A DNA stretch of 64,000 bases from Candidatus Hydrogenedentota bacterium (GTDB lineage: Bacteria > Hydrogenedentota > Hydrogenedentia > Hydrogenedentales > JAEUWI01), in assembly GCA_019637335.1 (NCBI GenBank), contig JAHBVV010000002.1, forward strand, positions 124,001-188,000, read 5' to 3'. Position numbers and translations under genes: made by a program. Numbering within the stretch: position 1 is the stretch's first letter; every line of letters starts with the position of its first letter. Positions 1 to 64,000 of this stretch are shown piece after piece. Below the pieces are notes generated by a model that was given only the letters and a program-made list of their open reading frames with translations, was not told the origin of the DNA and did no database searches.

Positions 1-116
1 GCGCGGGCTCGTGCTCGTAAAACACTTCGGCAACTCCAATTAAGCCCCCAGACACGCGGCGCGCAATAGCACAAGTCATTGTTCAAGAAACTGTTGCCGC
101 CCCAAGGCTGCCCTGC

Positions 117-200
117 GTCGTCCGTGGTCACGAATCCTGATCGCGCCAGTGGCTGCTTCCCGGTCTATTCGTGTCCATTCGCGTCAATTCGCGGTTCAAC
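117..200 (+). repeat. Composite triad repeat (classes C then A) in gene-free left edge
   Basis: Bases 1-331 contain no convincing gene. A degraded class C unit (117-149, GTCCGTGGTCA then AATCCTGATCGCG) is followed by a class A unit (167-200, beats TTCGTGTCCA, TTCGCGTCAA, TTCGCGGTTC). The same C-A order with recognisable flanking sequence occurs near 20850-20953, so this is a copy of a dispersed intergenic module. Function unknown. Confidence 0.7.
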
Positions 201-331
201 AAGACAGTTGCCGCCCGCATCCGCCCCGGCGGCTTGAAAACCCGCCCCACGGCGGATAGAGTAGTGCATCGCAACATGGCAATCTCTGGCGCATCGGGCG
301 GTTCCGGGGCCTGGAGGCGGGAGTTTCTTGT

Positions 332-1168
332 ATGTCCGAACCGGTAGCGCTGGCCCTCGCCGCGCATCCCGACGATATCGAATTCATGATGGCCGGCACC
401 CTTGTCCTGCTCGGGCGCGCCGGCTACGAACTGCACATGGTCAACCTGGCGTCCGGCTGCTGCGGCTCCATGGAGGAAAACCGCCAGGCCACCGCATCGC
501 GGCGACTCGGCGAGGCCCGCGAAGCGGCCAGGCTCCTCGGCGCCCGCCTCCACGACCCCATCGCGGACGATCTGGAGCTCTTCTACACGAAAGACCTCAT
601 CGCGCGCGTCGCCGCCATCGTGCGCGCCGCCCGCCCGACCGTTATCCTGCTGCCTTCTCCCGAGGACTACATGGAAGACCACATGATCGCATGCCGCCTC
701 GGCGTGAGCGCCGCCTTTGTTCGCGGCATGCCCAATTTCATCTCGAATCCGTCGCTCGCCCCGATCTTCCACGACGTCACGCTCTACCACGCCCTGCCCT
801 ACGGCCTCCGCGACGGACTGCGGCGCGTGGTCATCCCCGGGCAGTACGTGAATATCACGCCGGTCCTGAAGGAAAAGCGCGCGGCACTCGCCTGCCACCG
901 CAGCCAGAAAGAATGGCTTGACAAGACCCAGGGCCTCGATTCATACCTGGACACCATGGAGGCCATGTCCGCCGAAGTGGGGCGCTGGAGCGGCGTCTTT
1001 CCCCATGCCGAGGGCTGGCGGCGGCACTCGCATCTCGGCTTCTGCGCCGAAAACGCGGACCCGCTGAGTGACGCGCTCGGCGAGCATGTGTATACTTCGG
1101 TATCGTACGAAAAATCGCTGGCCGAGGGCGTTCCGGATTCCCCGCGCAAGTACGACCGCCGGAATTGA
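332..1168 (+). CDS. PIG-L family deacetylase (LmbE-like)
   Basis: This 278-residue protein belongs to the PIG-L/LmbE superfamily of zinc-dependent de-N-acetylases, which remove acetyl groups from N-acetylglucosamine-type substrates. The diagnostic AHPDD motif lies at residues 11-15 and supplies zinc ligands; a later Glu/Asp-rich segment ending in EDHM (about 115) probably holds the third ligand. No signal peptide is visible, so it is probably cytoplasmic. The ATG is preceded by a GGAGG at 313-317, rather far upstream. The PKD lipoprotein follows after 68 bp on the same strand, so the two may be co-transcribed. A second, different PIG-L gene lies at 5600-6403. The substrate cannot be read from the sequence. 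Confidence 0.9.
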   Translation: MSEPVALALAAHPDDIEFMMAGTLVLLGRAGYELHMVNLASGCCGSMEENRQATASRRLGEAREAARLLGARLHDPIADDLELFYTKDLIARVAAIVRAARPTVILLPSPEDYMEDHMIACRLGVSAAFVRGMPNFISNPSLAPIFHDVTLYHALPYGLRDGLRRVVIPGQYVNITPVLKEKRAALACHRSQKEWLDKTQGLDSYLDTMEAMSAEVGRWSGVFPHAEGWRRHSHLGFCAENADPLSDALGEHVYTSVSYEKSLAEGVPDSPRKYDRRN

Positions 1169-1236
1169 TCGCGCGCCTGATCATGATGGCCGCGCGTTTC
1201 GCGGGGTCACAGCCTGCTGAGGCCGAAAGAGGACGG

Positions 1237-4200
1237 ATGGCACGGACCTGGACATTACGGCTTGCCTGGTGCATGCTCGCGCCCTGCGCGCTCATGCTCG
1301 CCGGCTGCCCCTTGCTCGAAGGGCTCTTCGAAGGCCCCGAAGCCGCCTTTGAAGCCACGCCCGTCGCCGGCGAGGCCCCCCTCACCGTACTCTTCGTCGA
1401 TGCCTCCATCGCGGGCTCGGCGAATATCACCCGCTGGCAGTGGGACTTCGGCGACGGAGCCACCTCCGATACCCGCAACCCAACCCACATCTACCAGACC
1501 CCCGGCGTATACAACGTCTCCCTGACCGTCACCACGGACGCCGGCGCGGACACCGAACTGAAGCGGGACTACATCCGGGTCATCGAATTGCCCGTGGCCG
1601 ATTTCGAAGCCGCGCCGCAAGCGGGCAGCGCGCCGCTCACCGTCGCCTTTACCGACGCTTCCGCGCCCGGCTCCGCCCCGATCGATCGCTGGCGCTGGAA
1701 CTTCGGCGACCGAAGCCCCACAAGCAGCGCGCGGAACCCGTCCCACACCTACGCCGCGCCGGGGCTCTACACCGTCACCCTCACCGTCACCACGGCGGAC
1801 GGCCAGGACACCATCAGCAAGCCCGAATTCGTGAATGTCGCCGGGCGGCCCACCGCCGATTTCTCCACCGATTTCACGCCCGGCGTCGCCCCGCTCGCCG
1901 TCCAGTTCACCGACGAGTCCGAAGTCGGTACCGCCGCCATCACCAGCTGGACCTGGGACTTCGGCGATGGCGCCATGTCCATGGATCAGAACCCGCTCCA
2001 CACCTACACCGAGCCCGGCGTCTACACCGTCTCGCTCGCCATCGAAACCGCCGCCGGAAACGACCGCATTGAACGACCAGACCTCATCGTCGTGGACGAG
2101 GGGCCCGTGGCCGAGTTCTCCGGAAATCCCGTCATGGGTTCAGCGCCGCTCACCGTGGCCTTCACCGATGCCTCCACCGCGGGCTCGCGCGAGATCACCC
2201 GCCGCCTCTGGAATTTCGGCGACGGCGGGCTCCTCAGCACCCTCCGGAACCCCACCCGGACCTACACCGAGCCCGGCAAGTACACCGTCTCGCTCCGCGT
2301 CACCACCGACGCCGGCGCCAATACCGCCGAAAAACCCGACTACATCACCGTCACGCCCGGCGTCGCCTTCAGCGCGAACCAGCGCGCCGGCCGCGGGGCG
2401 TTGACCGTCCAGTTCGTGGACGAATCCGCCACCGGCGCGCTCGCCGTCACCGCCCGCGCGTGGGACTTCGGCGATGGCGGGACCAGCACCGAGGCCAACC
2501 CGGAACATACCTACGCCGAACCCGGCGTCTACGATGTTTCCCTCGAAATCACCACGGATCTGGGGCCAAGCCAGGCCACCAGGCCCGCCTTCATCACCGT
2601 CGCGCCCGACACCGCCTTCAGCGCCGAGCCCGCCAGCGGACCGCCGCCCCTCGAAGTGACATTTGCCGACGAAACCGCCGCCGGCGCGCTCGAGGTCACC
2701 GCCTGGGCCTGGGATTTCGGCGACGGAGCCACCAGCGACGAGCAGAGCCCCGTCCACACCTACGAAACGCCGGGCCGCTACACCGTTTCGCTTGCCACGG
2801 AAACCGAGCTGGGTTCCGACACCGAGCGGCGCGCGGGCCTCATCGCGGTCAACCCCGTCGTCGACTTTACGGCCAGCGCGCAAACCGGCCAGGGAACCCT
2901 CACCGCCAATTTCACCGACGCCACCAACGCCGGCAACCTCAACATCCTCGGCTGGTTCTGGGATTTCGGCGACGGAACCACCAGCACCGCCCAGAACCCC
3001 TCGCATACCTTCGGCGCCATCGGCAGCTACGATGTCGCCCTCACCGTGACCACCGCCCTCGGCGATCACACGGAAACCCGCGAAGCCTTCATTCAGGTCG
3101 GCCCAATCGTCGATTTCAAGGCCGACGCCGTTCGCGGCGAGGGGACGCTGAACGTCACGTTTTCCGATCAGACCCAGGCCGGTTCGCTCGAAATCGAAGC
3201 CTGGGCCTGGGACTTCGGCGACGGCATGGTCAGCAACGAGCAGAACCCGGCCCACGAATACATGCCCGGGCTCTATTCCGTCGGCTTGACCGTCACCACC
3301 AGCCAGGGCGACACCACGACCGTCAAGGAAGACCTGATCCTCGTCGCCCCGCGCGTGACCCTCGACTTCGTGCAGCAATCCGGCCCCGCGCCCTTCGAAG
3401 CCTCGCTCCTCGACATCACCATGCCCGGCAACTTCGAAGTGCAGGGCTGGCTGTGGAACCTCGGCGACGGCAACACGAGCGAGGAAAGGAATCCGGTCCA
3501 CGTATACGAAGAGCCCGGCACGTACACCGTCACCCTCACGATCATCACCAACGGCGGCGAATTCTCCAGAACCGAGCCCAACTTCATCACCGCCTTGCGC
3601 GGCCCCACCGCCGCATTCACCCACCAGGTCGCCCGCGGCGGAAACCCCGCAGACCCCGTCACCGTCACCTTCACCAACATGTCCCTCCCCGGCGACTCGC
3701 CCATCCTCAACCAGACCTGGGAATTCGGCGAATCCGCCATCGCCGACGACGAACTCGCGATGGAAGAAAACCCCGTCGTCGTCTACCCCGGAACCGCCTT
3801 CGACACCATCCCCCAAAACGTCTCGCTCACCGTCCGCACCTTCATCGCCGCCGACACCCTCCTCCGAGAGAACCTCTTCGGAGCACCCGCCGCGAAATCC
3901 ACCCTCGCACCCGACCTGCTGGATGCCGCCGATCTGACACAGATCACGGCAGACGTGTCGGGCGACGTGTGGGTGGCCGGAAACATTGAAGCGGACAAGG
4001 AAATGCGCGCCATCCTCGCGCGCCTGAACCCGAACGCTGATCAACGCTGGGGCGTCGAATTCAACCTGGAGGGTACGCTCGAAATCGCGGGTCTTCACGC
4101 ACCCGGCGATGGCACGGTGCTCGCCGCGGGTACGTGGATGTTGGACGGCGCAGCCGCCATCTACCTCGCACACTTCGACGCCTTTGGGGAGGCAATTTGG

Positions 4201-4761
4201 GAGACCGTCTACACCGGCGCGGAGCGCTACCGCGCCACGGGCCTCACAATGCTTGCGGACGGTACGGTCGTAGTGGCGGGCTACACGCCGGCGGACGACA
4301 ATGGCGTGGCGCCACTTTTCCTGCTCACGTGCAATGCGAACGGCAGCGGGATGGCCCGTCAGGCGACGGAACTCACCGCGGCGACAGACCGAACGCCCAT
4401 CGTAGCGGCAGACGCCAACAAGCTGTATGTGGCGTACGCTACGCCCGACGGTACCGTGCTTGCGCGACACGAAATCGGGAGCGCAGGTGTAGCGTCTACC
4501 TTGGGACGGGTTCCCGGTACGCCCCAAAACGTGGGATGGAACAGCGCAACAGCCACGGCCCTCGCCGCGACCAAACTCGACACGGCAATCCGCATCTACG
4601 CAGTAACCGGCGGCGGCATCCCCACGGAGCTTCTCGCCCTGCCACAAAACACCCCGGTGGCCTTGATTTCCGACGGCCCGGACGCCGGCATCGCCTGGCT
4701 CCATCGCGACGAAACAACCGGCCACTGGACCCAACAAAGACAAGCCATATCAGGAGGTTAG
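1237..4761 (+). CDS. Large PKD-repeat lipoprotein
   Basis: A predicted surface lipoprotein of 1,174 residues. I place the start at ATG 1237 because AGAGGA lies just upstream and the product then opens with a lipoprotein signal ending in the lipobox LAGC (Cys24). Residues about 30-880 are ten tandem PKD domains. Nine carry the W-x-(W/F)-(D/N)-(F/L)-GD-x signature and the conserved NP-x-H-x-Y turn; the tenth (about 790-880) is degenerate, reading WEFGES. Residues about 890-1174 form repeated beta-rich segments (VWVAGNIE, VLAAGTW, VVVAGYT) resembling a beta-propeller. PKD arrays are usual spacers in cell-surface adhesins and hydrolases; no catalytic domain is visible. Its stop codon lies inside a REP-like hairpin (4753-4776). 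Confidence 0.85.
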   Translation: MARTWTLRLAWCMLAPCALMLAGCPLLEGLFEGPEAAFEATPVAGEAPLTVLFVDASIAGSANITRWQWDFGDGATSDTRNPTHIYQTPGVYNVSLTVTTDAGADTELKRDYIRVIELPVADFEAAPQAGSAPLTVAFTDASAPGSAPIDRWRWNFGDRSPTSSARNPSHTYAAPGLYTVTLTVTTADGQDTISKPEFVNVAGRPTADFSTDFTPGVAPLAVQFTDESEVGTAAITSWTWDFGDGAMSMDQNPLHTYTEPGVYTVSLAIETAAGNDRIERPDLIVVDEGPVAEFSGNPVMGSAPLTVAFTDASTAGSREITRRLWNFGDGGLLSTLRNPTRTYTEPGKYTVSLRVTTDAGANTAEKPDYITVTPGVAFSANQRAGRGALTVQFVDESATGALAVTARAWDFGDGGTSTEANPEHTYAEPGVYDVSLEITTDLGPSQATRPAFITVAPDTAFSAEPASGPPPLEVTFADETAAGALEVTAWAWDFGDGATSDEQSPVHTYETPGRYTVSLATETELGSDTERRAGLIAVNPVVDFTASAQTGQGTLTANFTDATNAGNLNILGWFWDFGDGTTSTAQNPSHTFGAIGSYDVALTVTTALGDHTETREAFIQVGPIVDFKADAVRGEGTLNVTFSDQTQAGSLEIEAWAWDFGDGMVSNEQNPAHEYMPGLYSVGLTVTTSQGDTTTVKEDLILVAPRVTLDFVQQSGPAPFEASLLDITMPGNFEVQGWLWNLGDGNTSEERNPVHVYEEPGTYTVTLTIITNGGEFSRTEPNFITALRGPTAAFTHQVARGGNPADPVTVTFTNMSLPGDSPILNQTWEFGESAIADDELAMEENPVVVYPGTAFDTIPQNVSLTVRTFIAADTLLRENLFGAPAAKSTLAPDLLDAADLTQITADVSGDVWVAGNIEADKEMRAILARLNPNADQRWGVEFNLEGTLEIAGLHAPGDGTVLAAGTWMLDGAAAIYLAHFDAFGEAIWETVYTGAERYRATGLTMLADGTVVVAGYTPADDNGVAPLFLLTCNANGSGMARQATELTAATDRTPIVAADANKLYVAYATPDGTVLARHEIGSAGVASTLGRVPGTPQNVGWNSATATALAATKLDTAIRIYAVTGGGIPTELLALPQNTPVALISDGPDAGIAWLHRDETTGHWTQQRQAISGG

Positions 4762-4776
4762 GCATCCCTGCCTGAC
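4753..4776 (+). repeat. REP-like hairpin R1 (GGAG foot)
   Basis: GGAG (4753-4756) directly abuts an 8-bp stem, GTTAGGCA/TGCCTGAC, with loop TCCC and a T-G wobble at stem position 3. The TAG stop of the PKD lipoprotein (4759-4761) is in the 5' stem strand. Confidence 0.7.
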
Positions 4777-4889
4777 CCAGCAAGCGCGATGGCGCTAACG
4801 AATCAACGTGGCCACTGGAACGACAACCGTGGCCGCTTCACCACCCAGACACCTGGGCGCCGCCGGCGGAAACCCGCGGGCCCGATCAT

Positions 4890-4919
4890 TTGTCGAAACA
4901 CGGGCAATCCGGCTACAAT
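4890..4919 (+). promoter_or_regulatory. Sigma-70-type promoter of the toxin-antitoxin pair
   Basis: TTGTCG (4890-4895), an 18-bp spacer and TACAAT (4914-4919). The predicted transcript start near 4926 lies upstream of the GTG at 4953 and excludes the longer reading frame beginning at 4890. Confidence 0.6.
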
Positions 4920-4952
4920 CTACGCAGGGGACAACACATTCGGAGCCCACCC

Positions 4953-5225
4953 GTGACCGAGCGCCAGCTAGTGAGCATGCACGACGACCTCAGCGATGCT
5001 ATCGCCAACATTGCCGACGGCGAACCGGTGCTCTTGCGTCACGGAACCGAACCCGTGGGCGCCTTGGTCTCCATTGCGGATCTCCGACTACTCGAACAGT
5101 ACTGGGAGGAGCGGGAGAATCGCATCGATCTGGATGCCATACGCGAAGTGAAGGCCGAGATCGCGCAAAAAGGCACGGTGCCCTGGGAGACCGTCAAAGA
5201 CGCACTCCAGACCGAGGCCGAGTAA
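4953..5225 (+). CDS. Phd/YefM-type antitoxin
   Basis: A 90-residue protein resembling type II antitoxins of the Phd/YefM family. Its N-terminal half (HDDLSDAIANIADGEPVLLR, then GALVSIADLRLLEQY) has the alternating helix/strand pattern of the Phd DNA-binding fold, and the C-terminal helix (WETVKDALQ) would wrap the toxin. GTG 4953 has GGAG at 4942-4945; an ATG at 4980 is a possible shorter start. It is followed 18 bp later by the RelE/ParE-type toxin in the same frame, the usual antitoxin-first order. The pair probably represses its own promoter at 4890-4919. Family assignment is good; neutralisation of this toxin is inferred from the pairing. Confidence 0.8.
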   Translation: MTERQLVSMHDDLSDAIANIADGEPVLLRHGTEPVGALVSIADLRLLEQYWEERENRIDLDAIREVKAEIAQKGTVPWETVKDALQTEAE

Positions 5226-5243
5226 GTCCCCTACACCGTCAGT

Positions 5244-5489
5244 GTGGCGAAAAGCGCGCAACGCGCTTTGGCCCGACTTCCCAAGTCAATTCAGGCGCGG
5301 ATCGTAGAGCGCATTGACGCCGTGGAAAACGAACCGCGCCCGCCCACTGCAACCAATGTTGTCGGTGCGCCCAACACCTACCGCATCCGCGTCGGCGACT
5401 ACCGCATCGTATACGAAATCCAGGATGCGGTCCTCATTGTACTTGTTATCCGTGTGGGACACCGCCGGGAAGTATACCGCGACCGCTAA
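5244..5489 (+). CDS. RelE/ParE-family toxin
   Basis: An 81-residue RelE/ParE superfamily protein, the toxin partner of the upstream antitoxin. Family features are the N-terminal AKSAQRALARLP helix, a central YRIRVGDYRIVYEI strand pair and the C-terminal VIRVGHRREVYRDR. RelE-type members cleave mRNA on the ribosome and ParE-type members poison gyrase; the sequence does not settle which. The start is odd: homologues begin with a YTV-like strand, and here the in-frame codons before GTG 5244 read V-P-Y-T-V-S directly after the antitoxin TAA. The expected initiator is therefore GTC (5226), not a normal start codon. Initiation at GTG 5244 would lose part of the first beta strand, so the toxin may be weakened or started unusually. 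Confidence 0.8.
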   Translation: MAKSAQRALARLPKSIQARIVERIDAVENEPRPPTATNVVGAPNTYRIRVGDYRIVYEIQDAVLIVLVIRVGHRREVYRDR

Positions 5490-5599
5490 TTGTGGCGACC
5501 ATGACGCAATTACCGGTGAGCTGGCGGGAATGATTGTCATGGGCGCCGCCGGCGGAAACGTATTGGGACGATCGGAATTGAGTCGCGATACCCGGACCA

Positions 5600-6403
5600 T
5601 CAGGGGAACAGGCCCCGCAATTCCTCAGCCCCCGGGCAGCGCCCGTACTCGCACAGTTCGAAAAGTTCCGCGTAGGTGACGTCGTCGCCCGCCGCGCCAT
5701 AGGCCGCGCGCAGCGCCGCGCGGGCCGGTTCGCTCTGCGCCGGCTTCTGGAGGTAGGGCGCCCATTCCGCCTTCAACCACGCCAGGCGTCCCGCCGCGTC
5801 CGCCGGGGGCGCAGTCGCCGATCGCATGATCCACGGAAGCCACTCGTAGAACTGCGAGTCCATCGCGTCCAGCATGGCCCATTTCGCATCCATGACGTCG
5901 TCCACGCTGACCGCCACGTCGGGACGGAAGGGGATGGGGCGGGTAAATTCGTCCATCATGTAGAGGAACACCGGGTTCGTTTCGAGGGCCGGCGTGTCCG
6001 GGCAGAAGTGGGGGACCGTTACCATGTAGGCCGCGTCCTGCACCGCCATAGCCGCATACCGGTGATCGGGGTGGTAGTCGTAGGGCCGGTGCGTAATCAC
6101 GATATCGGCCCGCCACTCGCGGATGATCCGCACCACCGTCCGGCGCAGCTCCATCGTCGGCATGAGCTCGCCATCGTGGATGTCGAGCACGCGCTCCTGG
6201 AAGCCGCCGATCACCGCCGATCGCTCCGCTTCGGTGCGCCGCCGGTTCGCCAGCGCGCCACCGCTCATTTCATGGTGCCCGATGTCGCCGTTCGTCATCG
6301 AAACCAGCAAGGCGCGATGGCCCGCCCGGCTCCACTTGATCAGCGTTCCCCCCGCGTACACCTCGCCGTCGTCCGGATGGGCCCCGAAACAAACAATATT
6401 CAT
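5600..6403 (-). CDS. PIG-L family deacetylase (LmbE-like)
   Basis: A 267-residue zinc-dependent deacetylase of the PIG-L/LmbE superfamily. The zinc motif AHPDD is at residues 8-12, with GGTLIKW after it, and a second HPDH motif (about residue 112, in YDYHPDHR) provides further ligands; both are textbook for the family. It has no signal peptide. Its ATG shares one base with the stop codon of the upstream lipoprotein gene (TGATG), so translation is coupled and the two form an operon. Proteins of this type act on bacillithiol or mycothiol precursors, GlcNAc-lipids or unknown sugars; the operon does not decide between them. It is only distantly similar to the PIG-L protein at 332-1168. Confidence 0.92.
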   Translation of the reverse strand: MNIVCFGAHPDDGEVYAGGTLIKWSRAGHRALLVSMTNGDIGHHEMSGGALANRRRTEAERSAVIGGFQERVLDIHDGELMPTMELRRTVVRIIREWRADIVITHRPYDYHPDHRYAAMAVQDAAYMVTVPHFCPDTPALETNPVFLYMMDEFTRPIPFRPDVAVSVDDVMDAKWAMLDAMDSQFYEWLPWIMRSATAPPADAAGRLAWLKAEWAPYLQKPAQSEPARAALRAAYGAAGDDVTYAELFELCEYGRCPGAEELRGLFP

Positions 6404-7236
6404 CAGGATTCCGCGGGCGCCGGGGCGTCGGTTGCGGGCGCGTCGGCGGCCGGCTCGCCGGGCGCCGCCTCCCCGGTTTCCGTCGGGGCCGCTTCCGTTG
6501 CATCGTCCGAGGGCTCCGCGGGCGCGTCAGCGGCCTCCTCCGCCGGAGGCGCGGTCGGCGCTTCGCCGGGCTCGTAATTGATGCGGAGCGGATTGCTGCG
6601 CAAGACGCCCCGATCCTCGATCGACCCCTGGAAATTGGCCAGGTCCACCGTGGCGGGATCCGTGCCGCGCGGCACAAACGCAATGTCCATTTCCGCGTAG
6701 AGCAACATGGTTTCGGGCAGGGCGTCCAGGCCCTGGACCGCGTCCGCCTCGAAATGCTGCGGCGGGAATTCCCCCCCGGCCATCCGCTTGCGGACCGAAG
6801 CGTTCTCGTCGAAAACAGTGGCGAACGTCGCGATCACATCCTTGCGATCCGGCGCGATTTCGCGGATCAGGCGGCCCTGCGCCACCACAATGCGATTCGG
6901 GAACTCAAGCTGGGTCTTCAGATCGATGTCAAGCGGAAGCGCGGCCGGCTTCGCGCCTTCCACGGTAACCGTGACCAGATTGAGCCTCTGGAGCTGGCTG
7001 CGCATCTCATTCGCGCTGACCCCGGCCGGGGCCGCAGCCGGCACGTTCAACTCAAAATCAACCTTCGCTTCAAGGTCGCCCACCGTCAACTCGGGCGTTG
7101 ACTCGGACGGGGGAATGTAGGGGATATCATCCATCGCGGATTCCCCGGGTTGCGGGGACGGCGTCGCCTGCCGGGATTCTCCACCGCATCCAACGAGAAA
7201 CAATACGCCAGTCGCCAGGATGGCCAGGTACTTCAT
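6403..7236 (-). CDS. Lipoprotein with acidic Ala/Pro/Glu-rich tail
   Basis: A 277-residue predicted lipoprotein of unknown function. The chosen ATG follows an AGGAG with 9-base spacing and yields a signal peptide MKYLAILATGVLFLVGCGG with the lipobox Cys at residue 17. A mainly beta-strand region (about 40-215) follows; it reads like a small-molecule or protein binding module but matches no family I know. The last roughly 55 residues are a low-complexity Ala-Pro-Glu-Thr tail, probably disordered. It is translationally coupled to the downstream PIG-L deacetylase, so it may be a partner or anchor of the pathway that enzyme serves; that is inference. Confidence 0.75.
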   Translation of the reverse strand: MKYLAILATGVLFLVGCGGESRQATPSPQPGESAMDDIPYIPPSESTPELTVGDLEAKVDFELNVPAAAPAGVSANEMRSQLQRLNLVTVTVEGAKPAALPLDIDLKTQLEFPNRIVVAQGRLIREIAPDRKDVIATFATVFDENASVRKRMAGGEFPPQHFEADAVQGLDALPETMLLYAEMDIAFVPRGTDPATVDLANFQGSIEDRGVLRSNPLRINYEPGEAPTAPPAEEAADAPAEPSDDATEAAPTETGEAAPGEPAADAPATDAPAPAES

Positions 7237-7378
7237 GTGCTGCATCTCCTGAAAAGCCGCCCGAACACGCGGATCGTTAAGGCAGCATAGAACCACAAAG
7301 CGCCCGCGCCGCGCAAGTTATGGCGGCCCGCCCGTCCCTGCGCCGCAGCCGCAACAGGATCGCGAACGTCCCTCATAA

Positions 7379-7399
7379 GGAGGTCAGGCATTCCCTGAC
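7379..7399 (+). repeat. REP-like hairpin R2 (GGAG foot)
   Basis: GGAG (7379-7382) abuts the stem GTCAGG/CCTGAC with loop CATTC. It resembles R1 with a shortened 3' arm. It lies in the 324-bp gene-free gap 7237-7560. Confidence 0.65.
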
Positions 7400-7510
7400 C
7401 CGCAACCTCCCGCGCCCCGTCCGATTCCCCTCGCGCTTCGGCACGCTACCCGACGTACGCAACGCCCGTCCACGTATCGAACACTGCCCCAAGTCCTCCA
7501 TCATTTCCTC

Positions 7511-7545
7511 ATTCGCGTCAAATCGCGTCCATTCACGGTTTCCCC
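7511..7545 (+). repeat. Class A triad repeat
   Basis: A diverged class A unit with beats ATTCGCGTCAA, ATCGCGTCC and ATTCACGGTTT, in the same gap as hairpin R2. Nothing else is recognisable in 7237-7560. Confidence 0.55.
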
Positions 7546-7560
7546 TCCCCGCTCCGCCCG

Positions 7561-7914
7561 TCAGGAGCCCGAGTCCCGGGAAGATCCATTCTCCTCGTCG
7601 TTGGAAGCGCCGCCGCCCGTCCCGTTGGGGTTCCTCCGCAACGCGCGCCGGAACTCCTCGCTGCCCAACGTCTCGTCGAAGAGCGCCTTCTCCTCCCGCA
7701 GGTACATCAGGCGAATGAAACGCATGTCGAGCAGCACCATGTAGAACGTCACGAGAAGTGACAGCGTGAAGACGCCCCAGTACACCGCCAGGCCTGGAAG
7801 CGGCAGACCGGTTACCCCCGGCTTCGTCCCATACCACGCCAGGACACAGCAAACCCCGAGCGCAACAAGCCCAACCGTGCGCCAGGTTCGCTGGGATATC
7901 GGCAGATCCCGCAT
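7561..7914 (-). CDS. Small two-helix membrane protein
   Basis: A 117-residue protein with two hydrophobic segments (about 13-31 and 41-63), then a charged helix (MYLREEKALFDETLGSEEF) and a Gly/Ser/Asn-rich tail. The topology suggests a small inner-membrane hairpin with both ends on the same side. It matches no family I recognise. The ATG comes one base after the stop of the glycine-zipper lipoprotein gene (TAAG then ATG), so the two genes are a coupled operon. Longer readings upstream run through that gene in another frame and were discarded. Confidence 0.65.
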   Translation of the reverse strand: MRDLPISQRTWRTVGLVALGVCCVLAWYGTKPGVTGLPLPGLAVYWGVFTLSLLVTFYMVLLDMRFIRLMYLREEKALFDETLGSEEFRRALRRNPNGTGGGASNDEENGSSRDSGS

Positions 7915-7915
7915 C

Positions 7916-8287
7916 TTACTTATACGGCACCCACACGCGCTCTTCGTACGTCTCGCCGGACGGCGTGCGAACAATCCGCACATCGTAGTGGCCGTGCTGC
8001 GTGCGCGCCGGCGCGGCGGAAGGCTGTGGGTGCGAGTATTGGTTCTGCGGGTAGCTCCGTTGCCGGCGCTCATCCACCTGATCGCCCACAATCGCCCCCG
8101 TAATGGCGCCCACGCCCGCGCCAATCAGTGCGCCTTCGCCCTGGCGGCCGGACTGGTGCCCGATGATCGCCCCGGTGCCCGCGCCAAGCAGGCCGCCAAG
8201 CACCGCGCCATCCTGCGTCGGGGTCGTGTTGCATCCCGCCAGGATCAACGCCAATGGTGTGAAAGCTGCGATTAACCGTTTTTTCAT
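7916..8287 (-). CDS. Glycine-zipper outer-membrane lipoprotein
   Basis: A 123-residue lipoprotein. The start was chosen because AGGCAGG precedes it and the product opens with a lipoprotein signal MKKRLIAAFTPLALILAGC (Cys19). Residues about 28-67 are a glycine zipper (GLLGAGTGAIIG, then ALIGAGVGAITGAIVGDQ), as in YMGG/17-kDa-antigen-type proteins of the outer membrane; such helices pack tightly in lipid. A Gln/Ser/Pro-rich linker and a short basic C-terminal beta segment (HYDVRIVRTPSGETYEER) follow. Homologues are often linked to envelope stress. It forms an operon with the downstream two-helix membrane protein. Confidence 0.85.
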   Translation of the reverse strand: MKKRLIAAFTPLALILAGCNTTPTQDGAVLGGLLGAGTGAIIGHQSGRQGEGALIGAGVGAITGAIVGDQVDERRQRSYPQNQYSHPQPSAAPARTQHGHYDVRIVRTPSGETYEERVWVPYK

Positions 8288-8428
8288 GCGAAAACCTGCC
8301 TTTCGACCGGCGCAGCAACGCGCATGCGCCGGTTCCTTCACTAACCAGTGTACCATCGGGACGCCCATTTGTCATGGACGCCGCTGTACACAGGACGCGC
8401 GCGCCACCGCACTATTCAAACAATCGGC

Positions 8429-8457
8429 TTGCGCCCGCGACCGCCGCGGGCTATCAT
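8429..8457 (+). promoter_or_regulatory. Promoter for possibly leaderless MEMO-family mRNA
   Basis: TTGCGC (8429-8434), a 17-bp spacer and TATCAT (8452-8457). Transcription would begin about 7 bases later, on or next to the ATG at 8465, so the message may lack a 5' leader. No Shine-Dalgarno sequence is visible before that ATG. Confidence 0.45.
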
Positions 8458-8464
8458 GGAACGC

Positions 8465-9697
8465 ATGAGCGAGCCCTACGCACCCTTGCGCAATATCGAC
8501 GCCGCCCCCCTGGAGCACGATGGCGACACCTTCATCGCCATGAGCGACCCCTCCGGCTACGTGGAAGATCAGTTGGTCCTGACGCCCGCCGCCTTCTTCA
8601 TCGCCGCCATGCTCGACGGGCGAAACACCCGGCCCGACATCCAGCGGGCCTTCAAGGCGCAGTTCAACGCGAATGTCGGCCCCGATCAGGTCGACGAGGT
8701 CGTCGCCTACCTTGACGACCATGGTTTCCTCTACAACCGCCAGTTCGAAGCCATCCGCGCCCGGGTGGACCGGGATTTCGGCGCGTCGGATACCCGGCCC
8801 GCCTACTTCGCCGGGCGGGCCTACCCGTCCGCGCCGGAGGAGCTCCGTTCCTTCATCGATGGCTTCTTCACGGCCGAAAGCGGGCCCGGGGAAGTGCCCG
8901 CCGCGTCCAATGGCGGCGCCCACCTCCGCGGCCTGATCGTCCCGCATATCGATTTCCAACGGGGCCGCGCCGGTTACGCCCACGGATACGCCGCCCTCTT
9001 CCAGCAGGGACGGCCCGATGTCGTGTTCGTCTTCGGTGTGGCCCACGCGGGCGCTTCGACCCCCGTCGTGCTGACGCGAAAGCATTTCGCCACCCCCTTC
9101 GGCCCACTCGAAACCGACCAGGAAATCGTCGATCAACTCGCCGCCGCCTGCGATTTCGATCCCTTCGCCGACGAGACCGTCCACCGCACGGAGCATTCCG
9201 TCGAATTCCAGGCCGTCATGCTCGCCTACCACTACGGCCCCGCGGTAAAGATCGTCCCCGTCCTCTGCGCCGCGTTTCTCGACGATCCCGGAGCCGGCAC
9301 GCCCGAGGGCAATGCTCCGCTGGAGAAGTTCCTCGACGCCTGCCGCGAAATCGCCGCCGCGCCCGGGCGCAATGTCGCCGTGATCGCTGGCGCCGACCTG
9401 GCCCATGTGGGGCGGCGCTTCGGCGACCCCTTCGATATCGACGACGGCGTCATCCAGGACGTTTCCTCGCGGGACCACGAGGATCTCGGGCACATCACCG
9501 GCGGCATCGATCCCGCCGGCTTCTACGCCTCCGTCATGAAGGACCGTAACCGCCGCAACGTCTGCGGGCTCAACTGCATCTACGCCACCCTCAAGGCGCT
9601 CGACGGCACGGTCTCCGGCGGCGCAATGCGCCACTACGGCTACGCCCCGGACCCCGCCGGCGGCATCGTCTCCTTCGCCAGCATCGCGCTCGAATAG
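8465..9697 (+). CDS. MEMO1-family protein (AmmeMemoRadiSam system protein B type)
   Basis: A 410-residue protein. Residues about 155-410 are a MEMO-like fold related to extradiol dioxygenases, with VPHIDFQRG, FGVAHAG, EHSVEFQAVML and AGADLAHVG supplying conserved metal- or ligand-pocket His, Glu and Asp residues. The first about 110 residues look like a winged-helix/PqqD-like module (FIAAMLDGRNTRPDIQRAF), an extension seen in several bacterial members. MEMO genes often sit with AMMECR1 and a radical-SAM gene; neither partner is adjacent here. The ATG at 8456 overlaps the predicted -10 box, so ATG 8465 is preferred. Enzymatic activity is unproven for the family. Confidence 0.85.
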   Translation: MSEPYAPLRNIDAAPLEHDGDTFIAMSDPSGYVEDQLVLTPAAFFIAAMLDGRNTRPDIQRAFKAQFNANVGPDQVDEVVAYLDDHGFLYNRQFEAIRARVDRDFGASDTRPAYFAGRAYPSAPEELRSFIDGFFTAESGPGEVPAASNGGAHLRGLIVPHIDFQRGRAGYAHGYAALFQQGRPDVVFVFGVAHAGASTPVVLTRKHFATPFGPLETDQEIVDQLAAACDFDPFADETVHRTEHSVEFQAVMLAYHYGPAVKIVPVLCAAFLDDPGAGTPEGNAPLEKFLDACREIAAAPGRNVAVIAGADLAHVGRRFGDPFDIDDGVIQDVSSRDHEDLGHITGGIDPAGFYASVMKDRNRRNVCGLNCIYATLKALDGTVSGGAMRHYGYAPDPAGGIVSFASIALE

Positions 9698-9731
9698 GCG
9701 CGCCGCCCCCGCGTCACGGATCGGCCTCGAT

Positions 9732-10856
9732 ATGGGCAGTGAACAGCCAACACGACCCCGGATTCGCCTGATAGCATACGGGCTCATCGCATGCTTCTCG
9801 GCCGCGCTCATCGCGTCGCTCGAAATCGCGGGCTGGTGCTACCTCCGCGCCGAAGGCGTGGACACCGACCGGCTCTTCTGGGCGCGCGGCGGCATACAGG
9901 AGGCGGCGGGCCTCTTCGATACCCGCGACAGCTTCGCCTCCCTCGACCCACTCCTCAGCCACGCGCACAACCGCCAGAAACTCGAAGAACTCGGCCTGCG
10001 CCACCTTCCCGGATTCGTCATCTATGGCGAGGCCGACAATGAACACGCGCTGACCGTGGTCGCGCTGGGCGGCTCGACCACCGATCCCCTCGTGGAAGAA
10101 AACTGGCCCAGGATGCTCGCCAATCAGTTCGCCGCCGCGGGAATCCCCGCCCGCGTATACAACGGCGGCGTCGCGGGCTACTCGTCGAGCCAGGAACTCC
10201 TCAAGCTCCTCCGCGATGTGCTGCCCCTCGATCCCGACCTCGTGATCTCGCTCAACGGCGTCAACGATATCGGCTATCTCCACGCCGTGCCGGACCATCC
10301 CATGATCCACCCCTACCAGCGGCGCGTGCTCGCCAGTCTCGCCGGTGATCGCCCGCTCTCCATACCGCTGCTCCCCAACGCCGTGCGCGCGGCCCTGCGC
10401 CTCGCCGGCGGCAACGCGGCCCCCGGCATGAACTGGGGCACACCCGTGGATGCGCCGCCCCACGACCAGTGGCTGCGAAACGTCCGCGCCATGCACGCCG
10501 CCGCCGGGGAATTTGGCGTGCCCTACCTGTGCGTGCTCCAGCCCATTTTAGGCTTCGGGCACTACGAGGCGTCGCCCGAGGAAAGGGCGATGCTGGACGA
10601 AACCGCCGCCCAGCACGCCCCCCGCCGCGACTACATCGCCGACATGCAAGCCTTCTACCGCAACGCGTCGGAGGCGGCCGGCGCATATCCGTTCATCATG
10701 GATCTCACCGGCGTGTTCGCCGGCAAGTCCGGTATGTACCGCGATTCCCGCCACCAGACCCCCGCGGGAGTTCGCGTGCTCGCCGAGGCCATCTACGCCC
10801 ACCTCGAAGCCCGCAATCTGACCGGCAATCGGCCCGCGACGCCCGGGAATCCGTAA
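9732..10856 (+). CDS. Membrane-anchored SGNH/GDSL-type hydrolase
   Basis: A 374-residue protein with one N-terminal membrane helix (about 11-37) and an exported SGNH-hydrolase domain. The four family blocks are present in order: GGSTTD with the nucleophile Ser (about 117), GGVAGYSS with the oxyanion Gly (about 145), NGVND with the Asn (about 175), and DSRHQT near 340 with the catalytic Asp and His. Such enzymes remove acyl groups from polysaccharides, peptidoglycan or lipids. With deacetylases and polysaccharide genes in the window, a glycan esterase is plausible but not shown. It follows the MEMO gene by 34 bp and may share its transcript. No clear Shine-Dalgarno is seen. Confidence 0.8.
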   Translation: MGSEQPTRPRIRLIAYGLIACFSAALIASLEIAGWCYLRAEGVDTDRLFWARGGIQEAAGLFDTRDSFASLDPLLSHAHNRQKLEELGLRHLPGFVIYGEADNEHALTVVALGGSTTDPLVEENWPRMLANQFAAAGIPARVYNGGVAGYSSSQELLKLLRDVLPLDPDLVISLNGVNDIGYLHAVPDHPMIHPYQRRVLASLAGDRPLSIPLLPNAVRAALRLAGGNAAPGMNWGTPVDAPPHDQWLRNVRAMHAAAGEFGVPYLCVLQPILGFGHYEASPEERAMLDETAAQHAPRRDYIADMQAFYRNASEAAGAYPFIMDLTGVFAGKSGMYRDSRHQTPAGVRVLAEAIYAHLEARNLTGNRPATPGNP

Positions 10857-10947
10857 CACCCGGCGTGGGGGAGATGCGCCGACCGAACTAGGCGGTCCTG
10901 CGGGCCCCCGTTTTCCACAAGATACCGTGTTTCAACGGGTTAACTGG

Positions 10948-10961
10948 CGCTAAATATAGCG
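10948..10961. promoter_or_regulatory. Short perfect inverted repeat upstream of gyrB
   Basis: CGCTA-AATA-TAGCG, a perfect 5-bp arm palindrome ending 7 bp before the -35 box of the gyrB promoter. It could be an operator or part of a supercoiling-sensitive promoter region. It has no T-tract and is a poor terminator. Confidence 0.35.
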
Positions 10962-10968
10962 TAAGGGT

Positions 10969-10997
10969 TTGTATTCCCAGGTCCGATTTGCTATACT
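10969..10997 (+). promoter_or_regulatory. gyrB promoter
   Basis: TTGTAT (10969-10974), exactly 17 bp, then TATACT (10992-10997). Predicted start near 11004, giving a leader of about 50 nt with GAGG before the gyrB ATG. The same TTGTAT/17/TAT-AT layout recurs at 28750-28778. Confidence 0.7.
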
Positions 10998-11038
10998 GGT
11001 ACATCTTCCAACAACCCGCATTCCCGGGGGCAGTATGA

Positions 11039-13477
<2,439 letters not shown>

Positions 13478-13592
13478 GCGCCCAACGCGGCGCGAACTCG
13501 GGTCAGTTGAATCAAATGCCAAACAGCCGTCTGAAGCAGCGCGCGGGAATAGCGCCACCCACTCCGGTACATCGCGAGGAAGCGCGGCAAAT

Positions 13593-13615
13593 GTAGGATA
13601 GCCGTCCCGGCTGTC
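13593..13615 (+). repeat. REP-like hairpin R3 (GTAG foot)
   Basis: GTAG (13593-13596) abuts GATAGCCG/CGGCTGTC with loop TCC and a T-G wobble at stem position 3. It lies in the 503-bp gap 13478-13980, which holds three hairpins and related debris but no gene. Confidence 0.75.
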
Positions 13616-13639
13616 CAACGCGCCAAATGCGCAAAGGAT

Positions 13640-13659
13640 CGCGGACATTCCTGTCCGCG
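13640..13659 (+). repeat. Second hairpin, TTCC loop
   Basis: CGCGGACA-TTCC-TGTCCGCG, a perfect 8-bp stem with a loop like that of the REP-like family but preceded by GGAT. A broken copy (13766-13777) follows hairpin R4, so R3 plus this hairpin is a duplicated two-hairpin module. Confidence 0.65.
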
Positions 13660-13717
13660 GCAAAGCCGCCTTCGCTACCAGCGGACGCCCTGGAAATCGT
13701 CCGGTGTCCGCAAGAAA

Positions 13718-13740
13718 GTAGGATAGCCGTCCCGGCTGTC
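13718..13740 (+). repeat. REP-like hairpin R4 (GTAG foot)
   Basis: Identical in foot, stem and loop to R3. The sequence after it (GCGCCAAA...GCGCAAAGGATC) is also shared, giving a repeat unit of about 125 bp. Confidence 0.75.
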
Positions 13741-13980
13741 CACCGCGCCAAAAGCGCAAAGGATCGCGGACATTCCGCGGCAAAGCCACCTCGGTTGCCG
13801 GAAGGCGCCCTGGCAACCGCCCGGTGCTTTAGCCACGCAGTGGCGACATACCGTAGCCCAGCGGCGAGCGAAGCGAGTCCTGGGTTAGTGGTCCCCAACG
13901 ATAGAGCCCCAGCGGGGCGGCATAGGAGAGAATCGTTACAGAACTTGCCCCCCGGGCCCGCTCGACGGTAGGAGATAGAA

Positions 13981-14223
13981 ATGAGCTATATGCAAGACAC
14001 TTCGCCGGATGCGGAGCGCGTCTACTACGATCTGCTCGCCCGAATGACACCGGAGCAGCGACTCCTTCGGGCCAGCCGTTTTTCAGGGCGCATGCGTTCG
14101 ATTCTTCTCGAATCCATTCAAGCGCAACATCCCGAATACTCGGATCGCGAGGTGCGCATGGAGTACTTTCGGCGGATTATGACCGAGAGCGAATTCACAT
14201 CATTCGCCGCGGGGTTTCCGTGA
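13981..14223 (+). CDS. Small helical protein paired with nucleotidyltransferase
   Basis: An 80-residue, mostly helical charged protein (MTPEQRLLRASRFSGRMRSI, then HPEYSDREVRMEYFRRIMT). I do not recognise a named family, but short proteins with this TPEQRL...HPEYS layout are commonly seen just upstream of AbiEii/MNT-like nucleotidyltransferases. Its stop overlaps the GTG of the next gene by four bases (GTGA), so the two are translationally coupled. By analogy with other coupled small-protein/nucleotidyltransferase pairs it may be an antitoxin; that is inference. The start was taken at the first ATG, which has TAGGAGA upstream. The pair sits between gyrB and gyrA. Confidence 0.7.
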   Translation: MSYMQDTSPDAERVYYDLLARMTPEQRLLRASRFSGRMRSILLESIQAQHPEYSDREVRMEYFRRIMTESEFTSFAAGFP

Positions 14224-14801
14224 ATGTTGAGGACGAAAAGGGCCTCACACGCATTACCATCGAAGCCCTCGAACAATTGCGGATTCCGTACATGGTTACG
14301 GGTTCCGTCGCGTCGTTCATCTACGGTGAGCCGCGCGTTACATACGACATAGACATTGTAATCAATCCGTCAAGCGAAGCGTTTCACGCATTGCTCGATG
14401 TACTGGAACCGCACGCGTATGTATCGCGTGAGGCCGCCATGGACGCCTTTCGTCGCCGGCAAATGTTTAATGCGATTGGCTTTGAAACGGCCGAAAAAGT
14501 GGATCTCATCCTCTTGAGGGACCGGCCCTACAGCACCGCCGCATTCGACCGGCGCCGGCGAATGGCGCTCAAGACAATGTCCTTTATGGTCTCCACGCCT
14601 GAGGATTCGGTCCTGAGCAAATTGTCGTGGGCAAGGCGCGGTGGCTCCGAGCGGCAGCTGCGCGATGTCTACGGGATTTTGAGGAACAAACTGGCGGAGC
14701 TCGATTGGGACTACCTCGAACGATGGGCGGCCGAGTTGGCCGTAAGTTCGTCGCTGGCTGAACTGCGGGCCCAGGCCGAGCAAGACAATAAAAGAGAATA
14801 A
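14220..14801 (+). CDS. Nucleotidyltransferase (AbiEii/MNT-like)
   Basis: A 193-residue protein of the DNA polymerase beta-like nucleotidyltransferase superfamily. The active-site signature is present: MVTGSVASFIYGEPRVT followed by YDIDIVI, which supplies the metal-binding Asp pair, and a third acidic residue in EKVDLILL. The C-terminal half (DSVLSKLSWARRGGSERQL, DVYGIL) resembles AbiEii-type domains. Family members add nucleotides to tRNA or protein and often serve as toxins of toxin-antitoxin or phage-defence modules, but some are housekeeping. GTG 14220 overlaps the upstream stop (GTGA). gyrA begins 31 bp after its stop, so gyrA may be partly read from this transcript. Confidence 0.8.
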   Translation: MNVEDEKGLTRITIEALEQLRIPYMVTGSVASFIYGEPRVTYDIDIVINPSSEAFHALLDVLEPHAYVSREAAMDAFRRRQMFNAIGFETAEKVDLILLRDRPYSTAAFDRRRRMALKTMSFMVSTPEDSVLSKLSWARRGGSERQLRDVYGILRNKLAELDWDYLERWAAELAVSSSLAELRAQAEQDNKRE

Positions 14802-14832
14802 GCGCCGCGCAACGTGACCGCAAGGAAAACGA

Positions 14833-17370
14833 ATGAATACCGAAAAAGACATCAGGCCCATGGCCATCGAGCAGGAGATGCAGAAGTCCTTCATGGAGTA
14901 CTCCATGAGCGTCATCGTCAGCCGCGCGCTGCCGGACGTGCGCGACGGACTCAAGCCGGTGCACCGCCGCATCCTCTACGTCATGCAGGAGCTCAGCCTG
15001 ACACACGGGCGCCCCTTCCGCAAGTGCGCGTCCATCGTCGGTGACGCCCTCGGCAAGTATCACCCCCACGGCGACTCGTCGGTCTACGACGCGCTGGTCC
15101 GCATGGCCCAGGAGTGGAACATGCGTTACCCGCTCGTGGACAGCCAGGGCAACTTCGGCTCCATCGACGGCGACAACGCGGCGGCCTACCGGTACACCGA
15201 GGCGCGCATGGAGTCGATCACGGCGGAGATGATGGGGGATCTGGACAAAGAAACCGTGGACATGCAGGACAACTTCGACCAGCGCCTGCAAGAGCCCACC
15301 GTGCTCCCGTCCGCCTTCCCCAACCTCCTCGTGAACGGTTCCTACGGCATTGCCGTCGGCATGGCCACCAGCTGCCCGCCCCACAACCTCACCGAGGTCT
15401 GCAACGCGATCATCCACTTCATCGAGCATCCGAAGTCCACCCCCGACCAGCTCATGAAGTTCATCTCCGGACCGGATTTCCCCACCGGCGGCGTGATCCT
15501 CGGGCGCAAGGGCATCAAAGAGGCCTACCGCACCGGGCGCGGGCGCCTCAAGGTGCGCGGCCGCGTCGCCGTCGAAACCAAGAAGGAAGGCGGCCAGGGC
15601 AAGCAGAGCATCATCATCCAGGAAATCCCCTACCAGGTAAACAAGACCCGCCTCATCGAGTCTATCGCCGACCTCGTTCGCAGCAAGACCGTCGAAGGCA
15701 TCACCGACCTGCGCGACGAGTCCGACAAGGACGGCATGCGCATCGTCATCGAGCTGCGCCGCGGGGAAGAGCCCGAAGTCGTGCTCAACCAACTCTACAA
15801 GCACACCCAGCTTCAGGCCACCGCCAGCATCATCTTCCTGGCGCTCGTAAACAACACCCCGCGCGTCCTGAACCTGGCCGAACTTATCCACTACTACGTC
15901 GAGCACCGCGCCGAAATCGTCGAGCGCCGCAGCCGCTTCTTGCTCGCCAAGGCCGAGGACCGCGCCCACATCCTTGAAGGCCTGCTCAAAGCCATCGACA
16001 ACATCGATGAGATCATCAAGATCATCCGCGCGTCAAGCGACCGCGACGATGCCCGCGAAAAGTTGATGGCCCGCTTCGAATTCTCCATCCCGCAGGCCAA
16101 CGCCATCCTCGCCATGCGCCTCCGCCAGCTGACCGGCCTCGAGCGCGAGGAGTTGCAGAACGAATACGCCGAGCTCCTCAAGGAGATCGAGCGCCTGCAA
16201 AACATCCTGTCGAGCCACCGCAACATCCTCAACGTCGTGCGCGACGAAATAACCGCAGTCCGGGACAAACACGGCGACGAGCGCCGCACCGACATCATCG
16301 AGGACGAAGGCGAGTTCAATATCGAAGACCTCATTGCCGACGAAAACATGGTGGTGACCGTCTCCAACCAGGGCTACATCAAGCGGCTCCCCGTCAGCAC
16401 CTACCGCAAGCAGAAACGCGGCGGAAAGGGCGTTTCCGGCGGCGACGTGAAAGAGGACGACTTCGTCAAGGACCTCTTCATCGCCTCCGCGCACCAGTAC
16501 ATGCTCTTCTTCACCAACCTCGGCCGCGTCTACTGGCGCAAGGTGCACGAGCTTCCCAAAATGAGCCGCACCGCCCGCGGCCGCGCCATGGTCAACCTCC
16601 TCAGCCTCGCGAACGATGAAATCGTTACCGCCTTCCTCGCCGTACGCGACCTCAACGAGGAGGACAAGTTCGTCTTCATGGTCACCAAGAAGGGCGTCGT
16701 CAAAAAGACCTCGCTCAAGGCCTACAGCAACCCCCGCACCACCGGGATTATCGCGCTCGGCCTCAACGACGGCGACGAACTCATGGACGTGCAGCTCACC
16801 TCCGGCGACGACAACGTCCTTATCGCAACCTACAAGGGCATGGCCATCCGCTTCCCCGAAAAGGACGCCCGCCCCATGGGCCGCACCGCCAGCGGCGTTA
16901 TCGGCATCCGCCTCGCCGACGATGACTACGTCGTCGGCATGTCCCTCGCCCGCGACGAAAGCACCGTCCTCAGCGTCACCGAAAACGGCTACGGAAAGCG
17001 GACCCAGGTCGGCGAATACCGCCTCCAGCACCGCGGCGGACAGGGCATCATCAATATCAAGACCACCGACCGAAACGGCAACGTGGTCAGCATGATGACC
17101 GTCGACGACAGCGATGAACTCGTGCTCGTCGCGACCGACGGCATCGTCATTCGCACCTCCGTCAAGGACATCCGGACCATCGGCCGCAACACCCAGGGCG
17201 TCCGCATCATGAAGCCGCAGGAGGGGGCCGTCGTAAGCGCCGTCGCCAAGGCTGTCGCCGAGGAACAGGAAGACGAGGTCGCCGAAGCCGGCGCGCCGGA
17301 TGTAGAAGATGTCACGGCGGAGGACGCCGGCGATACCGGCGCCGCGGAGACCGACGACAGCGAAGAATAG
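14833..17370 (+). CDS. gyrA: DNA gyrase subunit A
   Basis: An 845-residue GyrA, the breakage-reunion subunit of gyrase. The winged-helix domain carries the quinolone-resistance-determining region ([18 protein letters not shown]) and the catalytic Tyr121 in RYTEARM. The C-terminal six-bladed pinwheel starts with the GyrA box QKRGGKG (527-533), needed for DNA wrapping and distinguishing gyrase from topo IV. The last about 40 residues are an acidic Glu/Asp/Ala tail. The ATG has AAGGAAA upstream. Ser at the usual Ser83 position (in GDSSVYD) suggests a quinolone-sensitive form. gyrB lies 1.36 kb upstream. Confidence 0.98.
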
Positions 17371-17380
17371 AAACCAGTCG

Positions 17381-17403
17381 GCGGGGCCCCGTGCGGGCCC
17401 CGC
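17381..17403 (+). terminator. Strong GC hairpin after gyrA
   Basis: A perfect 9-bp stem GCGGGGCCC/GGGCCCCGC with loop CGTGC, 10 bases after the gyrA stop. There is no T-tract, so it is at best a weak intrinsic terminator; it may instead protect the gyrA 3' end or limit translation of the GH92 gene, whose GTG is 12 bases downstream. Confidence 0.45.
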
Positions 17404-17415
17404 GGGAGATAGCCG

Positions 17416-19785
17416 GTGAAGTTCAGGCGTGTGCTGAAGTGGGTCCTGATCCCGGTGCTCGCGCTCCTCGCCATACCCGTGCTCGGCCTCGCCTTCGTCT
17501 GGGGAGCCTACCGCGTCACCGTCGCCGCGAAACCGGGCGGACTCGACACCGGCATCGCCCCCGGCGCGCTGGGCGCGGAGGTTGACCCCTTCATCGCCAC
17601 CGGCGGCGTCTCCTGGATGTGCGGGCACAACTCGCCCGCCGCTACCGTGCCCTTCGGCATGGTGCGCCTCGCCCCAGACACCGCCTCGCTCTTCACCAAC
17701 CAGCAGGGCCTCAACCGCTCGGGCTACTTCTACGGCGACAACAAAATCCTCGGATTCAGCCACACCCGGCTCCTCGGCGCGGACGCCCTGGAAGGCGGCG
17801 TCTTCCGCATCCTGCCCGCGACCGAACCCCTGGCGGGCGGCGCCCCGGAGGACGAACGCTTCGCGCGCTTCTCCCACCGCCAGGAAACCGCCTTCCCCGG
17901 CTACTACGCCGTGCGCCTGCCCCGCGACAACATTCTCGCCGAACTCACCGCCACGGCGCGCACCGGCGTGCACCGATACACCTTCCCGCCCGGCGCGACG
18001 CCGCACCTCATGCTCGACGCCACCAGCACGATCGCCGATCGCCGCAGCGAACGCGGGCGCATCACCATTCACCCCGACCGGCGGCGAGTGGAAGGCTCCG
18101 TACGGATCTTTGGTTCCTTTTCCGGTCGCTACGGCGGGCTCGATGTCTATTTCGTCGCGGAATTCAGCGCGCCATTCGAATCCTACGGCGTCTGGAGCGG
18201 CAACGTATTCCAGCCGGGCGAACGCGCCGCCGAGGGCGACAGCGCCGGCGCCGATCTGGGCTTCGCCGCATCGGACTCGGCACAGGCCGTCGAAGTGCGC
18301 CTCGCGTTATCGTATGTGAGCGTCGAGAACGCCCGCGAAAATCTCGACGCCGAAGCCCTGGGCAAGTCCTTTGAAAGCATCTACGCGGAAGCCCGCGACC
18401 GCTGGGAGGAACGCCTCGGGCGAATCCGGATCGAGGGCGGAACGGAAAGCCAGCGCCGCATCTTCTACACCGCCCTCTACCGGGCCTTCCAGATGCCCAC
18501 CACCTTCAACGACGTGAACGGCGAGTACACCGGCTTCGACAAGGCCGTCCACACCGTCGAGGAGGGCGCGACCTACTACACCGATATGTCCCTATGGGAC
18601 TCCTTCCGGACCGTCCACCCGCTCTATAACCTCATCGCGCGCGGGGATCAGCGCGACATGATGGCCTCTCTCGTCGCCATGGGAAAGGCCGGCGGATCCC
18701 TCCCGCGTTGGCCTTCCGGAGCCGGCTACACCAACTGCATGTTCGGCACGCCCGCCGACATTGCCGTCTCCGAGGCCTGGCTCAAGGGCGTGCGCGACTT
18801 CGACATCGAAGCGGCCTACGAAATGATGCGCCGGACCGCTACCACGGGCCCCCCGGAGGGGACGCGCTTCCGCGGGCGCGAGGGGCTCGCCGAGTATCGC
18901 GCGCACGGATACTGTCCCTCCGACGTGATGTCCGAATCCGTGTCCGCAACCCTGGAATACGCCTGGTGTGATCACGCGCTCTCGCTCCTGGCCGCCGATC
19001 TCGGCCGCGCCGAGGACGCCGCGCTCTTCGCGAAAGGCGCCCACGCCTACAGGAATCTCTGGGACCCCGATCGCCAATTCTTCGTGCCCCGGGATTCGAC
19101 CGGTTCCTTCGCCGAAGTGTTCGACCCGCTCGTGCTCAGCTACACCGACTCCGGCCGGAAGTACACCAGGGACTTTGTCGAAGGCAGCCCCATGATGTGG
19201 CGCTGGGCCGTTCCCTTCGACGGCGAAGGCCTCGTCGCGCTCTTCCCAAACCCCGAGAAATTTGTCGCGGAACTGGAGGACTACCTCAAAAAGTCGAACC
19301 GCGGCGCCGGTAAGTGGCATCCCGGCGTGCACTACTGGCACGGCAACGAGCCCTACTTCCATGCCGCCTACCTCTTCAATGCCGCCGGACGCCCCGACCT
19401 GACCGGGAAGTGGGTGCGCCATATCCTCGAGACCAAGTACACCGACGATTACGTTGGCCTCGACGGCAACGACGACGGCGGGACCATGTCGGCCTGGTAC
19501 GTCTTCAGCGCACTGGGGTTCTACCCGATCGCCGGAACGCCGCGCTACGAAATCGGCGCACCCCTGTTCCCCCGCGCCGCCATCGACCTCGGCAACGGCA
19601 GCGAGCTCGTGGTAATCGCCGAAAACGCCGGCCCCGAAAACCCCTTCGTCCAGTCCATTCACCTCAACGGCAAACACCTTCTCGAGACCCACCTGATGCA
19701 CGACGCCATCGCCGACGGCGGCGAGCTCCGCTTCAAAATGGGACCCCGCCCAGGCGCCATCCCGAAATCGGACGCGCCACAATAG
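17416..19785 (+). CDS. GH92 family alpha-mannosidase-like glycosidase
   Basis: A 789-residue membrane-anchored glycosidase of family GH92, calcium-dependent exo-alpha-mannosidases that trim mannose from glycans. An N-terminal hydrophobic helix (about 10-34) anchors or exports it. The N-terminal beta-sandwich starts DPFIATGG, with PAATVPFGMVRLAPD typical of GH92 (about 60-90); the (alpha/alpha)6 domain carries GYTNCMFGTPADIAVSEAW and HPGVHYWHGNEPYFHAAYLF; and the characteristic GNDDGGTMSAWYVFSALGFY lies near residue 695. Length fits the family. GTG 17416 is the only start that keeps the helix. It follows gyrA closely but is functionally unrelated. It may use host or algal glycans, or recycle the cell's own; no transporter is adjacent. 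Confidence 0.93.
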   Translation: MKFRRVLKWVLIPVLALLAIPVLGLAFVWGAYRVTVAAKPGGLDTGIAPGALGAEVDPFIATGGVSWMCGHNSPAATVPFGMVRLAPDTASLFTNQQGLNRSGYFYGDNKILGFSHTRLLGADALEGGVFRILPATEPLAGGAPEDERFARFSHRQETAFPGYYAVRLPRDNILAELTATARTGVHRYTFPPGATPHLMLDATSTIADRRSERGRITIHPDRRRVEGSVRIFGSFSGRYGGLDVYFVAEFSAPFESYGVWSGNVFQPGERAAEGDSAGADLGFAASDSAQAVEVRLALSYVSVENARENLDAEALGKSFESIYAEARDRWEERLGRIRIEGGTESQRRIFYTALYRAFQMPTTFNDVNGEYTGFDKAVHTVEEGATYYTDMSLWDSFRTVHPLYNLIARGDQRDMMASLVAMGKAGGSLPRWPSGAGYTNCMFGTPADIAVSEAWLKGVRDFDIEAAYEMMRRTATTGPPEGTRFRGREGLAEYRAHGYCPSDVMSESVSATLEYAWCDHALSLLAADLGRAEDAALFAKGAHAYRNLWDPDRQFFVPRDSTGSFAEVFDPLVLSYTDSGRKYTRDFVEGSPMMWRWAVPFDGEGLVALFPNPEKFVAELEDYLKKSNRGAGKWHPGVHYWHGNEPYFHAAYLFNAAGRPDLTGKWVRHILETKYTDDYVGLDGNDDGGTMSAWYVFSALGFYPIAGTPRYEIGAPLFPRAAIDLGNGSELVVIAENAGPENPFVQSIHLNGKHLLETHLMHDAIADGGELRFKMGPRPGAIPKSDAPQ

Positions 19786-19812
19786 GCTACGCAATACACC
19801 ATCACACGCCAA

Positions 19813-19916
19813 GGGACGTACCGCCGCGAAAAAGCCAAACGTCTCCAACACACCCCGCGTCCAACCCAAACACCCCGGTCCACATCCGCAAAACCCCCAA
19901 CGCGGGGGTACGTCCC
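19813..19916. repeat. Single diverged inverted-repeat element
   Basis: A 5' arm GGGACGTACCGCCGCGA (19813-19829) and a 3' arm (19901-19916) match as inverted repeats over 15 of 16 positions with about 70 bp between them. The 5' arm is followed by AAAAGCC, as in the tandem array at 28864-29306, whose arms have a different sequence but the same layout. It lies just after the GH92 gene, in the gap 19786-21618, which holds no convincing gene. Confidence 0.55.
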
Positions 19917-20231
19917 GGCCGGAGTCGCAGAAAGGGCGCACCCCGCACATAGCCCGCACCAACCCACCCCCAACCACAACCCCCCAACCGGCGCCGTGCA
20001 TACCGCAGAGCGCCACGCATCCTCGCGCGATGCGGTACCATGCACCGCCGGTTTCCGTTTGGCCGTCGCAGAAGCCAGAATCCCACACGGAGTCCATCGC
20101 GTTGGCGCGGTATCCTCCCCCGTATCATATAACGCTCAGACTATCCATGGTGTTCTGAGCAAAATCACCCGGCGAATTTCGTAATCCGTCGCGGCTCCCA
20201 GAAAAACCTCACGTCTTCAAGGTGCGTCAAC

Positions 20232-20254
20232 GTGGCTTAGCCTTTCAGGCTAAG
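20232..20254 (+). repeat. REP-like hairpin R8 (GTGG foot)
   Basis: GTGG (20232-20235) abuts CTTAGCCT/AGGCTAAG, a perfect 8-bp stem with loop TTC. The flanking CAAC before and CAACGCCAC after are shared with R9 at 34503-34525. Confidence 0.75.
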
Positions 20255-20280
20255 GCGGCGTTTGCGACGGTTTCCAGCAG

Positions 20281-21480
20281 CCCATCAACGCCACAAAAGC
20301 AGACCCGAATTCCCAACGCAAGACACTCCTTCCTTCATTCGTGTCCATTCGCGTTGATTCGCGGTTCAACATTGATTGGTCGCGGCCAGCCGCTGCCCTG
20401 CCTTCTTTGTGATCTTTGTGCTCTCTGTGGCTCCCAATCCAATCCCCCGCCCGCATCAACCTCGCATCGCGCCCAGCATCCACCCCCTTGCTCCATGCGC
20501 CAATAACAATCTTTCCCCAACTTCTATTCTTCGTACTACGATACGTCAACTTCTTGTTTTTTCTGCAAGTTCTTTCGCTCATGATCCATATAACCAGTTG
20601 TTGTAAAAGCATTTACGAAGCTAGAAATCCAGGGAGAATTTCCGGGCCTTTCCGCAAGTTTCATGGTCGAAATTCTTTTCTTGCCCACGGATTACACCGA
20701 TGACACGGATTGAAGCGACACCCGAACCAAACAAGAAGAAGCAGCCCGCCACCCGATCAACCCCGCTGCAATTCCGATGCTGAACAATCCGAACAGGCCA
20801 CCTTGGAAACAGCACGCAGCCGCCTGCACACCCCAACGATCGAGACCATGTTCTATCCGTGTCATCCGTGTCATCCGTGGTCAAAAATCCTGATCGCGGC
20901 CAGCCGCTTCTCCCGGCGCATTCGTGTGCATTGGTGTCCATTCGTGGTCAAGGATGCGCTCTCGATCATCCACCCAATCCATCTGCGTACAAGAAATCAC
21001 CCTATGCGCTCTCTGCGTACTCTGCGGTCAAAGCTTCGTCTCTCTTTCTCTTCGTGGTCTTCGTGCCCTTCGTGGTGATCAGTTCTTCGGTTGCGGCCAG
21101 AGGCTGCCCCGCGCGAATCCGCGTCCATTCGCGGTTGGAACTCGTCGAATTCCTTCTCTATCCGTGCAATCGATGTAATCCGTGGTCAAAATTCCAGATC
21201 GCGGTCAAAGGCCGCGCTGAGTCCATTCACCTCCATTCGCGATTCAATCAAATCTTTTGTGTTCTCTGTGGTCTTTGTGGCTCCCAATTCAATCCCCCCG
21301 CGCATCGACCCCGCACCCCGACTCAGATCGCCTCCTTACACACTGGCATGGAGAATTCCCCTTCAAAAAACCTCTTTCTTCGTGGTCTTCGTGCCCTTCG
21401 TGGTGATCATTTCTTCGGTCACGGCCAACAGCTGCCCCGCGTCCATTCGCGTCCATTCGCGGTTCAGCTTTCCTCCGCTC
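20281..21480 (+). repeat. Cluster of triad repeats (classes A-E)
   Basis: About 1.2 kb of dispersed repeats, nearly all in one orientation. Class A (TTCGTGTCCA, TTCGCGTTGA, TTCGCGGTTC) is at about 20338, 20920, 21115, 21217 and 21440. Class B (TTTGTGATC, TTTGTGCTC, TCTGTGGCTC) is at about 20401 and 21253. Class C (ATCCGTGTC, ATCCGTGTC, ATCCGTGGTC) is at about 20853 and 21158, plus one inverted copy at about 20693. Class D (TTCGTGGTC, TTCGTGCCC, TTCGTGGTGA) is at about 21047 and 21378. Class E (GCTCTCTGCGTACTCTGCGG) is at about 21003. A lower-GC patch (20510-20690) shows nothing recognisable. Reading frames here only translate the repeats. Confidence 0.75.
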
Positions 21481-21618
21481 TGGTTCCCGCCAAAGGCTGC
21501 GTTGAGCTCATTCCGGCTCCATACCCGAACCGGACGCCGCCCCGGGCCCCGATGCGCAATTTGCGCGCCCCCCCCGGCTTCCGGTAACGTAAAGGCGGGT
21601 GGGATCACGGGAGCAGTG

Positions 21619-24600
21619 GTGTCAAAGTGGTTAGCAGTCGCTAGTGCCAACGGCAACGCGATCTGGAGTGTGTCCGTGCGCGCGCTGTACTACCGTACTT
21701 CCCAATTAACATCGCGCTCATCCGCGCGACTCGCGCCCGGCGCGCGCGGGGCCGCCGCCAGCCTTTCGCGAACGCTCCTCGTTCCGCTCGCCATCGCCTT
21801 TCTCCTCGCGGAGGAGGCCCTCGCCCAAACCACCTATCCCATTCGCCACTACACCCCGGAAAATGGACTTGCCGGCGCCGTCGTGCGCGCTATCGAGCGC
21901 ACCCCCGACGGCGTGATGTGGTTCGGATGCTGGGGCCGCGGCGTCTCGTCCTACGATGGCCTGAACTGGGCCAGCTTCGGCCTCGAACAGGGCCTGCCCT
22001 CCCTTGATGTCCGCGCCCTATGCCTCGACCCCACCGGCCAGCTCTGGGCCGGGACCGCCGGCGGCATCGCCCGCTGGACCGGGGAAAACTGGGAAGCCGT
22101 CCAGACCGGCATTGAAGGCATTGACCCGGCGCCCGTGTTCACCGCGATAGCCCACACCGATGGAAGCGTTTGGTTCGGGCTGAAAGGCGGGCGGGTGCTG
22201 GTTCACGAGCCCCGGAGCGACGCCGATTCAGGTGGCCGCTGGTCCATACGGCTGGACGCCCGGCCCGAAGCCGAGCCAAGCGCCGTTCGGGCGATCTACC
22301 GGCGTTCCGGCGGCCAGATCCTGGTCGGAGGCGATTCCGTGCCGCTTTCGAGATGGCGTGATGGAGCTTGGAGCCAGGAGCCCGGCGACAATCTGCCAAA
22401 ACGGATCAAGGCAATCGCCGAGACTACGGGCGGGGTGCTTTACGCGGGAAGCGACGATGGCCTGTGGCGTCGCGCGCCGGAAGAATCGGCCTGGACGCTC
22501 GTGACCGCGGGGCCCGTCGCGGCGCTCGCGCCGCTGCCGAACAACAGGCTCCTGGTCGGGCGCCGGGAGAAGGTCGTCATACGCGGCCCCGAGCGGGAGG
22601 ACCCCATCGAGTTGATGAAGGACGGCACCGTTCTGCCCATCCAGGCGCTATGGAGTGGCGGAGTCCCGGAAGAGATCTGGATAGGCACGAAGCTCGGGGT
22701 CTTTCGCCTCAGTCCATTCGGCTGGACGCAATACGAAAGCTCCGGCGATGGCGCGCCCCTGGGCGGACCGGCGCTCTACGCCGATCCAGAGACGCCCGCA
22801 ACAACCGTGGATGTATCGGGCAACATTCTGCGCTTCGAGGATGGCGGATGGCGCGCCGTGGGCAGGCTGCCCGAGGGCGCGTACAGCGCGATCTCTTCGG
22901 GCTCCGAACGCACCCTGTGGTTCGTAAAGGCGGGACTGGCCATTCAGTGGGATCCGGAAACGGCCACCGAAAGGCGGCGCATCGGCCTGCCGCCCGGTAT
23001 CTCCCGCATTCTCCAATCCCGCGCCGGTCCGCTGTTTGCCCACGGGCCACGGAGCTTTCTACGCCACTCGGCGGATGCTTGGATCGAAACCCCGCTGAAG
23101 CCGCGCGAGCCCGTTGAGCAGCTGGCTACCGTGCTCGAGACCCGCTCCGGCCAGTTGCTCGTCTCCACCTTGATCGCGCTCGAACTGTGGGACATCGGTG
23201 CGGGCGGCGATCTCAACCGCGTCTTCCGGCACGAGTCCGAAGCCAATTTTCGCGGCTTCATCGAAGATCCCGATGGCAGCGTGCTGGTCGGAGCCAACGA
23301 GGACGGGATCTACCGCCTCCGCGACGGGGCCTTGGCCATGGAGATCCCGTTCCCCAAAGACCCCGGCGCCCGCGTCGCCACCATGCACCGCGCGCCGGAC
23401 GGCAAGCTCTGGACGGGCGCCCTCGAGCTCGGGATATCCTGCTACTACAAGGGGCGCTGGCAGTGGTTCGGCCCGCGGTGGGGCTTGCCCAGCGGCGGAG
23501 TTCATGTGATCGCCTCCGATCCAGACGGCGTCGTATGGGCCGCCATGCACGATGGCCGCCTGCTCCGTTACATGCAGTCACCCGGAACGCCGCAGACGCG
23601 TATTCGCCAGGCGCCGGTTGAAATCCCCCACGACCAGCGCGCGGTCTTCCAGTTTGACGCGCGCGACCCCTGGGATGTAACCGCCCCCGAAGACCTGCTC
23701 TATTCCTGGCGCATACGCCCGGCGGACGCCGAAAACGGCGCGCCATGGGCTCCGCTTTCGAGGGAACGCAGCATAATCACCCCGCACCTGGCCAGCGGTT
23801 CCTACGTGCTCGAAGTGCGCGCGGCCGACACCGACTTCAACCTGGATCCGACGCCCGCCCAGGCCGCCTTCGCGGTCCTCCCGCCGCTCTGGGCCACTCC
23901 CGGTTTCCTCCTGCCCGTCGGGTTGCTCGCGGCGGCAAGCCTCTTCAGTGCGGCCCTGCTCTACCGGAAATACACCCAGTTACAGCTCTCGGAAGCCGAC
24001 CTCCGCGAAGCAAAGGATCAGGCGGAAGCCGCCAGCCGCGCCAAGAGCCAGTTCCTCGCGCACATTTCCCATGAGATCCGGACACCGATGAACGCGATCC
24101 TTGGCCATGTGCAGGTCATGCAGGATACCGAAAACCGAACCCCCGAAGACGAAGCCAATCTCGGCATCATCGCCCGAAGCGGCGACCACCTCCTCGAACT
24201 GCTGGACAACGTGCTGGAAATGGCGCGCATCGAAGCCGGCCAGGTCGTCGTGAATCCGAGCGAGTTCGATATTCGTGAAACGGTCTCCGGGCTCATCCAG
24301 ATGTTCCAGATTCCCTGCAAGTCGCGTAATCTCGTGCTGGCCAGCGAAATCGCCGATTCCGTTCCCCAATGCATCGTCGCCGACCAGGGAAAACTCCGGC
24401 AGATTCTGATCAACCTCATCGGAAACGCAATCAAGTTCACGGAAGACGGGTCGGTAACGCTCTCCGTGCGCGCGGAGGAGTCTCCCGGCGCTCCCGGCGC
24501 CCGGACGCTCGAACTCGTCGTCGTGGATACGGGCCACGGCATCGACCCCAACGCTATTGAGCGCATCTTTGAACCCTTCGAGCAGGCCGCGCCCGCGCGC

Positions 24601-25173
24601 AACCGTGGCGGAGCCGGGTTGGGCCTGCCCATCTGCCGGCGCCACGTGGAAGCCATGGGCGGAACTATCGAACTGACGTCGGACCCGGGACAGGGCGCCG
24701 TGGTCACCGTCCGCATTCCCGTGCGCGCCGGAACGGCGGAACATCCACAGCCGGGAGCCGCGCCCGCCCCCGAGGCCCGCCCGGCCGGCGGCCCGCCCGT
24801 CCGGGTCCTCGTGGTCGACGATATCGAAACCAACCTCAGCCTCATGGAAAAAATGCTCGCCCGGCGCGGATTTGACGTCGTGGCCGTTCCCGGCGGGGCC
24901 GAAGCGGTCGAAGAATTCACCCGGCGCCGCCCGGATCTTATCCTCATGGATCGCGCCATGCCCGGCATCGACGGCATCGAGGCGACTCGGCGCATCCGGG
25001 CGCTCGAAGGCGGCGGCGAAATTCCCATCATCTTCGTCACCGGGGGCGCACTGGACGAGGAGTGGCGCGAGATCATGGCCAGCGGCGCCACCGACGTCCT
25101 GCGCAAGCCGTTCCGCCAGGCGGAACTGTTCGCCCGGATCGCGAAGTACCTGGACACCCGGAGCGGCGTCTGA
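21619..25173 (+). CDS. Hybrid sensor histidine kinase with two-component propeller
   Basis: A hybrid histidine kinase of about 1,184 residues. After a hydrophobic export segment (about 47-70) comes a periplasmic propeller of two-component-propeller repeats (about 72-658, e.g. DGVMWFGCWGRGVSSYDG and GQLWAGTAGGIARW), a Y_Y_Y Ig-like domain (668-755) and one membrane helix (about 757-782). The cytoplasmic part has HisKA with phospho-acceptor His818 (FLAHISHEIRTP), an intact HATPase (NLIGNAIKF, VVDTGHGID, GGAGLGLPI; about 918-1040) and a C-terminal receiver (1060-1183) with Asp1111 in LMDRAMPG and the RKPF Lys. Family members sense glycans in Bacteroidetes. No DNA-binding domain is fused, so an unlinked regulator is implied. 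The start is uncertain: GTG 21619 follows GGGAG, and GTG 21670 is an alternative. Confidence 0.88.
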   Translation: MSKWLAVASANGNAIWSVSVRALYYRTSQLTSRSSARLAPGARGAAASLSRTLLVPLAIAFLLAEEALAQTTYPIRHYTPENGLAGAVVRAIERTPDGVMWFGCWGRGVSSYDGLNWASFGLEQGLPSLDVRALCLDPTGQLWAGTAGGIARWTGENWEAVQTGIEGIDPAPVFTAIAHTDGSVWFGLKGGRVLVHEPRSDADSGGRWSIRLDARPEAEPSAVRAIYRRSGGQILVGGDSVPLSRWRDGAWSQEPGDNLPKRIKAIAETTGGVLYAGSDDGLWRRAPEESAWTLVTAGPVAALAPLPNNRLLVGRREKVVIRGPEREDPIELMKDGTVLPIQALWSGGVPEEIWIGTKLGVFRLSPFGWTQYESSGDGAPLGGPALYADPETPATTVDVSGNILRFEDGGWRAVGRLPEGAYSAISSGSERTLWFVKAGLAIQWDPETATERRRIGLPPGISRILQSRAGPLFAHGPRSFLRHSADAWIETPLKPREPVEQLATVLETRSGQLLVSTLIALELWDIGAGGDLNRVFRHESEANFRGFIEDPDGSVLVGANEDGIYRLRDGALAMEIPFPKDPGARVATMHRAPDGKLWTGALELGISCYYKGRWQWFGPRWGLPSGGVHVIASDPDGVVWAAMHDGRLLRYMQSPGTPQTRIRQAPVEIPHDQRAVFQFDARDPWDVTAPEDLLYSWRIRPADAENGAPWAPLSRERSIITPHLASGSYVLEVRAADTDFNLDPTPAQAAFAVLPPLWATPGFLLPVGLLAAASLFSAALLYRKYTQLQLSEADLREAKDQAEAASRAKSQFLAHISHEIRTPMNAILGHVQVMQDTENRTPEDEANLGIIARSGDHLLELLDNVLEMARIEAGQVVVNPSEFDIRETVSGLIQMFQIPCKSRNLVLASEIADSVPQCIVADQGKLRQILINLIGNAIKFTEDGSVTLSVRAEESPGAPGARTLELVVVDTGHGIDPNAIERIFEPFEQAAPARNRGGAGLGLPICRRHVEAMGGTIELTSDPGQGAVVTVRIPVRAGTAEHPQPGAAPAPEARPAGGPPVRVLVVDDIETNLSLMEKMLARRGFDVVAVPGGAEAVEEFTRRRPDLILMDRAMPGIDGIEATRRIRALEGGGEIPIIFVTGGALDEEWREIMASGATDVLRKPFRQAELFARIAKYLDTRSGV

Positions 25174-26651
25174 TGCCGGCCGGCGTCGACGGGATGGCGG
25201 GCGAACAAGCCGGCGCACCGCGCGCCAGGGAGATTGCCGCGCTGATCGCCTGCCTGGCAGCGGGGATCGCCCTCAACCTCCGGGCCATCGGCGGCGAGGC
25301 CGCCTGGTGCGACGAAGCCCTCACCGCCGCATGCCACCCGGCGGACTCCCTCGCCGCCTACCTCGCCTGCGCCTTCGAACGCGACCCCACCATCCGCCTC
25401 GCTCCGCTATACCACCTCGTGCAGTACAACTGGTCAGCCCTCTTCGGCGGGAGCCTGCTATCGCTGCGCGCGCTGTCCGTAACGCTCTCCGCCCTGGCCA
25501 TGCTCCAGCTCTATGCCTTCGCCCGCCAGATCGCGTCGCCCGCCGTCGCCCGCCTCGCCATCCTGATCGCGTCCGCATCCGTGTTCCAGGTCTATTTCGC
25601 GCAGGAAGTGCGCGTCTACGCCCTGCTGAACCTGGTCGCGCTCTGCGCCATGGCCGCGTTTCGCGCCGCGGCGCGTGGCGGCTCCGGACGCGCGCTCGCC
25701 TGGAACGCCCTCCTGAACGCCATGTTGCTGCTGACACACAGCTTCGCAGTTTTGCTCGTCGCCACCCAGGGAATCCTCATTGCCCTTGGGCTCGCCCCGC
25801 GGCGCCGCGCGCTCCGATGGCTCGGCGTCCATCTCCTGCTCGGCGCGGCCTACCCATTCTGGCTATGGGCCATTGGCTACGATTTCGGCGGCCAAACCCT
25901 CGCCTACAACGATCGCCCCGCCGGAATGCCGGAGCTCGGCGTCGCGGCGCTCCAGTTCGCCGGCGGGCGCTTCTCCAAGTGGAACCCGGCCCCCGGGCTG
26001 CCCGGCGGGATCAACCTGGAGTGGGTCCTGCTCGCCCTCGCGGGCGCCCTCGTGGCGTGGGGCCTATGGGCCAGGTCACGACGCCCCGACGCCTGGATCC
26101 TCCTCGCGTGGATGGTGTTGCCCGTGCTGCTCCTGTTCGCCGCCGCATACGTCTGGCGCCCCTGCTTCTTCCCTCGATACGTGCTCTTTTGCGCGGCGCC
26201 CCTCGCCCTCATGCTCGCCCTCGCGCTCTGCGCCATCCCCCGCGCCGCGCTGCGCCGAGTCGCCCTGGCCGCGCTCCTGGGCCTCATGCTCTGGCAGAAC
26301 CTCGCCTTCCAAAGGCCCTTCCGGCCCGACTACACCGCGGCGGCCCGGATAGTCGAGGCCCAGACCAGCGATCACGCCGTCGTGCTCGCCATGAAACCCT
26401 TCAACTACATCGCGGCCGAGTACGCCTTCCGAAACGCCCCCGTGACCGTCGAGCGGCACTACGGCATGCGGGAGACCGTCGCCGCCGCCATTGCGCACGC
26501 GCGCGCCGGAACTGCCGTGTGGGCCGTGTTCCATCAGTGGGACGACCCCGGGGCCTTCGAAGATCCCGTCGCCGGGGCCGGTCTCATAGCGCGGCGCACA
26601 ACGCTCGGCGGCGCGCCGCCCCTGGACCTCTACGAAATCCGGCGTCCGTAG
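25173..26651 (+). CDS. GT-C-type multispanning membrane glycosyltransferase-like protein
   Basis: A 492-residue polytopic membrane protein with about ten hydrophobic helices and a soluble C-terminal domain (about 400-492). The first periplasmic loop contains WCDEALT (near residue 50), the Asp-Glu pair expected in GT39/ArnT-like GT-C enzymes, which transfer sugars from polyprenyl-phosphate carriers on the outer face of the membrane. The sequence QEVRVYALLNL (about 150) is another typical GT39 element. Its ATG overlaps the upstream kinase stop (TGATG), so the two are translationally coupled; the kinase may therefore act in the same envelope-glycan process. Substrate unknown. Confidence 0.8.
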   Translation: MPAGVDGMAGEQAGAPRAREIAALIACLAAGIALNLRAIGGEAAWCDEALTAACHPADSLAAYLACAFERDPTIRLAPLYHLVQYNWSALFGGSLLSLRALSVTLSALAMLQLYAFARQIASPAVARLAILIASASVFQVYFAQEVRVYALLNLVALCAMAAFRAAARGGSGRALAWNALLNAMLLLTHSFAVLLVATQGILIALGLAPRRRALRWLGVHLLLGAAYPFWLWAIGYDFGGQTLAYNDRPAGMPELGVAALQFAGGRFSKWNPAPGLPGGINLEWVLLALAGALVAWGLWARSRRPDAWILLAWMVLPVLLLFAAAYVWRPCFFPRYVLFCAAPLALMLALALCAIPRAALRRVALAALLGLMLWQNLAFQRPFRPDYTAAARIVEAQTSDHAVVLAMKPFNYIAAEYAFRNAPVTVERHYGMRETVAAAIAHARAGTAVWAVFHQWDDPGAFEDPVAGAGLIARRTTLGGAPPLDLYEIRRP

Positions 26652-26664
26652 CGCGGCGCCCCGG

Positions 26665-28086
26665 CTACTCCGTCACCCGAACCCGCGCGCCGCCCCCGCG
26701 CTTGTACAGCACCTGGTCCGCGCGCAACACCTCCGGCCGTTGCTCGAAAATCGCCTCGAAACCCGGGAAACGCTCCACCGGCTGGTTGCGCTCGTCATAC
26801 TTGTTAATCAGGTGCATCGTGAGCAGCAGGCGCGCAATCTGGTGCTGGCGCCGATCGCCGTAAAAAATGCCGAAACCGTGCCGGCACGCGTGCGCAAGCA
26901 CATCGCCGCACGCCTCCGGGCGCGCCGCGTCCGCCGCCGACCACGCAAACAGGTCCATGCCGTCGCTCTCTTCCACCTCTTCCTGGTGGTGCGCGTCATA
27001 ATCCGCCGCGAACCGTTCGTACAGCGAAACCACCCGGTCAAACCACACGAAAATCGCGCGGTAGCCCTCTTCCTGAAGGTCCACTATGATGCGCGCGTCG
27101 TCGATCGAGCCGATCGACTGCGTCGCCATGTAGTGCTCCCGATCCTCGTTGGAATCCGGCACCATCCGCACCCGCATCTTCTCCTGCGGGTCCCCGCAGT
27201 TGAAGCTCTCCAGCACCGTCGATACCTCGATCTTCGCCTGCGCGATCAGGCTCGCGTCCACCAGCATTCGCCCCGTAAGCGCGTCCAGCCCCACCGCCCG
27301 CTCCAGCGCCGGATCCGGCGCAAACAGATCGATACGCCAGTCAAACCACATGTCGTGGAAGATCGACAACAACTGCGCGCCGCAACCGTCCACCCGCCCG
27401 CGCCAGCAGGCGCGCGTCAATTCCGAAAAACGCTTCTCGAAGTGGCCGCGCGTCCGCCGGAACACCTTGTGCGCAAGCACGTGGCGAACCACCAGCATCC
27501 GGTCGATCAGCGTCTGCGCGCTGGCCTCCGGACACCCCGCGCACTGCATATACTGCTTGGCCCAGAACCCCCGCCACTCCCGCAGCTGCCGCGCCATCAC
27601 GCTCCGGGGCGGGCGGCGCAGCGCGTCCAGCGCGCCGCGGCTCACCGCCGCCTGGTTGAGCACCGGGGCCAGCTCCTCGCGGAACTCCTTCGGATTGTCC
27701 GCGTACAGCAGCAGCACATCCTCCCGCGGATCGTACAGGTACGACTGGTTCATGTCGCTGATGAGCACATACGGCAGGTTCAGGGCGCGCAGCCCGTTCA
27801 CCAGCAGCCGTGTCATCCGGCAGAAATCCAGGCCGCGCTCCACCAGCACCGCCGGCGGCTCAAGCTTACCCGGGCGCACAAAAACCGCCGCCACCGTCGC
27901 GCCCGAGGCCGCGCGCAACAGAAACGGCACGGAACCGGTGGACTCCACCGTGTCCCCCGGAGAAAAGGGCAGGGGAAGCTCCCACCCAAGCACGCGCAGA
28001 AAGTGGCGCGCGCAGTCCTGGAGATCCAGCTCGGGCGATTGCCACGCTTCACACAAAGCCGCGAGTTCGGCGCCGGTGTCCCTCAT
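26665..28086 (-). CDS. Protein of unknown function, restriction-enzyme-like N-terminal half possible
   Basis: A 473-residue soluble protein I do not recognise. Its first about 150 residues (e.g. GATVAAVFVRPGKLEPPAVLV, then RALNLPYVLISDMNQSYLYD, read in pieces) resemble the PD-(D/E)xK-like region found before type IIG or Eco57I-type methylases, but the methylase motifs are absent. The middle contains CAGCPEAS (about 185), a possible metal or redox site, and the C-terminal third is mixed alpha/beta. Its ATG overlaps the stop of the upstream winged-helix gene by four bases (ATGA), so they work as a pair. A defence or nucleic-acid role is only a guess from the regulator partner and the AT-rich promoter region. 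Confidence 0.6.
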   Translation of the reverse strand: MRDTGAELAALCEAWQSPELDLQDCARHFLRVLGWELPLPFSPGDTVESTGSVPFLLRAASGATVAAVFVRPGKLEPPAVLVERGLDFCRMTRLLVNGLRALNLPYVLISDMNQSYLYDPREDVLLLYADNPKEFREELAPVLNQAAVSRGALDALRRPPRSVMARQLREWRGFWAKQYMQCAGCPEASAQTLIDRMLVVRHVLAHKVFRRTRGHFEKRFSELTRACWRGRVDGCGAQLLSIFHDMWFDWRIDLFAPDPALERAVGLDALTGRMLVDASLIAQAKIEVSTVLESFNCGDPQEKMRVRMVPDSNEDREHYMATQSIGSIDDARIIVDLQEEGYRAIFVWFDRVVSLYERFAADYDAHHQEEVEESDGMDLFAWSAADAARPEACGDVLAHACRHGFGIFYGDRRQHQIARLLLTMHLINKYDERNQPVERFPGFEAIFEQRPEVLRADQVLYKRGGGARVRVTE

Positions 28087-28685
28087 GGTATTCCGTCTCC
28101 CTTCGTCACACTATAGCCACTTGCCTCTATACGCCGCCAGATCACATCGTCCCGGCGGCCCAACAGATCCACGCCATCCACTAGAAACGGCTGGAGCGCT
28201 GCATTCTTTTCACCCAACCACGCCACAAACGTGGCGCTCGCCACCACCTCCACCGTATACGGCGGCGCCTCCACCTGACCCGATTGGCCCGCCTTCAACA
28301 CCACAAGCACACGCGACGCACCGGCGTTCAGAAACGCCAGACGGATCGCCGGATTCACCGCAAGCCGGCTCCGAAGCCGGTCAAAATCGCTCCCCGCCTT
28401 TAAGATAATATCGCGCAATTCCGGGTACAACGGAAAATCCATGTCCACCTGGTGGTACGTGCGATTCCCTTCCACATGCCGAAACAAGAACCCAATGCTC
28501 ACCAGGCGCTCCAGTTCCCGTTGTACCGCGCGTATCGCCAGGCCCGTCGCCTGCTCCAGCTGACGCTGGTAATAGGCGCGCAACGGATCAATCAAAAAGA
28601 TACGGAGGATCACCACCCGCGCATTCGACGCGAAGAGAGTCGATAGAGTCTTTTCAGTATCTAATTGACTACTAAATACAGTCAT
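28083..28685 (-). CDS. Winged-helix protein with degenerate nucleotidyltransferase-like tail
   Basis: A 200-residue protein. Residues about 15-85 form an ArsR-like winged helix (ARVVILRIFLIDPLRAYY, then QLEQATGLAIRAVQRELERL and a wing GFLFRHVEGNRTYHQV). The C-terminal half looks like a minimal nucleotidyltransferase fold, but the usual GSxARG...D-x-D site is replaced (LAFLNAGASRVLVVLKAG), so it is probably inactive and may serve as a sensor domain. A longer frame begins at 28754, but that start lies inside the predicted -10 box, so ATG 28685 is preferred. It is coupled to the next gene by ATGA and likely regulates the operon. Confidence 0.65.
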   Translation of the reverse strand: MTVFSSQLDTEKTLSTLFASNARVVILRIFLIDPLRAYYQRQLEQATGLAIRAVQRELERLVSIGFLFRHVEGNRTYHQVDMDFPLYPELRDIILKAGSDFDRLRSRLAVNPAIRLAFLNAGASRVLVVLKAGQSGQVEAPPYTVEVVASATFVAWLGEKNAALQPFLVDGVDLLGRRDDVIWRRIEASGYSVTKGDGIP

Positions 28686-28749
28686 TTGCGCGAGATCAGC
28701 ATTAGCATACACCAAAAACGTCGTAAGAAACTCCCATAACGTGAAGCTA

Positions 28750-28778
28750 ATCATACATCAAGAACCACAAAAATACAA
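28750..28778 (-). promoter_or_regulatory. Promoter of the winged-helix operon
   Basis: On the minus strand TTGTAT (28778-28773), a 17-bp spacer and TATGAT (28755-28750) preceded by TG (extended -10). It sits in an AT-rich patch (about 28620-28850) unlike the GC-rich surroundings. Confidence 0.65.
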
Positions 28779-28863
28779 GATATTGTTTTGAATGATCATT
28801 TTAGTATCTTTTATGTATACATCTGGTAGTCAGAAGCAACCAAATCGGCTCCAACATTCGCCC

Positions 28864-29306
28864 AGGGGGACTGGCTCCCGCGAAAAAACCACCCCGGCCG
28901 CGAAAGCGCCACCAACCACCCCCAAAATCGCGGGTGCCTGTACCCGCCCCCGGCAGGGGGACTGGCTCCCGCGAAGTATCCACCCCAGCCGCGAAAGCGC
29001 CACCAACCACCCCAAAATCGCGGGTGCCTGTACCCGCCCCCAGCAGGGGGACTGGCTCCCGCGAAAAAAACACCCCAGCCGCGAAAGCGCGCCAACCACC
29101 CCCAAAATCGCGGGTGCCTGTACCCGCCCCAGCAGGGGGACTGGCTCCCGCGAAAAAACCACCCCAGCCGCGAAAGCGCTACCAACCACCCCCAGAAATC
29201 GCGGGTGCCTGTACCCGCCCCAGCAGGGGGACTGGCTCCCGCGAAAAATCCACCCCGGCCGCGAAAGCGCACCAACCACCCCAAAATCGCGGGTGCCTGT
29301 ACCCGC
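28864..29306. repeat. Tandem array of five 89-91-bp inverted-repeat elements
   Basis: Five units start at 28864, 28955, 29045, 29134 and 29225. Each begins with an 18-nt arm GGGGACTGGCTCCCGCGA and ends with TCGCGGGTGCCTGTACCC, whose reverse complement matches the first arm at 15 of 18 positions. In the middle every unit keeps CGCGAAAGCG, a 3-bp stem capped by a GAAA tetraloop. Linkers of 6-8 bp separate units. The array fills the divergent gap between the winged-helix operon and the protease gene. It is not a CRISPR because there are no variable spacers. Confidence 0.85.
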
Positions 29307-29352
29307 TCCAAGGGACCCGCTCCCCACCACCTCCCCCCAAAAAACCACCCCC

Positions 29353-29382
29353 TTGACATTTTCGCGCCCCGCAACGCATCAT
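29353..29382 (+). promoter_or_regulatory. Promoter of the membrane protease gene
   Basis: A consensus TTGACA (29353-29358), 18 bp, then CATCAT (29377-29382; 4 of 6 matches). It lies immediately after the tandem array and 38 bp before the ATG. Confidence 0.6.
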
Positions 29383-29420
29383 TTTTTCAGCAGAAGCAGC
29401 GACAGCGGGGAATCCAGGCC

Positions 29421-31484
29421 ATGTCACAGGACCCAAGGTTAATTGCCGAAGCGCGCGCCTTGCTCGCGTGCATCCAGGTCACCCGCGATCCCGTCGAACA
29501 GAACCGGCTCTGGAACCGCTACTACCGCCTCTCCGACAGCGTCTTCCCCGAGGCCGCGGCCCTGCGCAAGCGCTACCGGAGCCTCCAGGGCGACGCCCGG
29601 CGGCGATTCAAGACCGAATACATGGAACTCGTCCGCCGCCTCTGGCGCGCCATGGACCCTGCCGCCGCCTACGAAGGCCCCCTGACGGAGGAGGAAGTCG
29701 CCGCGTCCCTCCAGAACCCGCGCGCAAAGCGCCCGCCCGACTACACGCCGCGTACAGCCCGCCGCGGTTCAGCGCCCGCGCTTCGATGGGCCGCGCTGCT
29801 CATGCTCCTCGCCGCGCTCGCGGGCGGCGGAATCTGGGCCTGGCAACAGGCGCTCGACCGCGCCGCGCAACCGTCTCCGCCCGTTGCCGCGCAAATACGC
29901 CTGCCCGCCGCGCTGCTCGAAGTGCCCGAAGGCGACCCCGCGCCGCCCATCGCAACGCCCGAGGCGTCCCCCGCCCTCCCGGACGAAATCCCCGAGCCCC
30001 TCGACGAAATCCCCGAAGCCCGCATCGAAGCCGAGGTCAACGCCGACATCCAGCCCGTGTTCACGCCCATGCCCGATGCGCTGCGCGGCCGCGGCGACCG
30101 CCTTTCCAGCCCCGGCGGCGATTTTGAAGATGTATACATCATCGAAGGAAAATCGCAGTATTACGTTCGCCTCCCCGAAACCGGCGGCGTCTCTACGGTC
30201 CGGCACGAGGGCGCATCGCTCCAACTCAGTGACGACGCGGCGGCGCGCGACGAACTCCTGGCCCTGTGGAAGGAAAACCGCGAGGCCATCGCCCGCGCGG
30301 AGGCCCTCCGCGAAGAAGAAAAGCTCGCGCGGATGGCCGCCGCGCACAAGGCCCTCGAGCATCAGCGCGCGGCCCGCAAGCGGGATCAGGAAGCGGCCGC
30401 CTGGCGCGCCCGCGCGGCCGACTGGGCCGCGCTCGCGCCCGGGCAGCGACACACCGCCCGCGTCCGCGCGCACAGCGACTGGCGGGCGATTCAGGGGGAC
30501 GCCGAGCGGCTGCGCGATCTTTACACCAACATCGCCCGCACCTACGAATACATTGGCGTGGCCGACGCCCGCATGGCCGAGTTAAACCAGGCCTACCGGC
30601 GGCTCGCGCGCGATTTCGGTCCGAATATGGACGTGGAGGGCGCGCTGCTCGTCTACGGTTGGGACCGCGAAGACATCCTCAAGCAGCTCGCCGAGTGGGA
30701 GCGCGAGTACTACCGCCTTGAGGCGCGGGTCAACGAGAAATATCCGGAATACGAAGCCCGCGTCAACGAAATCGCCCGGCTCGACGAGGCCCTTCCCGAA
30801 GACATTCGCGCCGCCGAAGAAGCCGGCTCCTGGGATGCCGGGCCCGCCGGGCCGGGAACCAGCGTCGGCACCGGGTTCATCGTCGCGAAAGGCCATATCC
30901 TCACCTGCGCCCATGTCGTCCGGGGCGGGGGGGCCATACGCGTAACCGACACCGGCGGCAACGTCCACGAAGCGCGCATTGTCGCCACCGACGCCGCCAA
31001 CGACTGGTGCCTGCTGGAAGTCTCCAGCATCCAGGGCGATCCCATCCCCATGGCCCCCGGCACGCCCAATGTCGGCGCAACCATCTACTGCCTCGGCTAT
31101 CCCCTCGGCGGCATCCGTGACAACAACGACCCCATCGTCGGCAGCGGCAACATCGCCGCAACCAGCCGCATCGACGGCGACCAGCGCTTTCTCCAGATCA
31201 CCGCGCCCATCAACCCGGGCAACTCCGGCGGCCCCGTACTCGACCAGCAGGGGCGCTGGGTCGGCGTCGTATCGCAAAAACTCAACGACCTCCACAGCCT
31301 TCAGACCTCGCAGTCCGTCGCGCAAGGCCTCAACTACGCCCTGAAATCCTCCCACATCGACCCGCTGATTCGAACTCTCAGCCCCGTCAACCTCGCGCGC
31401 GGCGGCGGAGGCCACGGAACCATATCCCTCGAACAAATCACAAAAACCGCCTCCCCCTCGATCGTAAAAATCGAAGTGCAATAG
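29421..31484 (+). CDS. Membrane-anchored trypsin-like serine protease
   Basis: A 687-residue protein with a cytoplasmic N-terminal helical domain (about 1-118), one membrane helix (120-146), a Pro/Glu-rich linker, a long helical, partly coiled-coil region (about 270-470) and a C-terminal trypsin/HtrA-like domain. The triad is complete: His498 in CAHVV, Asp528 in NDWCLLEV and Ser602 in PGNSGGPV. There is no PDZ domain. The protease is therefore periplasmic with a cytoplasmic sensor or partner region, unlike standard DegP. ATG 29421 was chosen from the promoter position and the change from repeat to coding sequence; the frame itself runs back into the array. Likely roles are regulated proteolysis or envelope quality control. 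Confidence 0.85.
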   Translation: MSQDPRLIAEARALLACIQVTRDPVEQNRLWNRYYRLSDSVFPEAAALRKRYRSLQGDARRRFKTEYMELVRRLWRAMDPAAAYEGPLTEEEVAASLQNPRAKRPPDYTPRTARRGSAPALRWAALLMLLAALAGGGIWAWQQALDRAAQPSPPVAAQIRLPAALLEVPEGDPAPPIATPEASPALPDEIPEPLDEIPEARIEAEVNADIQPVFTPMPDALRGRGDRLSSPGGDFEDVYIIEGKSQYYVRLPETGGVSTVRHEGASLQLSDDAAARDELLALWKENREAIARAEALREEEKLARMAAAHKALEHQRAARKRDQEAAAWRARAADWAALAPGQRHTARVRAHSDWRAIQGDAERLRDLYTNIARTYEYIGVADARMAELNQAYRRLARDFGPNMDVEGALLVYGWDREDILKQLAEWEREYYRLEARVNEKYPEYEARVNEIARLDEALPEDIRAAEEAGSWDAGPAGPGTSVGTGFIVAKGHILTCAHVVRGGGAIRVTDTGGNVHEARIVATDAANDWCLLEVSSIQGDPIPMAPGTPNVGATIYCLGYPLGGIRDNNDPIVGSGNIAATSRIDGDQRFLQITAPINPGNSGGPVLDQQGRWVGVVSQKLNDLHSLQTSQSVAQGLNYALKSSHIDPLIRTLSPVNLARGGGGHGTISLEQITKTASPSIVKIEVQ

Positions 31485-31580
31485 CGGCAGGCGTTTCGCC
31501 ACCCGGAAGCCAAACCAGCACAGGCCCGAACGGAAGCCCCGCCCCTCTAAGCCGACCCCAATCTGACGGCGAACGCCAAC

Positions 31581-31604
31581 GTGGGATAAGCGTCCACGCT
31601 TGTC
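31581..31604 (+). repeat. REP-like hairpin R7 (GTGG foot)
   Basis: GTGG (31581-31584) abuts GATAAGCG/CGCTTGTC with loop TCCA and the T-G wobble at stem position 3. It lies in the 309-bp gap 31485-31793, which otherwise holds only the terminator of the leftward gene. Confidence 0.7.
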
Positions 31605-31733
31605 ATGCAGCCAGCCCAATTCTCCACAGCACCGTACCCCCAACCGATCCCCTGAGACACCGCGCACACGGACTCAGGCATCCCGCCCGCAGCGCCTCAA
31701 GCCGAAACCACCCCAATCACCACCAACCACCCA

Positions 31734-31769
31734 AAACAAAAACCCCCGGCGCAAATCCCGCACCGGGGG
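31734..31769 (-). terminator. Intrinsic terminator of the Gfo/Idh/MocA gene
   Basis: On the minus strand a 7-bp stem CCCCCGG/CCGGGGG (31769-31743) is followed directly by TTTTTGTTTT. It lies 25 bases after the stop codon. Confidence 0.8.
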
Positions 31770-31793
31770 CCTGTTATCGCTCTATCAACCGCC

Positions 31794-33131
31794 TCAGACG
31801 GTCCACGGCGCGCGGTAGTCGCGCGTGAGCCACGCCTTCTCGCCGCCGCGCCACGCGAAGCGCATCCGCTTCGGCTTCCACTTGATCGTCTCGCGGTTAT
31901 AATACGCCTGGTTCATCAGGTGGCAGCAGATCGCCGTGCGCCCGCCCACAATCTCGTTCGTGATCGGCTTTGTCCGCGCCTGCACGCAGTCAATGAAGTC
32001 CTTGATGTGGTTCGTGCTGCGGTACAGCTTCACCTTCGGATCCGACAGGTATTCCTTGTCCACAAACACGATCGCCTGTTCGAGCGACCCGCCATCCTCC
32101 CGGCTCGTGAAGCCCGCAATCTTCTCGCCGCCGCGCCAGAACTCGAAGCGCCCGCGGTTGACCTTCACCTCGCCTTCGGACCCGTGGAAGTGCGCGCCGA
32201 ACCCGCTCTCCACGTGCGTCACCTCGATCCCGTTGCGGTAGCGCATCACCGCGCCATACTGCGCATTCGGATCCTCCGGCGGCGTCACGCGCACCGGCCC
32301 GCTGTCGTCCATGTCCAGGCCCCACTGCGCGATGTCCAGGTGGTGCGCGCCCCAGTCGCACACCATGCCGCCGCCATACTCCTTATACAGCCGCCACATC
32401 GGGAAGTGGTCGTGCAGCCCGCGCGGGCTGAGCACGGAATTGTAAGGGCGCATCGGCCCCGGCCCGATCCAGCGGTCCCAGTCGAGCCCCGGCTCCATCG
32501 GCTCTTCCGGCAGGTCGCACGGGATCCCCGGCGTTCCGAAATTGCAATCCACGTGGCTGATCTTGCCGATCGCGCCATTGCGCACCAGCTCGCACGCCAC
32601 CCGGAACTCTTCCATCGAACGCTGCATCGATCCCGTCTGCAACACCCGGCCGTATTTCTCCACCGCCTCGATGATCGCCACCGATTCGTGGACATTGTGC
32701 GTCAGCGGCTTCTCGCAATACACATCCTTGCCCGACTTCAGCGCCTCGATAACCTGGATCGCGTGCCAGTGATCCGGCGTCGCGATGCACACCGCGTCGA
32801 TATCGTCGCGCGCGATGAGCTCCATGAAATCATTGTACGCCGCGCATTCCGGCGCGCCCGCTTCCGGGTTGCCCGTGTAATATTCGTTAACCCGCGCCTG
32901 CGCGGCCTCGCGGCGCGTCGTGTCCACGTCGCACACCGCCAACGTGCGGCACGCGGGATGGCGCAGGAAATTCTCCATGAGATGCTTGTTCTGCTTGCCC
33001 ATCCCGATGAAGCCCAGGCCGATGCGCGCGTTTGGCTTTACCTCGGCGGCCCGAATACTGGAAGGGAGGATGAAGGGCGCCGCCGAAAGGGCGGTCGCGG
33101 CCTTCAAAAAGGTTCTGCGGCTGGTCTTCAT
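31794..33131 (-). CDS. Tat-exported Gfo/Idh/MocA family oxidoreductase
   Basis: A 445-residue NAD(P)-dependent sugar oxidoreductase. The N terminus is a twin-arginine signal (KTSRRTFLKAATALSAAPFI), so it is exported folded with its cofactor. The Rossmann domain opens with GLGFIGMGKQNKHL (about 37-50) and has ATPDHWH and the family signature CEKPLTHNV (about 150), whose Lys is catalytic. The C-terminal part carries CDWGAHHLDIAQWGLDM, typical of the large Tat-type groups in Planctomycetes and Hydrogenedentes. The ATG has AAGGAAA upstream. Substrates in the family range from inositol to glycosides; this one cannot be assigned. A clear terminator follows, so the gene is probably monocistronic or the last of its unit. 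Confidence 0.93.
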   Translation of the reverse strand: MKTSRRTFLKAATALSAAPFILPSSIRAAEVKPNARIGLGFIGMGKQNKHLMENFLRHPACRTLAVCDVDTTRREAAQARVNEYYTGNPEAGAPECAAYNDFMELIARDDIDAVCIATPDHWHAIQVIEALKSGKDVYCEKPLTHNVHESVAIIEAVEKYGRVLQTGSMQRSMEEFRVACELVRNGAIGKISHVDCNFGTPGIPCDLPEEPMEPGLDWDRWIGPGPMRPYNSVLSPRGLHDHFPMWRLYKEYGGGMVCDWGAHHLDIAQWGLDMDDSGPVRVTPPEDPNAQYGAVMRYRNGIEVTHVESGFGAHFHGSEGEVKVNRGRFEFWRGGEKIAGFTSREDGGSLEQAIVFVDKEYLSDPKVKLYRSTNHIKDFIDCVQARTKPITNEIVGGRTAICCHLMNQAYYNRETIKWKPKRMRFAWRGGEKAWLTRDYRAPWTV

Positions 33132-33344
33132 GTGCGTTTCCTTGTTGGCGCGGGGAGCGCGCGGGCCCCGATCGGGGCATGCCGCCGGGATCGCTATCCG
33201 TGGCATATGCGGTGGATGGCCTTCCCGGTGATCGCGGCGCGATACGCCTCCCCAGTTGCGTGTCGTGTTGCATCGCCCCGCATTTAAGCAGACCCGTCCC
33301 GGCGAGTCAAACCGGCGCGAACGGGCCACCGGGACCGCGGATCG

Positions 33345-34220
33345 TCACTCCGCCGCGACCTCCGCCAGATAGGCCTTCAGTGCCTCGCGCCAAGGCGGCA
33401 TGATGTCCAGCCCCTGCGCGCGGGCGTGCGCATTGTCCAGCACCGAATACGCCGGGCGGCGCACGGGCGACTGAAACTCGGCGGACGTCGTGGGAACCAG
33501 GTTCGTCTCCGTCCCCGTTTCCTCAAAGATGGCCCGTGCAAAATCAAACCAGGAGCACGATCCCTGGCACGTCGCGTGGTACGTTCCGGGCGCGCCCCGT
33601 TCCGCCAGCAGCCGCATCTGCCGAGCCAGCGCCAGCGTATAGGTCGGCGTCGTGATCTCGTCCGTGACCACCTTGACCTCCGGCCGCGTGGACGACAGGT
33701 GCAGCATCGTGCCGATGAAATTGCGGCCCCCCTTCGCCCGGCACGCCGACTTACCATAGATCGCCGCCGTCCGCACGACCAGGTGGTCGTCCAGCACCGA
33801 CGCGATCAGGTGCTCGCCCGCAAGCTTGCTCGCCGCATACACGCTCAGCGGGCGCGGGCAGTCCTCCTCCACAAAGGGGCGCGCGCCGCCATCGCCAAAA
33901 ACGTAATCCGTGCTCACATGCACCAGCCGCGCGCCCGCCGCCGCGCACGCAACCGCCACGTTGCGCGCGCCCGCCGCGTTCACCGCGAACGCCAGGCCCG
34001 GCTCCTGTTCGCACTGGGGAACATTGTGCGCCGCGGCGCAATTGAACACCACATCCGGCTTGACGGCCTCCACGATCAGCGCGCGCGTCGCCGCCGCGTC
34101 CGTAATGTCGAGGTGGTGGAAGTCCCCATCGAGATCCGCGCGGTGCAGCGTAACATCCGAAAAAACCCCGCACAGATCCTGGCCAAGCTGGCCTTCGGCG
34201 CCAAGTACAAGAACATTCAC
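33345..34220 (-). CDS. rfbD: RmlD-type dTDP-4-dehydrorhamnose reductase
   Basis: A 291-residue short-chain reductase of the RmlD/extended-SDR group, which makes dTDP-L-rhamnose from the 4-keto sugar with NADPH. It has the nucleotide motif GAEGQLGQDL (7-16), NCAAAHNVPQCEQEP (about 60), VSTDYVFGDG with the catalytic Ser/Thr, and the VYAASK Tyr-Lys pair (about 128-133). The start is GTG with AAGGAAA upstream, the same ribosome-binding sequence as the neighbouring oxidoreductase gene. rmlA, rmlB and rmlC are absent from the window, so the pathway must be completed elsewhere or the enzyme may reduce another 4-keto sugar. The gene name is therefore tentative. Confidence 0.82.
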   Translation of the reverse strand: MNVLVLGAEGQLGQDLCGVFSDVTLHRADLDGDFHHLDITDAAATRALIVEAVKPDVVFNCAAAHNVPQCEQEPGLAFAVNAAGARNVAVACAAAGARLVHVSTDYVFGDGGARPFVEEDCPRPLSVYAASKLAGEHLIASVLDDHLVVRTAAIYGKSACRAKGGRNFIGTMLHLSSTRPEVKVVTDEITTPTYTLALARQMRLLAERGAPGTYHATCQGSCSWFDFARAIFEETGTETNLVPTTSAEFQSPVRRPAYSVLDNAHARAQGLDIMPPWREALKAYLAEVAAE

Positions 34221-34439
34221 GCTACGCGTTTCCTTGCCCGTCGGGCGTCGGCGCCGGGAATACGGCGCGGATCAGGTAGTGGGGGGGAGCCTTCCAACTG
34301 CTGCCGCGAGTATGCCACAGCCTCTCAAGGACCGGCAACCACAACCCACGCAATCCCAGGGGAACCGTCCGAGCATCGGCATCAGAGGCGCACCGTTCCA
34401 CCATGCGCCGAGCCACCCTCCACGAATACAGGCAAGATT

Positions 34440-35090
34440 CTTCTGCGTTCTATGCGCTCTTTGCGGTTCCACAATCACCCCAATCCTTCAACGACCGCCA
34501 ACGTGGCTTAGCCTTCCAGGCTGAGACAGCGCAAGCGGCGCCATCGAAGGGCCCATCAACGCCACGAACGCACCCTCGGAATCCCACGACAAATCAATCA
34601 TTCCTTCATTCGTGTCCATTCGCGACTGGAACCCATCGAATCCCGTCTCAATCCGTGCAATCAGTGTAATCCGTGGTCAAAATTCCAGATCTCGGACAAA
34701 GGCCGCGCGGAATTCATTCGTCGTTCAAACAAGTCTTTTGTGTTCTCTGTGCTCTTTGTGGCTCCCGATCCAATCCCCCCGCGCATCAACCCCGCACCCC
34801 GACTCGGATCAATTCCATATACCTTGGCATGGCCCCCCTTCAAAACCTTCTTCTCTTCGTGGCCTTCGTGCCCTTCGTGGTGATGATTTCTTTGGTCGCG
34901 GCCAGAGGCCGGTCTAAGAAAACCGTGCCACGCACCGTCAACGCCGCCAACGCACCCTCGGAATCCCACCACGAACCCATCCTTTCTTCATTCGTGTCCA
35001 TTCGCGTTCATTCGCGGTTCAACAAATCTCTTATGTTCCCTCTGCTCCCAGTGGCCCCCGATCCGATCCCCCGCGCGCCGCGCGCGTTGA
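34440..35090 (+). repeat. Second cluster of triad repeats (classes A-E)
   Basis: Same families and orientation as at 20281-21480. Class E (TCTGCGTTC, TATGCGCTC, TTTGCGGTTC) is at about 34441. Class A is at about 34608 and 34988. Class C is at about 34648, class B at about 34736 and 35026, and class D at about 34855. Class B is followed for some 50 bp by the same downstream sequence as at 21275 (GATCCAATCCCCC, then ATCAACCCCGCACCCCGACT). The 950-bp gap 34221-35170 shows no convincing gene; the rest is filler between these units and hairpin R9. Confidence 0.75.
34503..34525 (+). repeat. REP-like hairpin R9 (GTGG foot)
   Basis: GTGG (34503-34506) abuts CTTAGCCT/AGGCTGAG with loop TCC. It differs from R8 by a wobble at stem position 3 and shares its flanks. 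Confidence 0.75.
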
Positions 35091-35114
35091 CCCCACGCCC
35101 CGCCGTGCTATACT
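35087..35114 (+). promoter_or_regulatory. Promoter of the GT4/flippase operon
   Basis: TTGACC (35087-35092), 16 bp, then TATACT (35109-35114). Predicted start near 35121, leaving a 50-nt leader before GTG 35171. The -35 box lies within the decayed downstream part of a class B repeat. Confidence 0.65.
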
Positions 35115-35170
35115 TCCGCCAGTTCCAACCCCATTACCCCCACAACCCATGAGCGGAAGGTCCCCGCGTC

Positions 35171-36322
35171 GTGTCCCTCTCCATTGCCGCGGATTTAAGC
35201 TGCCTCGCCTCGCGCCCCATGACCGGCGTCGGCTACTACACCCGCCATCTCTTCGAGTCTCTGCTGCGCGATCAGCCCGGCGTCGACCTGCGCGTCCTGG
35301 TCTCCGCCGCGAGGCCCCTCCCGCCGGACCTCGCCGCCTGGCGCCAACGCGCGGCCCGCTACCGCGCCCTGCGCTTCCCAACGCGCTGGAAAAACGCCCT
35401 CTGGACAGGACCCGAATGGCCCCCGATGTCCGCGTTGCTCGGCCATACCGATATCGTGCACGGCGCCTTCCACCTCCTGCCGCCGTCGCGTTCCGCCATG
35501 CGCGTAGTAACCGTCTTCGACCTGGCCGGGATGCGGCGCGAGAACGTGCACGAGGACGCCGCACTCGCCCTGCACCGCCGCCTCCTCGAACACGCCGCGC
35601 CCCGCGCCGGCGCGATCATCGCTATCTCCCACAGCGGCCGCGCGGACGTCATCGAACTGCTCGGCGCGGATCCCGATCGCGTTCACGTCGTTCCCGGCGG
35701 GGTCGATCTCGCCGAGTTCGACGCGCCGCTGGACGAGGCGATGCTGGCCGCCCTCAAGGCGCGCCTCGGCATCGATCGCCCCTACCTCATCCACCTGGGG
35801 ACGCTGGAGCCCCGAAAGAACCTCCCCCGCCTGATCCAGGCCTATGCCCGCCTGCGCGAGCGCCATCCCGATATGCCGCAACTCGTGCTCGCCGGCGGCA
35901 AGGGTTGGATGTACGGCCCCATATTCGCCGCGATCGAAGCCAACAAACTCGCGGGCGCCGTAATTTGGACGGACTACCTCCCGCGCGCGGAAGCCGTCAC
36001 GCTCCTCCGCGGCGCGCTCGGCTGCGCCTATCCATCGCTCTACGAGGGCTTCGGCCTGCCCGCCCTGGAAGCCATGGCCGCGCGCGTTCCCGTCCTCGCC
36101 TCGGACGTATCCTCGCTGCCCGAGGTGGTGGGGGAGACCGGCATCCTCGTGGACCCCGTCTCGGAGGAACGCCTCGTGGATGGGCTGGAGCGGCTCGTAT
36201 TCGACGAAACCGGCCGCGCCGCCCGCATCGCCGCGGCGCGCGCCCGCGCGGAAACCATGACCTGGACCCACAGCGCGCAGGCCCTCCTGGCGGCCTACCG
36301 CGCCGTGCTGGATCGCCCATGA
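35171..36322 (+). CDS. Family 4 glycosyltransferase
   Basis: A 383-residue GT-B-fold glycosyltransferase of family GT4, using nucleotide-sugar donors at the cytoplasmic face. The N-terminal acceptor domain has MTGVGYYTRHLFE (about 17-29). The C-terminal donor domain shows LIHLGTLEPRKNLPRLI (about 205), SLYEGFGLPALEAMA with the retaining-enzyme E-x7-E motif (about 290-304), and PEVVGETGILVDP. No signal peptide. Start GTG 35171 has GGAAGG upstream. Its stop overlaps the ATG of the flippase gene (ATGA), so the two are one operon, consistent with building and exporting a lipid-linked glycan. Donor and acceptor sugars unknown. Confidence 0.92.
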   Translation: MSLSIAADLSCLASRPMTGVGYYTRHLFESLLRDQPGVDLRVLVSAARPLPPDLAAWRQRAARYRALRFPTRWKNALWTGPEWPPMSALLGHTDIVHGAFHLLPPSRSAMRVVTVFDLAGMRRENVHEDAALALHRRLLEHAAPRAGAIIAISHSGRADVIELLGADPDRVHVVPGGVDLAEFDAPLDEAMLAALKARLGIDRPYLIHLGTLEPRKNLPRLIQAYARLRERHPDMPQLVLAGGKGWMYGPIFAAIEANKLAGAVIWTDYLPRAEAVTLLRGALGCAYPSLYEGFGLPALEAMAARVPVLASDVSSLPEVVGETGILVDPVSEERLVDGLERLVFDETGRAARIAAARARAETMTWTHSAQALLAAYRAVLDRP

Positions 36323-37839
36323 GCCGCACGGAGTCCAGCGAAGGACGCCTCGCCCGCGAAACCGCACGCGTCGGCGTCAATGTCGGCATCCTGTTCGCCG
36401 CCCGAATCATCGGCATGGCCATGGCCCTCGTCCAAAGCGGGATCGTCTTTCGCGCGCTCTCCCTCGAGGGGCAGGGAGAGTTCGGAGCCGCCCTCGGCTT
36501 CGCCTCCGCCTTCACCGTCCCCGCCACCTTCGGAATCCAGCGCCTGCTCGTCCGCGATATCGCGCGAAACCGCGCCATCGCCTGGGACTACGTCTGGACC
36601 GGCGTCGTGGCCACCGGCGGCCTGTCCGCCGCATGCCTCGCCGCGATCTGGCTCCTGCGGATGGGCTCCAGCCTCCAGTCCGCCGCCTTCTGGGCCGGCC
36701 TCTGGGTCGTGTTTTTCTGGGCCGTGCAGCAGCCCTTCGAATCGCTGCTCATGGCCTACGAGCGCCTCGGACGTATCGCCGCCATGAACGTCGTCGTGGG
36801 CGCGCTCAAACTCCTCGCCGTCTACCTCCTGCTCGACTTCCCCGATACCGCAACCGGCGGCGTCGGCGATCCCGTCCATACCGCCACCGCCGCCCGCGCC
36901 CATGCCGTCATCGCGCTCGCCCACGGCGCCGGGCTCCTGATCTGCATCGCCCTGGCCATCCAGACCGGCGGCTGGCAGCGCCCGCACCTCCGGCCCCGCG
37001 CCGCCCTGGCCCAGATCCGCGCTTCCATGCCATTCGCCGCTGCCATGCTCTTCAGCTGGGTCTACTTCAAGTCCGACATCGTCCTGCTCGAGTGGTTTCG
37101 CGGTGCGCGGGAAGCCGGCATCTACGCCCCGCCCCAGCGCCTCATGGAGCCCCTGCTTATGGTCGCGTCCCTCTGGGGAACCGCCGTATTCCCCGCGCTC
37201 TGCCGCCTGTCGCACACCGACGAGGCGCACTATGACCACCTCAAGGCCACCTCCCTCCGGCTCGCGCTGCTGCTGGCCTGCCCCATCGGAATGGGCGTGG
37301 CCGTCCTCGCCCATCCCATCATGCTCCTCCTGACGGGCGACGAGGCGAACGCCGCCGAATCCGCGCGGGTCCTGCAGCTACTTACCCTCGTCGTGCCGCT
37401 CTTCTACTTCAACGGCATCGGCCAGGAATTGCTCTACGCCGCCGGGCGAAACGCCTACACCGTCGCGAGCCTCGCTGCCGCCGCGGCCGTCAGCCTTGCC
37501 CTGAATCTCGTCGCCATCCCGCGCTACGGCCTCCTGGGGCTCGTCGCCGTCGCGATCGCCGCGAACTTCACCGTCAGCGCCTGCTACTGGTACGGCATGC
37601 GCCGCGACCTGGCCCGGGCGCGCCTCGCCGGCCTCATTCTTCGCTCGCTCTTCGCCTGCGCCATGATGGGGGCCGTGGCCTGGTGGCTCGCCGCCTGGAG
37701 CCTCCTGCTCGCGGTCACCGGTGGAGCCGCGGTCTACTTCGCCCTGCACGCCGTTCTCGGCACGCTCGACGCGGACGAACGCGCCATGTTCCGGCACGCC
37801 GTCGAGGCGCTCGCGCAGCGTTTCCAGCGCCGCCGGTAA
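36319..37839 (+). CDS. Oligosaccharide flippase (MOP/Wzx-like)
   Basis: A 506-residue integral membrane protein with about 12-14 helices, of the MOP superfamily that flips polyprenyl-linked oligosaccharides across the inner membrane. It starts with the usual N-terminal amphipathic segment and GILFAARIIGMAMALVQSG, contains FFWAVQQPFESLLMAYERLG (about 130-150) and a central loop with FKSDIVLLEWFRGAREAGIY (read as two pieces, about 253-272), a region conserved in Wzx proteins. The ATG overlaps the GT4 stop by four bases. A second flippase of the same class lies at 56948-58507 in the main polysaccharide operon, so two separate export routes are likely. Confidence 0.88.
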   Translation: MSRTESSEGRLARETARVGVNVGILFAARIIGMAMALVQSGIVFRALSLEGQGEFGAALGFASAFTVPATFGIQRLLVRDIARNRAIAWDYVWTGVVATGGLSAACLAAIWLLRMGSSLQSAAFWAGLWVVFFWAVQQPFESLLMAYERLGRIAAMNVVVGALKLLAVYLLLDFPDTATGGVGDPVHTATAARAHAVIALAHGAGLLICIALAIQTGGWQRPHLRPRAALAQIRASMPFAAAMLFSWVYFKSDIVLLEWFRGAREAGIYAPPQRLMEPLLMVASLWGTAVFPALCRLSHTDEAHYDHLKATSLRLALLLACPIGMGVAVLAHPIMLLLTGDEANAAESARVLQLLTLVVPLFYFNGIGQELLYAAGRNAYTVASLAAAAAVSLALNLVAIPRYGLLGLVAVAIAANFTVSACYWYGMRRDLARARLAGLILRSLFACAMMGAVAWWLAAWSLLLAVTGGAAVYFALHAVLGTLDADERAMFRHAVEALAQRFQRRR

Positions 37840-37870
37840 GCACAGCCCGGACCGGACGAGTTCGGCGGCC

Positions 37871-38965
37871 TCAGTCGCGGTCAAGTCCCGGGCGCTGCGG
37901 CGGGGTGGGGCGTTTCGGTCGGTTTGGACCCTGGGGCCGCGCGGGCCGCTCCACGGAAGGGCGTTCCGGTCGTTCTATCCGCGGTCGTTCCACGCGACGC
38001 CGGATCTCCCCAATGGGATCGTCTACCTTGAGCGGTGGCAGTTCGGGCGGATCCCCCGGCGGCGGCCACGGTCCCGTCACGTCATCGGGCGCCGAGTCCA
38101 CCAGATCCGCCAGATGCTGCCGCAATTGCTCGGGATTCTCCAGCAGCCGCGTAATAAACGGCCCATACTCCCGGGCCAGTTCACCGTCCCGCTGGATAAG
38201 CCGCTGCCAGTACCGGATCCACGGCGCGGCCTGTTCATTCTCCACAAGATTCAGGTTGCGCAGGTGCCAGAGCCAATACTGCGATGGCTGGCGGTACAGG
38301 CGGGCGTCCAGGTTGCTTTGCGCCCCGCCTCCCCCGTCCACCAGCTCCGCCAGTGCGCGCCACCACGGAAAAATGGCCTGGTGCACGCCCGGCGACTGCG
38401 CCAGCGCGTCGTAGGCCTCGAAAAGCGCGCGCGTCCAGTCCCGCTCCCGTACGAAAGTGTCATACGCGGGCGTCAGCGCCTCGGGCAGCGGGCGCAGGCC
38501 CCGCGGATCTTTCAGAAAGCGCAACGCGATATCCGGGTTCGCACGGAGGTATTGCAGCGCCGGCGCAAGTTCCGGTCGGTGGCGCGCCTGATCCATTTCC
38601 GTCCGGATCACGTGCTCCACGGCCTTCCGCAGGGCCGGCGCTTCCGACATGGCGCGGTAAAACGCGTCAAAGCGGAGTTGTGCGGTCGCGTTCCCCGCCA
38701 GCGCCTCATCGAAGCGCGCAGCGACCGCGCGCAGGGCCGGGGCGCGGCTCGCCTCCCACCACCCCGTCTCGCTTTCCGCCAGATCCGGCCGCCCCGCAAG
38801 CGATCGCAGGTAGCCCAGGTGCTGCGCGCGGAACTCGGGCTGCGCGCCAAGCAGACGCGTTAACGATTCGGGTATCGCCAGCGAGTCGGGGACGGGCGGG
38901 CGCGGCGCGGATCCATCGTCAAGCGGAGCCGCCAGCAGGATGCATAGCGCCCAGAACCCGCTCAC
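37871..38965 (-). CDS. Exported protein with Pro/Arg-rich tail, function unknown
   Basis: A 364-residue protein with a short N-terminal signal (SGFWALCILLAA) and a largely helical body rich in Trp and Arg (e.g. YWLWHLRNL, IRYWQRLIQRDGELAREYG). The last about 60 residues are a low-complexity Arg-Pro-Glu repeat (RPRIERPERPSVERPARP), basic and probably disordered. I find no family match. Its ATG overlaps the stop of the upstream glycerol-1-phosphate-dehydrogenase-like gene by four bases (ATGA), so it is the second gene of that operon; whether it acts on lipids is unknown. Confidence 0.7.
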   Translation of the reverse strand: MSGFWALCILLAAPLDDGSAPRPPVPDSLAIPESLTRLLGAQPEFRAQHLGYLRSLAGRPDLAESETGWWEASRAPALRAVAARFDEALAGNATAQLRFDAFYRAMSEAPALRKAVEHVIRTEMDQARHRPELAPALQYLRANPDIALRFLKDPRGLRPLPEALTPAYDTFVRERDWTRALFEAYDALAQSPGVHQAIFPWWRALAELVDGGGGAQSNLDARLYRQPSQYWLWHLRNLNLVENEQAAPWIRYWQRLIQRDGELAREYGPFITRLLENPEQLRQHLADLVDSAPDDVTGPWPPPGDPPELPPLKVDDPIGEIRRRVERPRIERPERPSVERPARPQGPNRPKRPTPPQRPGLDRD

Positions 38966-40269
38966 CCCAGGCCGAGCTCCGCCGCCAGGTCCAGAATCGT
39001 GAAGCGATTGCGGAGGTACCGCGATCGCGCAAGCGCGTTGTCATATTCCACCCGCGAAATCGAGAGATCATCCGGCGTGACCGGCCCGCCGCACGCGCGG
39101 ATGCACTCCGAAACGACGCCGGCGGGCTGCAACTCCCGCGCCGTTTCGTTTCGAAGCCGATCATGCATCGATTGAAACGCCGCAATCTCCCGCAGAAAGG
39201 CCTCGCGATCCAGGCGCTTCTCGCGCCACTGCTGCAACACCTCGCGTCCCACCTGGTCTCCCCAGTCCTCCAAAATGACCGCCTCGATATCCGTCTCGGC
39301 GGGCTGGGCCTCCCAGAGCGCCTCCGCGTCCAGCAGGCGGGGATCCAGCGCAAGCACGCGCTCCCAAAGGTCCAGCGTGTGTATCGTGGCCACGCCCACC
39401 TGCGCCCCGTGCAGGTCCTGGCCCGTATCGTAAAGCGCGTGTTTCATGTCGAGATAGTGCGAGATCAGGTGTTCGCCGCCCGATGCCGGCGCGGACGATC
39501 CCGCAATCACCATCCCGAAGCCGCTCAGCAGCAGCGCCTCCATCACCAGCTGAACCCCCTCCGGCTCCCCCTGGCCGATGGCCTCCACTTCGTCGAAAAT
39601 ACGCTCCTGGATCCCTTCATTGAACTCCCGGGGCCGATCGCAATAGTACCCGCCCCGGAGCAGGTGCGCCGCGCGCCAGTCCGCCGCCGAAGAGCACTTC
39701 GAAAGAAAATCCGCGACCCCCGCCGCCGTCATCCGCTGCGGCGCCGTCGCCACCACCTCCGGATCGGTAAACACGCCCAGCGCCGGGCGGCACGGCAGCG
39801 TGCGCTTCAGCCCGTGCACCTTCAGCGCCACAATCGCCGACGTGTAGCCGTTCATCGAGGCCGCCGTCGGGTAGAGGAGCACGGGCTTATCCTGCTTGCT
39901 GCCCGCGTCCTTCGCCAGATCCGAAAGCGATCCCGACCCCACGACCACGTAGAAATCCTGGTGCTGGCCGGACGCCGCCACGATATCCGCCTGCTCCTGC
40001 GTCGCCTCCAGCGGATCCGCCGGGTACGTCTTGTCCTTTACCCGCACACCCGCGTTGAAAAGCGCCGCGTGCACCTGTTCCCCCGCCGCGTCCAGCGTGT
40101 TCTCGTCCGCCACAAGCAGGCACGTATCCCCGCAACGCTCCCGGGCGAATTCCGCCAGCCGCCGCGCCGCGCCCGGGCCGACCGTGCAACGCTCGATGGG
40201 GAGCGCGTGGCGTTCCCCGCAGCGGCAGTCAAATGCGGTTCCGAGGCTGTGCCATCCGAGGGTTTCCAT
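38962..40269 (-). CDS. sn-Glycerol-1-phosphate dehydrogenase-like protein (AraM/EgsA family)
   Basis: A 435-residue member of the iron/zinc alcohol dehydrogenase superfamily, closest by motifs to glycerol-1-phosphate dehydrogenase (archaeal EgsA, bacterial AraM), which reduces dihydroxyacetone phosphate with NAD(P)H. Supporting motifs are VVVGSGSLSDLAK (nucleotide binding, about 108-120), PTAASMNGYTS (about 133), and the metal ligands in SGGEHLISHYLDM (about 264-276) and HGAQVGVAT (about 285). In Archaea the product starts ether-lipid synthesis; in Bacillus AraM makes heptaprenylglyceryl phosphate. A TATACT at 40310-40305 may be its -10 box. It is coupled to the downstream exported protein. 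Confidence 0.8.
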   Translation of the reverse strand: METLGWHSLGTAFDCRCGERHALPIERCTVGPGAARRLAEFARERCGDTCLLVADENTLDAAGEQVHAALFNAGVRVKDKTYPADPLEATQEQADIVAASGQHQDFYVVVGSGSLSDLAKDAGSKQDKPVLLYPTAASMNGYTSAIVALKVHGLKRTLPCRPALGVFTDPEVVATAPQRMTAAGVADFLSKCSSAADWRAAHLLRGGYYCDRPREFNEGIQERIFDEVEAIGQGEPEGVQLVMEALLLSGFGMVIAGSSAPASGGEHLISHYLDMKHALYDTGQDLHGAQVGVATIHTLDLWERVLALDPRLLDAEALWEAQPAETDIEAVILEDWGDQVGREVLQQWREKRLDREAFLREIAAFQSMHDRLRNETARELQPAGVVSECIRACGGPVTPDDLSISRVEYDNALARSRYLRNRFTILDLAAELGLG

Positions 40270-40313
40270 GTGGCGGGTGTTCTCCGGCGGGTTGGTGCGG
40301 GCGTAGTATAACA

Positions 40314-40352
40314 GAAAAAGGCGGGCATAGTTCCGGCCTGGAACAGCCCGCC
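40314..40352 (-). terminator. Intrinsic terminator after the Fis-type regulator
   Basis: On the minus strand GGCGGGC (40352-40346) pairs with GCCCGCC (40326-40320), with an inner GTTCC/GGAAC helix, followed by TTTTTCTG. It separates the regulator gene from the glycerol-1-phosphate-dehydrogenase-like operon. Confidence 0.8.
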
Positions 40353-40364
40353 CCGAAACCCGAT

Positions 40365-40877
40365 TTACTCGAGCGGATCAATGCCGTTCGTCTTACGGAG
40401 CGTCTCGATCTTCTTGAGCTTGCGCCATAAGGTGTTCCGGCCTATCCCCAGCACCCGCGCCGCTTTCGCCTGGTTATTCTTGCACCGGCGCAACACCGCG
40501 AGAATATGCTGCGATTCCACCTCTTCCAGGCGCTGAAGCCCGGTTTCACGGGCGGCGGAGACCGGTCGCTCCCCCGCGATCGCGTTCAAGGCGCGCTGGA
40601 CCATTATTCCGGCCTCGCCCGGTTGGAACGGGAGAAATATATAACCATAAACCCCCTCGCGCATCGCCGCCACCGCGCGGCCAATTTCCTCCGACGTGCT
40701 CAATACCAGCACAATCGTGTCCGGGCCAACACGCCCCGGAGCCCGTTCTATGTCGTCCGTGATCAGCAGCGAGGCCCCCGCATCCCCATCCACGGTGCGG
40801 TGTCCTTCAAGCTCCAGCATCGCCTTCAGGGTGAGACGGTTCGCCGGATCGCCAATGTGTAGTCCAATGAGCGCCAT
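40365..40877 (-). CDS. Receiver-like/Fis-HTH regulator without AAA+ domain
   Basis: A 170-residue protein. Residues 1-105 form a CheY-like receiver fold. It keeps an acidic pair (Asp41-Asp42) where the phospho-acceptor would be and a Ser/Thr in VLVLST, but the invariant Lys is replaced by Leu82 (IFLPF), and the N-terminal acidic pocket reads HIGDPANR. Residues 115-160 are a Fis-type helix-turn-helix (NNQAKAARVLGIGRNTLWRKL), as found at the C terminus of NtrC regulators. The sigma-54 AAA+ module between them is absent, so it should bind DNA without activating sigma-54 directly. Standard phosphorylation signalling is doubtful. It has its own terminator and is divergent from the Pycsar-effector-like gene. 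Confidence 0.8.
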   Translation of the reverse strand: MALIGLHIGDPANRLTLKAMLELEGHRTVDGDAGASLLITDDIERAPGRVGPDTIVLVLSTSEEIGRAVAAMREGVYGYIFLPFQPGEAGIMVQRALNAIAGERPVSAARETGLQRLEEVESQHILAVLRRCKNNQAKAARVLGIGRNTLWRKLKKIETLRKTNGIDPLE

Positions 40878-41011
40878 ACCTTGAGGCTACACGGAAACGC
40901 GCAGAAAGTCCAGCCCCCTGCGGCCCGGTGTACAGAGAGATGAATTGGCCATGAATCGAGTAATATACTATCGGCGTAACCCCGCCCCCTGGATGCCTGG
41001 AGCCTCCCCTG

Positions 41012-41659
41012 ATGAAGATCGATAACCCAAGTTCCATGTTGGACCACTTTCTGCGACAGACTCGCGTGCACCACGTCCAATTGAGCGCCATGGCCGACGT
41101 AAAGGCCAACATGATGCTCACCGTCGCCTCCGTCGTGCTCACCTTCTCCGTCGGATACCTGACCGACCCCGCATTCCAGTGGGCCGCCTTGATCCTCATC
41201 CTGTTCTGCATGGGCACGATTATCGCCGCCATATACACCACCATGCCGCGCGGCGTGACCCCGCCCAAGGGACCCAGGGGTGACATTGCCCGGGATCCGA
41301 AGGGGAATCCCCTCTTTTTCGGCACCTTTATCCACCTCTCCTACGAAGAATACTGCGAGTTCATCGAGCATGCCATCAACAACCCGGACGAGTCGGTCGA
41401 GCTGATGGTCCGCGAAATCTACACCCTCGGACACTTCCTGGCCTACCGGAAGTACCGCTACCTGCGCTGGGCCTACATGCTCTTCCTGGCCGGCCTGCTG
41501 ATCAGCGGCTTCGTGCAGGCCCTCTGCGTCACCCTCCAGAATCTCGGCTACGAGATCTGGTTCATTCACCTCGCCCCCCCGCCCGATTCCGGCGCGGCCG
41601 GCGGCCTGGCCGAGGGGCCCGCATTGCCGGCCGCCGCCAGCGGAACCAGCACCAGGTAG
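41012..41659 (+). CDS. Pycsar effector-like membrane protein (DUF5706/PycTM-type)
   Basis: A 215-residue membrane protein. Its N-terminal segment HHVQLSAMADVKANMML (about 20-36) is the hallmark of the DUF5706/PycTM domain, in which a soluble helix leads into a two-helix membrane hairpin (about 34-52 and 54-75). A charged middle region and a third helix (about 150-175) follow. In Pycsar anti-phage systems such proteins damage the membrane when a neighbouring cyclase makes cCMP or cUMP. No cyclase gene is adjacent here, so this may be a solo homologue with another role. GGAG (40999-41002) precedes the ATG, and a TATACT at 40964-40969 is a likely -10 box. Its 3' end overlaps the opposite gene by 94 bp. 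Confidence 0.72.
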   Translation: MKIDNPSSMLDHFLRQTRVHHVQLSAMADVKANMMLTVASVVLTFSVGYLTDPAFQWAALILILFCMGTIIAAIYTTMPRGVTPPKGPRGDIARDPKGNPLFFGTFIHLSYEEYCEFIEHAINNPDESVELMVREIYTLGHFLAYRKYRYLRWAYMLFLAGLLISGFVQALCVTLQNLGYEIWFIHLAPPPDSGAAGGLAEGPALPAAASGTSTR

Positions 41660-42603
41660 AGCGGCCACGCAAACCGCCCGCTCATGAACGCCGCCACGGC
41701 GCTCCACCCAAACAGCGCGATCATCGGGACCGCGAGCGCCGTCAATACGTGGCGCGTGGCTGGCGGCAGTTCGCCCCGGCGGCGAATTCCCGGCCACGCA
41801 AGGATCAGGATGGGAACCAGGGTAAGCAGCACCGTGGCCCACGAGACCGGCCGCGCCAGGTTCGCCCCAAGCCGCTCCCAGCTGGGATACCAGACGTACG
41901 GGTGGAGATCCGAGAACCACCACCGCGCCCCGGCCGCCGCCGCAAGCGTCGCGATCGTAATGCCGGTCGCGGCGGGCCAGCATCGGAATTCCCGCCGCAA
42001 CGCAAGATGGATCCACACCGCCGGAAGCGCGATCAGCGCCGTCTCCCGAACCCAGACCCCGCCCGCGACCACCACCCCCAGCAATAGATACCGCCGCGTC
42101 GCCAGTGCCAGCGCCGCCGCAGCCAGTACAAGTAACCCCGCCGAGTCCGTCAGCACCGCGCTGCCGTAATTGAACGTGGGGAAGGAGCACGCCATCACCA
42201 GCAGGCCCCGTTGCTGCTCCGCCCGGCCAAACCCCAGCGCGGCCAGATACCGCTGGATGCACACCATCGCCAGCAATAAACTCCCAAGGCTGCACAGCGC
42301 CAGCGCCGTATCCGGCGGCAATACCGGCATCCGCGACGCCAGCCACGGCAAGGCCCAGCGGAAAGCGAAAGGCGGCTGGAGCGCCTCCCGAGACACTTCG
42401 CCCCCGAAGTACTGCGCCAGCGCAACATAATGCGCGGAATCAGGCGTCGTATGCGCAAAACGCGGAAGCGCCAGCACCGCCGCCAGAACCAGCGGAGCCC
42501 ATCCGGGCAGCGCCGGTAGCGACCCATTCAAGCCTCGAAAGAACGAAAAGCCGCCTTCCGCCGCAAACAATCCCCGCAACCATGAACGAACACGGATTCC
42601 CAC
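41566..42603 (-). CDS. Polytopic membrane protein, GT-C glycosyltransferase-like
   Basis: A 345-residue protein with about eight hydrophobic helices. The first external loop has TTPDSAHYVALAQYFGG (about 52-68), where an Asp sits as in GT-C enzymes, and VRETALIALPAVW (about 180) is reminiscent of GT39-like proteins, so a polyprenyl-phosphate-sugar transferase is possible but the family assignment is weak. The start is uncertain: the frame opens with GTG and shows no Shine-Dalgarno. It converges on the Pycsar-effector-like gene and overlaps it tail-to-tail by 94 bp; one of the two C-terminal tails may be non-essential. The 650-bp gap 42604-43253 holds two REP-like hairpins and the promoter of the next gene. 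Confidence 0.65.
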   Translation of the reverse strand: MGIRVRSWLRGLFAAEGGFSFFRGLNGSLPALPGWAPLVLAAVLALPRFAHTTPDSAHYVALAQYFGGEVSREALQPPFAFRWALPWLASRMPVLPPDTALALCSLGSLLLAMVCIQRYLAALGFGRAEQQRGLLVMACSFPTFNYGSAVLTDSAGLLVLAAAALALATRRYLLLGVVVAGGVWVRETALIALPAVWIHLALRREFRCWPAATGITIATLAAAAGARWWFSDLHPYVWYPSWERLGANLARPVSWATVLLTLVPILILAWPGIRRRGELPPATRHVLTALAVPMIALFGWSAVAAFMSGRFAWPLYLVLVPLAAAGNAGPSARPPAAPESGGGAR

Positions 42604-42744
42604 AATTCAGATCTCGCCTTGGAACGCACGAAACAAACAAACAACGAACATAGTGTCCCATGCTTCGGGCGCCAGGGGAAAGCGCGGCGCATCCCATCGC
42701 GATAATCTCGCAACCAAAATCGTCCCTCCGCCGAAGGCGCAACA

Positions 42745-42799
42745 GTAGGATAGGTCCTCGACGCGCCGGAGGCGGGCGTCCCGCCTGTCTTCCGCGCCC
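42745..42799 (+). repeat. REP-like hairpin R5 (GTAG foot) with 22-bp insertion
   Basis: GTAG (42745-42748) and GATAGG match R6, then about 22 bp of GC-rich sequence interrupt the 5' stem before CGTCCCGCCTGTC resumes. The hairpin is thereby broken. Confidence 0.6.
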
Positions 42800-42810
42800 A
42801 TGGCGCAAAA

Positions 42811-42833
42811 GTAGGATAGGCGTCCCGCCTGTC
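42811..42833 (+). repeat. REP-like hairpin R6 (GTAG foot)
   Basis: GTAG (42811-42814) abuts GATAGGCG/CGCCTGTC with loop TCC and the T-G wobble at stem position 3. Relative to R3 and R4 both stem strands changed together (GCC to GGC on one side, GGC to GCC on the other). Confidence 0.75.
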
Positions 42834-43068
42834 CAGCGCCGAAGGCGCCACTCATATCAGCCCGCCCCAACGGCCCGGGCAATTCGAGAATCAGCGCTTC
42901 AAAAAACTCCACCCCAGACAACCAGGACCTCAGCCTTTTCTGCCGGAGCCCCCGCCAAAAAAACATCCAACGATCGGCAGATTCCTGCCGTTTGGCGTCA
43001 TTCCGACAAATTGCTGCCGCCGATCAACGCCAACTCAGATGCCGGTATGCCTTGCCGCCCCGAAACTT

Positions 43069-43097
43069 TTGACAAGCTATCCGTTTTGCGAGAGAAT
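43069..43097 (+). promoter_or_regulatory. Promoter of the Ig-like/GH9 lipoprotein
   Basis: Consensus TTGACA (43069-43074), 17 bp, then GAGAAT (43092-43097; 4 of 6 matches). The leader to ATG 43254 would be about 150 nt. A second TTGACA (43147) lacks a good -10 box. Confidence 0.5.
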
Positions 43098-43253
43098 AAA
43101 CCAAGACGCGGCGCTTCTCCGCCTCAATCCGAGGGCGATTGCCGCGTTGACATCTGGTGGGTTCTCGCCAAGAAGAATCAACCGCGAGAACTGGGGAACC
43201 GTTCCTCAAGCGTGCGAAGGCGCCTGATCACCGGGCGTGTGGAGTATACCTTA

Positions 43254-46200
43254 ATGCGCAGACTATCGAGCGCGATCGGCCTGGCCTTGCTGGGGTTCCT
43301 GTTGGCGGGCTGCCCGAGCGGCGGCACGCCGGGCATCCGCCTTACCATCAATCCGCTCTCCATTGAACTGAATATCGGGCAGACGACCACCTTTGCCGTC
43401 TCGTCCACCGACAGCACCGATTTCTTCACCTGGCGCACCAGCAACCCCGCCGTCGTCACGGTGGACAACCGCGGCCGCGTTACCGCGGTTGATTCGGGTA
43501 CCGCGCGGATCACCGCCGTGAGCGGGAGAAGCAACGCCCAGATTTCCGCCAACGTGACCGTGCTCGCCCCGGCGGGGGAGGTCGCTCAGGTCGCCGTGTC
43601 TCCCGTCGCCGCCACCATCGCCGTCGGCGATACCTATACCCTGGAGGCGGCCTCGACCCGCGAGGACCCCGAATTTCTCTGGTTTTCCGAAAATGAAGCC
43701 GTGGCCACCGTAAGCGCCAACGGCGTCGTGACCGCAGTCGGGCCCGGCGTGGCCGTCGTCAACGCGCGCGGGGCCAGCCCCGCCGAGCGCGCCAGCGCCA
43801 CAATCACCGTCGTCGAGCCCGCCGTGCATTTCGCCACCGTGCACCCCCTCGGCGCCAACATCCTCGCAGGCGAGACCCTCGCCCTCTCCGCAACCTCCTC
43901 CGATCCGCTCGACACCTTCGTCTGGTCGTCAGAAGCCGAATCAACCGCCACCGTCGACGCGAACGGCGTCGTGACCGGTGCGGGCCCCGGCGGCGTCGTC
44001 ATCAATGCGCGCGGCACAAACAGCGGGGCCACGGCCAGCGCCGTCATCACCGTCACCCGGCCCGTAGCGCATCGCGTCAACGTGTCGCCCGCCACCGTTA
44101 CCATCGATCAGGGCGACACCATACGCTTTGACGCCACCACAACCCGCCCGGGCGACAGCTTCGCCTGGTCCAGCAGCGATACAAACGTGGCCGTGGTGGA
44201 CGGTGCGGGACGCGTCACCGGGCTGGCCATAGGCACAGCGAACATCGTCGCGCAGGGCGGCGATCCCGACGAGCGCGGGGCCGCCATGGTCCGTGTACGC
44301 GAAGGGCGTATTCGGATCGCCGCGGTGCGCCCGCTTGGGGCCCGCATTCCCGCCGGGGGGAGCGTACAGCTTTCCGCCTCGTCCGCCGACGCCTCCGAAA
44401 CCTTCGCCTGGTCCTCCGCGAACGAGGAAATAGCTACCGTCAACGCAACCGGGCTTGTTTCCGGCGTGGCCCCGGGGGAAATCCGCATCACCGCCGTCGG
44501 AGCCCGGACGGGAGCCACCGGCCAATCGCTGATTACCGTCGCGGAACCTATAGCACACGAACTCACCGTATCCCCATCCGCCACCGCGATTCAGGTGGGG
44601 GACACCTTCTCCTTCGCCGCCGCAAGCAGCCTCCCCGGCGATCGCATTGTGTGGTCCTCGTCCAACACGGGAGCCGCCACGGTCGACAGCGCCGGCGCCG
44701 TGACCGGCGTCGGCGCCGGCAGCGCAACCATCCGCGCGGAAGGGCTCGATTCTGGCGCAGCCGGCCAGGCCTTGCTCACCGTCACCGTTCCCGCCGAAGA
44801 GGATGTTACGGTCCGGCCTCGCGCCGCCACCATCGCCGTCGGCGAAAATGTGACCTTGGACGCCGCCTCGACCGACGCGTCCGATACCTTCACGTGGGCG
44901 TCCGCGAATCCGCTGATCGCATCCGTCAGCCCCACCGGCGTCGTTACCGGTGTGAACGAGGGGGCCGTGTTGATCTCCGCCCTCGGCTCCAGCAGCGCCA
45001 TCACCGGATCCGCAACCATCACCGTGACCGCGCCCCCGGCCTACACGGTCCGCGTTTTCCCCGACGCCGCCGCCCTCGCTATCGGAGATACGCTCCGCCT
45101 CGCCGCTTCCAGCACCCGAGCCGGAGATACCATCGCCTGGAACACGGCCGACTCCAACGTCGCCACCGTGGATTCCACCGGATTGGTCAGCGCCGCCGGC
45201 CCGGGAACGGTCCTGATTACCGCCACCGGGGCCCTATCCGGGGCCTCCGCCTCCGCCACGATTACCGTGGAAGAGCCCGTCGTGGAGGAGGCCTTCGTGC
45301 GTCCCGCCGAGGCCAGCATTCAAACCGGCGAAACCCTCGCGCTCACCGCGGAATCCTCCAACGCACTCGATGCCTTTACGTGGGCGTCGGACGCGGGCGG
45401 CGTGGCCTCGGTCGATGAATCCGGCCTCGTCACAGGGGCCGCCGCCGGCGTCGCCACGATCTCCGCCACGGGAACCATCACCGGCGCCGCGGGCGGCAGT
45501 ATCGTAACCGTTATCGCGCGCGTCGAACACGAGGTCTCTGTCTCCCCCTCGGCCGCCGCGTTGATCACCGGCGACACCCTCCAGTTCAACGCAAGCACCA
45601 CCCGCGAAGGCGACACCCTCACCTGGAGTTCCGACACGCCCTCCGTCGCGGCCGTGAGCCCGAACGGCCTCGTCACCGCCATCGGCCCCGGAAGCGCTTC
45701 CATCACCGCGCAGGGCGGCGCCGCCAACGAGCGCGCCGTCGCCCTCATCACCGTCGTGGATCCCGTCGCGCACCGCATCACACTCCAGCCCCTCGGAGCC
45801 AGCATTGAAGCGGGGGACACCGTGGCGCTCGCGGCGACCTCCACCGACCCGTCCGATACCTTCGCCTGGAGCTCCTCCAACGGCGCGATCGCCACCGTTA
45901 CCAGCACCGGCGTCGTCACCGGCGTCCTGCCGGGTTCCGCCGAAGTGCGCGTCCGTGGAGCCAGCAGCGGCGTCACCGCGGCCGCCACAATTACCGTTAC
46001 CGCGCCCGCGGTCCACACGGTGGCCGTGCGCCCGGCTTCGCCCTCGCTCGAAGTGGGGCAGACCGTATCCCTCGCCGCCACTTCCACCAATCCGGAGGAT
46101 GCCTTCTCCTGGACCAGCGCGAACGTCGCGGTGGCCACCGTCGGCGCCACCGGAACCGTCACCGCCGTCGCGCCGGGCCAGTCCGAGATCGTCGCCACGG

Positions 46201-49200
46201 GTACCCGCAGCGGATCTTCGGCGGGCGTAACCCTGACCGTTGTTGAGCCCGTTACCCATACCATCGGGCTGGATCCCGCCGTCTCCGCCATCTTCGTCGG
46301 CGCTACCGTCGCCCTCGCCGCCGTTTCCACGGACGAGAGCGACACCTTCACCTGGCAGTCGGATAATACCGCCGTCGCCACCGTGAACGCGTCTGGGCTG
46401 GTCACCGGCGTGGGAGAGGGAGACGCTACAATTACCGTGCTCGGCGCGCGAAGCCGCGCGCGGGCGCAAGCCACCGTCACCGTCACCCGCCATTCGGTCT
46501 CCGTTGCCCCCGGATCCCTGGCCCTCCTCGCGGGAACGACCGCCTCCCTCTCGGCCGCATCCAGTGACTCGGGCGAGGCCTTTCAGTGGGCCAGTTCCAA
46601 TACCGCAACCGCTACCGTCAGCGCCAGCGGCGTCGTAACCGGCGTCGCGGGCGGCCTCGCGGAAATTACCGCGACCGGCGTACGGAGCGGCGAATCCGCG
46701 AGCGCCGAGGTTTCCGTCCGCGACGGCGTCGTCGTCAACCCGCCCTCGGGCAGCCTCGTCGCCGGCGAAACGCTCCAGCTCGGAGCCCAGTCCACCGATT
46801 CCGCCGACACCTTCACCTGGTCTTCAAGCAGCAACGCCGTCGCCACGGTTAGCCCCTCCGGGCTTGTATCCGGCGTCGGCGGGGGAACCGTCGCCATCAC
46901 CGCCACCGGAACACGCAGCGGAGCCGCCGGCTCCGCCACAATCAGCGTGGTGCCCTACCTGCCGGTTACCCCGTCCACGGCTACCGTGCGCATTGGCCGC
47001 ATCGTGCCGCTGTTTGCCCCCGTTTCCTCGATCCATACCGAGCTGGCCTGGAGCAGCGCCGACCCCTCCATCGCGGCGGTGAACCAGAACGGCGTCGTGA
47101 CCGGATTGCGCGTCGGGAAAGTCCGCATCACCGCCACCGCGCGCCCCGGCGGAGCCACCGGCTACGCCGAAGTCACCGTCCTTCCCCGGTTCCCCAACGC
47201 CCTCCTCTTCGACGGTGAAAACGAGTTCACCTCAACCAGCCGCTCCCGGCGCAACACCGAAGAACAGTTCCGCGGTATGGGCTGTCTCGAAGGTATCCCC
47301 GACCAGTACGCCGGCTTTGGTTTCACCCTGCGGGACGAGTACTACCGTAAGGATATTTCCCATTTTGACGAGATCTGGCTCGTCGTCAAGGCCATCGGTA
47401 CCGGCGCAAACCCGAGAATGGAGTTCGCCAGCCACACGGGAGCCAGCGCCGCCGTCCGGCTATCCGAATTCATGCCGGACGGCCCGATCGACAACCAATA
47501 CCGCCTCGTACGCGTCCCCATGAACCGGCTCGTGACCAGCACCTACACCATGCGCTTCAATGAACGTTGCAATTTCGGCCCCCGGCCCGTCGACGCCAAT
47601 TTCCGCTTCTTCGTCGATGAAGTCTGGGCCGTAAGCCTCGACAGCGTAGACGCCGAGGGCGGGCCGCTTGTCGGGCCTATGCCCGCGATCGATTTCGGCC
47701 TCGTCAGCGTAACCGCGCCCGCCGCGCGAAGGGTCACCGTGCGCAACATCGGCGCATCCCCGCTCCGCGTGTCCGGCGTCGATGTCCGCGGCGGCGGATC
47801 CGCCGCCTTCAGCGTAACGCCGTCCGCCTTTGAGGTCCAGCCCGGCGCGGCCATGGATGTCACCGTCTCGTTCTCCCCGGCCTTCGCCGGCATTCAGGAT
47901 GCCACCCTCGCATTCAAGCACAACGACACCGCCTTCGGCGCCGAAACACTCCTCCCCGTGCGCGGCGACGGCATGGCGCCCCAACTCGCCCTCTCCCGAA
48001 GCAACGTCGATTTTGGCGCGGTTCCGCTTGCCGCCGCCGTGCGCCAGTTTATAACCTTCGCCAACACCGGAAACGCGCCCCTCGTGATTTCGTCGGTCGC
48101 CCTCCCGAGCGCCAACTTCAGCGCCGGAACCAGCAATTTCGCAATAAACCCCGGCGACTCCGTCGAATTCGAAATCACCGCCTCGCCGCTTCTGGCCGGT
48201 CTGCTCGACAGCGCGCTAACCTTCCAGACCAACGCGCCCGATTCCCCGACCGTTTCAATCCCGCTTCATCTCCAGGGCATTGCCGCCGGCCAGTTGGGCC
48301 GCCTCTCCCAGGAGGCCGTCGAGGTCACCTCCTCATCCGCCACCCTGGCCTGGGGAGCCTGGCCCGCGGCGGACAACGTCCGGGTGCTCATCGGCCCCGA
48401 ACCGCCCGCGGCCCCCGGCGGGCCGCTGCCCTTCGCCCACGAAGTCGCCAGCCTGCCCGGAACTGCTAGCGAATACACCCTGACCGGCCTCGCCGCCGGC
48501 GTGGACGCCTTCGTCCGCATCGAGGTCAGCGCACTCGGCGTCCCACTCGCCGCCGGCACGCTCGCAATCCAGACCCCCGGCGGCCCCGGCGCGGCCCTGG
48601 ACAACAAGCTCCGGGAAGTGCACCTGGTGGCCCCCAATATCCTCCAGCTCGTCCTGACCGATTCGCGTGTTCATTCGTTCCGCGAAGACGCCAACAACTG
48701 GGACCGAGGCATCGAAGAAGTTATCGGCTACACCGGCTCACAGTGGGAAACGGGGACCTGGACCGTGCGCCGCTCCAGCGGCGACGAGATCCCCATAAAC
48801 AATGTCTACCGCCACTCCGTACCGATCGGAGCCCCCTACTACGAGATCGGATTCGGAACATTGACCTTCGACCAGCTGCTCGACGTGGACCACATGATCT
48901 ACCTCGAATTGGCCGAAAACATCGGGAGCCCCGAAGTACTCGAGGTAACCGGCCCATCCTTCGACTACGAAATCCTGAACGCGTCCCTCGCGCGCGAGCC
49001 GCGTTCCGCGTCCCTCGCGGCCCTCGTGCCCTTCAGCGACCGCTATATGACCACCCCCGCGATTCAGGTTAATCAGGTCGGCTACAGCCCCGCAGCCACA
49101 AAGCGCTACGCCTATGTCTCCGGATGGATCGGAACCGGCGGACCGCTCAACCTGAGCGCCTTCCCCGCGCAGGCGGAGGTCATCGCCACCCCCGCCGACC

Positions 49201-50858
49201 CGCTTGCCCCCCGCCAGCCCGTGCTATCCGGCTTGCCCATCAGCCTGCGCGCCGCCGCCGACGCCGCCGCGGGAACGGAAGTGCGCGAAATCAGTCTCGC
49301 CGCCCTCCCCGAATCCGACGACACCGTCTACCGCGTGCGCATTCCCGGCGTCGGCGTCTCCTGGCCCACGCGCGTCAGCGAGGAGGCCGTCTTCGAAGCC
49401 TACTACCATGTCGCCCGCGGCCTCTTTCACAACCGCTGGGCTGGCGATCTCGCGCCCGAATTCACCGACTGGACACGCCCCGCCGACCACGGGACCGTCT
49501 TCACATCCGAAGAAACCAACCCCTGGGCCTTCTTCCCCAGCACAACCCCGCTCACCGGAGAGCGGCCCCTCCTCGGCGGGCACCATGACGCCGGCGATTT
49601 CGATATCCGCATCTTCCACGGCATCGTCGCCCAGATGCTCATGCGCGCCTACGAACTCAATGAATCCGCCTTCACGGATGGCCAGCTGATCATCCCCGAG
49701 AGCGGCAACGGCATTCCCGACTTCCTCGACGAGGCCCTCTGGAGCGTCGCCGGTTGGGAATACCTCCAGGACGAGGACGGCGGCGTCCGCATCGGGGCCG
49801 AATCGCACCGCCACCCCTGGGGCATTTATCCCGCCCACGAAGACCAACTCTTCTACTGGACCTACTCCAAGGATCCCGTCTTCACCGCCCGGTGCGCCGG
49901 CCTCTTCGCCCAGGCCGCCTGGCTCGTACAGCCCTACGATTTCGTCCGATCCCACATGCTGGAGCAGCGCGCCATCGCCGCCTACGACTACGCCATCGCC
50001 AACGGCGTCGACGAGACCGCCGGCGGGCCCATGGCCTACGCCGCTGGCGAGTTGTATCGCCTCACCGGCGAAGACGTCTACCGCGACATGTTCATCCGCG
50101 TCTGGGACGCCTTCAAGAAACCCTGGCCACCCTTCGCCCCGGATGTCTTCGCCCGCGACAACCCCTGGACCTCCTCGTTCACCAGCGCATCCCAGCCCAT
50201 CGTCTGGGACCACGTCTCCGCCTACGTGCTCAGCGGCGGAGCCGTCGCCTCCCACGTCTCCCTGTGGGAAGAACGCTCCAGAAATCAGATCGGCGGCCTG
50301 AGAAACGTCATGGAAGCCGCGCACGCCCACCGCAACGCGCGCCCCGCCGGATACGTGCTCGCCTACGGAAAGGGAACCGCCGTCGGCCAGTACCTCTTCG
50401 GCTCCTACGCCGGCATGCAGCTCGGGAATCCCAGCACGCAGCAATTCCAGGACGCCTTCGACCTGATAAGCCTCTCCGCCGACTTCATGCTCGGCTGCAA
50501 CCCCGCCGGCATCTCCTGGATCACCGGGCTCGGATCCCGCTCCCCCCAGTACCCGCTCCACCTCGACTCCCTCTACTACATCCGCCAGGGCCTCGGACCC
50601 GTACCCGGAATCCCCATATACGGTCCCACCGACACCCTCCGCCCCAGCAGCTACTACACCTACGGCGCGCGGCTCGCCTACCCAAGCTACACCAACAGCC
50701 CCCCATTCCGCCGCTGGAGCGACGTGCACACCTTCGTAATAAGCAACGAATTCACCGTATGGGAGAACCAGGCCCCCGCAGCCCAGCTCTTCGGCCTGCT
50801 CGTCGCCCCCGATATGATGCCACCCGAACACCTCTGGCCCACCGCACTACGAGAATAA
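43254..50858 (+). CDS. Giant Ig-like (Big_2) lipoprotein with C-terminal GH9 domain
   Basis: A 2,534-residue surface lipoprotein. ATG 43254 follows GGAG and gives a signal peptide with lipobox LAGC (Cys20). Residues about 31-1312 are 16 bacterial Ig-like (Big_2) repeats of about 80 residues (G-T/D-T...F-x-W-S-S...ATV...G-V-V-TGV). Then come a beta-rich, CBM-like region (about 1313-1463), two HYDIN/choice-of-anchor-D-type domains (1478-1569, 1576-1672), a fibronectin-III-like domain (1680-1780), an unassigned stretch (1780-1930), a CelD_N-like Ig domain (IQVNQVGYSP, about 1937) and a GH9 catalytic domain (2046-2533). The GH9 residues are Asp2112 and Asp2115 in HHDAGDFD and the general acid Glu2499 in SNEFTV. 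GH9 enzymes cut beta-1,4-glucans or related polymers; here the enzyme would be held far from the cell on a long stalk. Confidence 0.9.
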   Translation: MRRLSSAIGLALLGFLLAGCPSGGTPGIRLTINPLSIELNIGQTTTFAVSSTDSTDFFTWRTSNPAVVTVDNRGRVTAVDSGTARITAVSGRSNAQISANVTVLAPAGEVAQVAVSPVAATIAVGDTYTLEAASTREDPEFLWFSENEAVATVSANGVVTAVGPGVAVVNARGASPAERASATITVVEPAVHFATVHPLGANILAGETLALSATSSDPLDTFVWSSEAESTATVDANGVVTGAGPGGVVINARGTNSGATASAVITVTRPVAHRVNVSPATVTIDQGDTIRFDATTTRPGDSFAWSSSDTNVAVVDGAGRVTGLAIGTANIVAQGGDPDERGAAMVRVREGRIRIAAVRPLGARIPAGGSVQLSASSADASETFAWSSANEEIATVNATGLVSGVAPGEIRITAVGARTGATGQSLITVAEPIAHELTVSPSATAIQVGDTFSFAAASSLPGDRIVWSSSNTGAATVDSAGAVTGVGAGSATIRAEGLDSGAAGQALLTVTVPAEEDVTVRPRAATIAVGENVTLDAASTDASDTFTWASANPLIASVSPTGVVTGVNEGAVLISALGSSSAITGSATITVTAPPAYTVRVFPDAAALAIGDTLRLAASSTRAGDTIAWNTADSNVATVDSTGLVSAAGPGTVLITATGALSGASASATITVEEPVVEEAFVRPAEASIQTGETLALTAESSNALDAFTWASDAGGVASVDESGLVTGAAAGVATISATGTITGAAGGSIVTVIARVEHEVSVSPSAAALITGDTLQFNASTTREGDTLTWSSDTPSVAAVSPNGLVTAIGPGSASITAQGGAANERAVALITVVDPVAHRITLQPLGASIEAGDTVALAATSTDPSDTFAWSSSNGAIATVTSTGVVTGVLPGSAEVRVRGASSGVTAAATITVTAPAVHTVAVRPASPSLEVGQTVSLAATSTNPEDAFSWTSANVAVATVGATGTVTAVAPGQSEIVATGTRSGSSAGVTLTVVEPVTHTIGLDPAVSAIFVGATVALAAVSTDESDTFTWQSDNTAVATVNASGLVTGVGEGDATITVLGARSRARAQATVTVTRHSVSVAPGSLALLAGTTASLSAASSDSGEAFQWASSNTATATVSASGVVTGVAGGLAEITATGVRSGESASAEVSVRDGVVVNPPSGSLVAGETLQLGAQSTDSADTFTWSSSSNAVATVSPSGLVSGVGGGTVAITATGTRSGAAGSATISVVPYLPVTPSTATVRIGRIVPLFAPVSSIHTELAWSSADPSIAAVNQNGVVTGLRVGKVRITATARPGGATGYAEVTVLPRFPNALLFDGENEFTSTSRSRRNTEEQFRGMGCLEGIPDQYAGFGFTLRDEYYRKDISHFDEIWLVVKAIGTGANPRMEFASHTGASAAVRLSEFMPDGPIDNQYRLVRVPMNRLVTSTYTMRFNERCNFGPRPVDANFRFFVDEVWAVSLDSVDAEGGPLVGPMPAIDFGLVSVTAPAARRVTVRNIGASPLRVSGVDVRGGGSAAFSVTPSAFEVQPGAAMDVTVSFSPAFAGIQDATLAFKHNDTAFGAETLLPVRGDGMAPQLALSRSNVDFGAVPLAAAVRQFITFANTGNAPLVISSVALPSANFSAGTSNFAINPGDSVEFEITASPLLAGLLDSALTFQTNAPDSPTVSIPLHLQGIAAGQLGRLSQEAVEVTSSSATLAWGAWPAADNVRVLIGPEPPAAPGGPLPFAHEVASLPGTASEYTLTGLAAGVDAFVRIEVSALGVPLAAGTLAIQTPGGPGAALDNKLREVHLVAPNILQLVLTDSRVHSFREDANNWDRGIEEVIGYTGSQWETGTWTVRRSSGDEIPINNVYRHSVPIGAPYYEIGFGTLTFDQLLDVDHMIYLELAENIGSPEVLEVTGPSFDYEILNASLAREPRSASLAALVPFSDRYMTTPAIQVNQVGYSPAATKRYAYVSGWIGTGGPLNLSAFPAQAEVIATPADPLAPRQPVLSGLPISLRAAADAAAGTEVREISLAALPESDDTVYRVRIPGVGVSWPTRVSEEAVFEAYYHVARGLFHNRWAGDLAPEFTDWTRPADHGTVFTSEETNPWAFFPSTTPLTGERPLLGGHHDAGDFDIRIFHGIVAQMLMRAYELNESAFTDGQLIIPESGNGIPDFLDEALWSVAGWEYLQDEDGGVRIGAESHRHPWGIYPAHEDQLFYWTYSKDPVFTARCAGLFAQAAWLVQPYDFVRSHMLEQRAIAAYDYAIANGVDETAGGPMAYAAGELYRLTGEDVYRDMFIRVWDAFKKPWPPFAPDVFARDNPWTSSFTSASQPIVWDHVSAYVLSGGAVASHVSLWEERSRNQIGGLRNVMEAAHAHRNARPAGYVLAYGKGTAVGQYLFGSYAGMQLGNPSTQQFQDAFDLISLSADFMLGCNPAGISWITGLGSRSPQYPLHLDSLYYIRQGLGPVPGIPIYGPTDTLRPSSYYTYGARLAYPSYTNSPPFRRWSDVHTFVISNEFTVWENQAPAAQLFGLLVAPDMMPPEHLWPTALRE

Positions 50859-50861
50859 CAA

Positions 50862-50998
50862 GGGGACTGGCTCCCGCGACATAAACCACCTCAGCCGCGA
50901 AAGCGTCGCAACCACCCATGGGGACTGGCTCCCGCGACATAAACCACCTCAGCCGCGAAAGCGTCGCAATCACCCCCGAATCGCGGGTGCCTGTACCC
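50862..50998. repeat. Two further inverted-repeat elements of the 28.9-kb type
   Basis: The first (50862-50919) has the 5' arm GGGGACTGGCTCCCGCGA and the GAAA-loop core but lacks a 3' arm. The second (50920-50998) is complete, with TCGCGGGTGCCTGTACCC at 50981-50998. They begin 3 bp after the stop of the giant lipoprotein. The core reads CCGCGAAAGCG in both. Confidence 0.8.
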
Positions 50999-51289
50999 GC
51001 AAGAGGTGTGCCACGCACCCCAGGGACTGCGGCGCCCCGTCACCTCGAATACGAGCAGTGTGCGCGGGACCGAAAGCAAGCTCAACAAAGCGGCTACACC
51101 GACAACCGGCGCGGCTGTCCCGTCACGCGCACAAATCGCGGGCGCCTGTAGCCGCCCAAAAGGCGAGCCACGGGTGCCATCCTCCTGCGGCGGATCTCCG
51201 ACGTTCAAGCTCCGCGGCTCCGCCGCGAAGGCTTGAGCGTGCGGATCGTCCATTGAGCCCCCACCCCCGATCCCAACCCCGAAAAGAAC

Positions 51290-51312
51290 GTGGCACAGCC
51301 GTCCCGGCTGTG
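51290..51312 (+). repeat. REP-like hairpin R10 (GTGG foot)
   Basis: GTGG (51290-51293) abuts CACAGCCG/CGGCTGTG, a perfect 8-bp stem with loop TCC. A second small hairpin, GGATTGC-ACA-GCAATCC, follows about 10 bases later. The remainder of the gap 50999-51359 shows nothing recognisable. Confidence 0.75.
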
Positions 51313-51359
51313 TTCGGTTCGGATTGCACAGCAATCCGCCTACCACACCCAATCCCACC

Positions 51360-52541
51360 CTACGCCCCCGCAATCGCCTCCAGAAGCTGCCGCCCCACCG
51401 CGTCCCGCGAATACCGCGCAACACACTTCGCCCGAAGCCGTTCCCCACGCGCACGCCGCGCATCCGGATCCGCAAGCAATCCCCGAACCGCCCCCGCAAT
51501 ACCCTCCGCCGTAACCTCCACAATCAACTCGTCCGCATCAAAATCCAGCCCCTCCGCACCCAGCGGCGTCGTCACCACGCACGTCCCATACGCCGCCGCC
51601 TCCAGCACGCGCGTCTTCGTCCCCGACCCCATCCGCAACGGCGCCAGGCACACCAGCGCCCCCGCAACCTCCGCACCGATATCCTCCGCCTCCCCCGCAA
51701 GTTCGATCCGGCCGCAACCGTGGCGCGCCACCAGATCCCGGTGAAAATCGCAAAGACCACGCCCGACCACCCGGATCCGGAGATCCTGCGCCTCCAGCGC
51801 ATCGTGAAGTCGCGCGTAAATCTCCGCCACCAGAAACCGGAATGCATCCCGGTTCACCGCCGACCCCAGCATCCCGTAAAACAGCAGGTAGCCCCCCGGG
51901 CCCTCCTGGGCCGGCGGCAACGCACGCGCCGGAACATCCGGCATGACATTCGGCACAAGCGCGAAACGCGATCGCGCGCCCGCCCGCACAAAATGCTCCC
52001 GCACATACGCCAGCTCATCCGGATTCGACATCAGAAACAGGTGCGGCTCGTTGAATATCCACTGCTCATAACGGCGCACACGAAACGTCTCAAAAAGAAA
52101 AAAACGGTTGCCAGGGCGCCGGTCCTGCCGCCACGCCTGTTGCGCAATCCGGGACAGGATCATATCCGCGTCAATCACGATCCGCGCCGCCGGCAGCGCG
52201 CGCCGAACATGCGCCACCAGCCGCGTCGGGCCCAGGTAGCGAAAAAACGCAACCGGGTAGCGCTCCGCCTTCAGCTTCGCCAGCAGCGCCGGCAAGGCGG
52301 ATGCCTCCGGCTCATAGATCGACGCGGGACGAAGCCCACGGCCAGGCGCCCCCGGAATCCCCAACGCCGGACCCGCCGCCTCGTGCGCCGGCATCGTGGC
52401 CGACAGTTCCGCCGGCCGCGCCACCAGGAGATTGTGCACCGCATACGCGGCCCGAAGCGCATCCAGCTGAAAACGCGCCCGTTCCTTGTCGCCCCCGTTC
52501 AACCCGATGTAGGGAGCCCCGATATTCAACAATTTTTCCAT
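51360..52541 (-). CDS. Glycosyltransferase with GT-B fold, family 4-like
   Basis: A 393-residue predicted glycosyltransferase, the last gene of the leftward polysaccharide operon. The C-terminal domain has YLLFYGMLGSAVNRDAFRF (about 225), IRVVGRG, and LAPLRMGSGTKTRVLEAAAY (about 310-330), where the G-S-G-T-K-x-K/R-x-x-E pattern is typical of GT4-type proteins using a Glu in the donor site. The N-terminal part (NIGAPYIGLNGGDKERARFQ) is less conserved. ATG 52541 has GAGG seven bases upstream and was preferred over a longer frame. It follows the GT8 gene by 26 bp. Sugar specificity unknown. Confidence 0.82.
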   Translation of the reverse strand: MEKLLNIGAPYIGLNGGDKERARFQLDALRAAYAVHNLLVARPAELSATMPAHEAAGPALGIPGAPGRGLRPASIYEPEASALPALLAKLKAERYPVAFFRYLGPTRLVAHVRRALPAARIVIDADMILSRIAQQAWRQDRRPGNRFFLFETFRVRRYEQWIFNEPHLFLMSNPDELAYVREHFVRAGARSRFALVPNVMPDVPARALPPAQEGPGGYLLFYGMLGSAVNRDAFRFLVAEIYARLHDALEAQDLRIRVVGRGLCDFHRDLVARHGCGRIELAGEAEDIGAEVAGALVCLAPLRMGSGTKTRVLEAAAYGTCVVTTPLGAEGLDFDADELIVEVTAEGIAGAVRGLLADPDARRARGERLRAKCVARYSRDAVGRQLLEAIAGA

Positions 52542-52567
52542 ATGCGCCTCATTGTTTTCGCCGCCGC

Positions 52568-53515
52568 TTAGCGCTTCTTCCTCAATTTCCGCAGCGCGCC
52601 CTGAACACGCGCCACAAGCTTCCCGCGCCACGTCGCCTCCGGAACCCACTTCGGGCGCCAGCCCCGCCACGCCGTGTGATCCAGATACCGGTAGTAATAC
52701 TTCCGGTTCCGGTTAACATAATCCGGATGCCACGGCTTCCGCCGCGACGAATAATGCACGATCAACGGCGAATTGCGCGTCCTGCGATAGGTTTCCTCGT
52801 CGAAGGGGCTCTCGCGCCACGACGGATACCCGAACAGCTGGCTCATCTGGTTCCAACGCGGGTCCAGCGCCTTCCACTGCCCCGCAAGCACCGCGTTGAT
52901 CCCATCCTGATCGAAGCACTGCACCGCCTCGCGATGCTTCTCCAGATAGCGAAACACCTCCGCCGCAATCCCGCGTTCCCGCCACAGCGCAAGGTTCATA
53001 ACCATCACCCCCGAGTTCAGATACTTCTCGTCCGGCGCGTGGCCCAGTTCCTCGTGCAGCAGCAGCCCCATCGGCGAAGAGACCGTCGGAGCCGCGCAGT
53101 CCTGCACCGCGAGCAGCGGAGACCCGTCAAACGGCATGTCCCACAATTCGCCAATATTCCCAAGCACGATCAGATCCGAATCCAGATAGATCGCCCGGTC
53201 AATCTCCGCCGGCAGCAACTCCGGGATCAGCAAACGCAGGTACGCCGCCGCCGACATATAACCCGAAACCATCACGTCCGGAAGAAGCCCCGACGCGTCA
53301 CGCCAGTGCACCGTCGCCGGCTGGTCCGACCACGACGCGCGCAACCGCGCCTTGTTCTCTTCCGTGATGCCGCCGTCCACCACGTGAACATGCAGGTGGT
53401 AGCCCGGAGCCAGATTATCCAGAACCGACCGTACCATCGCCGCAAGCGGCATCGCATAGTTGTCATCCGACGCGGCCACCAGGTGCACCGCAACCGCATT
53501 AGACGCCTCCGGCAT
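52568..53515 (-). CDS. Family 8 glycosyltransferase
   Basis: A 315-residue retaining glycosyltransferase of family GT8 (LgtC/lipopolysaccharide-glucosyltransferase type). Motifs include VHLVAASDDNYAMPLAAM (donor site, about 9-26), the metal-binding DSD in AIYLDSDLIVLGNI (about 108-121), YLNSGVMVMNLALWR (about 167) and the C-terminal QDGINAVL and IVHYSSRRKPW. These fit transfer of glucose, galactose or galacturonate from a UDP-sugar. Its ATG lies 17 bp inside the end of the upstream GT2 gene, so the two are translationally coupled. The C terminus is strongly basic (RKLRKKR), suggesting contact with the membrane. Confidence 0.93.
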   Translation of the reverse strand: MPEASNAVAVHLVAASDDNYAMPLAAMVRSVLDNLAPGYHLHVHVVDGGITEENKARLRASWSDQPATVHWRDASGLLPDVMVSGYMSAAAYLRLLIPELLPAEIDRAIYLDSDLIVLGNIGELWDMPFDGSPLLAVQDCAAPTVSSPMGLLLHEELGHAPDEKYLNSGVMVMNLALWRERGIAAEVFRYLEKHREAVQCFDQDGINAVLAGQWKALDPRWNQMSQLFGYPSWRESPFDEETYRRTRNSPLIVHYSSRRKPWHPDYVNRNRKYYYRYLDHTAWRGWRPKWVPEATWRGKLVARVQGALRKLRKKR

Positions 53516-54494
53516 CCGGACCCTCCTTTTCCCGGCGCAACGAAAGCTGGAGTGATTCCCCGTGGTACGCCCCCCACAACCACGCATCCACATACGTCCG
53601 GACCCGCCGGACCTCGTCCCGAACCAGCCACGCAAACGCCGAAAGCAAACGGAACCGTACAATCGAAACCAGCCGCCGCACGCGCCAGCGATTCGGATGC
53701 GCCGCGTAATACGCCGGGTCCGGCAGCCCCCGCAAATGCACAAAGCCACGACCCAGCCGGATCATCCGGCCCTTCAGCACACCAAGGTCAAAATAGCAAT
53801 CCAGCCCCAAATGCCCCACACACGCCGCCGGATAATAGAGCGAAGGAAAGCCCCGCTCCGCAAGCGCCAGCGCAAACACCCCCTCCTCGCCCATCGTAAG
53901 GTCGCCCGCGCCCAGGTCCGCCCGAAACGTGATCCCCGTATCCAGCACCGATCGCCGAAACCACCAGTTCCCACCGCTCGGATGCCGGTGCGCCGGATAC
54001 GGAGCCGTCTCCGGCCCCTCGTCATGTTCGCCCCACACCGCACCCAGGAGAAAACCATTCTCCAGCGCCCACGCCGGCGGCAAAACACCCTCCGGCCAGC
54101 GGATCACGATCCGCCCGCCAAAAACGCTGTACTCCGGGTGCGAACGCAACGAAGCCGCCACCGCCTGCAACCAGTCCCGCTCCGGAAACACATCGTCATC
54201 CGTAAACACCACCACCTCCCCCAGCGGAACCGTCTCCAGCGCCAGGTTCAGCGCATTGCTCTTCCCCTGCACCGGCTGAAACAGATGCGTCAACGGCAGC
54301 CGCTCCGAAAAAGAATCAATCACCGGCGCCGTGTCATCCGAGCTGTTGTTATCCACCACCACATAAGTTACATCCAGCCCCGAACAATCCACCCCGCACA
54401 TCGCCTCCAGCGTCTGCCGGAGCACCGCCGAACGGTTGAACGTCGCGACGATGACGGTAAGACTTAACTCGACTGGCTCGGCGCTCTCCGCCAT
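53499..54494 (-). CDS. Family 2 glycosyltransferase
   Basis: A 331-residue GT-A-fold inverting glycosyltransferase of family GT2. It opens LTVIVATFNRSAVLRQTLEA, has VVDNNSSDDT, and the metal/donor motif FTDDDVFPERDWL (about 95-107); GNWWFRRSVLD and GEEGVFALAL (about 180-215) resemble the acceptor-side motifs of the family. No membrane helices. ATG 54494 is preceded by GGAG at good spacing, so it was preferred over an upstream TTG. It overlaps the following GT8 gene by 17 bp. It probably adds one sugar of the repeat unit on the polyprenyl carrier. Confidence 0.92.
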   Translation of the reverse strand: MAESAEPVELSLTVIVATFNRSAVLRQTLEAMCGVDCSGLDVTYVVVDNNSSDDTAPVIDSFSERLPLTHLFQPVQGKSNALNLALETVPLGEVVVFTDDDVFPERDWLQAVAASLRSHPEYSVFGGRIVIRWPEGVLPPAWALENGFLLGAVWGEHDEGPETAPYPAHRHPSGGNWWFRRSVLDTGITFRADLGAGDLTMGEEGVFALALAERGFPSLYYPAACVGHLGLDCYFDLGVLKGRMIRLGRGFVHLRGLPDPAYYAAHPNRWRVRRLVSIVRFRLLSAFAWLVRDEVRRVRTYVDAWLWGAYHGESLQLSLRREKEGPDAGGV

Positions 54495-54520
54495 AGTTGC
54501 GTTCTCCGGTCCAACCTGTG

Positions 54521-55738
54521 TCAATGGCTTGCCAAAAGCTCGCGGAGCGCCAACGCGTTCTTTTCCGCGCCCTGCCGCATCAGAGCCTGCTTGCTGGAAA
54601 GTCTCTCCCGGATCGCCTTCTCGTCAGAAAGAACCAACTCAAACTTCTCAGTCAGCGTATGGGCGGCGACCTTGTCCGTGTCCAGCAAGTAGTCTGTGTT
54701 CTCGAAAACATCGTTCCAGATGCCGCGCGCCTTCGCGCTGTACGCGATAGCGATCGTGGGTACACCGGTCGATATCGCCGCAATTGTCGCATGCGTCCGC
54801 GCCCCGAAAAAGATCCGGCATCGGCTTATCGCCCACTTCAGCTGCCGGGTGGGGATCCCATCCGGCAGAAGCAACACGCGATCCTCGCCGGCCGAGATCT
54901 GGCCGTGAATCTCCCGTAGAAACGCATGATCGTTCAGCGCCAGCGGCCCCCCCGGCTTCGACACGTGTGGGATTAGCGCCACCCGGTAGCCCTTCCCGAG
55001 CAGCATCTCGATAAACGCGGCGATCTCGCGCTGAAAAGCCCTGGCATCATTCGCGTACCACTTGAGAATCAGCCCGCTGACATTGATTCCGATGATATCG
55101 TCGCCCTCGAAAAACGCCGACTCGGGGCTCGCATACGGCTCTGGTTCCAGCGCGAAGGCCACGTCATGCACCTTCACCACGTTCTCGCGAACGCCGATCG
55201 AATCCAGATAGTCCACGGTCCCGCTTTCCCGCGCCGTAATAAGCGACACGCGCTTCAAGAACTCCGCGACCGACCGCTCGTACTCGGGCTCCCCGCTGAA
55301 CGGGCCGACACTCGCACTCCAGATGGCCGTCGGAATGCCGTGCCGCAGAAAATACTCGCACTGGGAAACGAATTTCTTGGGGAGGCCATAGTCCAGCGAG
55401 AAATTATCGCCGCCCAGCGACAACACACAATCCGGGCAACCGAGCGCGCGTGAAACTGCTGTGCGAAGGCCACCCGGAGGGACGCGCTGAACGGCGGGAA
55501 TAACGAAACGCCACGGTGAACGCGCCCCCCAGAGCCACCCGTTCTCCTGGTCCGCGCGCCACCGAACGTTTCCCATCTTGCTCTCGCGGGCGTCCGCTTC
55601 GCTGTCGCTCGACCACGCCGTGAAACGCGCACCGCTGAACTCCCGCGAAATGAGATCGGCTGTCGTACGGAAGATCGCCTCGCAACCGCGGTTGTAGAAG
55701 CCGCCGTTGCCTATAAACCAAATGTTAGAAGCTGTCAT
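54521..55738 (-). CDS. Polysaccharide pyruvyl transferase family protein
   Basis: A 405-residue protein of the polysaccharide pyruvyltransferase family (CsaB/WcaK-like), which adds a ketal-linked pyruvate from phosphoenolpyruvate to a sugar and gives the polymer negative charge. Typical elements are NGGFYNRGCEAIFRTTADLI (about 10-29), CVLSLGGDNFSLDYG (about 105), WSASVGPFSG, ARESGTVDYLDSIGV, and the C-terminal FFGARTHATIAAISTGVPTI with a conserved Arg-x-His (about 322). Start ATG 55738 keeps the family N terminus. It lies between the nitroreductase and GT2 genes of the same operon. Confidence 0.9.
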   Translation of the reverse strand: MTASNIWFIGNGGFYNRGCEAIFRTTADLISREFSGARFTAWSSDSEADARESKMGNVRWRADQENGWLWGARSPWRFVIPAVQRVPPGGLRTAVSRALGCPDCVLSLGGDNFSLDYGLPKKFVSQCEYFLRHGIPTAIWSASVGPFSGEPEYERSVAEFLKRVSLITARESGTVDYLDSIGVRENVVKVHDVAFALEPEPYASPESAFFEGDDIIGINVSGLILKWYANDARAFQREIAAFIEMLLGKGYRVALIPHVSKPGGPLALNDHAFLREIHGQISAGEDRVLLLPDGIPTRQLKWAISRCRIFFGARTHATIAAISTGVPTIAIAYSAKARGIWNDVFENTDYLLDTDKVAAHTLTEKFELVLSDEKAIRERLSSKQALMRQGAEKNALALRELLASH

Positions 55739-55814
55739 GCCATTGGGGCTCCTCAGTATCCCGCAGTGGACCGCCCTGCCGGGCGAGACCGATTTCAACC
55801 GTTGTATTCCCGCG

Positions 55815-56873
55815 TCAGTGCGCCGTCAGCACGTCTACGATCGCGCGACGCCGCGATTGGGCGACCTTGAACTCCTCCGGGAGGTGCCCAACCGCGAGAA
55901 ACATCATCACCACTTCGTTCTCGGGAATGGCGCCAAGCGCGCGGAGCATCTCGTCGTTCCATGGCGGCACGGCCCAGTTCAGGCAGCATGTCCCAAGTCC
56001 GAGCGAGTGGAGCGCGTATATGAGCGACATCGAAAACATGCCGCCGTCAATCCACGACTGGTTTCGCTCATCATTCTTCACGAAGCAACGAAGGTCGCAG
56101 GTAATTATGATCAGCTTGTTGATCTGGTGGCGGAACCCCACATTCCCGTTCTGAAGCTCCAGAGCGCGCGTCATCTCCTCCCGATCAGAAAAAAGGTGCA
56201 CGCGCCACGCCTGCCGGTTGCAAACCGATGGCGTCGACAGCGCCATGCCTACCGCTTGCTCAATGAGCTTTGGGTCAACGTCCTCGTCCGAAAAATCACG
56301 GATGCTGTGGCGAGAAGCAAAAAAGTCGGACAGGTCCCGCTTCGATTTGGCAAGCAACTCATCCCGCCCGAGAACATATGTGCCTCCCTGGGGCTCGGAC
56401 CCGGCGGGCGTGGGCGCCGAGATCTGGTCCAGTTCCCCCGTCAGCCACGCCACGTCGACTCCGTGACCGCCATTGAACCGCGCATACTCCCGCAGAACGT
56501 TCAGTGCGATTTCCGTTATAACGTCACCGCCGTACTCCGCCAGGTACGTCTTGGTGTTGCGAAGTAGATCCTCCGCGGCCGGACGGCCAAAGCCCACCCG
56601 GCAATCGCGAAGCGAAAGCCCCTTCTCGAGGCGGTGATAGTCGATCGTGATCAGGGATCGGAGGCTTTCCTGCGTGGGATCCGGGCTGGATGCGGCGCTG
56701 AAACGGGAAAACCGTTTGAAATCGTAAATGTAGCACCGGTAAAGATCCCCGTTTCGCATTGCAAGCGGCAGGCAGCGGAACGCATGAAGCATGTCCCGGC
56801 TCCCTTGCGGCAACAGAACTTGAGCGATTTTCTTCAGCCGGCCCAGGCAGTTCCTCGCAACATTCGTTAACAT
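55815..56873 (-). CDS. Nitroreductase-family flavoprotein
   Basis: A 352-residue protein. Residues about 165-352 are an FMN-binding nitroreductase domain: ASRHSIRDFSDEDVD (FMN phosphate site), STPSVCNRQAWRVHLF, and SLGLGTCCLNWAVP near the flavin. The first about 160 residues are a helical extension (LYRCYIYDFKRFSRFS, LITIDYHRLEKGLSL) seen in nitroreductases located within exopolysaccharide clusters, often next to pyruvyl transferases. The true substrate of that subgroup is unknown; a redox step on a sugar or carrier is possible. It follows the flippase gene by 74 bp in the operon and has no membrane segment. Confidence 0.88.
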   Translation of the reverse strand: MLTNVARNCLGRLKKIAQVLLPQGSRDMLHAFRCLPLAMRNGDLYRCYIYDFKRFSRFSAASSPDPTQESLRSLITIDYHRLEKGLSLRDCRVGFGRPAAEDLLRNTKTYLAEYGGDVITEIALNVLREYARFNGGHGVDVAWLTGELDQISAPTPAGSEPQGGTYVLGRDELLAKSKRDLSDFFASRHSIRDFSDEDVDPKLIEQAVGMALSTPSVCNRQAWRVHLFSDREEMTRALELQNGNVGFRHQINKLIIITCDLRCFVKNDERNQSWIDGGMFSMSLIYALHSLGLGTCCLNWAVPPWNDEMLRALGAIPENEVVMMFLAVGHLPEEFKVAQSRRRAIVDVLTAH

Positions 56874-56947
56874 GATTACGCCTTCCTAGATGGGTTTCGG
56901 AGGTGTCAACGCCTGGACTCCGGGCGCCGCCCGTGGGACCGGCGCCG

Positions 56948-58507
56948 TCATCCGGCTTCGCCGCGCGGGCGGAGCTTCGCCCGGTAGCGGCGCACGATGC
57001 GCCATAGGTCGTCGCGATCACTCGGGCGCAAGCATAGGCCCAGAACGGCGAGGTATGCAAACGAACCCGGGATAAACGACACTGCAATGGCCAGCCAGGT
57101 GTCGATGTCCACCGCGCTCCGGTATACCAATGACACCACCGCGCCGGCAAGTCCCGGTAACATGCCCGGCCAGAGCGTCTCCCCGATCCAGGACCCGTAT
57201 CGAAGCCCGACAAGTTCCAGCCCCAGCGGCACCACGAATAGCGGGTAGAAAACTACCATGCAGACTATCGTCGACGCCGCCGCGCCCAGCGCGCCCCAGC
57301 CAAGCCAATAGACAACATAGATGGTTAGCGCCAGGTTGAAGACGTTCATTGCCGAGGAGATCAGCGCCCACTTCCGGATCTGGCCCTTCGCGTTCGCGAT
57401 GCCCGACGTCATTATCGTCCCATACGATACCGGAAAAAGCAGCATGGACACCGCCAGAACAGCCCCCGCGTGCGGGAAATTCGGGCCGGCGTACAAATGC
57501 ATGATCTCTCCGCTGTACACAGCCAGCAGAAACGTCGGAAACAGCGACGCCCAAAGCGCGATTCGTCCGCCGCGGAGATAGGCGTTTTGCATCCGCGCGG
57601 TATCGTTCGTCGCATGCATCGCCGTCAGCGCGGGCTGAGTCGGGGCCAGGGCCGAAAGGGAGAGGTTGTACACGTGCCGAGACGCCAGCGTGCCCACGTG
57701 AGATGTCGCAACCTCTAACGGGGTAGAGAGTTTGTTCAAAATAATCGCATCCGCGCTTGTCCGGACCGTGGTCGCAAGCGAAGCCACGAAGCTCCATCCG
57801 CCGAAGCCGGTAAGCTCCCGCGCGATCGGCCAATATACGAAGGCCCTGCGGAATCGCAACTGCGGCACGATCCGGACCGAGATCGCGAGGCTGATTATCA
57901 GATTCAAGAGTTCGCTCGTCACCGAGGCCACCACGATCCAGAGCACCCGGATTTCGATGCCGAACAGAAGCACGAAAAGCAGCGCAAGCCGGAACAGCTC
58001 GCACCCCACCTGTATCAGATTCTGTGTCACAAACCGCTGCCGGACGTAAAGCCCCACGGTAAACGCCGACATGGGCAGGCGCACCGCCAGGCTGAACATC
58101 AATAACCCCATCATCAGCCGGGCGTCCGGAAGGTAGCCCGGATCAATGGTCAAGACATAATCGATATACCACGAGAAAAGGCCGCCTCCCAGCAACATGA
58201 TGACGCCCGCCCCGAGCAGGATGGGAAACATCGTGGAGACTATCTGGGTCACCCGCTCGTCGTCCTCCCGCGCATACGCCTCCACGACGTAGCGGCCAAG
58301 CCCGCCCGTCAGCACCATCGTCAACAGCGGCGCAAACATGATGACGTTATACAGGACCACAAGCAGGCTGTACTCTTCCGGAGACACCCGCTTCAGCAGA
58401 TACTGCTGGAGCCACACCAGCACCGTTAGCCCCAGAAGCCGCGTCGCGATCGAACTCGCCGAGTTGATCAGCACCAGCCTCTTACTTATCTCAACGCGCT
58501 CGCCCAA
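56948..58507 (-). CDS. Oligosaccharide flippase (Wzx-like)
   Basis: A 519-residue polytopic protein of the MOP superfamily with about 14 helices, predicted to flip the completed lipid-linked repeat unit outward. Typical pieces are LINSASSIATRLLGLTVLVW at the N terminus, FGGWSFVASLATTVRTSAD and ADAIILNKL (about 235-260), and SMLLFPVSYGTIMTSGIANA (about 360). The frame opens with TTG 58507, with AAAGG nine bases upstream and only four bases after the ligase stop, so the start is plausible by coupling. A Wzx flippase next to an O-antigen ligase-like gene supports a Wzy-dependent pathway. Confidence 0.88.
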   Translation of the reverse strand: MGERVEISKRLVLINSASSIATRLLGLTVLVWLQQYLLKRVSPEEYSLLVVLYNVIMFAPLLTMVLTGGLGRYVVEAYAREDDERVTQIVSTMFPILLGAGVIMLLGGGLFSWYIDYVLTIDPGYLPDARLMMGLLMFSLAVRLPMSAFTVGLYVRQRFVTQNLIQVGCELFRLALLFVLLFGIEIRVLWIVVASVTSELLNLIISLAISVRIVPQLRFRRAFVYWPIARELTGFGGWSFVASLATTVRTSADAIILNKLSTPLEVATSHVGTLASRHVYNLSLSALAPTQPALTAMHATNDTARMQNAYLRGGRIALWASLFPTFLLAVYSGEIMHLYAGPNFPHAGAVLAVSMLLFPVSYGTIMTSGIANAKGQIRKWALISSAMNVFNLALTIYVVYWLGWGALGAAASTIVCMVVFYPLFVVPLGLELVGLRYGSWIGETLWPGMLPGLAGAVVSLVYRSAVDIDTWLAIAVSFIPGSFAYLAVLGLCLRPSDRDDLWRIVRRYRAKLRPRGEAG

Positions 58508-58511
58508 CGGG

Positions 58512-59885
58512 TCACGCCTTTCGCAGGTAATGGTAAAGCGACGCCGAAACCCCCAGCACGATGTGGCCCAGGAAAAACATCGACGTCTGGCGGAATTCCC
58601 ATTCCGTCCAGCTCTGCATCAGCACCCCGCAAAGGCTCAGGAAAGTCCCCGTCCAGACCAGGTTCAGCAGTTGCTCCCGTTTGCGAATCACGCTGATCCC
58701 CGATATCCATAGCGCCTGCAGCAGAAACAGCAAGAACAGCACGAGGCCCGGAACGCCCACCTCCGTAAGCGTGATCAGAAAAAGATTGTGCGCAGGCGCC
58801 ACCTGCCAACCGCCCCCCGGCCCGCCGTCCGTGCTCAAATAAGGGAGCATGCGAAAGCCGGCCATCGGGCCATACTGCCCCGATATCGCCCAACTCCAGT
58901 TGTTCAGGCCCACCCCCGTCAGCGGGCGGTCCGCAATCGCCGGGGACGCCATCCGGAAGTAGCTCCCGCGGTCCCCCTCGTCGGAAAGGTATTCCTGCTC
59001 CAGATCGAAGCCCCCAAGCCGCTCCATGATCGTGTCGTACGATTTCAGCACCATCAGCGATATCAACACCGCCCCAACCAGGCCAATCACCACATTGCGC
59101 GGTGTTATCCGAAGGCCCGTCGAAAGCGCGAAACCGGCCCCGGAAACCACGATCAGCGCTGCAAACCCCGTCCGGCTGACGCTCAGCAGCACACAGCCCG
59201 CCGCCGCCGTAAACGCGAGAATACACACCACGCGGAGCGCAATATGGGTATTGCGCGCAAACATGGCCCCGATGAAGATCGGCACGCATTGAAGGCAGTA
59301 CATCGAAAGGGAATTCGGGTGTGCGAGCGTTCCCCGAACGCGATAGACCCCGTGCACGTAGCGGTCCCGCAAACAGATCAGGGCCTCGTAGAAGATCGTC
59401 CCCGCAAGCGCCCACACGAAAAGATGAATCTCCCGGGGGCTGCGGATATACGCGCACACCGCAACAACGAGCACAATCGCCCGCGCGATCTTCGTCAATT
59501 CAAACAGGCCGAAAATCTTCGGATCGTTGACCACCACCGTCAGCGCGCACCAGCCAAAATACGCCAGCAGCAAGCCCAGCGTGGGGGGCCAGAACAGCGG
59601 CTTGCCCTCGCGCTGGCGCGTCGCCAGGCTCCCCACAAGCAGGATCACCGCCAGCAAATCCAGGTACGATACCTCGATCCCCGTCGTCGTCCCACGATAC
59701 CATTCCCGGCTCAAGAAGTTGATGTCCGTCGGAAAGCCAAACAGCCCCGCCGGCATGCTCGTCCCGAATACGAGAAAAACGAACACGAAGTCCAGCGCCC
59801 GCCGCGAACTCGCCGCCAGGAAGATCCCGATCGGCAATGTGATCGCGCTCCCGCCAAAGAAAATGATGTGCTTGGCCTCGAGCAA
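58512..59885 (-). CDS. O-antigen ligase/polymerase family membrane protein
   Basis: A 457-residue membrane protein with about 11 helices and one large periplasmic loop (about 280-375), the topology of WaaL ligases and Wzy-type polymerases. Family signs are GTLAHPNSLSMYCLQ (about 183), LLSVSRTGFAALIVV, and in the loop GVGLNNWSW with PAHNLFLITLTEVG, whose His is usually essential. The enzyme either joins polymer to lipid A or polymerises repeat units; sequence alone does not decide. The start is TTG 59885 with AGGA upstream. The 65-bp gap before it contains a perfect GGCGGCGCGCCGCC palindrome but no recognisable promoter. Confidence 0.88.
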   Translation of the reverse strand: MLEAKHIIFFGGSAITLPIGIFLAASSRRALDFVFVFLVFGTSMPAGLFGFPTDINFLSREWYRGTTTGIEVSYLDLLAVILLVGSLATRQREGKPLFWPPTLGLLLAYFGWCALTVVVNDPKIFGLFELTKIARAIVLVVAVCAYIRSPREIHLFVWALAGTIFYEALICLRDRYVHGVYRVRGTLAHPNSLSMYCLQCVPIFIGAMFARNTHIALRVVCILAFTAAAGCVLLSVSRTGFAALIVVSGAGFALSTGLRITPRNVVIGLVGAVLISLMVLKSYDTIMERLGGFDLEQEYLSDEGDRGSYFRMASPAIADRPLTGVGLNNWSWAISGQYGPMAGFRMLPYLSTDGGPGGGWQVAPAHNLFLITLTEVGVPGLVLFLLFLLQALWISGISVIRKREQLLNLVWTGTFLSLCGVLMQSWTEWEFRQTSMFFLGHIVLGVSASLYHYLRKA

Positions 59886-59950
59886 TGGTCACGGTTCCTG
59901 GAAAGGTCGGGATTGCGGCGGCGCGCCGCCGCCGCGGCGAAGACCTGGAC

Positions 59951-61381
59951 TCATCGCGGCTGATCCAGATTATGCTTCTCTATGCGGCGCCGCAGCACCT
60001 GGTAGCTGATCCCCAGCGCCTCGGCCGCACGCCGCCGGTTCCACTGGTGCTGTTCGAGCGCCTCCAGTATCTCGTCTGGCGTGACCTCGCGCGGCGGGGC
60101 CGGCCGAGATTCCGGCTTGGCCGCCGGTTCCGGCGCACTGCTCGATGCCGCCGCCGGCGATGGGCGCGCGGCGCGCCGCCCCGGCCCGTGCGAAGTCACG
60201 GTCTCCGTCTTGCCAAGTACAAGCCACCGCTTGATCGTGCTCTCAAGCTCGCGCACATTCCCGTGCCAGTCCCGCTCGGTAAGCTGCGTCAGGTCCTCGC
60301 CCGTCACTTCAAAAGGGCGGTCCCCCGCGAAATTGCTGTACTTCTTCGCGAAGTGCCGCACCAGCAGCGGGATGTCCTCCTTCCGGCTGTTCAGCGGCGG
60401 AGCCCAGATGCACACCTCGTTCAGGCGGAAGTACAGATCCTGCCGGAAGCTTCCGTTCTCCGTCTTCACTTCAATATCCGCATTCGTCGCCGCAATAATC
60501 TGAACGTCCACCTTCACCGAATGCCGCCCGCCCAGCTTCGTGAATTCCTTGTGCTCGATTACCTGAAGCAGCTTCGCCTGCAAGTTGGGGTGCATCTCGC
60601 AGATCTCGTCCAGGAAAATCACCCCCTTGTCCGCCAGGCTGAAGCGCCCCGGCTTCGCCGAAACCGCCCCCGTAAACGCGCCGCGCTCGTAGCCGAAAAG
60701 CTCGCTCTCCAGAAGCTGCTCCGGAAGCGCGCCGCAATTCACCTTCACCAGCGGCTTGTCGGCGCGCCGAGAAAGGCGGTGGATTTCCCGCGCGATCACA
60801 TCCTTCCCCGCACCGCTCGGACCCCGGATAAGGCAATTGAGGTCCGTCTGCGCAACCTGCTTGATAACCGTGCGCAGCTCCTGCATCGGCGGGCTAACCC
60901 CCACCAGAAGCGATGCCGCAAGCTCGGGCGACTCCTCCACCTCCGCCGCCGCATCCGCCGAGGAGTTGCGCCGCGGCGTGGCCGCCTTCGATACCGCCGC
61001 CCGGATCTCAGGCAGGCTGAACGGCTTTACCAGAAAATCGCTCGCCCCACGCCGCATGCAATCGATCACCACATGCGGCGGCGCGTCGATCGAAACGCAG
61101 ATCACGCTCGGCTGGTTCTTGCTCTCCAGGACCTGCGAAAGCGTCTCCGGCGTGAGCCCCGCTTCCGGCATAATCTCATAAAGAACGCAGTCAAAGTACT
61201 CCCGCTCCACGCGTTGCGCCGCCTGGCTCGCGCTGTTGGCCGACACAACCTGGTAGCCCGAAAGGCCGAGGCCCTTTTCGAGCGACCAGCAAACCCCGGG
61301 ATCCGTGTCAACCACCAGAAGTCGCGGCGCGCCGGTGTCGGGAGTCTCGCTGGCGGGTACTGGTTTCACAATCACACTCAC
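59951..61381 (-). CDS. NtrC-type sigma-54 activator with Asp-to-Glu receiver
   Basis: A 476-residue enhancer-binding protein. The N-terminal receiver (about 19-140) keeps the acidic pocket (Asp25, Asp27), Ser97 and Lys119 (VKPF), but the phospho-acceptor Asp is Glu69 in LYEIMP. A Glu here often mimics constitutive phosphorylation, so phosphotransfer to this protein is doubtful. The AAA+ domain is complete: Walker A GPSGAGKD (187-194), GAFTGA (234-239, sigma-54 contact) and Walker B IFLDE (255-259). A Fis-type HTH (about 432-472) binds DNA. GTG 61381 overlaps the pseudokinase stop (GTGA), so the two are coupled. It precedes the exopolysaccharide genes and probably controls them, as PrsR-like regulators do in exosortase clusters (analogy only). 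Confidence 0.88.
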   Translation of the reverse strand: MSVIVKPVPASETPDTGAPRLLVVDTDPGVCWSLEKGLGLSGYQVVSANSASQAAQRVEREYFDCVLYEIMPEAGLTPETLSQVLESKNQPSVICVSIDAPPHVVIDCMRRGASDFLVKPFSLPEIRAAVSKAATPRRNSSADAAAEVEESPELAASLLVGVSPPMQELRTVIKQVAQTDLNCLIRGPSGAGKDVIAREIHRLSRRADKPLVKVNCGALPEQLLESELFGYERGAFTGAVSAKPGRFSLADKGVIFLDEICEMHPNLQAKLLQVIEHKEFTKLGGRHSVKVDVQIIAATNADIEVKTENGSFRQDLYFRLNEVCIWAPPLNSRKEDIPLLVRHFAKKYSNFAGDRPFEVTGEDLTQLTERDWHGNVRELESTIKRWLVLGKTETVTSHGPGRRAARPSPAAASSSAPEPAAKPESRPAPPREVTPDEILEALEQHQWNRRRAAEALGISYQVLRRRIEKHNLDQPR

Positions 61382-63030
61382 GCTGGTATTTCCGCGCTGC
61401 GCGGAGCCTGAAGCGGATTCCTCGGCAGGATGATGTGAAACGCCCGCCAGCGCCCGTCTTCGTGTTTCAGCAGTAGTTTGCCCCCGCAACTCTGGATCGC
61501 TCGCTGCGCCAGTATGAACTGCGGCTGGCTTTCGATCAACATCGGAAGCTCCTCCTGGCCCGAACGGTAGGGGAGCCCAAAGAGCTCCGCGGCCCGAGCC
61601 TCATACCGGATTTGCACCAGGATGTGGCTCGATTCCGATACCCACACGCCAAGCTGAAGCACGCCGCCCGCCTCAAGCGTCCGCGCCGCCGCCGCGATAA
61701 GGTCCAGCATCGTGCGCGCAAGGCTCACCCCATTCAACAGCACGCACTCGCAATCCCGCTCGTAGCAACGTTCCACCACGATCCCCCGGTTCTTCATCGA
61801 GCGCGAAAGAATATCCACCGCCTGGTCCAGATACTCCGAAAGCTGCACGGTCTCCACCGAGTCCTTCCGGGGCATCGAAAGGCTCCGGAAATCCTTGATC
61901 TGGCTGTGCAGACCCTCCACATTGTCCCGGATCAGCTTCAGCCCCTCTTGCGCCTCCGCGCATACCGGCGTCTCGCCGATGAAGTCCGCCGTCGTGCCGA
62001 TCGCCGTCAGCCCCTGGATGAGCCCCTTCGAGATCTCCACCGCAATATTCCCCAGGCTCGCCCGCTGCGTCGCGTGCAGCGAAAGCCGCGCGTCCTGCCA
62101 TTCAAAGCCCAGAAAGTGCGCGCACATCCCCAGAAACTGGTCGCAATCCAGATCAACCGTATAGCTCCGCGGGATAAAAAACGCCACCGAGCACACCTCC
62201 TTCCCCCAGAAGCTCTGCGGGTACACATACACCGCCGACGCCGGAAGATTCACGCTCGCGTATCGCTCCGTGAGCGCGCGCACCCGCTCTTCCGCTTCCT
62301 GCGGCAGCGCCGCCTCGCCTGCGTCCGTCTCCGGCGTCTCCACCGAAACCACATGCACCTCGTTGTCCGCGCCGCGCCACGCGCAAACGTACTCCCGGCC
62401 CGTCGCCGAAACAAGCGCCACGCTCTCAAGCGGCAGGTACTGCTCCAACTCCTCGATGATGCTCCGGAACACGAGCTCCTCGCTGTAAGAATCCGCCGCC
62501 ACCTGCGTCAGGCGCACCAGCGAGTGAAGGCGCGCGCTCACCAGCTCGCAATGGTTCGCATACTGCCGCAGATCGCGGGTCGCATCCTCCACCCGAACCT
62601 TCAACTGCTCGCGTTCCTCCGACAACAGCCGCACCAGCTCATCCCGCTCCAGCAGCACCGCGTGGTACTCCAGCGCCCGCTTCACCGCCGCCTGAAGCGT
62701 CGCGGAGACAAACGGCTTGATCACAAAATCAAAAGCCCCCGCCCGCATCGTGTCGATGATCGTCTCCGCGCGCCCGTCCCCCGTCAGGATAACCGGCGCC
62801 AGCAGCGGATGGTGCTCCCGCATAAACGGCAGAAGATCCAGCCCGTTGCCGTCCGGAAGCCCAAGATCCACCAGCGCGCACGCAAAAGTGCGCTCGCCCA
62901 GCCGTTCCCGCGCCTCCGCAAGGCTCGATGCCGACACCGTCGAAAGCCCCGATACCTGCATCAGCTCCCGAAGCAGTCCCTGGATCTGTTGATTGTCGTC
63001 GACAATCAGTATGTGAATGTCATCGTTCAT
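61378..63030 (-). CDS. Receiver-linked pseudo-histidine kinase
   Basis: A 550-residue protein. The N-terminal receiver is intact: Asp11-Asp12, phospho-acceptor Asp55 in LVDLGLPDG, Thr83 and Lys105 (IKPF). A coiled coil (about 118-160) and a GAF-like domain (about 175-310) follow. The region aligned with the dimerisation domain reads LGNIAVEISKGLIQGL (326-341), with Lys335 where NtrB-type kinases have the phospho-His. In the catalytic domain the N-box Asn motif is replaced by DLIAAAA and no DxGxG is found, so ATP binding and autophosphorylation seem lost. It is coupled to the NtrC-like gene. It probably senses phosphorylation of its receiver and controls its partner by contact. Start ATG 63030 preserves the receiver. 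Confidence 0.85.
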   Translation of the reverse strand: MNDDIHILIVDDNQQIQGLLRELMQVSGLSTVSASSLAEARERLGERTFACALVDLGLPDGNGLDLLPFMREHHPLLAPVILTGDGRAETIIDTMRAGAFDFVIKPFVSATLQAAVKRALEYHAVLLERDELVRLLSEEREQLKVRVEDATRDLRQYANHCELVSARLHSLVRLTQVAADSYSEELVFRSIIEELEQYLPLESVALVSATGREYVCAWRGADNEVHVVSVETPETDAGEAALPQEAEERVRALTERYASVNLPASAVYVYPQSFWGKEVCSVAFFIPRSYTVDLDCDQFLGMCAHFLGFEWQDARLSLHATQRASLGNIAVEISKGLIQGLTAIGTTADFIGETPVCAEAQEGLKLIRDNVEGLHSQIKDFRSLSMPRKDSVETVQLSEYLDQAVDILSRSMKNRGIVVERCYERDCECVLLNGVSLARTMLDLIAAAARTLEAGGVLQLGVWVSESSHILVQIRYEARAAELFGLPYRSGQEELPMLIESQPQFILAQRAIQSCGGKLLLKHEDGRWRAFHIILPRNPLQAPRSAEIPA

Positions 63031-63268
63031 CCCAACCCGTTCGTGCCTGCCCCGGGGCCCGCGTGCCTGTCCCCCGGCGCGCTGGCGGGGCCACAGCCGC
63101 CAGTGACCCGCAAGGATACCGTATGTGCATGTGATATTCCAACTTATCTGTGCCGAATTCCGTACTATTCTCCCCATTACCCGCCCGCCACGGCGCTGGA
63201 TTCCCGACCAATTCTGTGTTAAGGTAACTTGACGTGCCGCAGTGAGTTTTGAACGGAATTCCACCATC

Positions 63269-64000
63269 ATGATTGCTCGTATCTGCACCGCAACCGCCGC
63301 CTTGGCCCTGCTCGCGGCAACCGCACCACCAAACCCGGCAAGCGCCAGCGAAACCTACGCCCGCGAAATCGCACCCATCTTCGCCCGCGCCTGTGTCTCC
63401 TGCCACGGGCCCGAGCAACAAAAAGCCGGCCTCCGGCTCGACAGCCCAGCCGCCCTCGCCATCGGTGGCGACAGCGGGCCACCCCTCAGAGCGGGCGACC
63501 CCGCCGGCAGCCTCCTCTACCAGGCCGTCGCAGGGCTCCACGAAAGCCTCGCCATGCCCCCCAAGGGCGACCCCCTCACCACGGAAGACCTCGCCGCCAT
63601 CCAGCGATGGATCGAGGCCGGCGCCCAGCTGCCGGAAGAGGAGGGGGGGAGGCCCGCCGTACAGTCCGACCACTGGTCGTTCCAGCCCGTAACCCGCCCC
63701 GAAATACCCGAAACCACCGTCGGCTGGGGGGATAGCCCCATCGACGCCTTCATCCTCAAGCGCCTCGAAGCCGCCGGCGTCGCCCCAAGCCCCCAGGCTG
63801 ATCCGAAAACCCTCGTCCGCCGCCTCTACCTCGATCTCGTCGGGCTCCCCCCCGATCCCCAGGTGGCCGACGCCTTCGCCGAAAACCCGGCCCCCGCAGC
63901 CTACGAAAAACTCGTCGACTCCCTCCTCGCCTCGCCCCATTTCGGCGAGCGATGGGGCCGCCACTGGCTCGATCTCGCACGCTACGCCGACAGCGACGGC
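63269..64000 (+). CDS. Planctomycete-type cytochrome c/DUF1549 protein (5' part)
   Basis: The first 244 codons of a gene that runs off the window. A signal peptide (ARICTATAALALLAATAPP) is followed by a planctomycete cytochrome c domain (PSCyt1) with haem motif CVSCH (about residues 42-46) and GPEQQKAGLRLDS, then a linker and the start of the DUF1549/PSCyt2 domain (SPIDAFILKRLEAAGVAPSP, PHFGERWGRHWLDLARYADSDG read in pieces). Full-length family members continue with DUF1553. They are exported and typical of Planctomycetes and relatives, often beside sulfatase or Tat-signal genes. The gene is divergent from the polysaccharide operon; TTGACG at 63229-63234 may be its -35 box, but no clear -10 follows. 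Confidence 0.92.
   Translation, partial: MIARICTATAALALLAATAPPNPASASETYAREIAPIFARACVSCHGPEQQKAGLRLDSPAALAIGGDSGPPLRAGDPAGSLLYQAVAGLHESLAMPPKGDPLTTEDLAAIQRWIEAGAQLPEEEGGRPAVQSDHWSFQPVTRPEIPETTVGWGDSPIDAFILKRLEAAGVAPSPQADPKTLVRRLYLDLVGLPPDPQVADAFAENPAPAAYEKLVDSLLASPHFGERWGRHWLDLARYADSDG

What the first reader, a model, noticed from the sequence alone, without database searches (positions are those of the whole stretch)
28864..29306. Five tandem 90-bp inverted-repeat elements with GAAA-tetraloop cores
Each unit has 18-nt arms that are imperfect inverted repeats of each other (15/18) around an invariant CGCGAAAGCG. It resembles a paired-REP (BIME-like) or MITE-like element amplified in tandem. 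It occupies a divergent promoter region: a -35/-10 pair directly follows the array on the right and another precedes it on the left. It could be a protein-binding array, a structured RNA or a transposition passenger.
Basis: seen in the sequence. Interest (0 to 1): 0.75.

Follow-up and report, generated by a model that had tools for sequence, protein, structure and literature searches.

The report
Tandem array of transposase-linked DNA hairpins
The five repeats are copies of a small hairpin-forming DNA element, found at least 62 times in this bacterium and most likely spread by a single-strand DNA transposase; such elements are known elsewhere, but here the stem sequence changes freely from copy to copy while one mismatch and one bulge stay fixed.

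Summary
In detail: five head-to-tail units of 89-91 bp at 28864-29306, arms complementary at 15/18. The emphasis on the GAAA core is misplaced: it varies elsewhere in this genome and is unrelated in other genera. The conserved part is a pair of arms. Each unit is an inverted doublet, GGGACTGSCWYC-N38-66-GRWGSCTGTACCC, with 62 exact copies in this genome, 113 in six other genomes of the phylum (inferred Hydrogenedentota) and 0 in three congeners. Doublets join two unlike arms (175 mixed, against 0 and 1 like-with-like). The stem covaries strongly between elements, around a T.T mismatch and a bulged A. One RAYT-type HUH/Y1 transposase gene of this genome sits among nine such doublets, two further RAYT loci are bracketed by mixed doublets, and 50 of 109 relatives carry the arm motif within 250 bp, mostly pointing outward. 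It is best read as a RAYT-linked REPIN/TIR-type miniature element, amplified locally in tandem. It lacks the GTAG tag of classical REPs and resembles the little-studied TIRtrons. Mobilisation is inferred, not shown: in three other doublet-rich genomes no Y1 gene examined has matching ends. Any effect on the nearby promoter is unproven.

The parts
28864..29306 (+). tandem array of five inverted doublets, head to tail, 89-91 bp period
28866..28945 (+). unit 1: L arm 28866-28883, core 28899-28908, R arm 28928-28945
28957..29035 (+). unit 2: L arm 28957-28974, core 28990-28999, R arm 29018-29035
29047..29125 (+). unit 3: L arm 29047-29064, core 29080-29089, R arm 29108-29125
29136..29216 (+). unit 4: L arm 29136-29153, core 29169-29178, R arm 29199-29216
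29227..29304 (+). unit 5: L arm 29227-29244, core 29260-29269, R arm 29287-29304
50862..50998 (+). second site of the same family in the window: one truncated unit (L arm only, 50863) followed by one full doublet (50921-50998); starts about 4 nt after the stop codon of the ORF ending at 50858
29353..29382 (+). promoter-like site TTGACA-18-CATCAT downstream of the array (neighbour, not part of the element)
   Evidence: consensus match only
28083..28754 (-). divergent left gene, 223 aa, no Pfam or NCBIfam match (neighbour)
29421..31484 (+). divergent right gene, trypsin-like peptidase domain protein (neighbour)

Best explanation
The array is five tandem copies of a non-autonomous, RAYT-linked miniature element of the REPIN/TIR-repeat type. 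Each copy is an inverted doublet of two unlike arms (L: GGGACTG..., R: ...CTGTACCC) that can fold, as single-stranded DNA, into one long imperfect hairpin of about 20 pairs with a T.T mismatch and a bulged A. A RAYT-type HUH/Y1 transposase (gene at G000:C3:67017-67649, or a relative) is proposed to recognise this hairpin, cut beside it and paste it at new, mostly intergenic sites, as TnpA-REP is thought to do with REPs. The 90-bp head-to-tail array then grew locally by slippage or unequal recombination. SHOWN: dispersal, doublet architecture, covariation of the stem, unlike arms, physical association with RAYT genes. INFERRED: recognition and movement by the RAYT, the single-strand intermediate, the way the tandem grew. 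UNKNOWN: any effect on the neighbouring genes.
For: 62 exact doublets in this genome, 113 in six others of the phylum, none in three congeners, none for the reversed control. Unlike arms 175, L-L 0, R-R 1. Stem covariation in 66 distinct elements: position 8 paired 1.00 vs 0.52 shuffled, inner positions 13-19 own arms 6.18 of 7 pairs vs 3.44 with arms of other elements. A RAYT gene with intact HVH and YVELNP motifs lies among nine doublets, 74 bp and 22 bp from the nearest; L083 and L093/L172 are two further RAYT loci bracketed by mixed doublets. In 109 RAYT relatives the arm motif is at 1.99 per kb within 250 bp, 92 outward and 12 inward, vs 0.02-0.13 per kb farther away, reversed control 0. 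The upstream gene's orthologue in a congener lacks the array. Central regions are more alike within arrays (0.89) than between (0.69).
Against: In G004-G006, which hold 110 doublets, none of the Y1 loci examined carries matching ends; their assemblies are fragmented. In this genome only one of 12 Y1 loci carries them, and by my rough estimate (about 30-40 clusters, 12 genes, 7.16 Mb) adjacency of one cluster to one gene has a chance of several percent. No excision, insertion junction or enzyme activity was observed. The array's closest outside copy is about as similar as the array mates, so local growth is only modestly supported. NCBIfam's REP_Tyr_transpos match is below its cut-off.
Confidence: 0.8

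Rival explanations
1. The element is a MITE of a classical (DDE) insertion sequence: a deletion derivative moved through terminal inverted repeats by a DDE transposase, and the RAYT gene lies among the copies by accident.
For: The whole unit has long imperfect terminal inverted repeats and no coding capacity. In G004-G006 no Y1 gene with matching ends was found.
Against: The arm motif is strongly enriched beside RAYT genes of many phyla, and RAYTs of three genomes have mixed doublets on both sides. No target duplication was looked for systematically, so this is not excluded on that ground.
Confidence: 0.08
2. The repeats work as cis-acting regulatory DNA or RNA: a binding array or structured RNA at the divergent promoter, kept by selection at this site.
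For: The array sits between two divergent genes, 47 bp upstream of a promoter-like site; RNA folding of the + strand is somewhat better than shuffles (z -1.1 to -2.6).
Against: Copies are scattered over the genome, also directly behind a stop codon in the window; the array is absent upstream of the orthologous gene of a congener; no Rfam match; the - strand does not fold better than shuffles. A secondary effect on the promoter remains possible.
Confidence: 0.07
3. The array is a plain minisatellite or an assembly artefact without a mobile element behind it.
For: Tandem units, and several contigs of this assembly end in such arrays.
Against: Single and tandem copies at dozens of unlinked places, units that differ from one another, and the same architecture with other stem sequences in other genera.
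Confidence: 0.03

Closest known systems
TIRtrons / TIR repeats of TIRYT genes (Di Nocera et al. 2013, PMC3733652; tentatively TnpAY1 subclass 2.1 in PMC6006769)
   Same: Y1 transposase gene between terminal inverted repeats rather than GTAG-REPs; TIR copies also occur as dimers and clusters; relatives of the RAYT here have ends of the form GGGGACAG, which fits the published motif GGGGWSAS.
   Different: The window's family breaks the motif at the two positions that make its arms unlike (GGGGACTG and GGGTACAG); it exists mostly as doublets in tens of copies; no HTH domain was detected by Pfam in the 211-aa protein, while subclass 2.1 proteins are described as having one.
REPINs (REP doublets forming hairpins; Bertels and Rainey 2011, PMC3116915)
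   Same: Inverted doublet as the unit, imperfect hairpin, dispersed in the genome, ordered tandem clusters, cluster beside the RAYT gene.
   Different: Pseudomonas REPINs pair two copies of the same 16-mer; here the two arms are of two different kinds and carry no GTAG.
BIMEs of E. coli (y-z1 / y-z2 REP mosaics; PMC8266576)
   Same: Mosaics of unlike REPs in opposite orientation, frequent tandem copies, a conserved stem mismatch that TnpA-REP needs for activity.
   Different: E. coli REPs are each a GTAG-tagged palindrome of 29-37 nt with its own mismatch; here the mismatch lies in the stem formed between the two arms, and there is no GTAG.
MITEs of DDE insertion sequences (e.g. NEMIS, RUP, ERIC; as listed in PMC3733652)
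   Same: Short, non-coding, terminal inverted repeats of 15-30 bp.
   Different: The associated gene here is a Y1/HUH enzyme, not a DDE transposase.

Membership tests
REPIN (RAYT-linked REP doublet) | two REP-like arms in inverted orientation forming one hairpin | tested here: met
   175 inverted doublets; covarying stem
REPIN (RAYT-linked REP doublet) | dispersed in many copies | tested here: met
   62 exact doublets in 7.16 Mb
REPIN (RAYT-linked REP doublet) | copies beside a cognate RAYT gene | tested here: met
   L012 in this genome, L083 and L093/L172 elsewhere; not found in G004-G006
REPIN (RAYT-linked REP doublet) | two copies of the same REP sequence as arms | tested here: not met
   unlike arms 175, like arms 1
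GTAG-tagged REP | GTAG (or CTAC) tetranucleotide at the foot of the hairpin | tested here: not met
   present within 12 nt of the foot in 1 of 45 own and 3 of 35 other elements
GTAG-tagged REP | each arm is itself a palindrome | tested here: inconclusive
   short self-stems can be written for the R arm of this genome (CGGGT...ACCCG), but not for most L arms of G004-G006 (sequences, by eye); single motifs at RAYT ends pair little above shuffles
TIRtron / TIRYT | Y1 gene between terminal inverted repeats with motif GGGGWSAS | tested here: inconclusive
   outward inverted motifs flank many relatives and read GGGGACAG there (e.g. L082); the window's own arms deviate at one position each
TIRtron / TIRYT | membership of TnpAY1 subclass 2.1 (HTH-like C-terminal extension) | tested here: inconclusive
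   only Y1_Tnp is found in the L012 protein; no tree with reference subclasses was built
RAYT / TnpA-REP enzyme (for the gene in L012) | HUH motif, WQ and Y---NP signature of class 2 | tested here: met
   NHVH, WQ and YVELNP in L012; both histidines, W, Q, Y and N invariant in 19 proteins; Y1_Tnp above cut-off
RAYT / TnpA-REP enzyme (for the gene in L012) | cleavage and transfer of the linked hairpin | not testable with these tools
   needs biochemistry
DDE-type MITE | target-site duplication and a DDE transposase with the same terminal repeats | not tested
   no precise empty site was available; no DDE transposase search was made

The most novel reading that the evidence does not exclude
A distinct class of RAYT-moved elements in which the transposase reads structure: two unlike arms give a fixed T.T mismatch and a bulged A that mark strand and end, while the rest of the stem may take almost any sequence so long as it pairs.
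Probability: 0.35. Interest if true: 0.6.

Novelty: new variant of a known kind. Interest (0 to 1): 0.45.

Why it matters
How RAYTs outside the GTAG-REP groups find their substrate is open; PMC6006769 reports that neither automatic nor manual searches found REP-like sequences beside subclass 2.1 genes and that the link to TIRs needs confirmation. Here some 175 natural variants of one hairpin show a visible rule (pairing kept, sequence free, two flaws kept), which makes recognition directly testable. The elements also explain repeats at which this assembly breaks.

Tried and rejected
Self-palindrome of the single arm motif at RAYT ends: pairing only weakly and inconsistently above shuffles, so not claimed. 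GAAA core as the working part: rejected, variable in this genome and unrelated in G004-G006. Structured RNA: only a sub-threshold mir-204 match, surely chance. Relatives of the RAYT among solved structures by sequence: none. Exact empty site: the congener locus keeps the left gene but not the right one, so junctions could not be placed. Literature on Hydrogenedentes and repeats: nothing on these elements.

Full report
CHECK OF THE OBSERVATION. The arms are complementary at 15/18, and CGCGAAAGCG is in all five units. The doublet pattern is absent from 100 shuffles of the window and present six times in it. The array lies between two divergent genes; a promoter-like TTGACA-18-CATCAT follows at 29353-29382, but no consensus promoter was found on the left. 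The right neighbour is a trypsin-like peptidase; the left one is a 223-aa protein without a family.

DISPERSED, NOT LOCAL. In the same 7.16-Mb assembly the array sequence has 70 BLAST matches, GGGACTGGCTCC occurs 72 times against 5 for the reversed control, and 62 exact doublets exist. A second site is in the window itself, starting about 4 nt after the stop codon of the ORF ending at 50858. Tandem arrays of other periods occur elsewhere (about 77, 88 and 170 bp), and several contigs begin or end in such arrays. Three congeners have no doublet; in one of them the orthologue of the left gene (74% identical DNA) has no array upstream, although the right-hand gene there is a different one.

HOST. 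The RAYT of G034, a genome of the window's own family, has the same protein sequence as that of L082, whose record is titled Candidatus Hydrogenedentota, so the host is inferred to belong to that phylum.

ARCHITECTURE. In 68 genomes of the phylum the mixed doublet GGGACTGSCWYC-N38-66-GRWGSCTGTACCC is found 175 times: 62 own, 40 in G004, 23 in G005, 47 in G006, one each in G010, G015 and G022; the reversed control has none. Doublets of two L arms: 0. Doublets of two R arms: 1. I compared 66 distinct elements end to end (nine further elements of the form GGGACTGGCATCC were left out because their register differs). Position 8 is C-G or G-C and pairs in 66/66 against 0.52 for shuffles; positions 13-20 pair at 0.62-0.97 against 0.27-0.79, with several pair types at most of them; over positions 13-19 an element's own arms form 6.18 of 7 pairs against 3.44 for arms of other elements. 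Position 6 is T.T throughout and the R arm has one extra A. Both flaws are part of the search pattern, so their invariance in this sample is partly by construction; the independent test is that the two like-with-like patterns are practically absent. With a looser pattern on the loci held, some doublets without the extra A appear (9 of the kind A/T, 3 T/T and 1 T-/Ta in other genomes of the phylum; 6 A/T and 7 T/T at RAYT loci of the wider survey), so the extra A is a property of this family and the unlike-arm rule is not universal among relatives. The inner stem is not constrained by the pattern, so its covariation is not a pattern effect; related elements within a genome do, however, count more than once.

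THE TRANSPOSASE. The genome has 12 Y1_Tnp matches. One, in L012, encodes 211 aa with Y1_Tnp at 50.3 bits over a cut-off of 23 and REP_Tyr_transpos at 65.4 bits, below its cut-off of 80. Its HVH, WQ and YVELNP motifs align with 18 relatives in which both histidines, W, Q, the tyrosine and the asparagine are invariant. It lies among nine doublets of the window's kind plus a second kind (CCAGCTGG...), the nearest 74 bp upstream and 22 bp downstream of the coding match. Two other RAYT loci, L083 and L093 (the latter looks the same as L172), are also bracketed by mixed doublets. Over 109 RAYT relatives, GG[AGT][GTC]NCTGTA?CCC occurs at 1.99 per kb within 250 bp of the coding match, 92 of 104 pointing outward, against 0.02-0.13 per kb farther out; the reversed control gives none within 250 bp.

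MECHANISM. The most economical reading is that a RAYT recognises the folded single strand of the doublet and moves it, as proposed for REPINs (PMC3116915). For E. coli TnpA-REP, cleavage in vitro needs a conserved mismatch in the REP stem, and only one of the two strands is processed (PMC8266576). The T.T and the bulged A would play that part here and would make the two strands distinguishable. This step is inference. Tandem growth is then local: unit centres are 0.89 identical within arrays and 0.69 between arrays, though the nearest outside copy is about as close as the array mates. Against the RAYT link, none of the Y1 loci examined in G004-G006 carries matching ends; those assemblies are in 160-1060 pieces.

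COMPARISON. There is no GTAG tag, so it is not a classical REP. The doublet is REPIN-like but with unlike arms, which recalls the y-z mosaics of E. coli BIMEs. Relatives of the RAYT have ends fitting the GGGGWSAS motif of TIRtrons (PMC3733652), which PMC6006769 tentatively equates with TnpAY1 subclass 2.1. No HTH domain was detected in the protein here, so I say that it works like a TIRtron/REPIN element and leave the subclass open.

VERDICT. A real, dispersed, RAYT-linked miniature element in tandem: a new variant of a known kind.

Noticed in passing
window 28660-28690 and 28812-28835: TGACTACTAAATACAGTCA and TGTATACATCTGGTAGTCA lie around the start of the left gene; similar words (TGACTATAGATTGTAGTCA, TATACAGATAGTAGTCA) are at the corresponding places of the congener locus L193. 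A candidate operator, perhaps autoregulatory.
   Followed up: no
window 51018-51130; also L022, L023, L034: A second repeat, CCCCAGGGACTGCGGCGCCCCATCACC...GGCGCGGCTGTCCCGTC, stands directly beside many doublets and may be a composite of several hairpin families.
   Followed up: partly
contigs C7, C10, C14, C26, C27, C39 of the window's genome (L025, L038, L034, L029, L049, L036): Contig ends fall in or near doublet arrays, so true copy numbers are probably higher than counted.
   Followed up: partly
window 42660-50858: A 2732-aa ORF with many similar Ig-like-looking repeats and an enzyme-looking C-terminal part, judged by eye only.
   Followed up: no
L012 and L067 (G000:C3:66673-68647, G000:C2:283294-285458): A second doublet kind with arms CCAGCTGG / CCAGCCGG alternates with the first kind at about 170-bp period, at the RAYT and at one site without a RAYT.
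   Followed up: partly
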